From Candidatus Aquicultor sp. (GTDB lineage: Bacteria > Actinomycetota > Aquicultoria > Aquicultorales > Aquicultoraceae), in the NCBI GenBank assembly GCA_030682615.1, contig JAUXNY010000150.1, forward strand, positions 1 through 41,502: DNA of 41,502 nucleotides. Direction: 5' to 3'. The position numbers and the translations under genes were made by a program. The notes under the pieces were generated by a model. That model saw nothing but the letters and a program-made list of their open reading frames with translations. It was not told the DNA's origin and did no database searches. Shown here one piece after another: positions 1 through 41,502 of the stretch (the stretch's first letter is position 1; the number at the start of each line of letters is the position of its first letter).

Positions 1-1235
1 CTCAAACGGGCGGCAAGCTGGTCGAAGCGATACGCTCAAGCGAGCTAAAACCGTTCTATTCGCGGCTGGCAACGCAGATTAAAAGCAATGTCGAGATCAC
101 CTACAAGAGCCCGGGCTTTAATACCAAGGACATCGATCTCGATATCGAGATAGGGAAGGGGAACCAATCCATAAGCGTGAGTACCGCATACCAGAACCCG
201 GTCTACCTAGGCGAGTATAAGGGCGACGACGAAGTCGTTATAAGCCCAATAACCGATAGTTGGCTGGTACGTTCGGGTATCTTGCTCATAGCGTTTCTTG
301 CGACGGCCCTTCTGGGCTATGGCGTTATCGCCACTTTGACGCGTCGCAGAAGCGTCTTGCGTGAGCAAATCGGAATGTACACGGAGATATGGAACGAGTC
401 CGCTGTCGATGCGGATACGCTCTCGTCCGCGAAAAACCCTTATGTCAGCAAGGCGCTCGACATGGTCGAGTATTTCGCAGAGAAGAGAGGGTTTATAGAC
501 CTTGTAAAAGGCAAACTTGAGCAGGCCGGCCTTCCTTTGCGACCGGTAGAGTATATCTTGTTCCACGCTCTCTTAATCTTAATCCCCAGCGCGCTTATCC
601 AAATGCTCTCGGGCAACCTGGTCTTGTCGGTACTTACGGTTTTCATCTTAACCTTTGTGCCTATGCTCGCTCTGCAGTTTGCGGTCGACAGGAGGCAAAG
701 ACGTTTTAATGAGATGTTGCCCGACACCGTTACTATGGTCGCAGGCTCGCTGCGAGCGGGCTACAGCTTGCTTCAGGCCATCGCGCTCGTTGCCGACGAG
801 AGCAAACCCCCGGTTTCCGTGGAGTTTAAACGGGCTCTGACCGAGTCGCGACTGGGTCTTCCTATTGAGATGGCGCTTGAGAAGATGGCCAAACGAATAG
901 GGAGTGAGGATTTCTACTGGACCGTGCTCGCCATAAATATTCAGCGAGAGGTCGGTGGAAATTTAGCCGAGGTGCTCGACATTGTGGCGAAGACGATTCG
1001 CGAGAGGGAAGCGCTGAAGCGCCACATTCAAAGCTTGACCGCCGAAGGGCGTCTCTCCGCATACATACTGATAGCGTTGCCCTTTGTAGTGGCGGCGCTG
1101 CTCTTTATCGTAAATCCTGAGTATATGTCGATTTTGTTCACGCATTTGATAGGCTGGGTTATGGTCGGAGGCGCCGGCGTTCTGATGGTAATAGGTATTA
1201 TCTGGATGAAGAAAATCATTTCCATCGAGGTATAA
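1..1235 (+). CDS. tadB: TadB-like T2SSF membrane protein, 5' partial
   Basis: Inner-membrane platform protein of a Tad-type (type IVc) pilus or secretion machine; with TadC it should form the core on which the TadA ATPase acts. The reading frame is open to the window edge (codon phase begins at base 3; 410 residues visible), so the GTG at 177 is internal and the true start lies upstream. The first about 60 residues (TGGKLVEA, then a beta-rich stretch ending near QNPVYLGEY) resemble the end of an extracellular von Willebrand-like domain, as in actinobacterial TadB proteins. A membrane segment follows (GILLIAFLATALLGYG), then a cytoplasmic linker, a membrane pair, the T2SSF core (LPDTVTMVAGSLRAGYSLLQA ... 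REVGGNLAEVLD) and two C-terminal membrane segments. tadC follows after 92 nt. The T2SSF assignment is firm; the N-terminal domain is inferred from a fragment. Confidence 0.88.
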   Translation, partial: QTGGKLVEAIRSSELKPFYSRLATQIKSNVEITYKSPGFNTKDIDLDIEIGKGNQSISVSTAYQNPVYLGEYKGDDEVVISPITDSWLVRSGILLIAFLATALLGYGVIATLTRRRSVLREQIGMYTEIWNESAVDADTLSSAKNPYVSKALDMVEYFAEKRGFIDLVKGKLEQAGLPLRPVEYILFHALLILIPSALIQMLSGNLVLSVLTVFILTFVPMLALQFAVDRRQRRFNEMLPDTVTMVAGSLRAGYSLLQAIALVADESKPPVSVEFKRALTESRLGLPIEMALEKMAKRIGSEDFYWTVLAINIQREVGGNLAEVLDIVAKTIREREALKRHIQSLTAEGRLSAYILIALPFVVAALLFIVNPEYMSILFTHLIGWVMVGGAGVLMVIGIIWMKKIISIEV

Positions 1236-1252
1236 CGATAAGCCTGGTCAAC

Positions 1253-1265
1253 CCTGGCAGCCAGG
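1253..1265 (+). repeat. small intercistronic hairpin tadB-tadC
   Basis: CCTGG-CAG-CCAGG can form a 5-bp stem between tadB and tadC. No U-run follows, so it is not a terminator; at most it affects mRNA stability. Confidence 0.3.
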
Positions 1266-1327
1266 TGATTTAGACATAAAAGAGACAAGCTAAGGGTAAG
1301 GTATAGGTATAACAAACAGGTGGTATT

Positions 1328-2263
1328 ATGTTAGACACGGCTCTATTATCGCTTATTTTCGGGACGGTCGCTCTCTTCGTATATGGGGTGCTCGCCGCTG
1401 TCTTCTCCGACGAGGTAGTAGTAAAAAAGAGCTTGAAAAAGCTCGATGATTACGAGATAAAAGACCTCTTCACAGCGGAGCCTCTGGCGATACCGTTCTT
1501 TGATCGCGCAGTCATGCCCTTTTACGGTCGCCTGTCAAAGCTTGTGCGGCGGTTCAGCCCGGCCGAGGTAGAAGATAACATCAAGGCGCGCCTGGCAAAG
1601 GCGGGGAATCCGAGCGATATGGATGTCGACCGCTTTCTCTCGCTCAAGCTGCTCTGCGCGCTAACGGCGACCTTGGTGGTTGTTGTGATGCTCGTAAGCA
1701 AGGGCTTTAGCCCGCTCCTGTTTTTGCTGAGCATTATTATCGTACCGGCATCGTTTTTTATCCCAGACCTGTGGCTAAGGAGCCTGGTTGAGGCGAGACA
1801 GAAAAAGATACGCTTAGCGCTCGCAGATACGTTGGATTTGCTGACTATCAGCATAGAGGCGGGGCTCGGGTTCGACGCTGCGCTGACAAAGGTAGTCAAG
1901 AACCACCCTGGGCCGCTCGCCGAGGAGTTCTCGCGGATGCTTCACGAGGTGCAAATAGGCGTTTCACGCAAAGAAGCGCTAAGAAATCTCGCGGAGCGAA
2001 CGGACGTAGATGAGTTGAGCAACTTCATAGCCTCGATAATTCAAGCCGATATGCTCGGTGTGAGCATCGGCAACGTGCTCCGAGTCCAAGCCTCCGAGAT
2101 GCGTCTGAAGCGCAGGCAGAAGGCCGAGGAGATAGCGCAGAAGGCGCCGGTAAAAATCGTTTTCCCACTCATACTTTGCATCTTCCCGAGTATCTTTGTC
2201 GTTATCGTCGGCCCGGGCGTCATAAGGATTATGACGTCGCTTATGGGTCAGCTTGGAAATTAG
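1328..2263 (+). CDS. tadC: TadC-like T2SSF membrane protein
   Basis: Second T2SSF-family platform protein of the Tad pilus assembly system, 311 residues, usual for TadC. An N-terminal membrane segment (residues about 5-25) is followed by a cytoplasmic region, a hydrophobic pair near 115-150, the T2SSF signature (LALADTLDLLTISIEAGLGF, then EVQIGVSRKEALRNLAERTD), and a C-terminal membrane segment (IVFPLILCIFPSIFVVIVGP). The ATG is preceded by an AGGTGG-like ribosome binding site. It is last in the Tad operon in this direction: the next gene is convergent and starts its stop codon only 28 nt away. Pilins, TadA and prepilin peptidase would be expected upstream, outside the window. Confidence 0.9.
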   Translation: MLDTALLSLIFGTVALFVYGVLAAVFSDEVVVKKSLKKLDDYEIKDLFTAEPLAIPFFDRAVMPFYGRLSKLVRRFSPAEVEDNIKARLAKAGNPSDMDVDRFLSLKLLCALTATLVVVVMLVSKGFSPLLFLLSIIIVPASFFIPDLWLRSLVEARQKKIRLALADTLDLLTISIEAGLGFDAALTKVVKNHPGPLAEEFSRMLHEVQIGVSRKEALRNLAERTDVDELSNFIASIIQADMLGVSIGNVLRVQASEMRLKRRQKAEEIAQKAPVKIVFPLILCIFPSIFVVIVGPGVIRIMTSLMGQLGN

Positions 2264-2291
2264 CGTAACGTCTATATGGACTTGAAGGCGA

Positions 2292-4334
2292 CTACGCGCT
2301 GATATTGACGCTCTCCGCAAGCACTGTCGCCAACTGCTCTTTACTGAGCACGTTCATCTCGACCAGCACTTGGCCGAGCCTCTTGCCGGTAGTCTTCTGC
2401 ACCTTAAACGCTTCGAGTAGGTGCTCCTCGTCGACGAGTCCTTTCTCGAGGAGAATCTCGCCGATTCTTCTTTTTCTGCCGAGCTGCTTGCCTCCGTGCC
2501 GGTACATCATATCTAACGACTCCTGGATATTGATAGTCTGGGCCAGCGTCACTTTGATATGCAGGCCAGTCTCTTTTGAGAGGGACTCAAGTTCTTCGTT
2601 TGACAACGGTTTGGCGGCTGCCACCAATATGCCATCGGTCCAATTAAGGAGTGGCAGGATGGAATGCTTTCGGGCGACGGACTCGGGAAAGACGGACGCT
2701 AGGGAGGCGTCGACAAGGTTCTTGTCAATATCAATAAAGCCGGTTCGCAGCAGTTCTCCTAAGACCGGCAGCAGCTCGTCGTGTGTGGCGATGTTGCTCT
2801 CTACCAAGTGCTCTCCCAGTTTCTTGTCTTTCTCCATCCCCATCAACAGCGAGCCAAGTTCCGCGGCATCGACTAGCTCTTTCTCAAGGAGTAGGTCGCC
2901 TAGCTTTCTCCGGTAGAGTTCGAGAACCTCGGTGGGCAGGTAGTGGTGGTCGGTCTTATCCCACTTGGCGCGGTTCTTTGGCGAGCCGAAGAGCCAGATT
3001 CGCCATGCCCTTACCGTTGCGCAGAAATTGATGATGTTTCCCCACACGAGGCGGAGCGGCAGAAGCGGTGGCGCGAAGCAGCCGACAATCGCAGAGCGCC
3101 AGCCATATATCTTATGCAGCGCTATCCCGCGAACGAGCTGTTTCTCGATAGTCAACGCTGTTACCAGGAACGTGAGCCAGCGAAATGTAGCGCTATACTG
3201 ATAAGGATTCGGCAAGCCTGTTATCACAGACACTATTATATAGATAAGGAGCATGTAACCTGGGAGCACGAGCAGGTTCGCGTACTTTGCCTTCCAGTCG
3301 CGCACGATACAGTATTTTTGCATCCACGTGAGGTCCTGGGTCTCCAGTATCTTGGCGCTCTGGAACGTTATCCCGTATATCCAGCGGGCTTTCTGTTTAA
3401 TAGCAGGGTAGAAGTTATTTGGGAAAAATTCGCGGGTCGCGATGAACTCATCCCTGACCTTTCCGCTGTTTAGTATGCGCTGTACGCTCCCGACAAAGAA
3501 GTGGATGCGCTCGCCGATCTTTTGCATGCGCAGTGATAATTCATAGTCTTCGGTCAAGCTTTGCTGGTTGAATATCTCGCCGGCGTCGCTATCTTCGGCC
3601 AGCTTATCTAAGATACGCCTCGAAACAGCAAAGCCGGTGCCCGCGGACGGCACAAACCCACCGGCCATTTCTCGTGTGACAAGGCCTTTAGTATGATTCT
3701 CTGCAAACTCGTCCGCGTATGTGCCCGATGTCATATATTTGAAGAAATTGCGAATGGTCGGCAGGGGTTGAAGCGGAAAGACTGGAAGCTGCACGGCGGC
3801 GTGTTTCGGTATGAGGTAGTTAAACAACTTAAGCGATGTCGGATGGATTATGTCTTCGGAATCATGGATGATGACGATTGAAAAATAAACGCCTGTTTTG
3901 TGCTCGTATTGTATTAGTTTGCGATAAAGGTTATTGAGGTTATCCGATTTATTCGTGGGCCCGTCTTGGACGTTCTCCACGATATGCAGGTTCTTATATT
4001 TTGCAAGAAGGGGCTTGACCGCTGCTTTAGTGGCGAAATCGTTTGGGTACACGCCGACAAAGATGTGGTAGAAAGACCTCGGATAATTTATAGAAGCAAA
4101 GTTATTCTCGAGCATTTTTGCGATGACTTCCTCTTCGTGCCACGCAGGCACGAAGATAGCGATTGGCTTCGGTGGAGCCTGGTCGAGGTCTTTTATGCGA
4201 AGCTTATTCGATAGCCTCTTTCTGCTAAAAACATAATAATACAGGTCGAGCAGCACATCGTCGAAGCTGAAGATGAGAAATGACAGAGCTATAATTATAG
4301 CCGCGAAATTCATTACATCTTTTAGTGAGTCCAT
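2292..4334 (-). CDS. NfrB-like family 2 glycosyltransferase with MshEN domains
   Basis: Membrane glycosyltransferase of the NfrB (phage N4 adsorption protein B) type, 680 residues. A processive GT2 enzyme would use a nucleotide sugar to build or export a polysaccharide; the substrate cannot be read here. Visible: an N-terminal membrane segment (9-33), the GT-A start FVPAWHEEE (61-69), the metal site HDSED (157-161), the acceptor-site TEDYE (261-265), QKARW (314-318, the Q-x-x-R-W-type motif), membrane segments about 352-450, then two MshEN-like modules (about 476-606 and 621-680) with the R-[LI]-G-x-x-L repeats typical of c-di-GMP-binding MshEN domains. I chose the ATG at 4334 because GGGGTGG lies just upstream; the frame stays open 60 codons further but without a family match. 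It is convergent with tadC. c-di-GMP control is inferred from family knowledge. Confidence 0.85.
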   Translation of the reverse strand: MDSLKDVMNFAAIIIALSFLIFSFDDVLLDLYYYVFSRKRLSNKLRIKDLDQAPPKPIAIFVPAWHEEEVIAKMLENNFASINYPRSFYHIFVGVYPNDFATKAAVKPLLAKYKNLHIVENVQDGPTNKSDNLNNLYRKLIQYEHKTGVYFSIVIIHDSEDIIHPTSLKLFNYLIPKHAAVQLPVFPLQPLPTIRNFFKYMTSGTYADEFAENHTKGLVTREMAGGFVPSAGTGFAVSRRILDKLAEDSDAGEIFNQQSLTEDYELSLRMQKIGERIHFFVGSVQRILNSGKVRDEFIATREFFPNNFYPAIKQKARWIYGITFQSAKILETQDLTWMQKYCIVRDWKAKYANLLVLPGYMLLIYIIVSVITGLPNPYQYSATFRWLTFLVTALTIEKQLVRGIALHKIYGWRSAIVGCFAPPLLPLRLVWGNIINFCATVRAWRIWLFGSPKNRAKWDKTDHHYLPTEVLELYRRKLGDLLLEKELVDAAELGSLLMGMEKDKKLGEHLVESNIATHDELLPVLGELLRTGFIDIDKNLVDASLASVFPESVARKHSILPLLNWTDGILVAAAKPLSNEELESLSKETGLHIKVTLAQTINIQESLDMMYRHGGKQLGRKRRIGEILLEKGLVDEEHLLEAFKVQKTTGKRLGQVLVEMNVLSKEQLATVLAESVNISA

Positions 4335-4569
4335 GGCCACCCCGCCGATCTTCCAACAAGTCCTAGTAGGCATATCGGTTTGGGTGCTGAAGGGTATTAG
4401 GTCTGTTGTGGGGTGCGCACCGCGAAAACCCGCCGTCTTTGGTGTTAAAGCGTCGACAGGGAGCACAAGGAATAGGAAAGACTTTGTCCGCGCACACAAA
4501 AACAAACCGATCAATATTTAACCGGTTCGTTCAAGGTTTAATCAATTAACGAGCAGTCGACTGCGTAGT
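4335..4569. other. intergenic region between rpsT and the NfrB-like gene
   Basis: 235 nt without a convincing gene. It holds a perfect 12-bp palindrome (GCAGTCGACTGC, 4553-4564) just beyond the rpsT stop, without a U-run, so a terminator role is unclear. I looked for a c-di-GMP riboswitch because the downstream protein has MshEN-like domains and saw no recognisable one. Confidence 0.4.
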
Positions 4570-4836
4570 TTAGTTCCCCAGTGAGTTGAGCTTTTTCATC
4601 ATCTTTGATTTCTTGTTAGCGGCGTTGTTCTTGTGGATGATGCCTTTCTCAGCGGCCCTATCGAATTGCTTTACGGCGACATACAATGCTGATGCGGTCG
4701 CGTCTTTATCGCCGCTTACCCACGCGCTGTTAAACTTTGCCGCGAATGTCTTGAGCGCGGACTTCGCGCTTTTGTTTCGCTGGCGCTGGCGCTCGGACAC
4801 TTTGATGCGTTTGATTTGTGACTTTATGTTTGCCAA
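4570..4836 (-). CDS. rpsT: 30S ribosomal protein S20
   Basis: Small basic ribosomal protein that binds 16S rRNA in the 30S subunit. The 88-residue product has the usual S20 start (ANIKSQIKRIKVSERQRQRN) and the conserved C-terminal part (KGIIHKNNAANKKSKMMKKL). The start is a TTG at 4836, supported by a near-perfect AAAGGAGG eight bases upstream and by alignment to the family's M-A-N-I-K-S start; the frame runs 18 codons further upstream to an ATG with no such site. A non-ATG start is often used in S20 genes, where it is associated with autoregulation; that link is family knowledge, not shown here. It is transcribed divergently from murJ. Confidence 0.96.
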   Translation of the reverse strand: MANIKSQIKRIKVSERQRQRNKSAKSALKTFAAKFNSAWVSGDKDATASALYVAVKQFDRAAEKGIIHKNNAANKKSKMMKKLNSLGN

Positions 4837-5086
4837 GGTAATCCTCCTTTTATACACGTAAAACAGAAAAATTTTACCACATTGCCGCACTTATCGCAAG
4901 CATAGTCGCATGATTAACGTTAAATGCTCATCAAATATTTCTGAACAGATAACAGTATGTTTTTACCACGGCCATTATTCAAGAGGCAGATTCAAGTCGA
5001 CTAAACGCCCCATGCGGGTCATTAGCGCAAGGCTCTCTCTTACGCTTAAAACATTATCGACCCGTAAATTATTCGAGACCGTGCTA

Positions 5087-5095
5087 TGCTATAAT
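5087..5095 (+). promoter_or_regulatory. extended -10 promoter of murJ
   Basis: TGCTATAAT is a perfect extended -10 element; the -35 region is poor. Transcription should begin near 5102, downstream of the GTG at 5097. That argues against using this GTG as the murJ start. Confidence 0.55.
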
Positions 5096-5165
5096 TGTGA
5101 AGATTTTAGCTGCGGGAGTTGTCATTTACCACCCATTATCTTATTCGAGGTGTCGGGCGCAAGAA

Positions 5166-6785
5166 ATGCGAAATGGAGAATACGTAGCAGCAACAGAAGA
5201 GCTCAAACCACCATCGATTGCTAGATCAACCGCTAAGATGTCTATAGCGACCATATTTAGTCGGGGGACCGGCTTCATAAAGACCATGGTGCTGGCCTAC
5301 GCTATCGGCATCGGCCCTATTGCTGACGCGTTCAATACCGCCAATGTTATGCCGAATATTATCTTCGAGCTGGTTGTGGGTGGTATTTTGGGCTCGGTTA
5401 TCATCCCGGTTTACGTCCAATATCTTTCTGATAAAAGTGACGAAGAATCCCGCTACATGATAAGCAACCTCACGAATATTATTTTTGTCCTGGGCATTGT
5501 GTTGAGTTTGTTTAGTTTTCTGTTTGCACCGGCTATCGTTCAGTTGATGACCATGCACGACCCGTCGAAGGCGACCCCGCTGATGATCTTTTTCTTCAGG
5601 GTGTTCTCACTCAAGATAATGTTCTACGCGCTGGCGGCGGTATTTACGGGCGCGCTTAACTCACAGCGCCGCTTCACGATACCGATGGCGGCGCCGATTT
5701 TCAATAACCTGGTCGTCATTGTAACGGTTCTGGGCCTGTATGTTCCTTTTAGCGAAAGCAATCCCGATTTCGCCCTGACGGCGCTGGCTATTGGTACGAT
5801 GATGGGTGTAGTGGTGATGGCATTGGTGCAAATCCCCTCGGTTTTGAAGTTAGGCTTAAGGCCACGGCTCACTTTTGACTGGCACCACCCGGCAGTCAAG
5901 CAGGTGGCAAGATTGGGTCTTCCGATGCTTGGATTTGCCGCAACCACCCAAATCAACACCTTTATCATCTACTCGTTGTTGCAGCCATTCGATAAAGGCC
6001 CGACCGCTTACGCATACGCTCTAGCGTTCTTTCAGTTGCCATACGCGATATTTATCGTCTCTATCACGACCGCCATCTTCCCGGAGCTGTCTCGGTACGC
6101 GAATAGCAAAGATTTTACGAGCTTCAAGAAGACGCTCTCGCTCGGCGTGCGCGCGACGTCGTTTATTACCATCCCGTCGGCTATGTTTGTCGGGATAATG
6201 GCAAAACCGATCATCGGGCTCACGCTTGAGCGTGGAGAATTTGGCGAAGCAGGCACGGCGATTACGGCGGCGGTGCTAACCTCGTTTGCCTTCGCACTCC
6301 TATCGTTTTCACTTTACAATATGTTGACCAGGGTATATTATTCACTCCAGGACACTAAAACGCCGTTAAAGATAGGTGCCGTCAGCGTTCCGTTGCAGAT
6401 CCTGTTTAACTTCCTATTCATCGGTATTATGGGGGTTTCCGGTCTGCCTTTGGCATATGCGCTGGCGCTTACTTTTGCCGTCGTAGCCCAGCTTTATGTG
6501 CTGCGACGCAAGATAGGGCCGATTGGGGCTTCGCATATGCTTAGGGCAATGGGAAAGCAGGTCATGGCGGCGATACCGGCCGGAGGCGCGATGTATCTCG
6601 TACCTTCCTGGGTCGGTAGCCTGGAGCTGCCGCGTATGCTCGGGCTTGCTACTGAAATCGGAGGCGCCGCAGTGTTGGGTCTCGCCGTCTATCTCGGTTT
6701 GGCTCTATTGTTCCGCGTTGAAGAGGTCGATTTTATTAAGAAGTTACTAAGGAGATTTAAGGGCGCGAAAGCGACATCTATATAA
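5166..6785 (+). CDS. murJ: lipid II flippase MurJ (MVN family)
   Basis: Polytopic membrane protein of the MurJ/MviN family that moves lipid II across the cytoplasmic membrane for peptidoglycan synthesis. The 539-residue product has the family start ([20 protein letters not shown]), the [12 protein letters not shown]...ADAF..A stretch and about 14 hydrophobic segments. The frame extends upstream to a GTG at 5097, but that lies at the likely promoter, so I prefer the ATG at 5166; its ribosome binding site is weak and the start is uncertain. The stop overlaps the lepA ATG by one base (TAATG), suggesting translational coupling. It is far from the dcw cluster at 28997-41496 but works with it. Confidence 0.9.
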
Positions 6786-8587
6786 TGAATCAACAGAATA
6801 TCAGAAATTTTAGCATTATTGCCCATATAGACCATGGCAAGTCGACGCTTGCCGACAGGATGCTCGAGGTCACCAACACGGTCTCGGGGCGCGAGATGAT
6901 GAACCAGGTCCTCGACTCGATGGACCTCGAGCGCGAGCGCGGCATCACGATAAAGGCCCGCGCCGTGCGCATTAACTACAAGGCCAAAGACGGGCAAGAT
7001 TATATCCTCAACCTAATCGACACCCCCGGTCACGTCGACTTCACGTATGAAGTCTCACGCAGCCTCGCCGCCTGCGAGGGGGCGCTGCTCGTCGTCGATG
7101 CGGCTCAAGGAGTCGAGGCTCAAACCCTCGCAAACACTTTCTTGGCGCTCGGGAACAACCTCGAGGTCGTTCCGGTCATCAACAAAATAGACCTTCCCAG
7201 CGCCGACCCCGTCAGGGTGGCCAAAGAGATAGAGGAGAGCCTCGCCATCGATACGAGCGATGCGCTGCTGGTAAGCGCTAAGACCGGGGAGGGCACGATC
7301 GACGTGCTCGAGGCCATCGTGAAAAAGATTCCCGCGCCGTCCGGCAAGCCGGATGCGCCGCTTAAAGCGCTCATATTCGACTCGCTATTCGATTCATACC
7401 GGGGCGTTATCGTCTATATCCGCGTGGTAGACGGCTCGATAAAAAAAGGCGATAAAATCAAGATGATGGCGACCGGGCGCGTGGCCGAAGTCGAAGAGAT
7501 AGGCGTACTCCGCCCGGAGATGCAGAAGGTGGGCGAGCTTACGGCGGGTGAAGTGGGCTATCTTATCGCCGGCGTCAAGGATGTGCGCGACAGCAAGGTC
7601 GGCGACACGGTAACAAACGCAAAACACGGTGCCGAGACGCCGCTTCCCGGCTACAGCGAAGTCAAACCGATGGTCTTCTCGGGCTTATACCCGGTCGACG
7701 GGAGCCAATATGAGGATTTGCGCGACGCGCTCGCGAAATTGCAGCTAAACGACCCGGCGCTCATGTACGAGCCGGAGACGTCCTCGGCACTCGGATTTGG
7801 TTTCAGGTGCGGTTTTCTCGGGCTGCTCCATATGGAGATAATCAAGGAGCGCCTCGAGCGCGAATACAACCTGGAGCTGGTGGCGACCGCGCCGAGCGTT
7901 GCGTACAGAATAACCAGGACCAACGGGGAGCAGAGTGCTATCAGGAATCCGTCGGATATGCCCCAGCCCCACGAGGTAGAGAAGATGGAGGAGCCGTTCG
8001 TCTCGGCCGTTATCCTGCTGCCGCCGGAATACGTCGGCGCTATTATGGATATATGCCAGGAGCGGCGCGGTGAGTTCAAGAACATGCAGTATTTGAGCGA
8101 GAACCGGGTCGAACTCCATTACGAGCTGCCGCTCTCCGAGATACTGCTCGACTTCTTCAACCAGCTCAAATCGCGCACTCGCGGCTATGCGTCGCTCGAT
8201 TATGATCATCTAGGTTATCGCCAGACCGAGCTGGTCAAACTAGACGTGATGTTGGCGGGTACGCCTGTCGACGCGTTTTCGAGCATCGTTCCGAAAGAAA
8301 AAGCCTATTATCGCGGCAAAGAACTCGTCGCCAAGCTTCATGAGATAATCCCGAAGCAGATGTTCGAGGTCGCCATCCAAGCGGCGATAGGCAGTAAAAT
8401 AATCGCGCGTGAGACCGTCAAAGCGAGACGAAAGGACGTTACCGCCAAGTGCTACGGCGGCGATATCAGCAGAAAGCGCAAGCTTCTCGAGAAGCAGAAG
8501 GAAGGCAAGCGCAAGATGAAGCAGGTCGGACGCGTAGAAGTGCCGCAAGACGCTTTCATGCAGGTGCTTCGGGTGGAGGAGAAGTAG
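6785..8587 (+). CDS. lepA: elongation factor 4 (LepA)
   Basis: Ribosome-associated translational GTPase, 600 residues, full length for the family. The start [20 protein letters not shown] leads into the P-loop (AHIDHGKST), followed by switch [10 protein letters not shown] and the guanine motif NKIDLP. Later come the EF4-specific domains and the C-terminal [20 protein letters not shown], the LepA signature. There is no good ribosome binding site near the ATG; the one-base overlap with murJ suggests reinitiation. The neighbour uvrC starts 39 nt later. Confidence 0.97.
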
Positions 8588-8626
8588 CGAAGCAAGTCAT
8601 CATCTCCGCTGGTAAGGACGACCCCT

Positions 8627-10465
8627 GTGAAAAGCAAAACCCGTTTATTAGAACAACTGAAAAGCGTGCCGAACAGCCCCGGCGTCTATATCTACAGGGA
8701 CATCGACGCCAAAGTCATCTATGTAGGCAAGGCAAAATCCCTCAAGAACCGCATGCGCTCATATTTCCACAATAGGGGCACAGACCCCAAGACCCGGGCG
8801 CTCGTCGAGCGAATCGCCGATTTCGATTTCCACGTGACCGGCAACGAAATCGAAGCGCTTGTTCTAGAGTGCAACCTTATAAAGAAATATCGCCCGGTTT
8901 TCAATGTCTCTTACCGGGACGACAAGAGCTATCCCTATCTCGCGATAACCTGGCAGGACGAGTTCCCGCGAATCATGGTGACGCGCGAGCGCCACAAGAA
9001 GGGCACGAAATATTACGGCCCGTATACGAGTGTGCAGCCGGTGCGCGAGACCTTTGACACGTTAAGGCGGATTTTTCCGTTCCGCACTTGCAAGCGTGCT
9101 AAGCCCGGCAAATCGACCGGCTCACCATGCCTTAACTACCATATCAAACGCTGCCTGGGGCCGTGCATAGGCGCGGTCGCGAAAGACGAGTACCGGGCGA
9201 TGATGGAGCAGGTCGAGTTCTTCTTGGAGGGGCGTTCTAGCGCCGTCGTCAAGCAACTCGAAGCCGAGATGGAAGAGGCCGCGGCCGGTCTTGAGTTTGA
9301 GCGCGCGTCGCGTGTCCGCGACAGGCTCGAAGCCGCGCGGCATGTTCTGCAGAAACAGAAGATAGTCTCGGAAGCCGGTGAGGACTACGACGCTATCGGC
9401 TATAGCCTGGAAGATTCGCTGGCCGGTGTCAACCTGCTTGCTATACGCGACGGCAAGCTTATCGGCAGCGATAATTTCGTTCTCGCGCGGGGCGGGCTCG
9501 ACGATGATGTGGTAAGCGCGTTCATCAAACAGCATTACGTCTCATCGGTCGCCGTGCCGCCGCAAATAGTAGTGCCGGGCGCGGTTGAGGACCGGGAGTT
9601 GATAGAGGAATGGCTGGGCATTCGCCGCGGCTCTAAAGTAACTATAAAGACGGCGCAGCGGGGGGCGAAGCGGGGCTTGATAGAGATGGCGTCGGCAAAT
9701 TCCCGGTACGCGCTGGCGATGTCGGCTATAAAATATTCATGGGAGCAGGAGTCGGCCGCGCTTGCCCTGACATCGCTCGCGAGTGCCCTTGGCCTTGCGG
9801 GCCCGCCCGAGCGAATCGAATGTTTCGATATATCGACGATTCACGGCCATAATTCGGTTGGGTCGATGACCGTTTTTGTTAATGGCCGCGCGTCCAAAGG
9901 CGACTACCGGAAGTTCAAGATAAAGTATGTCGACGGCCTCAACGATTTTGCCATGATGCACGAGGTAATCAGCAGGAGACTGGGTCATCTGGGCGATGAT
10001 TGCGACCCCTCGTTCGCTACCATGCCCGACTTGATAATCGTGGATGGCGGCAAAGGCCAGCTCTCGTCCGCCATGTCGGCGCTGGAGGAGAAGGGCTACC
10101 CCGATATTCCCATCATCGGCCTGGCCAAGAGAGAAGAGGCCGTGTTTATTCCGGGGCAGCCGGAGGCGCTTATGCTCGACAGGTCATCGGAGGCTCTCAA
10201 GCTGCTCCAGCGGGTGCGCGATGAGGCGCACCGCTACGCGATTGCCTACCACCGCAAACTGCGCGGCAAAGCGATGGTAGAGTCGACGCTCGATAAGATA
10301 CCGGGAGTCGGTGAGAACCGGAAGCGTTTACTCTTGACGCATTTCGGCGCGCCCGGCGCGGTTGCCGATGCCACGCTCGAGGAACTGAAAAGCGTACCCG
10401 GCCTTCCGGATATAATCGCCGAGCGGGTACACCGCCACTTCCATAGTAATAGGGGAAAGCTATGA
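8627..10465 (+). CDS. uvrC: excinuclease ABC subunit C
   Basis: Nuclease subunit of nucleotide excision repair that makes both incisions around a lesion recognised by UvrAB. The 612 residues carry the GIY-YIG nuclease (about 12-90, GVYIYRDIDAKVIYVGKAKS), a Cys cluster region (CKRAKPGKSTGSPCLNYHIKRC in part), the UVR helix that contacts UvrB (EFERASRVRDRLEA), the RNase H-like second nuclease (ECFDISTIHGHNSVGSM, IIVDGGKGQLSSA) and paired helix-hairpin-helix motifs at the end (IPGVGENRKRLLLTHF). The start is GTG at 8627 with AAGGA eight bases before it. Its stop overlaps the next gene by 4 nt. Confidence 0.97.
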   Translation: MKSKTRLLEQLKSVPNSPGVYIYRDIDAKVIYVGKAKSLKNRMRSYFHNRGTDPKTRALVERIADFDFHVTGNEIEALVLECNLIKKYRPVFNVSYRDDKSYPYLAITWQDEFPRIMVTRERHKKGTKYYGPYTSVQPVRETFDTLRRIFPFRTCKRAKPGKSTGSPCLNYHIKRCLGPCIGAVAKDEYRAMMEQVEFFLEGRSSAVVKQLEAEMEEAAAGLEFERASRVRDRLEAARHVLQKQKIVSEAGEDYDAIGYSLEDSLAGVNLLAIRDGKLIGSDNFVLARGGLDDDVVSAFIKQHYVSSVAVPPQIVVPGAVEDRELIEEWLGIRRGSKVTIKTAQRGAKRGLIEMASANSRYALAMSAIKYSWEQESAALALTSLASALGLAGPPERIECFDISTIHGHNSVGSMTVFVNGRASKGDYRKFKIKYVDGLNDFAMMHEVISRRLGHLGDDCDPSFATMPDLIIVDGGKGQLSSAMSALEEKGYPDIPIIGLAKREEAVFIPGQPEALMLDRSSEALKLLQRVRDEAHRYAIAYHRKLRGKAMVESTLDKIPGVGENRKRLLLTHFGAPGAVADATLEELKSVPGLPDIIAERVHRHFHSNRGKL

Positions 10466-10998
10466 AAACCTATTGCATCTACGAGACGGAGTGGGGCGAT
10501 GGAGCCTTGCTCTTTAATGAAAAAGGATTGGCGCACGTGCTCTTTCCGCCGCTGTCGGCGCAGGACTTGCCGGCTGAGCTAGGCGAGCGGTTTGAGCGGT
10601 ATAAACACGTCCAGAGTAAGGATTATGGTTTAAGCTCGACTTTAGCTAGATACTTAGGCGGAGAGCGGGTCTATTTCGATGTCGAGATAGATTTCGGGCG
10701 CCTGAGCGATTTTGAGCGCGCCGTATTGAAAAATCTAAGAGGTCTTTCATATGGTAAGACTATCGGATATAAGGATTTGGCGAAGGAGTGCGGGAGGGGA
10801 CGCGCGGCTCGCGCGGTCGGCAACGTGCTTGCGAAAAACCCGGTGCCGATTGTGGTGCCGTGCCATCGCGTACTCAGGAGCGACGGCCGCCTCGGGGGAT
10901 GGAGCGGACCGCAAGGTTGGAAGGAGCGGCTCCTCGAACTCGAGGGGATAATATCGGGGGACAGTAGTCTAGTTCGAGCGGAAAAACCGACTACATAA
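10462..10998 (+). CDS. methylated-DNA--protein-cysteine methyltransferase
   Basis: Suicide repair enzyme that removes O6-alkyl groups from guanine onto its own cysteine. The 178-residue product ends in the MGMT fold: SYGKTIGYKDLAKECGRGRAARAVGNVLAKN, split by the helix-turn-helix, then VPCHRVLRSDGRLGGWSGP with the acceptor Cys134 in PCHR. The N-terminal part is short and shows no Ada zinc domain, so it is an Ogt/MGMT-type stand-alone enzyme. ATGA overlap with uvrC places two DNA repair genes in one transcript. Confidence 0.93.
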   Translation: MKTYCIYETEWGDGALLFNEKGLAHVLFPPLSAQDLPAELGERFERYKHVQSKDYGLSSTLARYLGGERVYFDVEIDFGRLSDFERAVLKNLRGLSYGKTIGYKDLAKECGRGRAARAVGNVLAKNPVPIVVPCHRVLRSDGRLGGWSGPQGWKERLLELEGIISGDSSLVRAEKPTT

Positions 10999-11074
10999 AG
11001 CTCACAGCGCGCCGGCGTGAAGCCGAAAAATAAGTTAGAATGAAATAAAATCCGGGAGTGAGGTAGAGCTACTT

Positions 11075-11950
11075 TTGAATCCTAACATCGAATTCGCAAT
11101 CATAACAGGCCTATCGGGCGCGGGAAGATCTGAAGCTATAAAGTGCTTCGAGGACATGGGGTTTTTCTGCATCGACAACCTGCCCCCGTCGCTAATTCCG
11201 AAGATGGCCGAGCTGGCTACGCTTCCGGGGAGCAAAATCAATCAAGTGGCGGTCGTCTGCGACGTGCGCGGAGGGGAGTTCTTCGACGACCTTCTCGAAG
11301 AGCTGCAAAAGCTGAAAGAGCTGGACATTAAATACCAGATTCTTTTCTTGGAGGCATCCGACGAGGTGCTGGTCAAGCGTTTCAAGGAAACGCGGCGCAG
11401 GCACCCGCTCTCCGAAGAAGGGGCGATTGTCGACGGCATCCACAAAGAGCGCCACATCATGGAGCAGCTCAGAGGGCAGGCTAACCTCGTCATTGATACG
11501 AGCGGCCTAGCACCTTTCGAGTTGAAGGATAAGATCCGCACCGCGATTCTCAAGCAGGATAAGCAGAAAAAAGGCATCATGATAACGATCATGTCGTTCG
11601 GCTATAAATACGGGATGCCGCTCGATGCCGATTTAGTAATGGACGTGCGTTTTCTACCCAACCCGCACTACATCGAAGCGCTCCGGGATTTTGACGGCAC
11701 GAACGAGAAAGTCTGTGATTTTGTGCTAAACAGGTCCGAGAGCCGCACTTTCATCAAGAAGTTCACCGGTTTGCTCGCCTTTTTGCTGCCGAGGTATGTA
11801 GCCGAAGGCAAGACCCATCTCACTATTGCGATAGGGTGCACGGGTGGAAAACATCGTTCTGTGGCAATCGCCGAGGAAGCGGCGAAGTTCTTGCGTGAGA
11901 AGGATTACAATGTCGTTGTCCGTCATCGTGACTACAAGAGAAGCAAGTAG
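11075..11950 (+). CDS. rapZ: RNase adapter / nucleotide-binding protein RapZ
   Basis: RapZ/YvcJ family P-loop protein, 291 residues. In Gram-negatives it is an RNase E adapter sensing glucosamine-6-phosphate; in Gram-positives (YvcJ) it hydrolyses nucleotides and its target is less clear. Seen: Walker A GLSGAGRS (12-19), the RapZ-type DVRGGEFFDDL, and the C-terminal GCTGGKHRSV signature. The start is a TTG at 11075 with a GAGGTAGAG purine-rich site before it; translation from here aligns with the family start (NIEFAIITGLSGAGRS). It opens the conserved rapZ-yvcK-whiA block. Confidence 0.94.
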   Translation: MNPNIEFAIITGLSGAGRSEAIKCFEDMGFFCIDNLPPSLIPKMAELATLPGSKINQVAVVCDVRGGEFFDDLLEELQKLKELDIKYQILFLEASDEVLVKRFKETRRRHPLSEEGAIVDGIHKERHIMEQLRGQANLVIDTSGLAPFELKDKIRTAILKQDKQKKGIMITIMSFGYKYGMPLDADLVMDVRFLPNPHYIEALRDFDGTNEKVCDFVLNRSESRTFIKKFTGLLAFLLPRYVAEGKTHLTIAIGCTGGKHRSVAIAEEAAKFLREKDYNVVVRHRDYKRSK

Positions 11951-11989
11951 GCGGTCGGCAAAGGCTTCAAGCGGGAGATAAGGAATCAT

Positions 11990-12928
11990 ATGCCAGGGAT
12001 AAAAGTCACGGCAATCGGTGGGGGAACCGGTTTGCCGATAGCGCTTAAGAGTATCAAAGAGTACGCGTCCGAGGTCACGGCGATAGTCAGTGTGGCCGAT
12101 GATGGGGGAAGCTCCGGTCGTCTCCGCCGCGACCTGGGGATATTGCCTCCCGGCGACATCCGCAATTGCCTGGTGGCGCTCGCAGGCGATAGGCACATGG
12201 CCGAGCTTTTCAAATATCGTTTCAAGGAAGGCGTCGGAATCACCGGGCACAACCTCGGCAACTTGATAATCGCCGCGCTCACCGACTTGCGCGGCGGTTT
12301 TGATTGTGGCATAAACGCCGCCGCTGAGCTTCTCGATATTGATGGGCGGGTTCTCCCGTCGACGATAGACAATGTCATATTGCGCGCGGCAACGTATGCG
12401 GGGGATCCGATTGAAGGGCAAGTCAGCATTGCGACGACGACCAGGCCGCTTAAAGAGGTATATCTAGATCCACCCGAGACGCAAGCCTACCCGGCGGCGG
12501 TCGAGGCGATTCTCGAAGCCGACCAGGTTATCATGGGGCCGGGCAGCGTATTTACGAGCATTCTTCCGAATCTGATAGTAAACGGCATCGGGAAGGCGCT
12601 CTCCGAGACGAACGCGATAAAGATTTATATCTGCAACGTCATGACACAACCAGGGGAGACCGACCTTTTCACCGCATATGACCATATCGGTGCGATTCTC
12701 GACCACGGGCCCAAGGACTGGGTCGACGTCATGATAGTCAATTCCAAGCCGGTGCCCGAGGATAGAGTCATCGATTACGCTGAGGGCAGGCGCTATCAAG
12801 TCTCCGCGAATATCGAGGACATCGAGGCTTTAGGCATAAATGTCATTCATGCCGATGTGTTGGATGAGGACAAACCGTCATGTCATAGCTCAAAAAAGCT
12901 GGCGGCGATATTGAGAGAATTGAAGTAG
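11990..12928 (+). CDS. yvcK: YvcK/CofD-like gluconeogenesis factor
   Basis: Cytoplasmic YvcK-family protein, 312 residues. In Bacillus and mycobacteria (CuvA) it binds UDP-sugars and is needed for cell-wall homeostasis, especially on gluconeogenic carbon; the enzymatic activity is not settled. Seen: the nucleotide-binding start TAIGGGTGLPIALKSIK, VSVADDGGSSGRLRRDLG, PPGDIRNCLVAL, and HNLGNLIIAAL. The ATG has GGAGATAAGGA upstream. The position between rapZ and whiA is the standard order in Gram-positives. Confidence 0.94.
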   Translation: MPGIKVTAIGGGTGLPIALKSIKEYASEVTAIVSVADDGGSSGRLRRDLGILPPGDIRNCLVALAGDRHMAELFKYRFKEGVGITGHNLGNLIIAALTDLRGGFDCGINAAAELLDIDGRVLPSTIDNVILRAATYAGDPIEGQVSIATTTRPLKEVYLDPPETQAYPAAVEAILEADQVIMGPGSVFTSILPNLIVNGIGKALSETNAIKIYICNVMTQPGETDLFTAYDHIGAILDHGPKDWVDVMIVNSKPVPEDRVIDYAEGRRYQVSANIEDIEALGINVIHADVLDEDKPSCHSSKKLAAILRELK

Positions 12929-12956
12929 TCACGTGGTGAAGCTCAAGGAGTTTTAG

Positions 12957-13886
12957 TTGGCATTTTCGACACAGGTAAAAAACGAACTCGCCAAGTTGCA
13001 GCCGAAACGCGGCTGCTGCATGAGAGCCGAAGTATCAGCGATAATACATATGGACGGAACGCTTCACCTGCTTGGAGACGGGCGTCTTGCGCTCGATGTT
13101 GCTACGGAAAACGCCGCAGCAGCGCGCCTCTTGTATAAATATTTGACCGATGAGTTCTCACTGAAAGTCGAATCTATAGTCAGGAGATCGGTTCTTCACA
13201 AGGTCAACAATTACCTTATCCACATTCCGGACCAGCCGGCCATCACGCAGGCGCTCAACGAGATTGCCATAATCGACGACCGATCGCGTTATGTGCAGGG
13301 CATATTGCCGAGAATCGTCAAGCGGGACTGCTGCGCGGTGGCTTATCTTCGGGGTGCGTTTCTCGGGGGCGGTTTTGTCAGTGACCCGAAGCGCGATTAT
13401 CATTTCGAGTTGGCGACCGACAACGAGGGACTCGCAGCGGATCTAATGTCGCTCATAAACAGGCTTGGATTGCACGCAAAGATAAGTGAACGTCAGCGAA
13501 ATTTCGCCGTCTACTTGAAGGATAGCGAGGAGATAGCAAAAATGCTTGTCCTCATCGGGGCCCACACCGCGCTTCTTGAATGGGAAGACCAGCGCATATT
13601 AAAAGAGATGCGGGGTCAAGTCAACCGTCTTGTAAACTGTGACACCGCAAACGTCAACAAGGCTGTCAGCGCCGCCGCCGAACAGCTTGACCACATCAAA
13701 GCCATCGACTCCAACATCGGATTGGAAAATTTACCACTGAGTTTGCAGGAATTCGCGCGCGCGCGCGTCGAATATCCCTATGCAAGCCTACGAGAGCTGG
13801 GGGAGCTTTTCGACCCACCGCTGAGCAAATCAGCAATCTACCATCGGGTCAGGCGGTTGTCGAAGCTGGCAAAAAGCCTGAATTAA
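12957..13886 (+). CDS. whiA: WhiA sporulation/cell-division regulator
   Basis: DNA-binding protein of the WhiA family, 309 residues, with a degenerate LAGLIDADG homing-endonuclease-like fold (YLRGAFLGGGFVSDPKRDYH) and a C-terminal helix-turn-helix (YASLRELGELFDPPLSKSAI). In Streptomyces WhiA activates ftsZ and other sporulation septation genes together with WhiB; in Bacillus it affects division and chromosome segregation. The TTG at 12957 follows AAGGAG and gives the family start AFSTQVKNELAK. It ends the rapZ block; the next gene has its own promoter. Confidence 0.95.
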   Translation: MAFSTQVKNELAKLQPKRGCCMRAEVSAIIHMDGTLHLLGDGRLALDVATENAAAARLLYKYLTDEFSLKVESIVRRSVLHKVNNYLIHIPDQPAITQALNEIAIIDDRSRYVQGILPRIVKRDCCAVAYLRGAFLGGGFVSDPKRDYHFELATDNEGLAADLMSLINRLGLHAKISERQRNFAVYLKDSEEIAKMLVLIGAHTALLEWEDQRILKEMRGQVNRLVNCDTANVNKAVSAAAEQLDHIKAIDSNIGLENLPLSLQEFARARVEYPYASLRELGELFDPPLSKSAIYHRVRRLSKLAKSLN

Positions 13887-13947
13887 GGTTTTGCATCAAA
13901 CAGTATGGGGAAAACTCAACCGGATACACTGAAAGTCGCATGATTGT

Positions 13948-13978
13948 TTGACAATTTAATGTGTTAATCTGTTAAAAT
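13948..13978 (+). promoter_or_regulatory. promoter of the gap operon
   Basis: A perfect TTGACA (13948-13953) lies 19 nt before TAAAAT (13973-13978), which is preceded by TG one base away (TGTTAAAAT), an extended -10. Transcription should start near 13985, giving a leader of about 187 nt before gap. The leader contains a small hairpin (GCGGT...ACCGC, near 14076-14094) and a T-run at about 14149-14155, but I recognise no riboswitch. Confidence 0.65.
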
Positions 13979-14045
13979 ATTTGAGCAAGGGCTATCCAGA
14001 AAACCTGACAGCTTTTCAACATGAATGCGCACAAATCAAAGATGA

Positions 14046-15167
<1,122 letters not shown>

Positions 15168-15187
15168 CAATATAAGATGCGCGACAG

Positions 15188-15237
15188 GATAGCAGGTGCA
15201 TGCGGTGGGCGTAAGTTCGCTGCGCGCATCTGCTATC
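15188..15237 (+). repeat. long stem-loop between gap and pgk
   Basis: GATAGCAGGTGC (15188-15199) pairs with GCATCTGCTATC (15226-15237) over 12 bp including one G-U pair. The 26-nt interior can pair further (GCG at 15202-15204 with CGC at 15223-15225; GCG/CGC around TAAGTT). No U-run follows, so this looks like an mRNA processing or stability element rather than a terminator. Confidence 0.6.
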
Positions 15238-15249
15238 GGCTTTCTGTAA

Positions 15250-15278
15250 GCCCGAGGCGCTGATTGAAACGCCTGGGC
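15250..15278 (+). repeat. second stem-loop between gap and pgk
   Basis: GCCCGAGGCG (15250-15259) pairs with CGCCTGGGC (15270-15278) with a single bulged G and a 10-nt loop. It lies 12 nt after the longer hairpin and about 55 nt before the pgk start; no U-run follows. Confidence 0.5.
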
Positions 15279-15332
15279 CGGGGATTAGCTAAACGGGATT
15301 CGAGACACGAGACTTATAAGAGGGGGAGGAAG

Positions 15333-16511
15333 TTGGATAAAAAGACCGTGCGGGATATTGACGTATCCGGAAAGCGCGTGCTGGTTCGGGTCGATTTCAA
15401 CGTGCCTTTAAGGGAAGGTGTTGTTACCGACGATAGCAGGATAAGAGCGGCTCTGCCGACAATAGAGTATTTGGTTGAGCGGGGCGCCAAAGTCATTTTG
15501 ATGAGCCACTTAGGGCGGCCCAAAGGGGTAGATGATGCCTTACGGCTCGATGCGGTGGCGCAGGAACTCGCTGACATACTCGGCAAGCAGGTCGAAAAAG
15601 CGGACACTACCGTCGGCGATGACGTCAAGGAGGCTATAGACAGGTTGGAGCCCGGAGGGATATTACTCCTCGAAAACCTCCGCTTCAATGAGGGTGAAAA
15701 GAAGAACGACCCCGAATTCGCGAGCCAACTCGGACAATTGGCTGATGTCTATGTCAACGACGCATTCGGCGCGTCCCATAGGGCGCACGCCTCGATTGTC
15801 GGTCTTAGTAAACATATGCCCGCGGTCGCCGGTTTACTCCTCGAAAAAGAGATAGACACCCTGGCCGCCATTCTTAAAGACCCCGACCGACCGCTCATCG
15901 CTATATTGGGCGGGAGCAAAGTATCGGACAAGATAGGAGTCATCGAAAAATTCCTCGATATCGTCAACGCGCTTCTTATCGGCGGCGGGATGTGCTTCAC
16001 ATTCCTGAAGGCTAAAGGCTTCGACGTAGGCAATTCGCTTCTGGAGGAGGACAAACTCGACTTTTGCCGTCGGATAATCGAGCAAGCCGCGCAAAAAGAT
16101 ATACCGATTTATTTGCCGTCCGATGTGGTTATCGCGCAAGAGATAAGTCCTGATGCCGAAGCGAGAATCGCCCATGTCGACTCCATTCCCGACGGTTGGA
16201 TGGGCTTGGACATCGGGCCGGACTCGATTGCCGTATACCGGGGTGTGATCAGCAACTCCCGCACGCTTTTCTGGAACGGGCCGATGGGCGTCTTTGAAAT
16301 CGAGCAGTTCTCGCGGGGGACGGAGGAGGTTGCGAAGGCTATCGCGGCTTCGGTGGCGACCAGTATTATCGGCGGCGGCGATTCGATAGCGGCGCTGAAA
16401 AAATTCCACCTCGAAGACAAGGTCACGTTTGTCTCTACCGGCGGCGGTGCCTCACTCGAGCTTCTCGAGGGCAAAGTGCTCCCCGGCTACGAGGCGCTGA
16501 TGGATAAGTAG
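15333..16511 (+). CDS. pgk: phosphoglycerate kinase
   Basis: Glycolytic kinase transferring phosphate from 1,3-bisphosphoglycerate to ADP; 392 residues, usual length. Seen: VRVDFNVPL near the start, SHLGRPKG, ENLRFNEGEKKNDPEFA, WNGPMGVFE and the nucleotide-binding GGGDSIAA. I chose the TTG at 15333 because GGGGGAGGAAG precedes it directly; the frame is open for 23 more codons with no family similarity. It follows gap after 165 nt holding two hairpins, and tpiA follows 34 nt later. Confidence 0.97.
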   Translation: MDKKTVRDIDVSGKRVLVRVDFNVPLREGVVTDDSRIRAALPTIEYLVERGAKVILMSHLGRPKGVDDALRLDAVAQELADILGKQVEKADTTVGDDVKEAIDRLEPGGILLLENLRFNEGEKKNDPEFASQLGQLADVYVNDAFGASHRAHASIVGLSKHMPAVAGLLLEKEIDTLAAILKDPDRPLIAILGGSKVSDKIGVIEKFLDIVNALLIGGGMCFTFLKAKGFDVGNSLLEEDKLDFCRRIIEQAAQKDIPIYLPSDVVIAQEISPDAEARIAHVDSIPDGWMGLDIGPDSIAVYRGVISNSRTLFWNGPMGVFEIEQFSRGTEEVAKAIAASVATSIIGGGDSIAALKKFHLEDKVTFVSTGGGASLELLEGKVLPGYEALMDK

Positions 16512-16545
16512 GGTTTGAGCAGCTATGGAATCGAAGGGAGAAGAT

Positions 16546-17340
16546 ATGTCGGATAAACGTCGAATAATAGCAGGCAACTGGAAGATGTATAAGACTGCGA
16601 AAGAAGCCGTCTTTTTAGTGCAGGAACTCGAGGACCAACTCGACAGTGTCGCGTCGGACGGTGCGGGGCTGGCGGGGGTCGAGGTTATCGTTTGCCCGCC
16701 GCTGACTGCTCTCAAGAGTGTCTATACGGTGCTTGGCCAGGATAAACCGCCGATAAAGCTCGGCGCGCAGAACATGCACTGGGAGGACGAGGGTGCTTAC
16801 ACCGGCGAAGTCTCACCGGTGATGCTCAAAGATCTCGAGTGCGAGTTCGTCATAATCGGACATTCCGAGCGGCGCATGTTCTTCGGCGAGACCGATGAGA
16901 CGGTAAACAAAAAGGTCAAGGCGGCGCTGGCGCACGGCATCACGCCGATCATGTGTTGCGGAGAGTCGCTTGAGCAGCGCGAATCCGGCCAGGCGGAAGC
17001 CTTCATCGGGTCGCAAATCATAGGGGGTACCGAAGGATTAAGCGAAAGCGACATGAAGGACTTTATCATAGCCTACGAGCCGATTTGGGCGATAGGGACC
17101 GGCAAGACGGCGCTTCCCGAGGATGCCAACAGCATCATCGCTCATATCCGCACGGTGTTGGCTTCGAGGTTTAACGAAGAAATCGCCAAAGCAGTGCCGG
17201 TTCTTTACGGCGGAAGCGTAAAGGGCGGCAATATCGCGGAATTCATGGCCGAGCCGGATATCAACGGTGCCCTGGTCGGAGGCGCTAGCTTGGAAGCGGA
17301 GAGCTTTGCTAGCATCGTGCGCAATGCGAGAAAGCAGTAG
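16546..17340 (+). CDS. tpiA: triosephosphate isomerase
   Basis: Interconverts dihydroxyacetone phosphate and glyceraldehyde-3-phosphate; 264 residues in a TIM barrel. Seen: GNWKMYKT with the catalytic Lys near the N-terminus, IIGHSERR with the catalytic His, and AYEPIWAIGTGK with the catalytic Glu, followed by the phosphate-binding LYGGSVKGGN. The ATG at 16546 has GAAGGGAG five bases upstream; an in-frame ATG at 16525 would add seven residues without such a site. Confidence 0.96.
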   Translation: MSDKRRIIAGNWKMYKTAKEAVFLVQELEDQLDSVASDGAGLAGVEVIVCPPLTALKSVYTVLGQDKPPIKLGAQNMHWEDEGAYTGEVSPVMLKDLECEFVIIGHSERRMFFGETDETVNKKVKAALAHGITPIMCCGESLEQRESGQAEAFIGSQIIGGTEGLSESDMKDFIIAYEPIWAIGTGKTALPEDANSIIAHIRTVLASRFNEEIAKAVPVLYGGSVKGGNIAEFMAEPDINGALVGGASLEAESFASIVRNARKQ

Positions 17341-17350
17341 CTGCGGTTGA

Positions 17351-17365
17351 ATGCTAAGATAGCAT
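17351..17365 (+). repeat. small hairpin tpiA-gpmI
   Basis: ATGCTA-AGA-TAGCAT, a 6-bp inverted repeat in the 108-nt tpiA-gpmI spacer. No U-run follows. Confidence 0.3.
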
Positions 17366-17448
17366 AAGGCGACTGCGATTTGATGACACGCGAGGTCGTT
17401 GCGCGGTGTATGATTTATCTACCACCCTGAACTGGAGAGATAACTATA

Positions 17449-19014
17449 TTGAACGAGCAAACTATAACGAAGCGACCCAAACCGGTTGTCCTTTGTATTC
17501 TTGACGGTTGGGGAGAGAACCCCGACTTAGAGGGAAACGCCGTAAGGGCGGCTGACACGCCCAATCTCGACCACTATAAAGAGGCATACCCGTTTTCGAC
17601 CCTGATGGCCTCGGGCGAGGCGGTTGGTCTGCCCGAGGGGCAAATGGGCAACTCGGAGGTTGGTCACCTCAATATCGGCGCGGGACGTGTCGTCTACCAG
17701 GAAATCACGCGAATCAGTAAATCGATTCGCGATGGCGATTTCTTTGAGAACGCGGCGCTCCTTGAAGCTTTTCGCGGTTGCACGAAGGAAGGAAGAGCGG
17801 TTCATCTGATGGGATTGCTATCCGACGGCGGGGTTCACAGCCACGAGGAGCACCTGTTTGCCTTAATCGACATGGCGAAGATGAACGGCGTCGAACGGCT
17901 CTATATCCATGCTTTTCTTGACGGGCGCGACGTTCTACCGAAAAGCGCCCTCGAGTATTTCGAACGGCTCGAAAAGAAGATGCTGGGCACCGGGCTCGGT
18001 AAGGTAGCCACGGTTATAGGCCGTTACTATGCGATGGACCGGGATAACCGCTGGGACAGGGTGAAGATGGCGTATGATGCGATGGTCTACGCCGAGGGTG
18101 AGCGCGCGTATACGCCTGCTGAGGCGGTGAAGTCGTCATATGACGCCTCGCGCGTCGATGAGTTTGTGATGCCTGCCATAATCATTGACCCCGAACGCGA
18201 TGCGCCCGTTGCCGTGGTCGATAGCGACGATTCGGTCATCTTCTTTAATTTCAGAGCCGACCGGGCTCGCGAAATAACGCGCGCTTTTATCGAGGATGAT
18301 TTTACCGGGTTCGACCGGGGACCGCGACCGCCCAAGGTCTCTTATATCTGCATGACTCAATACGACGCGGGCTTCGACGTCCCGGTAGCCTTTCCTCCGC
18401 AAGAGCTTACAAACGTTCTCGCCGATGTCCTTGCCGCACATGGCCTGCGGCAACTCCATGTCGCCGAGACCGAAAAGTATGCCCATGTCACGTTCTTCTT
18501 CAATGGCGGTAAAGAGACGCCGAAAATGGGAGAAGCCCGCGTGCTTATAGCCTCCCCGAAGGTGGCGACCTACGACCTGCAGCCGGAGATGAGTGCTGAT
18601 GAGGTAGCCGACGCGGTCGTTCACGCCATAAATACGGATGATTATGATTTCATTGTCGTCAACTTTGCCAATGGAGACATGGTGGGTCATACGGGTGTCT
18701 TTCAAGCCGCTCTCAAGGCCGTCGAGACGGTCGACAGATGCGTGGGACGCATTGTCGACTCCGTCCGCGGTGCCGGTGGTGTTATGCTAATAACTTCCGA
18801 CCACGGCAACGCCGACAAGATGACGGATAGCGGGCATGACCAGCCTTTTACAGCGCACACAACCAACGACGTTCCGCTTTACCTTATCGCGGACGATCAC
18901 CTCGGGTTGGCAAGCGGAGGCATCCTCGCCGATATTGCGCCGACGCTTCTTGATATCTTGAGCATCGAGAAACCCACGGAGATGACCGGACAATCCCTGA
19001 TTGCGCGCGATTGA
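17449..19014 (+). CDS. gpmI: 2,3-bisphosphoglycerate-independent phosphoglycerate mutase
   Basis: Converts 3-phosphoglycerate to 2-phosphoglycerate through a phosphoserine intermediate with two divalent metals; 521 residues. Seen: the metal site start LCILDGWGENP, the catalytic Ser69 in GNSEVGHLNIGAGR, HSHEEHL, HAFLDGRDVLPKSA, FNFRADRARE, and the C-terminal metal site SDHGNADKM. The TTG at 17449 follows a GGAGAG site. It completes gap-pgk-tpiA-gpmI; enolase is not in the window. Confidence 0.96.
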   Translation: MNEQTITKRPKPVVLCILDGWGENPDLEGNAVRAADTPNLDHYKEAYPFSTLMASGEAVGLPEGQMGNSEVGHLNIGAGRVVYQEITRISKSIRDGDFFENAALLEAFRGCTKEGRAVHLMGLLSDGGVHSHEEHLFALIDMAKMNGVERLYIHAFLDGRDVLPKSALEYFERLEKKMLGTGLGKVATVIGRYYAMDRDNRWDRVKMAYDAMVYAEGERAYTPAEAVKSSYDASRVDEFVMPAIIIDPERDAPVAVVDSDDSVIFFNFRADRAREITRAFIEDDFTGFDRGPRPPKVSYICMTQYDAGFDVPVAFPPQELTNVLADVLAAHGLRQLHVAETEKYAHVTFFFNGGKETPKMGEARVLIASPKVATYDLQPEMSADEVADAVVHAINTDDYDFIVVNFANGDMVGHTGVFQAALKAVETVDRCVGRIVDSVRGAGGVMLITSDHGNADKMTDSGHDQPFTAHTTNDVPLYLIADDHLGLASGGILADIAPTLLDILSIEKPTEMTGQSLIARD

Positions 19015-19044
19015 TGCGCGATTATTCCAATGCTTTGCGAAATA

Positions 19045-19053
19045 TGCTATTAT
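19045..19053 (+). promoter_or_regulatory. extended -10 promoter of secG
   Basis: TGCTATTAT matches TGn-TAnnnT; a weak TTCCAA lies 17 nt upstream. Predicted start near 19060, so secG may be transcribed separately from the glycolytic genes. Confidence 0.45.
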
Positions 19054-19083
19054 TTTAAAGGCTTATTATTTTAGGAGGTTACC

Positions 19084-19320
19084 GTGGTAGTTTTTGTTGA
19101 GACGATTCATGTTATCTTTTCGCTCGGCCTAATCGTCGCCGTTCTTCTTCACTCTGGCAAAGGGACCGGTCTTTCAAACGCTTTTGGAGGCGCTCTTCCT
19201 ACTACGTTTTCGGGCACGAGCATTATCGAGAAGAACCTCAACCGTATAACGGTTGGGATTGCTATCGGCTTTGGTGTTACGAGCATGATTCTTTACTATA
19301 TAACTCAAAAAGGCCTTTAA
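19084..19320 (+). CDS. secG: protein translocase subunit SecG
   Basis: Small accessory membrane protein of the SecYEG channel; 78 residues. Two hydrophobic segments (about 2-20 and 53-74) flank the conserved loop HSGKGTGLSNAFGG, the SecG signature. The start is a GTG at 19084 with a full AGGAGG five bases before it. Placement after tpiA/gpmI is common in Gram-positives. A terminator follows at 19370. Confidence 0.94.
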   Translation: MVVFVETIHVIFSLGLIVAVLLHSGKGTGLSNAFGGALPTTFSGTSIIEKNLNRITVGIAIGFGVTSMILYYITQKGL

Positions 19321-19369
19321 GGGCGTCTGGATCGCATAGAATGACCCTATATCGAGCTTAACGGCACGG

Positions 19370-19396
19370 AGCGCTTCTGTTTTGAGGCGCTTTTTT
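19370..19396 (+). terminator. rho-independent terminator after secG
   Basis: AGCGCTTC (19370-19377) pairs with GAGGCGCT (19384-19391) with one G-U pair, and six T residues follow (19391-19396). This is the clearest intrinsic terminator in the window and closes the glycolysis-secG unit. Confidence 0.85.
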
Positions 19397-19458
19397 ATTG
19401 AAGCATAAAGCGCTGCAACGAGCCAAACGAGATGGTCGGGCATTCAGATAGAGTATGA

Positions 19459-19493
19459 GCAGTGAGCAAACTGCCGGCATCACCGAAGGTGAT
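19459..19493 (+). promoter_or_regulatory. tandem hairpins over the RBS of the peptide-binding gene
   Basis: GCAGT-gagcaa-ACTGC (19459-19474) is followed by ATCACC-GAA-GGTGAT (19479-19493). The second hairpin's 3' arm contains the likely ribosome binding site (AAGGTGA), 9 nt before the ATG at 19502. Sequestration of the site is possible but unproven. Confidence 0.4.
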
Positions 19494-19501
19494 TTCTGTT
19501 T

Positions 19502-21151
19502 ATGATAGTTAGAGAAAAACGTGTAACGGTATATCTGCTTATCCTAGCGCTTACCTTGACTATTCTGTCCGGTTGCAGTCCTTCGAACGATGGCGACAAA
19601 GCGGGTGCCGCTAAGCCGGGGAAGCCGGTGGCCGGCGGAAACCTGGTCATAGGTGTGAGTGAGGAGCCCGCGAGCCTTAATCCGTTCCTGCCCGATGGAA
19701 CGTCAATGGCGACAAAGCTGGTCACAGCGAATATCCTCTGGGGACTACTTGTTGTGACCCCATCGCTTACACACGCGCCCCGAATCGCCGAAACCGTTCC
19801 GACGCTCGAAAACGGGCTGGTGACGCAGAATCCTTTTACCGTGACCTACCGGATAAAAGAGGAAGCAGCATGGAGCGACGGGGAGCCGATTACATCCTGG
19901 GATGTCCAGTTTACCTGGCAAAACATAATGGATCCCAAACGAAACGTCGCCGACCGTGCGGGCTATGACAAAATCGAAACCATCCAAACTCCGGATGCCA
20001 AAACCGTGAAGATAATCTTTAAAGAGCCGTACATGCACTACAAGGAGTTATTCTCCACGACCTATCCGATATTGCCTAAACATCTACTCAACGGTAGGAG
20101 TTACGACGATTTGCTCAGTCAGATGATAACCTTCGCCAGCGGGCCGTACAGATTCAAGAAATGGACCAAAGGCGAGAATATTACGATTACCAGAAATGAG
20201 AACTTCTGGGATAAAGAACCCTATATCGACCAGGTAATCTTTAAATTTGCATCTAAAAGCGACTCGATGTTTACGGGGTTTAGAGACGGCAAGCTAGATA
20301 TGGTCTATGCGCCGTCCGACATAAAGTTCATCGAGCGTTTGATCACGCTCGAAGCTAAAGAAGTAAGGATAGAACCGGGTCTGGTCTGGGAGCACGTCGG
20401 TTTTAACTTGAAAAATGCCCATTTGGGTGATGAGAACATACGAAGGGCGATAGCCCATGCGTTGGACCGTAAGAAGATCGCCAAAGAAGCCACCGGAGAC
20501 GAGAAGGTCCTGCAGAGTGTCGTGATGCCGCAGCAAGACCGTTACTATGTCCCCTCATGGAAAAGCTATGATTACAACCTCGACAAGGCGCGGGACTATC
20601 TGCAAAAGGCGGGTTTCGTCCGGGGAGCAAACGGGATCTATGAAAAAGACGGCAAGCCGCTTAAGCTGGAGATAAGTACGACCGCGGGCAACAAGGTGAG
20701 AGAGCGGACGGTAGACATAATCAAAGAAGACCTAACGCGGGCGGGGATACGGGTCGAGGTGAAGAATGCTGCCGAGGAAACATTCTTCAACACGAAGTTG
20801 CCCGGAGGCGATTTTGAAATAGGCGTCTGGGCGTGGCTGGCCGGCGATGAGCCTAAATTACAGCACCTTTTTGCGTCAGACATGACTCCACCGGCAGGTT
20901 TTAACTATTACGGCTACAATGACAGCTTCTTTACCGACGTCGTTAAACGGCTTAGCCGGACGGTCAACCAGAAAGAACGTGCGGCTGTCTATAGAATCGC
21001 GCAAGACAAGCTCAGCGACGACGCAGTGGTAATCCCGCTCTACCAGCATCCCCATGTAATAGCATATGATGGGCGAATCTATGGCATCCGCGACAATGTC
21101 TCTTTCGAAGGCCCCTTCTGGAATCTCAACGAGTGCTGGATTGCGAAGTAG
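19502..21151 (+). CDS. extracellular peptide-binding lipoprotein (SBP family 5)
   Basis: Solute-binding lipoprotein of the DppA/OppA family, 549 residues. The signal peptide (YLLILALTLTILSGC) ends in a lipobox with Cys25 as the lipidated residue. The mature part has family features: GGNLVIGVSEEPASLNPF near the start, WSDGEPITSWDVQFTW, IVKTL-type and FKEPY stretches, ENIRRAIAHALDRKKI, and the C-terminal DDAVVIPLYQH. Permease and ATPase genes are absent on both sides, so it is an orphan binding protein whose partners are elsewhere. The ligand (peptide, nickel or other) cannot be read. Confidence 0.88.
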   Translation: MIVREKRVTVYLLILALTLTILSGCSPSNDGDKAGAAKPGKPVAGGNLVIGVSEEPASLNPFLPDGTSMATKLVTANILWGLLVVTPSLTHAPRIAETVPTLENGLVTQNPFTVTYRIKEEAAWSDGEPITSWDVQFTWQNIMDPKRNVADRAGYDKIETIQTPDAKTVKIIFKEPYMHYKELFSTTYPILPKHLLNGRSYDDLLSQMITFASGPYRFKKWTKGENITITRNENFWDKEPYIDQVIFKFASKSDSMFTGFRDGKLDMVYAPSDIKFIERLITLEAKEVRIEPGLVWEHVGFNLKNAHLGDENIRRAIAHALDRKKIAKEATGDEKVLQSVVMPQQDRYYVPSWKSYDYNLDKARDYLQKAGFVRGANGIYEKDGKPLKLEISTTAGNKVRERTVDIIKEDLTRAGIRVEVKNAAEETFFNTKLPGGDFEIGVWAWLAGDEPKLQHLFASDMTPPAGFNYYGYNDSFFTDVVKRLSRTVNQKERAAVYRIAQDKLSDDAVVIPLYQHPHVIAYDGRIYGIRDNVSFEGPFWNLNECWIAK

Positions 21152-21224
21152 GCAACCTTAACCTGTCCACTTCTATCGGAACCTTATTCCCTTTAAAGCG
21201 TCAATTAAATAACCGTATCCTTGT

Positions 21225-21252
21225 TACGAGTCTTTGCTTGCTGGGTATATAG
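21225..21252 (+). promoter_or_regulatory. candidate promoter of the rubredoxin operon
   Basis: TTACGA (21225-21230), 16 nt, TATATA (21247-21252). Weak -35, reasonable -10; start near 21259, 34 nt before the rubredoxin ATG. Confidence 0.35.
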
Positions 21253-21292
21253 CGAATTGCGGGCAAATACTAAGCGTGGAGGTGACGTGATA

Positions 21293-21460
21293 ATGAAGCA
21301 GTATGTCTGTCAGATGTGCGGCTATATTTATGACCCGGCTAAGGGCGACAAAAAAGGCAATATACCGCCTGGAGTGCCGTTCGAAGAGCTGCCGGATGAT
21401 TGGAAGTGTCCCTTGTGCGGCGCTTCGAAATCAAAGTTTGCACCGATGGTGGGGGAATAG
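21293..21460 (+). CDS. rubredoxin
   Basis: Small electron carrier with one iron held by four cysteines; 55 residues. The two knuckles CQMCGYIYD and CPLCGASKS are spaced as usual, with [15 protein letters not shown] between them. The ATG at 21293 has GGAGGTGA upstream; translation from the more distant start at 21221 would add 24 unrelated residues. With the desulforedoxin-like gene and the flavodiiron gene downstream it most likely donates electrons to the latter. Confidence 0.97.
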
Positions 21461-21520
21461 ACGTCTCGCTATATGGATGGAGTTGGAGATTAAATATTGC
21501 GCATAGAAGGGAGAAACGAC

Positions 21521-21661
21521 ATGGCAACCAAGGACGGGCAGAAATATAAATGTGAGATTTGCGGCAACGAGGTCGTCGTCACGCACGAGGGCGATGGCGA
21601 ACTCGTATGCTGTGGCCAGCCGATGGGCGTTATCGGCGAAGGTTTCAGTTGCGGCGCGTAA
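21521..21661 (+). CDS. desulforedoxin-like protein (46 residues)
   Basis: Very short iron protein matching desulforedoxin, the N-terminal domain of desulfoferrodoxin. The sequence has CEICG near residue 11 and LVCCGQPM near 29, the C-x-x-C plus C-C pattern that binds a single iron as a dimer; the neelaredoxin catalytic domain is absent. The ATG at 21521 follows AAGGGAG. Lying between rubredoxin and flavodiiron genes, it probably takes part in oxygen or superoxide defence electron transfer; its exact role is unknown. Confidence 0.88.
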
Positions 21662-21707
21662 GCAGACTATTTAATGCTGGCGGCACATATATTGGAGGCA
21701 TGATTTC

Positions 21708-22919
21708 ATGGCGGTTGAACTGAAAAACGGAATATATTGGGTCGGTGCGATCGATTGGTCGATAAGGGATTTTCATGGTTACGAGACGCCGCGCGGCACC
21801 AGTTACAATAATTACCTCATCATGGATGAACAGGTGACGCTCGTCGATACGGTCAAGCATAGTTTTGTCAGCGACATGGTCAGGAACATCAAGCGCCTTG
21901 TCGACCCCGCAAAGATAAAGAACGTCATCGTCAACCACATCGAGAACGACCACGCGACCTCACTCGGGGCCATTATGCAGCTCGCTCCCGATGCCAATGT
22001 CTATATCACCGAGAAAGGCAAGAAGGGCATCGCGCGCTTCTTCGATATCTCGAAGTGGAACATCAACGTCGTTAAAACGGGTGACACCCTCAACATCGGT
22101 AGCCGCAACCTGGCATTTCTAGAGACGCCGATGCTTCACTGGCCGGATTCGATGATGACCTATATCCCGGAGGACAAGTTGTTGATAAGCCAGGACGGAT
22201 TCGGCCAGCATATCGCTTCGGCTGAGCGCTTCGACGACGAGTATATCCACGCCCATTCCCAGGCCGAGCTCGACGATGCCATCGCCGACTACTACGCGAA
22301 TATTCTCATGCCGTTCGGGCAGATAATCAAGTCGAAACTTGCCGAGGTGCGGAAACTGGGGCTCGATATCGAGATGATAGCGCCCGACCACGGCGTCATC
22401 TGGCGCAAGTTCCCGCAAAAAATCGTCCAGGATTACCTGGATATGGCCGACGGCAAAGCCGACCTGAGTGTGGCGATCATCTACGACACCATGTGGCAGG
22501 GTACCGAGATGATGACGGTGCCGCTGATGCAGGGCATCATCGATGAGGGTGTGGGCTGCAGGGTCGTCAAGCTCAGGGCGAATGCGCGAAGCATCGCGGT
22601 CAAGGAGTTCTGGAAGGCGCGCGGGGCGCTAATCGGCACACCCACACTAAACAATCTCATGTTCCCGACGGTCGCCTCGCTCCTGACCTATCTGCGCGGG
22701 TTGAAACCGAAGAATCGCATCGTCGGCGCGTTCGGCAGCTACGGCTGGGGCGGCGGAGGCGTAAAGAGCGTCTACGAAGAGCTAGGCAAGATGGCGGTCG
22801 AGGTCTACGAACCCGGCATCGAAGCACACTACCGCCCGGATCTTGACGACGAGACCAAAGCCTACGAGTACGGACGAGACTTCGCGAAAAAAGTGAAGGA
22901 ATACCACGGGCAATTTTAA
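21708..22919 (+). CDS. flavodiiron protein (FprA-type oxygen/NO reductase)
   Basis: Soluble A-type flavoprotein that reduces O2 to water and/or NO to N2O in anaerobes; 403 residues. The N-terminal metallo-beta-lactamase-like domain has all diiron ligands: H77-x-E79-x-D81-H82 (NHIENDHA), H144 (MLHWPDSM), D163 and H228 (PDHG). The C-terminal flavodoxin domain starts at about 255 (VAIIYDTMWQGTEMM, the FMN phosphate loop). No rubredoxin or flavin reductase domain is fused, matching the separate rubredoxin gene upstream. The ATG follows TTGGAGG. Oxygen or NO preference cannot be read from sequence. Confidence 0.95.
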   Translation: MAVELKNGIYWVGAIDWSIRDFHGYETPRGTSYNNYLIMDEQVTLVDTVKHSFVSDMVRNIKRLVDPAKIKNVIVNHIENDHATSLGAIMQLAPDANVYITEKGKKGIARFFDISKWNINVVKTGDTLNIGSRNLAFLETPMLHWPDSMMTYIPEDKLLISQDGFGQHIASAERFDDEYIHAHSQAELDDAIADYYANILMPFGQIIKSKLAEVRKLGLDIEMIAPDHGVIWRKFPQKIVQDYLDMADGKADLSVAIIYDTMWQGTEMMTVPLMQGIIDEGVGCRVVKLRANARSIAVKEFWKARGALIGTPTLNNLMFPTVASLLTYLRGLKPKNRIVGAFGSYGWGGGGVKSVYEELGKMAVEVYEPGIEAHYRPDLDDETKAYEYGRDFAKKVKEYHGQF

Positions 22920-23069
22920 ACAAACTCATGCGGCGGGTGCTGAATACACATATGCATAGGATACGATAATAGGATGACTGCGACCCTAGCGTTGTCATCA
23001 TAGGCGGCCGCGCCTGAAGTCTCGCCACAATCTCGCCTAAACATCTGCTTTGCACTAAAGGACTAAAAA

Positions 23070-23104
23070 CACCATTACGGCGTAACGGTGACGCGTGTTA
23101 TGAT
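23070..23104 (+). promoter_or_regulatory. inverted repeat and extended -10 before recD2
   Basis: CACCATTAC-GGC-GTAACGGTG (23070-23090) is an inverted repeat with one mismatch, ending 5 nt before the extended -10 TGTTATGAT (23096-23104). It could be an operator or activator site; the rest of the 223-nt spacer 22920-23142 holds nothing recognisable. Confidence 0.35.
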
Positions 23105-23142
23105 TCCCATAGAACCCGAAAAGCGGCAAAAGGCGGCGTTCG

Positions 23143-25416
23143 TTGACATCAGACCAACTATCATTCGGAAACAAGAATAAAAAAGGCGCCGGTATCCAGC
23201 CGGGGCAGGGGGCGCCCCCACAGAAACTCGATGTCCTCGAAGGCATTCTCGAGAACTTTGTCTTTTCCAACGATGATAACGGCTGGAGCGTGGTTCGTCT
23301 GAATGTGAAGGGCAATCGCGAGCTGGTTACCGCTGTCGGGAGCTTGTTGGGGGTTCAACCAGGAGAGAGCATCAGGCTTGAGGGGTATTGGGTGAGCGAC
23401 CGTAAATACGGCGACCAGTTTAAAGCCCAGTCGTTTACGACAATAAAGCCTGCCACACTCGTCGGCATCGAGAAATACCTCGGCTCGGGCATGATAAAGG
23501 GAATCGGCCCGGTCATGGCGTCGCGCATGGTCAAATGCTTCGGCGTTGAGACGCTCGACATCATCGAGACCGACCCTTCGCGCCTGCTAGAGGTGGAGGG
23601 ACTCGGGAAGGTGCGCGTCGAGGGCATCTGCCAGACCTGGCAGGAGCAGAAAGATATAAAAGAGGTCATGATATTTTTGCAGTCGCATGGTGTCACCACG
23701 ACCTATGCGATAAAGATATATAAGGAGTACGGCAACCAGGCGATAGATATCGTTAGCGAGAACCCATATCGGCTGGCCGTCGATATCTTCGGTATCGGCT
23801 TTAGGACGGCAGACAAAATCGCGTCAAATCTGGGGATTGCGGCCAACTCCCCGCAGCGTGCCGAAGCTGGGGTTTTACATATGCTAGGTTCCTTCAGCGA
23901 GGACGGCCACGTCTGCTGCCCGCGCATTTTGCTCGTCGAAAAGGCCGCTGAAATGCTCGAAATCGACGACAGGTTTGTTGAGCTCGCCGTCGATTCGCTT
24001 AGTGTGCGGGGGCTAATCGTCATCGAGAACATCGATGAGCTCACGGTTATAGAAGGTTCGGATGTTACTGAAGAAACCTGCGATGAACTCATCTACCTGC
24101 GGTCGCTCTACGCATCCGAGGTCGGCGCGGCCGGCTTGATGCGCCAGGTTCTAGAATCCGACTTAGTGCAGCTCAATATCGATATGGATAAGGCTATAAG
24201 CGGGTTCGAGAAAAAGTTTTCAATTGAACTGGCCGGGCAGCAAAGAGATGCGATAAAGCGTGCGATAACAAGTAAGATGATGGTGGTCACCGGCGGGCCC
24301 GGTACGGGCAAGACCACGCTAATAAATGGGGTCATCCAAATCCTTAAGGGAAAAGAGCGTCGCGTCTTGCTGGCGGCGCCGACCGGGCGCGCCGCCAAGC
24401 GCCTGAGCGAGGCGACCGGCATGGAGGCCAAGACCATTCACCGCTTGCTCGAATTCAGCCCGCGTTCCATGTCTTTTGAACGCGGGCCGGATAAACCGCT
24501 CGAGGTCGATATCCTCATTCTCGACGAGGTCTCGATGGTCGATATCGTGCTCTTCTATAATGTGCTGAAAGCGCTGCCGTTGACCTCTCAGATTGTCCTC
24601 GTCGGCGACGTCGACCAGCTACCGTCCGTGGGGCCGGGCGGCGTGCTCAAGGATGTCATAGCATCGGGTCGCGTGGAGGTGGTCTGCTTGACCGAAGTCT
24701 TCAGGCAGGCCCGGGAGAGTATGGTGGTAATGAACGCCCACGCCATAAATAGTGGTAAAATGCCGTATGTCAAAGACGAGGGGCACAGACGCGACTTCTT
24801 CGTCATCGAAAAGGACGAGCCCGAGGAGGTACTGGAGACGATAAAGACCCTCATTACACAGCGCATACCGGCACACTTCGGCTTCAGCCCGACAGACGAT
24901 ATTCAAGTGCTCACGCCTATGCACAAGGGTTTGCTCGGCACGTCCAACCTCAACAAAGAGCTGCAGGAGTTGCTCAACCCGGAGCGGGAATCTATTTCGC
25001 GGGGCAGTAGAACCTTTCGTGTCGCCGACAAAGTCATGCAGATTCGCAACAACTACGATTTGGATGTCTTCAATGGCGACATCGGCAAAATCGCATCGAT
25101 TGACCGGGTCGAGCGAGTCGTGCGCGTCAACTTCGACGGCAAGATGGTCCTCTATGAGTACTCCGATTTGGACGAATTGATGCTCGCCTATGCGTGTTCG
25201 GTCCACAAGGCGCAGGGGAGCGAGTACCCGGTGGTCGTCTTACCGCTCCATACCCAGCACTACATGATGCTCCAGCGGAACCTATTATATACCGCGGTCA
25301 CTCGCGGGAAGAAACTCGTAGTTGTCGTGGGGAGTAAGAAGGCGCTGGCGATTGCGGTGAAGAACAACAAGATTCAGGATAGGTTCACGCGTCTTGCCGA
25401 AAGGTTGAACCGGTAA
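23143..25416 (+). CDS. recD2: RecD-like DNA helicase (RecD2)
   Basis: Superfamily 1B 5'-3' DNA helicase of the RecD2/YrrC type, which acts without RecBC; 757 residues. Order: an N-terminal OB-like part (LEGILENFVFSNDDNGWSVV), tandem helix-hairpin-helix region (about 110-235, GIGPVMASRMV, VEGLGKVRV, GIGFRTADKIA), Walker A GGPGTGKT (384-391), Walker B DEVSMVD, QLPSVGPGGVL, and C-terminal SH3-like plus SVHKAQGSEYP and TAVTRGKK. The TTG at 23143 is the only start after an in-frame stop at 23110. It probably works in DNA repair or at stalled forks. Confidence 0.94.
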   Translation: MTSDQLSFGNKNKKGAGIQPGQGAPPQKLDVLEGILENFVFSNDDNGWSVVRLNVKGNRELVTAVGSLLGVQPGESIRLEGYWVSDRKYGDQFKAQSFTTIKPATLVGIEKYLGSGMIKGIGPVMASRMVKCFGVETLDIIETDPSRLLEVEGLGKVRVEGICQTWQEQKDIKEVMIFLQSHGVTTTYAIKIYKEYGNQAIDIVSENPYRLAVDIFGIGFRTADKIASNLGIAANSPQRAEAGVLHMLGSFSEDGHVCCPRILLVEKAAEMLEIDDRFVELAVDSLSVRGLIVIENIDELTVIEGSDVTEETCDELIYLRSLYASEVGAAGLMRQVLESDLVQLNIDMDKAISGFEKKFSIELAGQQRDAIKRAITSKMMVVTGGPGTGKTTLINGVIQILKGKERRVLLAAPTGRAAKRLSEATGMEAKTIHRLLEFSPRSMSFERGPDKPLEVDILILDEVSMVDIVLFYNVLKALPLTSQIVLVGDVDQLPSVGPGGVLKDVIASGRVEVVCLTEVFRQARESMVVMNAHAINSGKMPYVKDEGHRRDFFVIEKDEPEEVLETIKTLITQRIPAHFGFSPTDDIQVLTPMHKGLLGTSNLNKELQELLNPERESISRGSRTFRVADKVMQIRNNYDLDVFNGDIGKIASIDRVERVVRVNFDGKMVLYEYSDLDELMLAYACSVHKAQGSEYPVVVLPLHTQHYMMLQRNLLYTAVTRGKKLVVVVGSKKALAIAVKNNKIQDRFTRLAERLNR

Positions 25417-25607
25417 TCGACAGTTAGGTTGTAAGAGAGCCGAGGGTCACACCCAGACTAGGCCATAAAGATATAGTACACCTTGATGGTTATGATACAG
25501 GTAAGACAAGTCGAGGCGTTAAGGAGTCGGTGCGGCGTGCAGGTAAATCAGGGCCGCTCTCTGTTGTGCGGCAGATAGTAGGGGTGCTCTTCAACCGTCG
25601 CGGTTAG

Positions 25608-25955
25608 CTAGACCGCATCTTGCCCCATAGCCAGCAGGGCCTCATCGAGAGAGTCGTATATGCGGATATTGTCAATTTGCGGCAGCCCGACCACGCCTAT
25701 GATATACCTTACGTTTTCATCGGCGACAACCAAAGCCATGTGGCGGCCGACGCTCAGGAGCGTCTTCACGGTTGAGAAGAGGAGGCTTACGCCGGCTGTA
25801 TCCATATAGACGACGTCGGAGAGGTCGAGAACGATGTCCTCGCCTTTACCGAGAGCCTCATCGAGGACTTCTTTGACGTTATGCGTGTTGTGGTGGTCGA
25901 TCTCTCCGGTGACGGTCACAATCGGAAGTCTCGCGCCGGTAAGGGCTATCTTCAT
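25608..25955 (-). CDS. STAS-domain anti-sigma factor antagonist
   Basis: Single-domain STAS protein of the SpoIIAA/RsbV type, 115 residues. Such proteins release a sigma factor by binding its anti-sigma kinase and are switched off by phosphorylation. The core strand-helix VVYMDTAGVSLLFS has D52-T53-A54-G55 where characterised antagonists have D-S-S/T-G; Thr53 is the likely phospho-acceptor. The ATG at 25955 has AGGAGGT five bases before it; the open frame upstream to 26105 lacks family similarity. No anti-sigma kinase, phosphatase or sigma gene is adjacent, so its partners are unknown. It is divergent from menG. Confidence 0.86.
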   Translation of the reverse strand: MKIALTGARLPIVTVTGEIDHHNTHNVKEVLDEALGKGEDIVLDLSDVVYMDTAGVSLLFSTVKTLLSVGRHMALVVADENVRYIIGVVGLPQIDNIRIYDSLDEALLAMGQDAV

Positions 25956-26043
25956 GGGGTACCTCCTGCTTCTCGGCCGGAACATCGGCCTGTAGGCATC
26001 TTCGGCAATTACTCGTTTAATAAACTTAAAAGCGTACATAATC

Positions 26044-26049
26044 ATTATA
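26044..26049 (-). promoter_or_regulatory. -10 of the STAS gene promoter
   Basis: On the minus strand this reads TATAAT. Transcription would start near 26037 and leave a leader of about 80 nt. Its upstream part overlaps the forward extended -10 at 26060-26068. Confidence 0.4.
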
Positions 26050-26059
26050 ACCAAAAACC

Positions 26060-26068
26060 TGCTATAAT
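26060..26068 (+). promoter_or_regulatory. distal extended -10 upstream of menG
   Basis: TGCTATAAT, identical to the murJ promoter element; start near 26075, about 100 nt before menG. It is back to back with the reverse -10 at 26044-26049. Confidence 0.45.
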
Positions 26069-26160
26069 CCTTTATTCTGCGCAAAAGAGAGCAAAATTTC
26101 AACAAAAAGACGATTGCATTGCGAGCAAGCTACTCGCTCATTTCTTAATCGCAATTCGTC

Positions 26161-26169
26161 TGCTATATT
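26161..26169 (+). promoter_or_regulatory. proximal extended -10, predicts leaderless menG
   Basis: TGCTATATT ends 6 nt before the A of the menG ATG at 26176, the normal distance to a transcription start. No ribosome binding site precedes this ATG, which fits a leaderless transcript. Confidence 0.45.
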
Positions 26170-26175
26170 TAATCT

Positions 26176-26916
26176 ATGAGTGAAACAAAGAATTATACTG
26201 GAAAAGCTATACGGTCGCCTGAGCGAGTGCGGACTATGTTCGACGCTGTTTCCGGGCGCTACGACCTGTTAAACCGGATACTTACGCTCGGGCGCGACCG
26301 GCGCTGGCGAAAGCTCGCTGCCGCGAGCGCCGAAGTGTCGGCCGGCTCGGTTGTGCTGGACGCATGTTGCGGCACGGCGGACCTCGCGCTGGCGATAAAC
26401 GCCGAGACCGGGGCGAGGGTCGTCGGCGTCGACTTCAGCCCGGACATGCTGAAGATAGCGAAGGAGAAGATAGTCCGGGCAGGCAAGGGCGACGCCATTT
26501 CGTTTATAGAAGCGTCGGTCGACGATATTCCCTTTGACGACGATTCTTTCGACGCGGTGACTGTCGGGTGGGGACTGAGAAACACCCCCGACTATCAGGC
26601 GGTACTCGAAGAGTTTTATCGGGTAGTCCGGCCGGGTGGAAGGATGGTTTGCCTGGAATCGACCGAACCCGAAACGGCATTGCTGAGAATTCCGTATAAA
26701 TTCATTCTATCGAACATCGTCCCGCTGGCCGGGAGGATGTTTGCCAAAGACCACAGCGCATATAGATATTTATCGGACAGCATACAGGCCTTCCCGCCAC
26801 AGAAAGAACTCGTCGCGATGATGGGGAAAGCGGGCTGGGTGAATGTCTCGTATCGAAATCTGCTCGGCGGCGCGGTCGCTATTCACGTTGGACGGAAACC
26901 CTCAAGCGACCATTAA
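26176..26916 (+). CDS. menG: demethylmenaquinone methyltransferase
   Basis: Class I SAM-dependent C-methyltransferase of the MenG/UbiE family, the last step of classical menaquinone synthesis; 246 residues. Seen: the family start VRTMFDAVSGRYDLLNRILT, motif I VLDACCGTADLALAI (Ala in place of the usual Gly after GT), GVDFSPDML, and VTVGWGLRNTPD, a strong UbiE marker, then VVRPGGRMVCLE. No ribosome binding site is visible. Other men genes are not in the window. Presence suggests a quinone-based electron transport chain. Confidence 0.92.
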   Translation: MSETKNYTGKAIRSPERVRTMFDAVSGRYDLLNRILTLGRDRRWRKLAAASAEVSAGSVVLDACCGTADLALAINAETGARVVGVDFSPDMLKIAKEKIVRAGKGDAISFIEASVDDIPFDDDSFDAVTVGWGLRNTPDYQAVLEEFYRVVRPGGRMVCLESTEPETALLRIPYKFILSNIVPLAGRMFAKDHSAYRYLSDSIQAFPPQKELVAMMGKAGWVNVSYRNLLGGAVAIHVGRKPSSDH

Positions 26917-27005
26917 GGCAAGCGGTTCGCAGAGTTTAACGGTGGAGTCGTACTTCCAGGCGTGGAGCCGCCTAATCCTATTAACGTCAGGTGTTGCTTA
27001 AGTCT

Positions 27006-27461
27006 TTAGGGCACTGAGTGAGAGCCCGGTATGAGATCGTTCGCGTCTTCGTCCTCAACGACCGGTTCGGGCGGCGCTGCTCTTTCAACGGCCGCCGGCG
27101 CAATGCCGCCACCGCTCGAAACTGATGGAGCCGGTGCTGCGTCAGTAGTTATACCGCGGTCTGCCAGGTCTTTTATCCTGTCCTTCTGCCATTTCGGCGT
27201 GAATTCCTGCTCTTGTCCTTCAAATTGGCCCATACCTTTCGGCATGGCGTTCGAGCCATCGCGAATAACGAACGGGTTCTGCTCCTTCTCCTTCTTCGCT
27301 TCATCGTCGACTTTTGCAAAGAAATCGTTTTTTGGGGATTGCAGGTTTACCTGGTTTCGGTCGATGTTGAAAAACATAAAACCGCTGGCCCCGATGAGCA
27401 TCGCTGACAACAGGAAGATAAGCTTCTCAAAAGGGGAGCGCCGCGTCTTCTTCTTTTTCAA
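27006..27461 (-). CDS. single-pass membrane protein of unknown function
   Basis: I do not recognise this 151-residue protein. It starts with a Lys/Arg patch (KKKKTRRSPFEK), then one membrane segment (LIFLLSAMLIGASGFMFF, about 14-31), so the rest should lie outside. The outer part is charged (VDDEAKKEKEQNPFVIRDG), has GMGQFEGQEQEFTPKWQKDR, and ends in an Ala/Pro/Glu-rich low-complexity tail. I chose the TTG at 27461 because AGGAG lies six bases upstream; the open frame continues 57 codons further with no such site. It is convergent with menG, with 89 nt between the stops. Confidence 0.65.
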   Translation of the reverse strand: MKKKKTRRSPFEKLIFLLSAMLIGASGFMFFNIDRNQVNLQSPKNDFFAKVDDEAKKEKEQNPFVIRDGSNAMPKGMGQFEGQEQEFTPKWQKDRIKDLADRGITTDAAPAPSVSSGGGIAPAAVERAAPPEPVVEDEDANDLIPGSHSVP

Positions 27462-27807
27462 AACAATCTCCTGAATAAAGAGGAACAAACCATTCTTAAG
27501 ATAATAATACCTGATTTTCACCGCAACCGGAAGCTTTACTAGTAGTAATCTTAGTCCCAGCCACTCCGGCTGTTTTAGAAAATCTATCTCAAATGCGACG
27601 TCAGGGCATGGAGCGCTTAATAGGCGGCGCATCGATGAGTCTTTGCCTCATACGAGAAGTGTAAAGAATGACGCTATTGGCCGATATTATTAATGCAAAA
27701 AGATGAAGCGCTTTGCAGCTGGGAGGCGCCACGCTGGAATTGCGATTCCAATACGACATTATGTTTAGCAAGATGTCGCATGTGGAATCACCTTAGGAGG
27801 TGCGGGC
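27462..27807. other. 346-nt gap with two tandem inverted repeats
   Basis: The region separates the divergent genes at 27461 (-) and 27808 (+). It contains TGGAAT-TGCG-ATTCCA (27735-27750) and CGACAT...ATGTCG (27754-27778), both in the presumed leader of the small protein. I see no convincing promoter; reading frames inside have no ribosome binding site or family match. Confidence 0.5.
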
Positions 27808-27981
27808 ATGTTCAAAGACCGATGTCGATTAGAACGACGCAGAGACGACGACTGGAAGACCTGGACCAGGGTCGCCGAGGAAGGTCAGAGAATAAATATG
27901 GAGTTTAGCAGGGAATCGAAGCTGATTGCCGAAAGAACTAAGGAACTCGTTGATTCGATCAAAGACGACAGTGCCGCATAA
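27808..27981 (+). CDS. small charged protein, 57 residues, unknown
   Basis: Not recognised. An ATG at 27808 follows a full AGGAGG seven bases upstream, and the frame reads 57 residues to a TAA at 27979. The product is very charged: an Arg/Asp-rich first part (DRCRLERRRDDDWKTWTRV), then a likely amphipathic helix (SRESKLIAERTKELVDSIKD). No membrane segment. The strong ribosome binding site and the 30-nt distance to the GlsB-like gene suggest a real gene in one transcript; the function is unknown. Confidence 0.6.
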   Translation: MFKDRCRLERRRDDDWKTWTRVAEEGQRINMEFSRESKLIAERTKELVDSIKDDSAA

Positions 27982-28011
27982 TACCGCTTAATAGTTGGGA
28001 GCGATGACGGA

Positions 28012-28266
28012 ATGGGCATTTTAGCATGGATAGTTCTGGGTTTGGTCGCAGGCACGATTGCGCGACTGCTCGTCCCGGGGAAGCAACCAGGTGGGTGTGT
28101 GACCACTATAGCCCTCGGTGTAGTCGGCGCGCTCATCGGCGGTTACATCGGCAGTATTCTTACCGGTGAGGGCATAAGCGGCATTAATAATTGGAGCGTC
28201 TTTCTGGCGATAGTCGGTTCGGTCATATTGATTTTTGTCTGGAGCAGGTTGTTCGGCAAGAGCTAG
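28012..28266 (+). CDS. GlsB/YeaQ/YmgE family stress membrane protein
   Basis: Small hydrophobic protein of the transglycosylase-associated (GlsB/YeaQ/YmgE) family, 84 residues with three membrane segments (about 3-20, 32-50, 61-78). Seen: WIVLGLVAGTIARLLVPGKQPGG and the glycine-rich VVGALIGGYIGSIL, both typical. Members are often induced by envelope or general stress but the molecular role is unclear. GGGAG lies 10 nt upstream of the ATG. Confidence 0.88.
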   Translation: MGILAWIVLGLVAGTIARLLVPGKQPGGCVTTIALGVVGALIGGYIGSILTGEGISGINNWSVFLAIVGSVILIFVWSRLFGKS

Positions 28267-28293
28267 TCTATCAAATCTTTTCAGGGGTGCCGA

Positions 28294-28764
28294 ATGATCA
28301 ACCTCGATATTCCCGGCAGGGGAATATATCAGCTAAAGAGCCTGGTTCTCGATATGAACGGCACCATAGCGTTCGACGGGATAATCCCCGAAACGGTAAT
28401 AGGGCGCCTGCAAAAGCTCTCCGGAGGGCTTGAGATATACGTCATAACCGCCGACACCCACGGTCGGCTCGACTCGCAGCGAGACAAATTACCCGCCGGC
28501 ATCCAAAAGGTCACACCACCCGGCGAGGGTTTACAGAAAGCCGAGTTTCTGGAGAATCTGGGCGCGGAGACAGCGGTGGCCATCGGCAACGGTGCCAACG
28601 ACGTCGCGATGCTCAAACTAGCCAAACTCGCTATCGCTGTCATCGGAGGTGAAGGCTGCTCCGCCGAAGTGCTCGAGGCCGCCGATATCATAACGAAGTC
28701 TCCGGAGGATGCGCTAGACCTCTTGCTCAACACCAACCGGCTTATCGCGACGTTGCGGATGTAA
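28294..28764 (+). CDS. HAD-family soluble P-type-ATPase-like phosphatase
   Basis: Small HAD protein, 156 residues, resembling the P domain of P-type ATPases as a free-standing protein. Motif I is LDMNGTI: the nucleophile Asp is present and the second position is Asn as in some soluble P-type-like HADs. Motif II is VITADTHG, motif IV GNGANDVAML. No cap domain is visible and no membrane segment. Substrate unknown. The ATG follows AGGGG by six bases; it lies 27 nt after the GlsB-like gene. Confidence 0.8.
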   Translation: MINLDIPGRGIYQLKSLVLDMNGTIAFDGIIPETVIGRLQKLSGGLEIYVITADTHGRLDSQRDKLPAGIQKVTPPGEGLQKAEFLENLGAETAVAIGNGANDVAMLKLAKLAIAVIGGEGCSAEVLEAADIITKSPEDALDLLLNTNRLIATLRM

Positions 28765-28934
28765 GTTCTTCTCGAAATAACCCCAAATCCTAAAAAATAA
28801 TCAGCTTGCCCAGAAATATTTTTAATCGGCTTTTAGGCTGTGCCAGCAGCCCGCTTGCTTGATTCCCGTTCGTTGTAAAAACAAATAGTTCTATGAAAAA
28901 TGAAAGGAAAGTGATAGTTTTTGGAGAATAGTAG

Positions 28935-28965
28935 TTGCAGAGTGGAACAAAGTGGAGTAGAGTGG
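28935..28965 (+). promoter_or_regulatory. MraZ operator boxes and candidate mraZ promoter
   Basis: Three exact AGTGG repeats start at 28941, 28951 and 28961, 10 bp apart, so they face the same side of the helix. This is the expected arrangement of the MraZ box, a triple GTGG/TGGG-type direct repeat that MraZ binds to repress its own operon. A weak promoter, TTGCAG (28935-28940), 17 nt, TAGAGT (28958-28963), would put the boxes inside it. The rest of the 232-nt gap before mraZ shows no gene. Confidence 0.75.
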
Positions 28966-28996
28966 TTTGTACAGTCAACGCCGAGGGGACAACGCA

Positions 28997-29428
28997 TTGT
29001 TTTTTGGAGAGCATTATCATTCGGTAGATGAAAAGGGAAGAATCATTCTGCCCGCGAAGTTTAGAGAAGCATTCGCGGATGGGCTTTTTATCACGAAATC
29101 GTTCGACAACTGTCTTCTGGTTTACACAAAAAAAGATTGGTTTGAGATAGTCGAGAAGATCAACTCGCTGCCAACGACGAAAGCGAGTGTGCGGAACTAC
29201 CAGCGATTCTTTATCGGTAGCGCTGTCGAGGGAGAAGTAAGCCGGCAGGGAAGAATATCGATAGCCCAGAATCTGAGGGATTTTGCGGCACTCGATAAGG
29301 ATATAGTAATTGTCGGTTTAGCGAACAAGATCGAGATATGGGAAAAGGAGAAATACGAGGAGCACATTGCCGGCGCTGAGCAGGCCGCGGCCGAGATTGC
29401 GGAAGAAATCGCGGAATTTGGCGTATAG
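28997..29428 (+). CDS. mraZ: MraZ transcriptional regulator
   Basis: First gene of the division and cell-wall (dcw) cluster; MraZ is an AbrB-like DNA-binding protein forming rings and repressing its own operon. The 143 residues are the usual length, with FFGEHYHSVDEKGRIILPAK and a second copy of the fold near GEVSRQGRISIAQNLRDFA, each carrying an AbrB-like half. The TTG at 28997 has GAGGGG eight bases upstream and gives the family start; a TTG at 28967 would add ten residues. Three AGTGG boxes lie just upstream. Confidence 0.93.
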   Translation: MFFGEHYHSVDEKGRIILPAKFREAFADGLFITKSFDNCLLVYTKKDWFEIVEKINSLPTTKASVRNYQRFFIGSAVEGEVSRQGRISIAQNLRDFAALDKDIVIVGLANKIEIWEKEKYEEHIAGAEQAAAEIAEEIAEFGV

Positions 29429-29437
29429 GGCACAGAA

Positions 29438-30376
29438 ATGGAATATTATCACGAACCCGTTTTGCTGGCTGAGGTCCTACAGCACTTACATTGCACTAAT
29501 GGTAGCACAGTCATAGACTGCACTTTGGGCGGGGCAGGACATGCAGAGGCAATACTAGATTTGATCAAGCCGGAAGGCTACTTACTAGGGATCGACGCAG
29601 ATGACGCAGCACTGGACGCAGCAAGGGTTAGACTAGCACGCTTCAGCCAGCAAATATTTTCTTTAGTAAAAGGCAATTTTAGGGATTTAGATCGAATACT
29701 GACCGGCGCAGGCCTCCATGCGGTCGACGGGGTTCTGTTCGATCTCGGAGTCTCCTCCGTACAGTTTGACAGGGCCGAGAGGGGGTTCAGTTATCGGTTT
29801 GACGCTCCGCTCGATATGCGGATGGACCAAACCGCAAGCCTGACCGCCGCAGAAATCGTCAACACGTATGGGGAGGCGGAGCTTTCACGAATCATCAAAG
29901 AGTATGGCGAGGAAAGATGGGCGCATCGAATCGCCTCCTTAATCGTGAAAGCTAGAAGAAAGCGCCCAATCGGTACGACCTTTGAGTTGGTGGACATCAT
30001 CAAAGATGCTATACCGGCTCCCGCTAGGCGCAAGGGAGGACATCCCGCCAAGCGGACCTTTCAGGCTATACGAATCGCTGTCAATGATGAGCTAAGCATT
30101 CTTGAGAATAGTTTTAGGGATGCCGTCAGGTGGTTGAGGCCGCACGGGAGGCTGGTCGTAATTTCGTACCATTCGCTCGAGGACAAAGTCGCCAAGAGCG
30201 TAATCAATGATTTAGCCACGGTGTGTCTTTGTCCACCCGATTTGCCTGTATGTAGTTGCGGTCTCAAGCCGCAGTTGCGTGTTGTGACAAGAAAAGCAAT
30301 AAGGCCGGAACCAAAAGAGCTGGCCGATAACCCACGAGCGGAAAGCGCCCGTCTGCGGGCAGCGGAGAAATTGTAA
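29438..30376 (+). CDS. rsmH: 16S rRNA m4C1402 methyltransferase
   Basis: SAM-dependent methyltransferase RsmH (MraW) acting on the N4 of C1402 in 16S rRNA; 312 residues. Seen: the start YHEPVLLAEVLQHL, SAM motif DCTLGGAGHAEAIL, GVLFDLGVSSVQFD, RGFSYRFDAPLDMRMD, and GRLVVISYHSLEDKVAK, all RsmH signatures. The gene starts 9 nt after mraZ with only a weak AGGGCAC site. Confidence 0.97.
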   Translation: MEYYHEPVLLAEVLQHLHCTNGSTVIDCTLGGAGHAEAILDLIKPEGYLLGIDADDAALDAARVRLARFSQQIFSLVKGNFRDLDRILTGAGLHAVDGVLFDLGVSSVQFDRAERGFSYRFDAPLDMRMDQTASLTAAEIVNTYGEAELSRIIKEYGEERWAHRIASLIVKARRKRPIGTTFELVDIIKDAIPAPARRKGGHPAKRTFQAIRIAVNDELSILENSFRDAVRWLRPHGRLVVISYHSLEDKVAKSVINDLATVCLCPPDLPVCSCGLKPQLRVVTRKAIRPEPKELADNPRAESARLRAAEKL

Positions 30377-30379
30377 GAG

Positions 30380-30832
30380 GTGAGGACAATACAAGCAGCA
30401 CAAAAAGTCGCAGTGAAGCACCAGGTAAGACCCCAGGAACGGCCTAAAAAACGGCATAACCTAAGAGTCATAGATGAGAATTCGCGTCGTGTATCGACGT
30501 CAAGAAGAGCATCATCTTCAATAGAAATTCCTTTTCCGCTATTCGTCCTTTCCGTTTCCGCGCTTACGGCCTGTATTATTCTTAACGTCGCGCAACAAGC
30601 GCTGGTCTCTCAACTGAGCTATCAGACCGAGATGGTCAAGAAAGAGATTCAAATAGCCCAACAGGAACAGGACAAACTTCTGGCACGCAAGGCAAAGCTT
30701 GAGTCGCCGCAGAGAATCGAGTCGGTCGCTATTAATAAGTTGTCTATGGTTAAAGCGCCGAAGGTCTCGTATCTTCGGGTAGCGGTTGGCGGTCCCGAAC
30801 CGGCTTATGACAATAATCCCGCAGAGCAATAG
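30380..30832 (+). CDS. ftsL: FtsL-like division protein
   Basis: Small bitopic division protein in the usual ftsL place between rsmH and ftsI; 150 residues. A basic cytoplasmic N-terminus (1-48) precedes one membrane segment (about 51-72, PLFVLSVSALTACIILNV), then a leucine/glutamine coiled coil (75-108) and a short tail with ESVAINKLSMV, similar to the end of FtsL/DivIC proteins. FtsL with FtsB/DivIC activates FtsWI at the septum. The start is a GTG three bases after rsmH and has no well-spaced ribosome binding site, so it is uncertain; another GTG lies at 30413. Confidence 0.82.
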   Translation: MRTIQAAQKVAVKHQVRPQERPKKRHNLRVIDENSRRVSTSRRASSSIEIPFPLFVLSVSALTACIILNVAQQALVSQLSYQTEMVKKEIQIAQQEQDKLLARKAKLESPQRIESVAINKLSMVKAPKVSYLRVAVGGPEPAYDNNPAEQ

Positions 30833-30886
30833 AGGATAGAACAAACAACCGGCGTTCAGCTGTTGTCATTGCAGTAGATAGAACGT

Positions 30887-30895
30887 TGGTATAGA
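30887..30895 (+). promoter_or_regulatory. candidate extended -10 before ftsI
   Basis: TGGTATAGA fits TGn-TATAnn; a TTGCAG lies 15 nt before the hexamer. Start would be near 30902 in the 148-nt ftsL-ftsI spacer. Confidence 0.3.
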
Positions 30896-30980
30896 GTGTT
30901 GTTTTGGCATGTCGTAGTCCTTGTTTAAATAAGCCAAATGACCGACTCGGCGGAACAGGGCGGAAAAGGGAAGATAACCC

Positions 30981-32681
30981 GTGGGCAAAAATCGTGTGCT
31001 TGAAATACGTCTAAAATTCCTGCTCGCCATCATAATCGTCGGTCTAATGACTGTTTCAGGACGGCTCTTTTTCGTCCAAGCGATGTCCTCGTCCGAATAC
31101 GACGAAATGGCCGAGAGACAAAGGCTCCGTGTAATAGAGCTACCCTCGAAGAGAGGCGAAATCCTGGATAGAAACGGCAGCGAACTTGCGGTCAATATAT
31201 TGATGGACTCGGTCTACGCAACCCCCTACCTTATAGATGACCCGAAGAACTTCGCGAAGAAACTGGCCCCGATTTTAAAGAAAGATGAACGAAAGCTGTT
31301 GGATTCCCTTATTAAACAGTCGGGGTTCATTTATCTTGTCAGGAAAACCGATTCCAAGACTCTCGCACAGATAAAGAAAATCGTCGAAGAAGACGAGGTT
31401 AAAGGGATAGGCTATATAAAAGAGAGCAAGCGCCATTATCCGAACGGCTCGTTAGCGGGGCATGTCATAGGGTTTGCCGGCATGGACAACCACGGCCTCG
31501 GCGGCCTTGAGTTAGAATACAACGAGCTTCTCTACGGCAAACCGGGGAGGATAGTAGCCGAGAAGGATGGTCAGGGCAGACCCATCCCTCGAAGCATCCA
31601 ATCATCGTCACGACCGATCGACGGGGCCAGTATCAAAATCACGATTGACCGGGAGATACAGTACAAGGCCGAGCTGGAGTTGGCGAAGGCAGTCGAGGAG
31701 TATAAAGCCAAATCGGGCAGCGTGGTCGTCATGAACTCTAAGACCGGCGAAATCTACGCGATGGCGAACGTGCCCTGCTATAACCCGAATAAACTTGAGA
31801 CGCTCGACGACACCAATCTCCGCAACAAAGCTATAACAGACCTCTATGAGCCTGGCTCGACGATGAAGGCGGTTATCGCGGCTGTTGCTCTTGAAGAGAA
31901 GGTTTGCAGCCCTTCGACGGCGTTCTATTTAGAACCGACGATTAGGGTCGGGTCGAAGAATATCAAGGAATCGCACCCGAGACCGGCGAAGAACTTCACC
32001 TTCGCTGAGATTGTGCAGGAATCGAGCAACGTCGGCATGGTCAAAGTCGGCGTCTTGCTCGGCAAAGAGCGAATCGATAAATACCTTAAGCGCTTCGAGT
32101 TTAACAAATCTTGCGACGTAGATTTTCCCGGCGAAGCTAGAGGATATTATCCGCAGGTCGAGAACTGGTCTAAGATGTCGCTAGCTAACATACCGTTTGG
32201 GCAGGGTATTTGTACGACACAACTGGCTATGACAAAAGCGATGGCGACCATTGCCAACGATGGTGTTCCTACCCGCCCGCATTTTCTAATAGAGGCGGCA
32301 GGTCCGCGTGGCCGAATTGTTGAAAAGACGGAAATCGTGAATGGAAAACGCGTTCTCGATGTCGCTACCGCCGGGCAGATGAGGGTAATTCTCGAAAACA
32401 CAGTCTTAGTCGGGACCGGCAAGCAGGCCAAGGTGGCCGGGTATCGCGTGGGCGGAAAGACGGGAACCGCTCAAAAGGCCAAAGTCGGCGGGCGCGGATA
32501 TGAGCAAGGCAAATATATCGCTTCCTTCATGGGTATGACCCCTATGAACGACCCTCAGCTGGTAATATCGGTCGTTATTGACGAGCCCCAACAGAGCATT
32601 TACGGCGGGTCGGTCGCGGCGCCGGTTTTCAGCAAAATAGCCGAGTTCTCGCTGCGATATCTTAAAATACCACCGGAATAA
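30981..32681 (+). CDS. ftsI: septal peptidoglycan transpeptidase FtsI (PBP class B)
   Basis: Class B penicillin-binding protein that crosslinks septal peptidoglycan with FtsW; 566 residues. An N-terminal membrane anchor (about 12-32) is followed by the class B dimerisation region (SKRGEILDRNGSELAV, about 56-71) and the transpeptidase domain with S293-T-M-K296, S348-S-N350 and K493-T-G-T. No C-terminal PASTA repeats are present, unlike SpoVD or PBP2x proteins. The start is GTG at 30981. Confidence 0.95.
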   Translation: MGKNRVLEIRLKFLLAIIIVGLMTVSGRLFFVQAMSSSEYDEMAERQRLRVIELPSKRGEILDRNGSELAVNILMDSVYATPYLIDDPKNFAKKLAPILKKDERKLLDSLIKQSGFIYLVRKTDSKTLAQIKKIVEEDEVKGIGYIKESKRHYPNGSLAGHVIGFAGMDNHGLGGLELEYNELLYGKPGRIVAEKDGQGRPIPRSIQSSSRPIDGASIKITIDREIQYKAELELAKAVEEYKAKSGSVVVMNSKTGEIYAMANVPCYNPNKLETLDDTNLRNKAITDLYEPGSTMKAVIAAVALEEKVCSPSTAFYLEPTIRVGSKNIKESHPRPAKNFTFAEIVQESSNVGMVKVGVLLGKERIDKYLKRFEFNKSCDVDFPGEARGYYPQVENWSKMSLANIPFGQGICTTQLAMTKAMATIANDGVPTRPHFLIEAAGPRGRIVEKTEIVNGKRVLDVATAGQMRVILENTVLVGTGKQAKVAGYRVGGKTGTAQKAKVGGRGYEQGKYIASFMGMTPMNDPQLVISVVIDEPQQSIYGGSVAAPVFSKIAEFSLRYLKIPPE

Positions 32682-32865
32682 CAAGCGCGCGCATAGGCAG
32701 CCTAGCTCTAAAGACAGGCGCGAGCCGGTTATTTTGGAAAATATATAGAAGATTGTGCATGGTTTGCAATAAGAATCGTCAAGTCCGTCGCATTTCGATG
32801 AGTGGGCGCACAAATCGACGGTCAACGGTTTCAGCACTAGTGATGGCATCAGAAGGGGGCGGAAG

Positions 32866-33465
32866 ATGGCAAGGAATAAAGCAAAACACAGAGCACAAAG
32901 AGTGGAGAAGCGTTTAGATCAACCCAGGAAGGTGACGGCAGAACCGCACGCGGAGACAAGGATCTTTCCCGGCCGGAAGCGTGTGGTTAAACACGAGAGC
33001 AAGCCGACTATCAAGGTATTGCACGAACTAGCGGAAGCGCTTACGAGGAAACGCAAGCCCAAGCTGGTCAACGCGGAAAGAATAGTGTCTGTCGAAGCAA
33101 GGCGCCAGATGAAAATCGTCGCCGAGCCCCGTACCGTGGTCCCTTCCTTCGAGTTCAGGCTCGACGCGTTGTCGGATAACGGATATTTGTGGCGCAATGA
33201 ATACCAGGAGCTGCTGGCCTGTTCTGATGTCGATACAGCCGTTTTTAAGAGCGGTCATGCGGAAATCATCGAAGGCGATTCGGGCATCGATATCTTGAGG
33301 AGCATGGTCTTCTCCAATACCATGGACGAATCCTTCGCCGGGCAGATTGGATCTGGATATTTGTGGAAACATGAAAATGAAGCCCTTTTCGCGGGTTACG
33401 GGGGCTGCAATCATAAGGTCTCAGCTATAATAGACGACAACGAGAGTTTTTTTATGGTTCACTAA
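32866..33465 (+). CDS. unknown protein with duplicated GYLW motif in the dcw cluster
   Basis: Not recognised: 199 residues, no membrane segment or signal peptide. The first about 95 residues are very basic (RNKAKHRAQRVEKRLDQP; TRKRKPKLVNAER). The second part contains two similar units 58 residues apart: NGYLWRNEYQELLA (105-118) and SGYLWKHENEALFA (163-176), each followed by an acidic stretch. This suggests an internal duplication of a short domain joined to a basic, possibly nucleic-acid- or membrane-surface-binding arm. The ATG has GGGGCGGAAG upstream. It lies between ftsI and murE, where dcw clusters do not normally have this gene, and murE has its own promoter just after it. Confidence 0.7.
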   Translation: MARNKAKHRAQRVEKRLDQPRKVTAEPHAETRIFPGRKRVVKHESKPTIKVLHELAEALTRKRKPKLVNAERIVSVEARRQMKIVAEPRTVVPSFEFRLDALSDNGYLWRNEYQELLACSDVDTAVFKSGHAEIIEGDSGIDILRSMVFSNTMDESFAGQIGSGYLWKHENEALFAGYGGCNHKVSAIIDDNESFFMVH

Positions 33466-33515
33466 TCGGGTTCAATCGAATAAACCATTGCTGCTAGACC
33501 GCGGCTTTTGTGCCT

Positions 33516-33524
33516 TGATATTAT
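33516..33524 (+). promoter_or_regulatory. extended -10 promoter of murE
   Basis: TGATATTAT matches TGn-TAnnnT; a second overlapping hexamer TATAAT is at 33524-33529. Start would lie at about 33531-33536, leaving a leader of 11-16 nt before the GTG at 33547. Confidence 0.5.
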
Positions 33525-33546
33525 ATAATGGTTTATGGAGGAGAGC

Positions 33547-35010
33547 GTGCGACTCAAAGACATTATTGCCGAAATCGAAGAGATCAAGGTCGAGGGCGAT
33601 CCCGGTATTGAGATATCGGGCTTGGCCTATGATTCGCGCCAGGTAAAAGGCGGCGAGCTTTTCTTCTGCATTCGCGGATTTAAAACCGACGGCCATGAGT
33701 TTGCCGGGCGTGCGCAAGACGCGGGGGCATCGGCGGTCATGGTAGAAGAGCTTTTGCCCGACCTATCGATAACGCAGGTCGTTGTCGCAGACACGCGCGT
33801 TGGTATGGCGCGGGCGGCGAGCGCTTTCTATGGGCATCCTACTCGCAAGATGAGGCTAGCCGGCGTAACCGGAACTAATGGGAAGACTACGACGACCTAT
33901 ATGATAGATTCGATATTTAGGTCATCGGGATATAAGACGGGCCTCATCGGCACCATCGAGTATCGGATTGGCGACGAAGTCTTTGCCGTTGAGCGAACCA
34001 CACCCGAATCACTCGATATACAGCGGCTCTTCGCGTCTATGGTCGATGCCGGTGTCGAGGCTGTATCGATTGAGGTATCATCTCATGCCATAGACCTTGC
34101 GCGGGTTGAGGCCTGTGATTTCAACGCGGTTGTCTTTACGAACTTGAGCCGGGAGCATCTGGACTATCACGGGACGATGGAGGAGTACTTCAAGGTCAAG
34201 CGCCGTATATTCGAAAGGACGTCCGGTCGGGATGTCGCACACGTCATCAATGTCGACGACCAATACGGACGCCGAATAATCGAAGAGACCGGACCGCCAC
34301 ACATAAGGTTTAGCTGTAAAGATAAAGTAGAGGTTTATGCCACAGGTATAGAAGCCAGAGCCGATGGTTCAACATTCGAGCTGCACGTGCCGGGGGCGCA
34401 GACGAGTGTAGCGCTCAGGTTGCCGGGTTTGTTCAATATACAAAACGCGTTGGCCGCGGCCGGAGTCGCATATTCACAAGGAATCGGGATTAATGTAATT
34501 AAAATCGGACTAGAGACGTTGGCGGCAGTGCCGGGGAGGTTCGAACGTATAGATTGCGGACAGGGTTTTAGTGTCATCGTCGATTATGCGCATACTCCCG
34601 ACAGCCTCGAAAAGGTCCTGACTGCGGCGCGAGAGATCACAACCGGAAGGCTGATAACGGTCTTTGGATGTGGAGGCGATCGCGACCGGGGAAAGCGGCC
34701 GTTAATGGGCAGGATTGGGACGCAATTGAGTGATTACGCAATCTTGACATCGGATAATCCGCGGAGCGAAGAGCCTGGGAAGATTATAGAGGAAATCGCA
34801 GAGGGAGTGCGTGCGCTAAACGGCAACGGCTATCATATCATCGAAGACAGAAGACTGGCTATCAAAGAGGCTATTGCTTGTGCCGGGAGCGGTGACACTG
34901 TGATCATAGCCGGTAAGGGTCATGAGGGCGGCCAGGAGATCAAGGGAGAAAAAATGCCCTTTGATGATAGAGATGTGGCTAGAGGCTACCTAGAGGAATT
35001 GAAGGGATGA
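33547..35010 (+). CDS. murE: UDP-MurNAc-L-Ala-D-Glu:diaminopimelate ligase
   Basis: Cytoplasmic Mur ligase adding the third residue to the peptidoglycan stem peptide; 487 residues from this start. Seen: the Mur P-loop GVTGTNGKTTTTYM, VSSHAIDLARVE, FTNLSREHLDYHGTMEEY, and the C-terminal TSDNPRSEEP. D-N-P-R is the motif associated with meso-diaminopimelate rather than lysine, so the wall is probably A1gamma. The GTG at 33547 is preceded by GGAGGAG; an ATG at 33535 in the same frame would add four residues but overlaps the predicted transcription start. Confidence 0.95.
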   Translation: MRLKDIIAEIEEIKVEGDPGIEISGLAYDSRQVKGGELFFCIRGFKTDGHEFAGRAQDAGASAVMVEELLPDLSITQVVVADTRVGMARAASAFYGHPTRKMRLAGVTGTNGKTTTTYMIDSIFRSSGYKTGLIGTIEYRIGDEVFAVERTTPESLDIQRLFASMVDAGVEAVSIEVSSHAIDLARVEACDFNAVVFTNLSREHLDYHGTMEEYFKVKRRIFERTSGRDVAHVINVDDQYGRRIIEETGPPHIRFSCKDKVEVYATGIEARADGSTFELHVPGAQTSVALRLPGLFNIQNALAAAGVAYSQGIGINVIKIGLETLAAVPGRFERIDCGQGFSVIVDYAHTPDSLEKVLTAAREITTGRLITVFGCGGDRDRGKRPLMGRIGTQLSDYAILTSDNPRSEEPGKIIEEIAEGVRALNGNGYHIIEDRRLAIKEAIACAGSGDTVIIAGKGHEGGQEIKGEKMPFDDRDVARGYLEELKG

Positions 35011-36431
35011 TAAGACTAAAGGCGGCTGAGATAGTATTATGCACGGGCGGCGTACTTTTGTACGGGTCGCTGGATGCCAGGGTCAACGGCGTCGGCATAG
35101 ACAGTCGAGCCGTTGTCTTCGGGGATCTCTTTATACCCCTTAAGGGGACGACCGATGGTCATGCGTACATAGAGGACGCGATAAGAGTCGGCGCAGCCGG
35201 CTTCTTGATTGAAAGCGGGGCGGTATCGCGCGGTATGAAGCCACCGGCCGGGGCGCAATTTGCGGTCGAGGTCGCCGACACACTCCGCGCGTTCCAGGCG
35301 ATAGCAGCGTATTATCGCGCAAAGCTATCGGCAACCGTCATAGGCGTGACGGGCAGTACGGGCAAGACGACTACTAAAGACATGTTGACCGGTGTGCTTT
35401 CGAAATCGATGAACGTTGTAAGCACAACCAAGAATTATAACAATGAGATTGGAGTCCCGCTGACCATTCTAAAAGCCGATCTAGATACGTCGGTCCTAGT
35501 TGTAGAGATGGGCATGAGGGGTCTTGGTCAAATAAAGGAGCTTGCCGATATCGCGGCACCCAACATCGGGGTCATCACGAATATCGGGGAAGCGCATATA
35601 GAGCTTCTTGGCTCACCAGAGAAGATAGCCCATGCGAAAGCCGAGCTTATCGAGGCGATTTCGGTCGATGGCGCAGCGGTGCTAAACGCCGATTGTGCCT
35701 GGAGCACGAGCATCTCGAATAGGACGTCGGCCAGGATGATCACATACGGCATCGCCGACGGCGACGTGCGCGCATCCGGTATCGAAGTCGACCAACTGGG
35801 CAGGGCCGCTTTCAGCTTGACAGTCGGTGACTCTTCGAGTTATCGTGTACGTCTTGCCGTACCCGGCAGGCACAACGTTTACAATGCGCTCGCGGCAATC
35901 GCGGTCGGCATTGAGCTTGGGTTGAGCATAGACAGCATCAGACTCGCGCTGGCAGAGTGCAAGCCAACATCGATGCGGATGGAAATAGTCACAACCGAGC
36001 GGGACGTGTTGATATTAAACGACGCGTATAATGCGAATCCTGCTTCTATGGAGGCAGCCCTTTCGACCTTGATGGATATCGAGACGAAGGGACGGCGTAT
36101 CGCGGTCCTGGGCGACATGCTGGAGTTGGGGCCGGTATCGAGGGAAGCGCACCGGCGGATAGGTGAAGTCGTGGCCGTGCTTGGCGTCGATATTTTGGTA
36201 GCGGTGGGAGTTGAGGGCCGGCTTATTGCGGAGGCGGCAGTTAGGGCCGGCATGAGCAATAAGGCGGTCATTGCCTGCATGGACGTTCATACGGCCACCC
36301 AAGTACTCGGGCAGCTGGGCGTTGAGCGAGACGCGGTGCTTGTAAAGGCGTCGCGGGCAATGGGGTTAGAAAAAATCGTAGAAGCGCTGGTAGCATGTGA
36401 TGAAGCAGAATTTAGAACACAGAATCCGTAA
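35007..36431 (+). CDS. murF: UDP-MurNAc-tripeptide D-Ala-D-Ala ligase
   Basis: Mur ligase attaching D-Ala-D-Ala to complete the UDP-MurNAc-pentapeptide; 474 residues. Seen: the N-terminal substrate domain (GVGIDSRAVVFGDLFIPLKG), the P-loop GVTGSTGKTTTKDM, TKNYNNEIGVPLT, VEMGMRGLGQIKEL, and DAYNANPASMEAAL, all MurF-typical. It overlaps the murE stop by 4 nt (ATGA). Confidence 0.97.
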   Translation: MIRLKAAEIVLCTGGVLLYGSLDARVNGVGIDSRAVVFGDLFIPLKGTTDGHAYIEDAIRVGAAGFLIESGAVSRGMKPPAGAQFAVEVADTLRAFQAIAAYYRAKLSATVIGVTGSTGKTTTKDMLTGVLSKSMNVVSTTKNYNNEIGVPLTILKADLDTSVLVVEMGMRGLGQIKELADIAAPNIGVITNIGEAHIELLGSPEKIAHAKAELIEAISVDGAAVLNADCAWSTSISNRTSARMITYGIADGDVRASGIEVDQLGRAAFSLTVGDSSSYRVRLAVPGRHNVYNALAAIAVGIELGLSIDSIRLALAECKPTSMRMEIVTTERDVLILNDAYNANPASMEAALSTLMDIETKGRRIAVLGDMLELGPVSREAHRRIGEVVAVLGVDILVAVGVEGRLIAEAAVRAGMSNKAVIACMDVHTATQVLGQLGVERDAVLVKASRAMGLEKIVEALVACDEAEFRTQNP

Positions 36432-36596
36432 AACGTCCGTGCGCTGCCTTTTTCTTTGTGGCGGTTGCCCGTGCCCGCATCCAAACGTCTAAAGATTCTG
36501 ACTTCTTAAAATCTGTTCTCTTGCGATGATTACCGTGACCGTCGTGCGGTCGGCAGTGAAATGCGTTTTCTTAGTTGAGCAAGGATAACAGTCGAG

Positions 36597-37643
36597 ATGA
36601 TTGCATTTTTTAGGTATCCGACATACCAAATATTTATGACGGCCGTCATGGCGTTGATAATAACAGCGGCGCTTACTCCTATCTGGATAAAGCTGTTGCG
36701 CAGGGAGGGCTTGGGCCAAGTCGTCAGAATCGATGGACCCCAGAAACACCTGACCAAGTCGGGAACTCCGACTATGGGCGGGATTATCATCCTATTTACG
36801 ATCGCCATAACTTATTCTCTGATAGCGACGACCACGATGCGCGGCGTCGTAGCGATTATAACCATTCTCGCCTGCGGCTTGTTAGGGTTTGTCGACGATT
36901 ACAGTAAAATCGTAAAGGCGAGGTCGCTAGGTTTGAGAGCGCGAGCTAAAATATTCTGGCAGCTGGTAATCGCGGTCGCCGCAGGCCTGCTCGCCGTCAA
37001 TTTCGCCGGGCTCGATACCGATGTCTCTATCCCCCTGACCAGCATCGTCATACCGATGGGACAACCGTCCTTTAGGATCGCCTTTGCCGGTATAGACGTC
37101 ATCATCCCGCTTTTATACATCGCGTTTGTTCTTTTCATAATTGTCGCTGCTACGAATACGGTCAATCTTACCGATGGTCTTGACGGGCTGGCGGCCGGAA
37201 CCGTGACTATATCGATGCTCGCGTTTGCGGGTATCGCCTTCCAGCAGGGGAGGCTCGATCTAGCCATAATCTGTGCCGCGGCGGGAGGGGCGTGCATCGG
37301 ATTCTTATGGTTCAATAGCTATCCGGCGAGCATTTTTATGGGGGATACCGGTTCGCTGGGTTTAGGCGGAGCTATCGCGATTATGTCAATCCTGACCGAG
37401 ACCGAACTATTGCTCGGTCTCATCGGAGGCATTTATGTGATTGAAGGCCTCTCCGTTATCGCGCAAGTGATAAGTTTTCGCCTGTTCAAAGTGCGGGTCT
37501 TGAAGATGGCCCCGATCCATCACCACTTCGAGATGTTGGGTTGGTCTGAGACGCAGATAATGATGAGGTTTTGGATAGTCTCCGGGATTCTCTCGGGCAT
37601 CGGGTTTGGCGTCTACTTCATGATGGCGGCGGGGGGCGGATAA
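36597..37643 (+). CDS. mraY: phospho-MurNAc-pentapeptide transferase MraY
   Basis: Polytopic membrane enzyme transferring phospho-MurNAc-pentapeptide to undecaprenyl phosphate to make lipid I; 348 residues with about ten membrane segments. Seen: TPTMGGI near 60, the Mg-binding FVDDYSK, NLTDGLDGLAAGT, and the HHH loop APIHHHFEMLGWSE. A 165-nt spacer separates it from murF; it holds one small hairpin (GACCG-tcgtg-CGGTC, 36537-36551). Its TAA overlaps the murD ATG by one base. Confidence 0.97.
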   Translation: MIAFFRYPTYQIFMTAVMALIITAALTPIWIKLLRREGLGQVVRIDGPQKHLTKSGTPTMGGIIILFTIAITYSLIATTTMRGVVAIITILACGLLGFVDDYSKIVKARSLGLRARAKIFWQLVIAVAAGLLAVNFAGLDTDVSIPLTSIVIPMGQPSFRIAFAGIDVIIPLLYIAFVLFIIVAATNTVNLTDGLDGLAAGTVTISMLAFAGIAFQQGRLDLAIICAAAGGACIGFLWFNSYPASIFMGDTGSLGLGGAIAIMSILTETELLLGLIGGIYVIEGLSVIAQVISFRLFKVRVLKMAPIHHHFEMLGWSETQIMMRFWIVSGILSGIGFGVYFMMAAGGG

Positions 37644-39007
37644 TGGATTTGTCGAATAAACGGGTGCTGGTCATAGGGCTTGGGCGCAGCGGAAAAGCCG
37701 CGGCACTTAAGCTGAAAGGCCTGGGAGCGAGCGTTCTGGCGTCGGATGTGTCGACGGCGGATGAGATGTCGGCGCTTGCGCAGGAGTTGCGCGCGGGCGG
37801 CATCGATGTAGAGCTGGGGGCGCAGGATGATAGTTTGCTCACCGGTGTCGATCTCGTCGTCGTCAGCCCCGGCGTGCCGAGTCGTGTCCCGTTGCTGTTG
37901 GCGGCAAGAAATCTCGGTCTGCCGGTTTGGAGCGAGATTGAGCTGGCCTACCGGCTTACGGATAAACCGATAATCGCCATCACGGGAACGAACGGCAAGA
38001 CAACGACGACGACCCTTATAGGAGAGGTTTTCGATGCGGCGGGACATTCAGCCGCAGTCGGGGGCAATATCGGCACACCGCTCGTGTCGATTGCTGACGA
38101 TAGTGGCGTCGAGACACTCATAGTCGAGGTGAGCAGTTTTCAGCTCGATACGATCGTCGATTTCAGACCGAAAATCGCCGTTCTTTTAAATATTACGGAG
38201 GACCACCTCGATTGGCACCCGGATTTTGCCGACTATGCGAGGGCCAAGAGCAGGATATTTTTGAACCAGACGGCGGATGACATCGCCGTCTTAAATCTCG
38301 ACGACCCGCAGGTGAAAGCCCTGGTGCCGGGGATAATAGCGAGAGTCATCGGCACGAGCAAAGATGAGCTTAAGAGCGGTGTCTGTGTCAGCGGAGGGCG
38401 TATGGTGATACGCCTCGATAAGGAAATCGATCTCTGCGGCGTCGGTGAGCTTAAGGTTCGCGGCAGCCACAATATCGACAACGTCATGGCGGTCGCGGCG
38501 GCCTGTTACGCCGCGGGCATTGAAGCGCAGGTCATAGCGAACACCGTGACCGGGTTCTCCGGACTTCAACACCGGGTGGAATTTGTGGAAACGATTAATG
38601 GGGTCTCTTATTATAATGATTCGAAAGCGACCAATGTAGATGCGACGGTCAAGGCGCTGACAGCCTTTACGGAGCCGCTCGTTCTTCTGGCCGGCGGTAG
38701 AAATAAAGGCAATAGTTTTGTCCCGCTGGCCCGGAGTTTGGGTCCGGGCGTCAAAGCCGTGGTTGGTTTTGGCGAAGCGGGTCGCGATATCTTACAGGTG
38801 ATGCCGGGGGATATCCGCCAGGAATATGAGGCAACGGTCGAGGACGCGGTGGTGCGTGCCGCAGCCCTTTCGCAGCCGGGCGACGTGGTGCTGTTATCCC
38901 CGGCATGTGCGAGTTTCGACGCATTCAATGGTTATACTCAAAGAGGGGACGCCTTTAAGAAAGCCGTTATGGGCCTTGGGGTAAGCGATGGCGAGAGCAA
39001 GAACTAA
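37643..39007 (+). CDS. murD: UDP-MurNAc-L-Ala:D-Glu ligase
   Basis: Mur ligase adding D-glutamate; 454 residues. Seen: the N-terminal Rossmann start KRVLVIGLGRSGKAAALKL, the P-loop AITGTNGKTTTTTLI, VEVSSFQLDTI, LNITEDHLDWH, and NDSKATNVDATVKAL, typical of MurD. The ATG at 37643 overlaps the mraY stop (TAATG); the frame extends to 37571 inside mraY but that stretch is not MurD-like. The end overlaps ftsW by 20 nt. Confidence 0.96.
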   Translation: MDLSNKRVLVIGLGRSGKAAALKLKGLGASVLASDVSTADEMSALAQELRAGGIDVELGAQDDSLLTGVDLVVVSPGVPSRVPLLLAARNLGLPVWSEIELAYRLTDKPIIAITGTNGKTTTTTLIGEVFDAAGHSAAVGGNIGTPLVSIADDSGVETLIVEVSSFQLDTIVDFRPKIAVLLNITEDHLDWHPDFADYARAKSRIFLNQTADDIAVLNLDDPQVKALVPGIIARVIGTSKDELKSGVCVSGGRMVIRLDKEIDLCGVGELKVRGSHNIDNVMAVAAACYAAGIEAQVIANTVTGFSGLQHRVEFVETINGVSYYNDSKATNVDATVKALTAFTEPLVLLAGGRNKGNSFVPLARSLGPGVKAVVGFGEAGRDILQVMPGDIRQEYEATVEDAVVRAAALSQPGDVVLLSPACASFDAFNGYTQRGDAFKKAVMGLGVSDGESKN

Positions 39008-40457
39008 AGACAGACATGATTATTATAGGTTGCTCGGGCTAGTCTTCATCATGATTTTGTTCGGGCTGATCATGGTGTTGTCGGCGAGCTCTATTCGCGC
39101 ATTTGCGAGCACCGGTGACAGCTATTACTATATCAAGAAGCAGTCGCTGGCAGCATTGATAGGTTTTGTGGCGCTTATGATCGCGTCTCGCATCCCGTTG
39201 CGCACCATACAGGGTCTCGCGCGTCCCGCGGTCGGCCTGTCATTGATAATGCTGGTAGCCGTACTCATTCCCGGCGTCGGCAAGAGCGCCGGTGGTGCGA
39301 CAAGCTGGTTTTCGTTTGGCGGGTTTCAAATACAGCCGTCAGAGATAGCTAAACTTGCGGTCATCATATTCACCGCGGACGTCTTTACCCGCTACCGCAA
39401 AGACCTTGATGACCTCAAAGAGCTGTTCTATTCATATGCGGTAGTAATTATATTGGTAGTGACCCTAATTATGCTCCAGCCCGATATGGGGACGACCATC
39501 ACTATCTGCCTGGCTGTCCTCGCTACCGTCTTTGTCGCGGGTTTCGACCTGAAGTACCTCTTCTTGCTGGCGACGACGGGAGGAATCGGTGCGACCTATC
39601 TTATATACTCCGCATCCTATCGTCTCAAGCGCATTTCAGCCTTTCTAAACCCATCGGCCGACCCATTGGGAGCCGGTTATCAGATAAGGCAGTCGTTGCT
39701 GGCATTTGGGTCCGGCGGGCTTTTCGGCGTGGGTTTAGGGATGAGCAGGCAAAAGTACTTCTACCTTCCAGCGGCGCACACCGATTTTATCTTCGCGATA
39801 ATCGGCGAGGAGCTCGGGCTGCTCGGAACGCTGGCAACGATTATTCTGTTCGCCTCGTTTGCCTATTATGGCGTGCGGATATCGCTCAAATGCAACAGCC
39901 ACTTCGGGCGCCTGTTGGGCACTGGTGTTACTTCTATGATAGTGCTGCAAGCCTTGGTAAACATGGGAACGGTAACGCAGATCCTGCCCATAACCGGCAT
40001 ACCGATGCCGTTTATAAGCTATGGCGGCTCTTCGCTCATGGTCAACCTTGCGGCAGTCGGCCTACTCTTAAGCATCGCCGTCGAAAACGAACGTGAGTCG
40101 AAATCGCGGCGTCGGAAGTCAAGGCTGAGCTTATTCGACGGCTCCCAGGAGGATTTGGCTGAACGCAAGACCACGTCACGCTCGAGAAAGACGAAGAAGA
40201 GCGCCTCGCGGAAGAAGCCTGTCGCGGCATCCTCGAATGTGGTATCAATGAAGGACTCGAAGAGCGCCACCTCTGCCAAAGCTACGAGTAAAAAGCGCAA
40301 AGCCGGCGCAAAGAAGCGTTCAAGCAGTAGCGCAACTAATGCGACAGGGAGAACCAAAACGAATGCGAGTGATAATAAGCGGCGGCGGAACAGCGGGACA
40401 CGTGTATCCGGGTCTGGCACTAGCCGCAGCACTACAAAGAGCAAAAAAAGACCTTGA
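38988..40457 (+). CDS. ftsW: FtsW peptidoglycan polymerase with long basic tail
   Basis: SEDS-family glycosyltransferase polymerising lipid II at the septum together with FtsI; 489 residues. Ten membrane segments fill residues about 14-366. Seen: PSEIAK (117-122), QPDMGT (164-169), the catalytic-region Asp266 in AHTDFIFAIIGEELG, and PFISYGGSS (341-349). After residue 370 comes a 119-residue cytoplasmic tail almost entirely of Lys, Arg, Ser, Thr and Ala (for example SRSRKTKKSASRKK and SKKRKAGAKKRSSSS). The last 31 residues are encoded in DNA that also encodes the start of murG. FtsW proteins usually end soon after the last membrane segment; some actinobacterial ones have longer tails. Confidence 0.95.
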   Translation: MARARTKDRHDYYRLLGLVFIMILFGLIMVLSASSIRAFASTGDSYYYIKKQSLAALIGFVALMIASRIPLRTIQGLARPAVGLSLIMLVAVLIPGVGKSAGGATSWFSFGGFQIQPSEIAKLAVIIFTADVFTRYRKDLDDLKELFYSYAVVIILVVTLIMLQPDMGTTITICLAVLATVFVAGFDLKYLFLLATTGGIGATYLIYSASYRLKRISAFLNPSADPLGAGYQIRQSLLAFGSGGLFGVGLGMSRQKYFYLPAAHTDFIFAIIGEELGLLGTLATIILFASFAYYGVRISLKCNSHFGRLLGTGVTSMIVLQALVNMGTVTQILPITGIPMPFISYGGSSLMVNLAAVGLLLSIAVENERESKSRRRKSRLSLFDGSQEDLAERKTTSRSRKTKKSASRKKPVAASSNVVSMKDSKSATSAKATSKKRKAGAKKRSSSSATNATGRTKTNASDNKRRRNSGTRVSGSGTSRSTTKSKKRP

Positions 40458-41496
40458 AATATTGTTCGTAGGCACCAGCGCGGGTTTAGAGGCGACTTTG
40501 GTGCCGCAAGCCGGCTATAACTTCAAGGCCATCGAGGCAAAAGGCTTGCCCCGAAAACCTTCGTTCAAGGCGTTCGGCACCTTTCTTTCGGCCGGCAAGG
40601 GAACGATAGAAGCCGCGAATCTTCTGCGGCACTTCAAGCCCGATATCGTCGTCGGAATGGGCGCGTATGTTAGCCTGCCGGTCGTTGGCGCAGCGGTATT
40701 GCTCCATATCCCAACGGTCGTCCATGAGCAAAACGCGCTGCCCGGGCTTGTAAACCGGGTTCTTGGGCGGGTGGCGAGCGCCGTGGCGGTCTCCTATCCG
40801 GATATGGAGGAGTATTTTTCTCGCGGCAAGCGTGTCGAAGTCACCGGCAATCCGATTCGCCGGGAAATATTAGACGCTCACCGCGAGACCGCAATAAAAG
40901 CCTTTGGGCTCGATGAAAAACGCAAGACCCTGTTGGTTTTTGGCGGCAGCAGGGGGGCGCAGAAGATAAACGAAGCGGTTGTTGAGGCGTATGATACGTG
41001 GCGTCATAACGACAGCTTGCAGATAGTCCATGCTACGGGTAAGATAAACTATGAACTGGTAAAGAGAGCGATTGAAGATATACAAAGAGGGGACGATAGC
41101 CTTCGTTACGAAGCTCTCCCGTATATCGATGACATGAGTATCGCTTACGCCGGTTCCGATCTTTTAGTCTGCCGGTCGGGAGCGACAACGATTGCCGAGA
41201 TAACAGCGAAAGGTTTGCCGGCGATCCTTATCCCGTATCCATACGCGACCGACAACCACCAGGAAAAAAATGCGCGAAGCCTCAAAGATACAGGCGCGGC
41301 CGAGGTCATATTGGATAGGGAACTGTCGGGCGACGCATTACGTGAAATGGTCGACTCTCTCATATCGGATGAAGAGCGCTTGCGCGCCATGAGAGAAGCG
41401 TCGCTCACGTTCGGAAAGCCGGACGCGGATGAAAATCTAGCAGCTCTCGTCTTCGAAATAAGTGAGACGAACTCGACGGTGAAGGTCGCAGACTAG
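40363..41496 (+). CDS. murG: lipid II synthase MurG
   Basis: Membrane-associated glycosyltransferase adding GlcNAc to lipid I; 377 residues, complete to its TAG at 41494. Seen: the GGGTAGHVYPGLALA loop (7-21), VGMGAYVSLPVVGAA, HEQNALPGLVNR, FGGSRGAQKINEAV and the UDP-GlcNAc site CRSGATTIAEI, then PYPYATDNHQEKNA. I chose the ATG at 40363; CAGGGAG lies 11 nt upstream, and an ATG at 40339 would add eight residues. The first 95 nt overlap the ftsW tail in a different frame. ftsQ or murC would be expected next, beyond the window. Confidence 0.96.
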   Translation: MRVIISGGGTAGHVYPGLALAAALQRAKKDLEILFVGTSAGLEATLVPQAGYNFKAIEAKGLPRKPSFKAFGTFLSAGKGTIEAANLLRHFKPDIVVGMGAYVSLPVVGAAVLLHIPTVVHEQNALPGLVNRVLGRVASAVAVSYPDMEEYFSRGKRVEVTGNPIRREILDAHRETAIKAFGLDEKRKTLLVFGGSRGAQKINEAVVEAYDTWRHNDSLQIVHATGKINYELVKRAIEDIQRGDDSLRYEALPYIDDMSIAYAGSDLLVCRSGATTIAEITAKGLPAILIPYPYATDNHQEKNARSLKDTGAAEVILDRELSGDALREMVDSLISDEERLRAMREASLTFGKPDADENLAALVFEISETNSTVKVAD

Positions 41497-41502
41497 ACAA
41501 TA

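Follow-up and report, generated by a model that had tools for sequence, protein, structure and literature searches.

A probable lineage-restricted orphan gene in the length-variable ftsI-murE slot of two Candidatus Aquicultor species

Introduction

An unfamiliar open reading frame (ORF) between ftsI and murE raises the question of whether it is a gene at all and, if so, whether it belongs to the cell-division machinery or has simply settled beside it. The window analysed here is the whole 41,502-nucleotide stretch of contig JAUXNY010000150.1 from Candidatus Aquicultor sp. (GCA_030682615.1; G000 below). All on the + strand, and with gene names assigned from the translations, it carries mraZ, mraW, ftsL, ftsI, the ORF, murE, murF, mraY, murD, ftsW and murG in this order. 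An earlier note on this DNA had placed a gene between ftsI and murE, and an ORF of 199 aa with an ATG start does stand there (32866-33465, +; Table 1). The same note had described the product, P0001, as an unrecognised protein with duplicated GYLW units and a basic N-terminal half, and had held that conserved placement would point to a role in septal wall synthesis or its control.

Results

Coding potential and flanking signals

The sole homologue detected, 89% identical, occupies the same ftsI-murE slot in Candidatus Aquicultor primus (G001). The 43 substitutions between the G000 and G001 copies are distributed 12/9/22 over the three codon positions, and the changed codons comprise 16 synonymous, 21 nonsynonymous and 0 stop changes, against 10.4, 28.4 and 1.2 expected by random placement of the changes. 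Nonsynonymous-plus-stop changes are accordingly fewer than expected (21 observed vs 29.6, P=0.0018); the depletion of nonsynonymous changes alone gives P=0.009 and the synonymous excess P=0.036, and the lack of stop changes carries no significance of its own, since 27% of simulations show none either. A single indel separates the copies, of 3 nt and in frame. The dN/dS of 0.31, an estimate from one pairwise comparison with 43 substitutions, is the highest of the set, eight dcw neighbours giving 0.018-0.204 for the same pair. Compared with a base-composition null, the gene's synonymous codon use is closer to that of its neighbours (P=0.003), a weak signal that does not separate the frames. The codon-usage score (0.019 in frame vs 0.021 in the best other frame) is treated as weak evidence because it does not single out the gene's frame and fails likewise for four of the ten neighbours (mraZ, mraW, ftsL and murE). 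Judged by a homologue bearing a codon-level signature of selection, the ORF is not a chance frame; it most likely encodes a protein, and on balance it is under constraint, less so than its dcw neighbours.

The motif AAGGGGG upstream of the ATG, around which the pairwise alignment has no difference between G000 and G001, is plausibly the Shine-Dalgarno sequence of the ORF. No + strand promoter or terminator is predicted in the 184 nt from ftsI to the ORF. By consensus match, the scanned stretch holds 2 promoter-like sites vs 1.0 expected. The TATTAT-type box directly 5' of murE is identical in all four genus genomes and similar in further family members; its -35 hexamer is not conserved. Because the -10 box is identical in G002 and G003, which lack the gene, this putative promoter probably belongs to murE itself. 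Its presence in carriers and gene-less genomes alike suggests that murE is probably driven by a promoter of its own and can bear changes further upstream.

Table 1. Features in and around the ftsI-murE slot of the window
Feature	Position	Strand	Basis
ftsI	30981-32681	+	name is a reading of the translation
693-bp block holding the gene	32779..33471	.	spacer alignment; absent from the colinear G003 spacer
Shine-Dalgarno-like AAGGGGG	32853..32859	+	6 nt 5' of the ATG; sequence and pairwise alignment
Orphan gene, most likely protein-coding, 199 aa (P0001)	32866..33465	+	homologue at the same slot, dN/dS, substitution pattern
GYLW unit 1, NGYLWRNEYQELLA, residues 105-118	33178..33219	+	translation, repeat scoring
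GYLW unit 2, SGYLWKHENEALFA, residues 163-176	33352..33393	+	translation, repeat scoring
Putative murE promoter, extended -10 TATTAT	33495..33524	+	consensus match only
murE	33535-35010	+	name is a reading of the translation

Features of the predicted protein

The two GYLW units, NGYLWRNEYQELLA and SGYLWKHENEALFA, lie 58 residues apart from start to start and form the top-scoring internal 14-residue pair of the protein. Their BLOSUM62 score of 44 exceeds that of all 1000 shuffles (mean 21.6, maximum 41), so that the duplication claimed at this distance is real. At the DNA level 25 of the 42 bases match, rising to 81% over a 21-nt core; the remaining direct repeats listed for the stretch are short and present in two copies. 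The basic character claimed for the N-terminal half is likewise borne out (K+R 26, D+E 11 in residues 1-97), and the C-terminal half is acidic (K+R 6, D+E 17 in residues 98-199).

The description of the protein as unrecognised also stands. Pfam assigned no family to the whole protein, and the separate searches with its halves and with the homologue gave weak matches only. The best NCBIfam match (NF005485, benzoylformate decarboxylase, E=0.06), the best PHROGs match (phrog_29576, E=0.25), DUF6047 for the N-terminal half (E=0.25) and the PDB matches of the whole sequence (E=2 and 3) were rejected as chance. A PDB search with a profile of the C-terminal half returned nothing, and PADLOC no match of weight. 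Structure prediction, which the earlier note had proposed for the two units, was run on the whole protein and on its C-terminal half; the AlphaFold2 models had mean pLDDT values of 32.8 and 35.3, too low to be of use, probably because homologues are lacking. In the accessible portions of the literature on Aquicultor, dcw insertions, dcw hypothetical proteins, mycobacterial murE-side genes and orphan genes, we did not find the gene described; the available part of PMC9395523, on dcw insertions, has nothing on the ftsI-murE slot, and that of PMC11101190, on orphan genes, does not describe the gene.

Distribution of the gene

The carriers are always G000 and G001, which amount to two of the four genus genomes, 2/36 in the class, 2/396 among the sampled phylum genomes and 2/40 among the relatives searched. 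These counts exclude a match in G030 (E=0.018, 32% over 65 aa, two stops) and a candidate second copy in the source genome (E=0.18, two internal stops), both attributed to chance. The other two genomes of the genus, G002 and G003, lack the gene and keep ftsI and murE, and no trace of it was found at the protein or DNA level in the remaining family genomes searched. A pattern scan that reaches close relatives only, run on genome_contigs (described as covering 84,980 species), returned one locus, that of Ca. Aquicultor primus. A codon pattern for the GYLW units, run on the four genus genomes, matched both units in each carrier; its matches at two other places in G002 are not claimed as paralogues, the reversed-pattern control giving 3 matches in all. 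The distribution rests on four genus genomes, of which G001 is just 77% complete. Within these searches no homologue was found outside a narrow clade, as is expected of an orphan gene.

Variability of the ftsI-murE slot

Of 40 genomes, 39 yielded a murE match. Thirty of these loci were retrieved, and in 28 of them both ftsI and murE could be placed; G006 and G008 were omitted from the spacer count since their contigs show no ftsI on that side. Counted between the stop codon of ftsI and the point where the murE match begins, which makes it slightly overlong wherever that match sets in late (as in G011), the spacer ranges from 1 to 1893 nt and exceeds 400 nt in 6/28 genomes. The gene is present in two of these 28 spacers and absent from 26. 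The placement that had been claimed as conserved is therefore not so, the gene being present in half of the genus genomes and in no other of the 396 sampled from the phylum. Once the two carriers are left aside, the longest + strand ORF in the spacers is of 68 aa. The G002 spacer measures 35 nt and that of G003 167 nt. No Rfam family matched L005, L010, L012 or L013 at gathering thresholds, and an origin elsewhere in the window, whose other frames gave E=0.22 at best, was rejected.

Other spacers have contents of their own. The 68-aa ORF, in G020 (L017), has a strong Shine-Dalgarno sequence and a zinc-ribbon-like CPSC..CPFC pattern, and looks unrelated to P0001. The longest spacer of the 28, the 1893 nt of G007 (L051), contains no + strand ORF of more than 44 codons. 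G007, G009 and G010, which belong to one related genus (L051, L052 and L053), have a common element at the start of the spacer, consisting of a strong ribosome-binding site and a short reading frame, then a long hairpin (GCCCG..TTTATCG / CGATAAA..CGGGC) whose 3' arm occurs once per genome. The frame runs for 24 codons in G007 and 36 in G009, and in G010 it meets a TGA after 7 codons, at a Cys codon of the others. This element, which has no Rfam match at gathering thresholds in L051-L053, may represent either an attenuator with a leader peptide or the remnant of a gene.

Discussion

We propose that the ORF is a young, dispensable and lineage-restricted orphan gene lodged in the length-variable ftsI-murE slot of two Candidatus Aquicultor species, on the 5' side of the likely murE promoter, a reading that we consider reasonably likely. 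It builds on what was observed directly, namely the ORF and its constraint, where it occurs among the searched genomes, and how variable the slot is. The gene is very probably genuine and undescribed, of an ordinary kind at an unusual address, and by its distribution it seems to be an accessory passenger and not a core component of cell division that had so far been missed; we regard it as dispensable for division because close relatives do without it. Like the orphan (ORFan) genes of bacteria, it is short, has no detectable family, is limited to close relatives, is less constrained than its neighbours and has an accessory distribution. Unlike the usual ones, it lies inside an otherwise conserved dcw cluster and has a clear internal motif duplication.

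Most likely, the gene entered, or arose, once in the common ancestor of G000 and G001 and would since have been kept by moderate purifying selection. The two are probably sister species, paired at 77% support in an eight-gene tree in which G002 is placed at 65%, and one gain in their ancestor is the simplest reading. As no + strand promoter or terminator is predicted between ftsI and the gene, transcription of ftsI most likely reads through into the gene, and that message would be the one translated. The resulting protein would probably be soluble and cytoplasmic. At the molecular level it can be guessed that a polyanion, either nucleic acid or membrane phosphates, would be the target of the basic N-terminal half, and that the acidic C-terminal half, with its two GYLW units, would constitute a small repeat or binding motif; such a soluble accessory binder is a tentative picture that we hold weakly. 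The readings of origin (gain, loss and mobile cargo) overlap with those of function, and the confidence placed in each is not meant to add to one.

The alternative that survives best is that of an ancestral Aquicultor gene, older than both species, which a deletion would have removed from G003 and a collapse of the spacer from G002. In the colinear G003 spacer, 5 nt stand in place of the 693-bp block and both flanks are kept (64 nt at 81% and 63 nt at 94%), so that a deletion fits as well as a gain; in neither G003 nor G002 is the block there as non-coding DNA, being missing altogether. The unstable spacer size in the family is compatible with such losses, but two of them are needed unless G002 and G003 are sisters, and the searches of further family genomes turned up no sign of the gene. 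We hold this history to be possible but rather unlikely.

Small orphan proteins are common in the cargo of mobile elements and phages, and the discrete block missing from G003 could have been inserted once in the slot and have since ameliorated. This origin is unlikely, however, given that no relative was found in phage, plasmid and viral-contig collections and that the best PHROGs match is at chance level. Moreover, no inverted repeat of at least 10 nt pairs the ends of the block, its junctions share, by eye, only TCG, and the GC content is host-like (0.511 vs 0.535 for murE and 0.515 for ftsI).

It is also improbable, in our estimation, that the protein assists septal wall synthesis in this lineage alone, binding and tuning FtsI, MurE or their partners, with its gene placed for co-expression. 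The ftsI-gene-murE arrangement is the same in both carriers, but half of the genus genomes dispense with the gene while keeping ftsI and murE, the Pfam and NCBIfam searches brought up no division or wall protein that it resembles, and P0001 has no transmembrane-like stretch (maximum 19-residue hydropathy 0.61). The septal role put forward in the earlier note loses its main support because the placement is not conserved, and nothing positive took the place of that argument.

A parallel deserves consideration here. In M. tuberculosis, pbpB/ftsI lies on the other side of Rv2161c-Rv2159c / PE_PGRS38. According to the accessible part of PMC3605390, Rv2161c-Rv2159c are directly 5' of murE and transcribed separately from it, and the Rv2160c product, described as restricted to pathogenic mycobacteria, interacted with every one of the Mur synthetases. 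As far as that part of the source goes, these genes and PE_PGRS38 resemble the P0001 gene in being foreign to the usual cluster and just 5' of murE, and M. tuberculosis resembles Aquicultor in being an actinobacterium whose murE has its own promoter, putative in Aquicultor. They are nevertheless different genes, with no sequence relation claimed, and the interaction with Mur synthetases is reported for the Rv2160c product, whereas P0001 is known here from its sequence. The septal reading keeps some probability because of this precedent at the same place, and a septal-wall role of P0001 is possible. We give very little credence to a variant in which a protein that originated in the spacer, either de novo or by very fast evolution, would now be a septal peptidoglycan modulator that binds the products of its neighbours through the GYLW units; were the protein to act on the septum, a young gene would have been wired into an essential process.

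That the ORF is no gene but a chance frame, in a non-coding spacer that has expanded as in G007, G009 and G010, is barely credible: the family does have long spacers without long + strand ORFs, the statistics come from 43 substitutions in one genome pair and codon usage fails to single out one frame, but both species keep the frame open, their sole indel being in frame, the nonsynonymous-plus-stop depletion, the dN/dS and the third-position excess all speak for selection, and the Shine-Dalgarno sequence is kept.

For the class, our preferred reading of a young orphan gene, together with spacers that vary from almost nothing to nearly two kilobases, suggests that the ftsI-murE junction of a highly conserved cluster is a permissive slot. 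A new small gene could settle there without breaking murE expression, since murE appears to have its own promoter.

Follow-up and report, generated by a model that had tools for sequence, protein, structure and literature searches.

A long basic FtsW tail that ends inside murG, probably as dual-coding sequence, in the Aquicultor family

The ftsW-murG locus

The window, that is, the whole stretch of 41,502 nt from Candidatus Aquicultor sp. that was analyzed, carries near its end murF, mraY, murD, ftsW and murG, in this order, as part of a division and cell-wall cluster. The features considered here are the following.

38988-40457, plus strand: ftsW, 489 aa; SEDS core (residues 1-367) followed by a basic tail
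40089-40362, plus strand: FtsW tail 5′ of the overlap, approximately residues 368-458; low-complexity K/R/S/T/A sequence, predicted to be disordered
40346-40352, plus strand: Shine-Dalgarno-like AGGGAGA of murG, within the FtsW tail and 10 nt 5′ of the ATG
40363-41496, plus strand: murG, 377 aa; TIGR01133 match over residues 1-362; PF03033 and PF04101
40363-40457, plus strand: overlap of 95 nt, most likely dual-coding; last ~30 residues and stop of FtsW, codons 1-31 of MurG
40381-40401, plus strand: MurG GGGTAGH loop, codons 7-13, where a stop is not encodable in the FtsW phase

The open frame at 38988-40457 encodes an FtsW with a normal SEDS core, which scores 398.3 bits against TIGR02614 (equivalog cut-off 337.5; model positions 2-356/357, residues 13-366) and 372 bits against PF01098. 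FtsW chains in the PDB align to residues 14-368, and the core ends at residue ~367. The full core and the murD-ftsW-murG order are those of a typical FtsW, but the Aquicultor protein adds a basic tail of 122 residues, with 39 K/R and 8 D/E; the sequence-only reading had recognized this tail and put it slightly short, at ~119 residues. In an AlphaFold2 model built from 11 sequences, in which the core itself is moderately confident, residues 378-488 have pLDDT below 50 and lack secondary structure, and the tail is accordingly predicted to be intrinsically disordered. A search for tandem repeats in the tail found none, which rules out an origin as a tandem-repeat expansion. From the known topology of FtsW, the tail would lie on the cytoplasmic side.

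MurG scores 323 bits against TIGR01133 (cut-off 250) and has the N-terminal GGGTAGH loop of its family. Its ATG lies at 40363, and the two genes share 95 nt, the FtsW stop included. Within the overlap, each FtsW codon begins with base three of a MurG codon and ends with bases one and two of the following MurG codon, and the FtsW frame across the glycine loop reads KRRRNSGT (40377-40400). Both the shared 95 nt and this reading of the loop had been claimed beforehand, and both are correct. Because the conserved glycine loop itself sits inside the FtsW frame, the overlap is independent of the choice of murG start, and a wrongly assigned start is ruled out. Translation of murG probably uses the Shine-Dalgarno-like site that lies within ftsW.

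Distribution and origin of the overlap

The basic tail was found in the same frame in all 11 genomes of the Aquicultor family, with a length of 74-122 residues, and the overlap measures 95 nt in ten of them and 89 nt in the other. FtsW identity falls to about 50-60% within the family, yet the frame, the tail and the overlap are all kept. This identical frame in 11/11 genomes rules out an assembly, sequencing or frameshift error, and each genome shows a true long same-strand pair, with ortholog-like ends and no start, frameshift or stop artefact. FtsW paralogues of the same genomes stop 2-5 residues past the core. The comparison of C-termini across relatives that the sequence-only reading had proposed thus bore out both the tail and the overlap within the family. 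The counter-case that it had named, an FtsW ending soon after residue 370, does occur in another family of the same class (f13), where the protein stops 8-12 residues past the core and no overlap reaches 60 nt, but never within the Aquicultor family.

The overlap is found far beyond this genome. Of the 21 other genomes of the class, 14 have an overlap of at least 60 nt, and in an evenly drawn phylum sample 17/74 genomes had long overlaps and 24/74 short ones (mostly 4 nt). Three further named records (two actinobacterial, one from Chloroflexi) have overlaps of 77-89 nt. The recurring overlaps over class and phylum span 65-158 nt; those of distant lineages were measured from the position aligned to Aquicultor MurG residue 1 and are lower bounds wherever the true murG start lies upstream. 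The longest one seen is an apparent 158-nt ftsW-murG overlap in a single class member (G019). The long basic tail is distributed differently: it is present in 11/11 genomes of the family and in 0/21 of the rest of the class, and tails of at least 70 residues occur in 12/77 of the phylum sample. Among the genomes compared, the long tail is specific to the Aquicultor family within its class, and the overlap is commoner across lineages than the tail.

All 45 long overlaps lie in a single phase. A stop in the FtsW phase requires a MurG codon of the form xxT followed by a codon starting with AA, AG or GA, and the MurG loop and its flanks provide none until about codon 22-32. The restriction to one phase therefore follows from the MurG glycine loop, which cannot encode a stop there. 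Of 64 genomes that lack a long overlap, 56 have no stop in this phase within murG codons 1-22, and loss of the ftsW stop in the phase therefore usually extends FtsW ~65-95 nt into murG. We propose that an ancestor lost its ftsW stop codon in this phase, and that FtsW was then extended to the next possible stop, ~65-95 nt inside murG. In the Aquicultor family, low-complexity sequence would then have grown in-frame between the last membrane helix and the read-through end, giving a tail of 74-122 residues with a net charge around +30. Selection in this family, which the comparison supports, maintains the basic character of the tail as well as its open frame, also within murG.

Long phase-1 overlaps are in excess in bacterial genomes, and models without selection have been offered for this excess (Sabath et al. 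2008, PMC2542354; Fonseca et al. 2013, PMC3887535). These models fit the proposed read-through origin. As these models and that of Palleja et al. allow, the ftsW-murG overlap involves a lengthening of the upstream gene at its 3′ end, into the gene that follows. In the survey of Palleja et al. 2008, no co-directional overlap above 60 bp was accepted among 338 genomes, the longest real one was holD-rimI with 56 bp, and same-strand bacterial overlaps above 60 nt were mostly ascribed to annotation errors (PMC2478687). In contrast, the overlap described here is 95 nt long, family-wide and carries signs of constraint in both frames. We found no report of an ftsW-murG overlap in the openly licensed literature.

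Selection on the tail and inside the overlap

The part of the tail 5′ of the overlap evolves as protein. Across the four genomes of the genus, its pN/pS was 0.35 in the FtsW frame, whereas the two shifted frames gave 1.08 and 1.77; the FtsW core had 0.11. This pattern suggests that the tail is translated.

Inside the overlap, murG codons 2-31 vary less at synonymous sites than expected. The synonymous-rate analysis recommended in the sequence-only reading gave 0.65 of the expected variation, with 0 of 20,000 column permutations as low, and 0.59 when the expectation was pooled from eight genes. In the class and phylum controls, murG starts without a long overlap gave 1.00-1.02. Against the pooled expectation, the starts of ftsI, murF, mraY, murD and ftsW gave 0.96-1.06; the exceptions were murE (0.77) and rsmH (0.37). 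A general gene-start effect is ruled out by the non-overlapping murG starts and by five of the seven other gene starts. The kind of change that is missing was also informative. Changes silent in both frames were nearly as common in the overlap as elsewhere (0.64 versus 0.71, over few dual-silent sites, 37 weighted sites). Changes silent in murG but altering FtsW fell to 0.42 versus 0.75 elsewhere; the largest drop, to 0.15 versus 0.79, was in murG-silent changes that introduce a stop into FtsW. Among windows along murG, the overlap ranks in the bottom 1% for both FtsW ratios (SN/SS and NN/NS).

The charge of the overlap peptide was compared with a recoding null. Random synonymous recoding of MurG, using the codon usage of each genome, already yields a basic peptide (net charge about +3 to +4), which agrees with the earlier suggestion that MurG conservation forces part of the tail. 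The actual peptides carry +8 to +12, an excess of z 1.8-3.6 found in all 11 genomes. Where MurG itself varies, at positions 27-29 (Ala/Ile/Thr, Lys/Arg and Lys/Asp/Asn/Glu/Ser), the FtsW residues read there are K or R in every genome whose FtsW has not yet stopped. Judged by this comparison, the basicity of the overlap peptide is partly forced by MurG and partly selected. The 11 genomes are few and related, and the permutation p-value and z-scores overstate independence and should be taken as indicative.

Codon constraint of this kind might also come from translation-initiation or other RNA- or DNA-level signals of murG, with no selection on an FtsW peptide. The murG start does lie here with a Shine-Dalgarno-like site just 5′ of it, and other stretches of the cluster, namely the 5′ part of rsmH and murG codons 200-250, are low in synonymous variation without an overlapping frame, which suggests RNA- or DNA-level elements in the cluster. 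Codon constraint is therefore no proof of dual coding by itself. However, folding of the overlap is ordinary (z about -0.7 to -0.8) and there is no Rfam match, which rules out RNA structure as the source of the constraint; murG starts without an overlap are free of it, changes that are silent in both frames occur at an almost normal rate, and FtsW keeps K or R where the MurG residue varies. We consider such signals a very unlikely explanation.

It is somewhat less improbable, although still unlikely, that the end of the tail in murG arose neutrally, from a lost stop and from MurG composition, and is tolerated and unselected. The open phase in most non-overlapping genomes, the basic peptide that arises from random recoding, and the uniform phase of the long overlaps, which end where MurG permits, are all expected of such passive read-through. 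In the other lineages with an overlap, moreover, the charge z of 0.85 hardly exceeds the 0.63 of non-overlapping controls, and synonymous variation is 0.90 of expected; the overlap there is compatible with neutrality, and passive read-through may well be the right reading for those lineages. Within the Aquicultor family, it is opposed by the synonymous constraint, by the suppression of FtsW-altering and stop-creating changes, by the charge excess in every genome and by the same stop in 10 of 11 genomes. Purifying selection was found on both frames, in a set of 11 related genomes with few dual-silent sites, and in the Aquicultor family the shared DNA most likely codes for two proteins that are both under selection there.

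Three further stretches of the cluster were low in synonymous variation. The 5′ coding part of rsmH (mraW; 29459-29668) shows 0.19-0.37 of the expected variation in eight family genomes. It contains a ~15-nt inverted repeat, TTTGCTGGCTGAAG ... CTTCAGCCAGCAAA, with arms near 29460 and 29640, and has an RNAalifold z of -3.5 relative to column shuffles. We found neither an overlapping ORF common to all eight family genomes nor an Rfam match, and this segment is a candidate structured RNA embedded in the gene. Inside murG, synonymous variation drops to 0.40 at a promoter-like TTGCAG-N17-TAAGAT (41017-41045), which is present in 11/11 family genomes (TAATAT in two) and is possibly an internal promoter for downstream genes. 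At the start of murE (33535-33627), variation in codons 2-31 is somewhat low, at the 0.77 given above.

A possible divisome tether

Overall, we regard it as probable that the Aquicultor family has a real, translated, disordered and strongly basic cytoplasmic FtsW tail, the last 30 residues of which are dual-coded with murG; its role as a tether is our proposal. The tail would act as an electrostatic tether on the cytoplasmic face, with anionic membrane lipids and/or the acidic C-terminal segment of FtsZ (FDTEDLDIPTFLRKK) as its most likely partner, and would help to retain FtsW, which polymerizes septal peptidoglycan, at the Z-ring. Across the family, FtsZ has an acidic end, FDTEDLDIPTFLRKK or close variants. 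SepF is present, and a search for FtsA gave weak matches of 47-49 bits. We saw no covariation between FtsZ and the FtsW tail: the FtsZ end is likewise acidic in f13, whose FtsW has no tail.

In mycobacteria, a basic FtsW tail is reportedly the partner of the FtsZ C-terminus. The Aquicultor tail is of this long basic type, with its 39 K/R of 122 residues and its predicted disorder, but it is K/S-rich and dual-coded with murG, and FtsZ binding is putative here. An actinobacterial precedent for contact with the FtsZ C-terminus is provided by mycobacterial FtsW (Datta 2002 and Rajagopalan 2005, as cited in PMC2897852), and FtsZ residues D374-376 are needed in M. tuberculosis, where FtsZ D374-76A is defective in FtsW interaction (PMC2897852). 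FtsW has also been proposed as a substitute for FtsA/ZipA (PMC9939409). Given the M. tuberculosis precedent and the acidic FtsZ end, our best guess is an electrostatic tether that binds the membrane, FtsZ or both.

The sequence-only reading had likened the tail to histone H1 and HU tails, and a tail of this sort might bind nucleic acid and connect the divisome with either the nucleoid or the tail's own mRNA. The K/R/S/T/A composition and the low share of hydrophobic residues before the overlap (5-18%) would suit such binding. However, a Pfam scan of the tail gave no relevant match, so the suggested kinship found no backing, and strong DNA binding by a septal FtsW would presumably clash with a DNA-free septum. 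We hold nucleic-acid binding to be the least probable of the alternatives.

The electrostatic tether can be placed in a broader and more tentative scenario, which we think rather doubtful as a whole. The overlap would be recurrent and possibly old in several actinobacterial lineages, one family would have adopted the forced basic peptide and extended it into a divisome tether, and the arrangement may favour MurG synthesis by ribosomes that nascent FtsW keeps at the membrane. If true, this would place lipid II synthesis beside its consumer.

The overlap of the essential genes ftsW and murG clearly runs counter to the view that such overlaps are largely annotation errors. Its phase and length have a simple cause in the stop-free stretch set by the MurG glycine loop, and it offers a natural case for the study of how protein tails are gained by read-through. 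The signs of selection are evidence that one lineage has put a forced basic peptide to use, and they make a divisome tether in uncultured actinobacteria a testable proposal.
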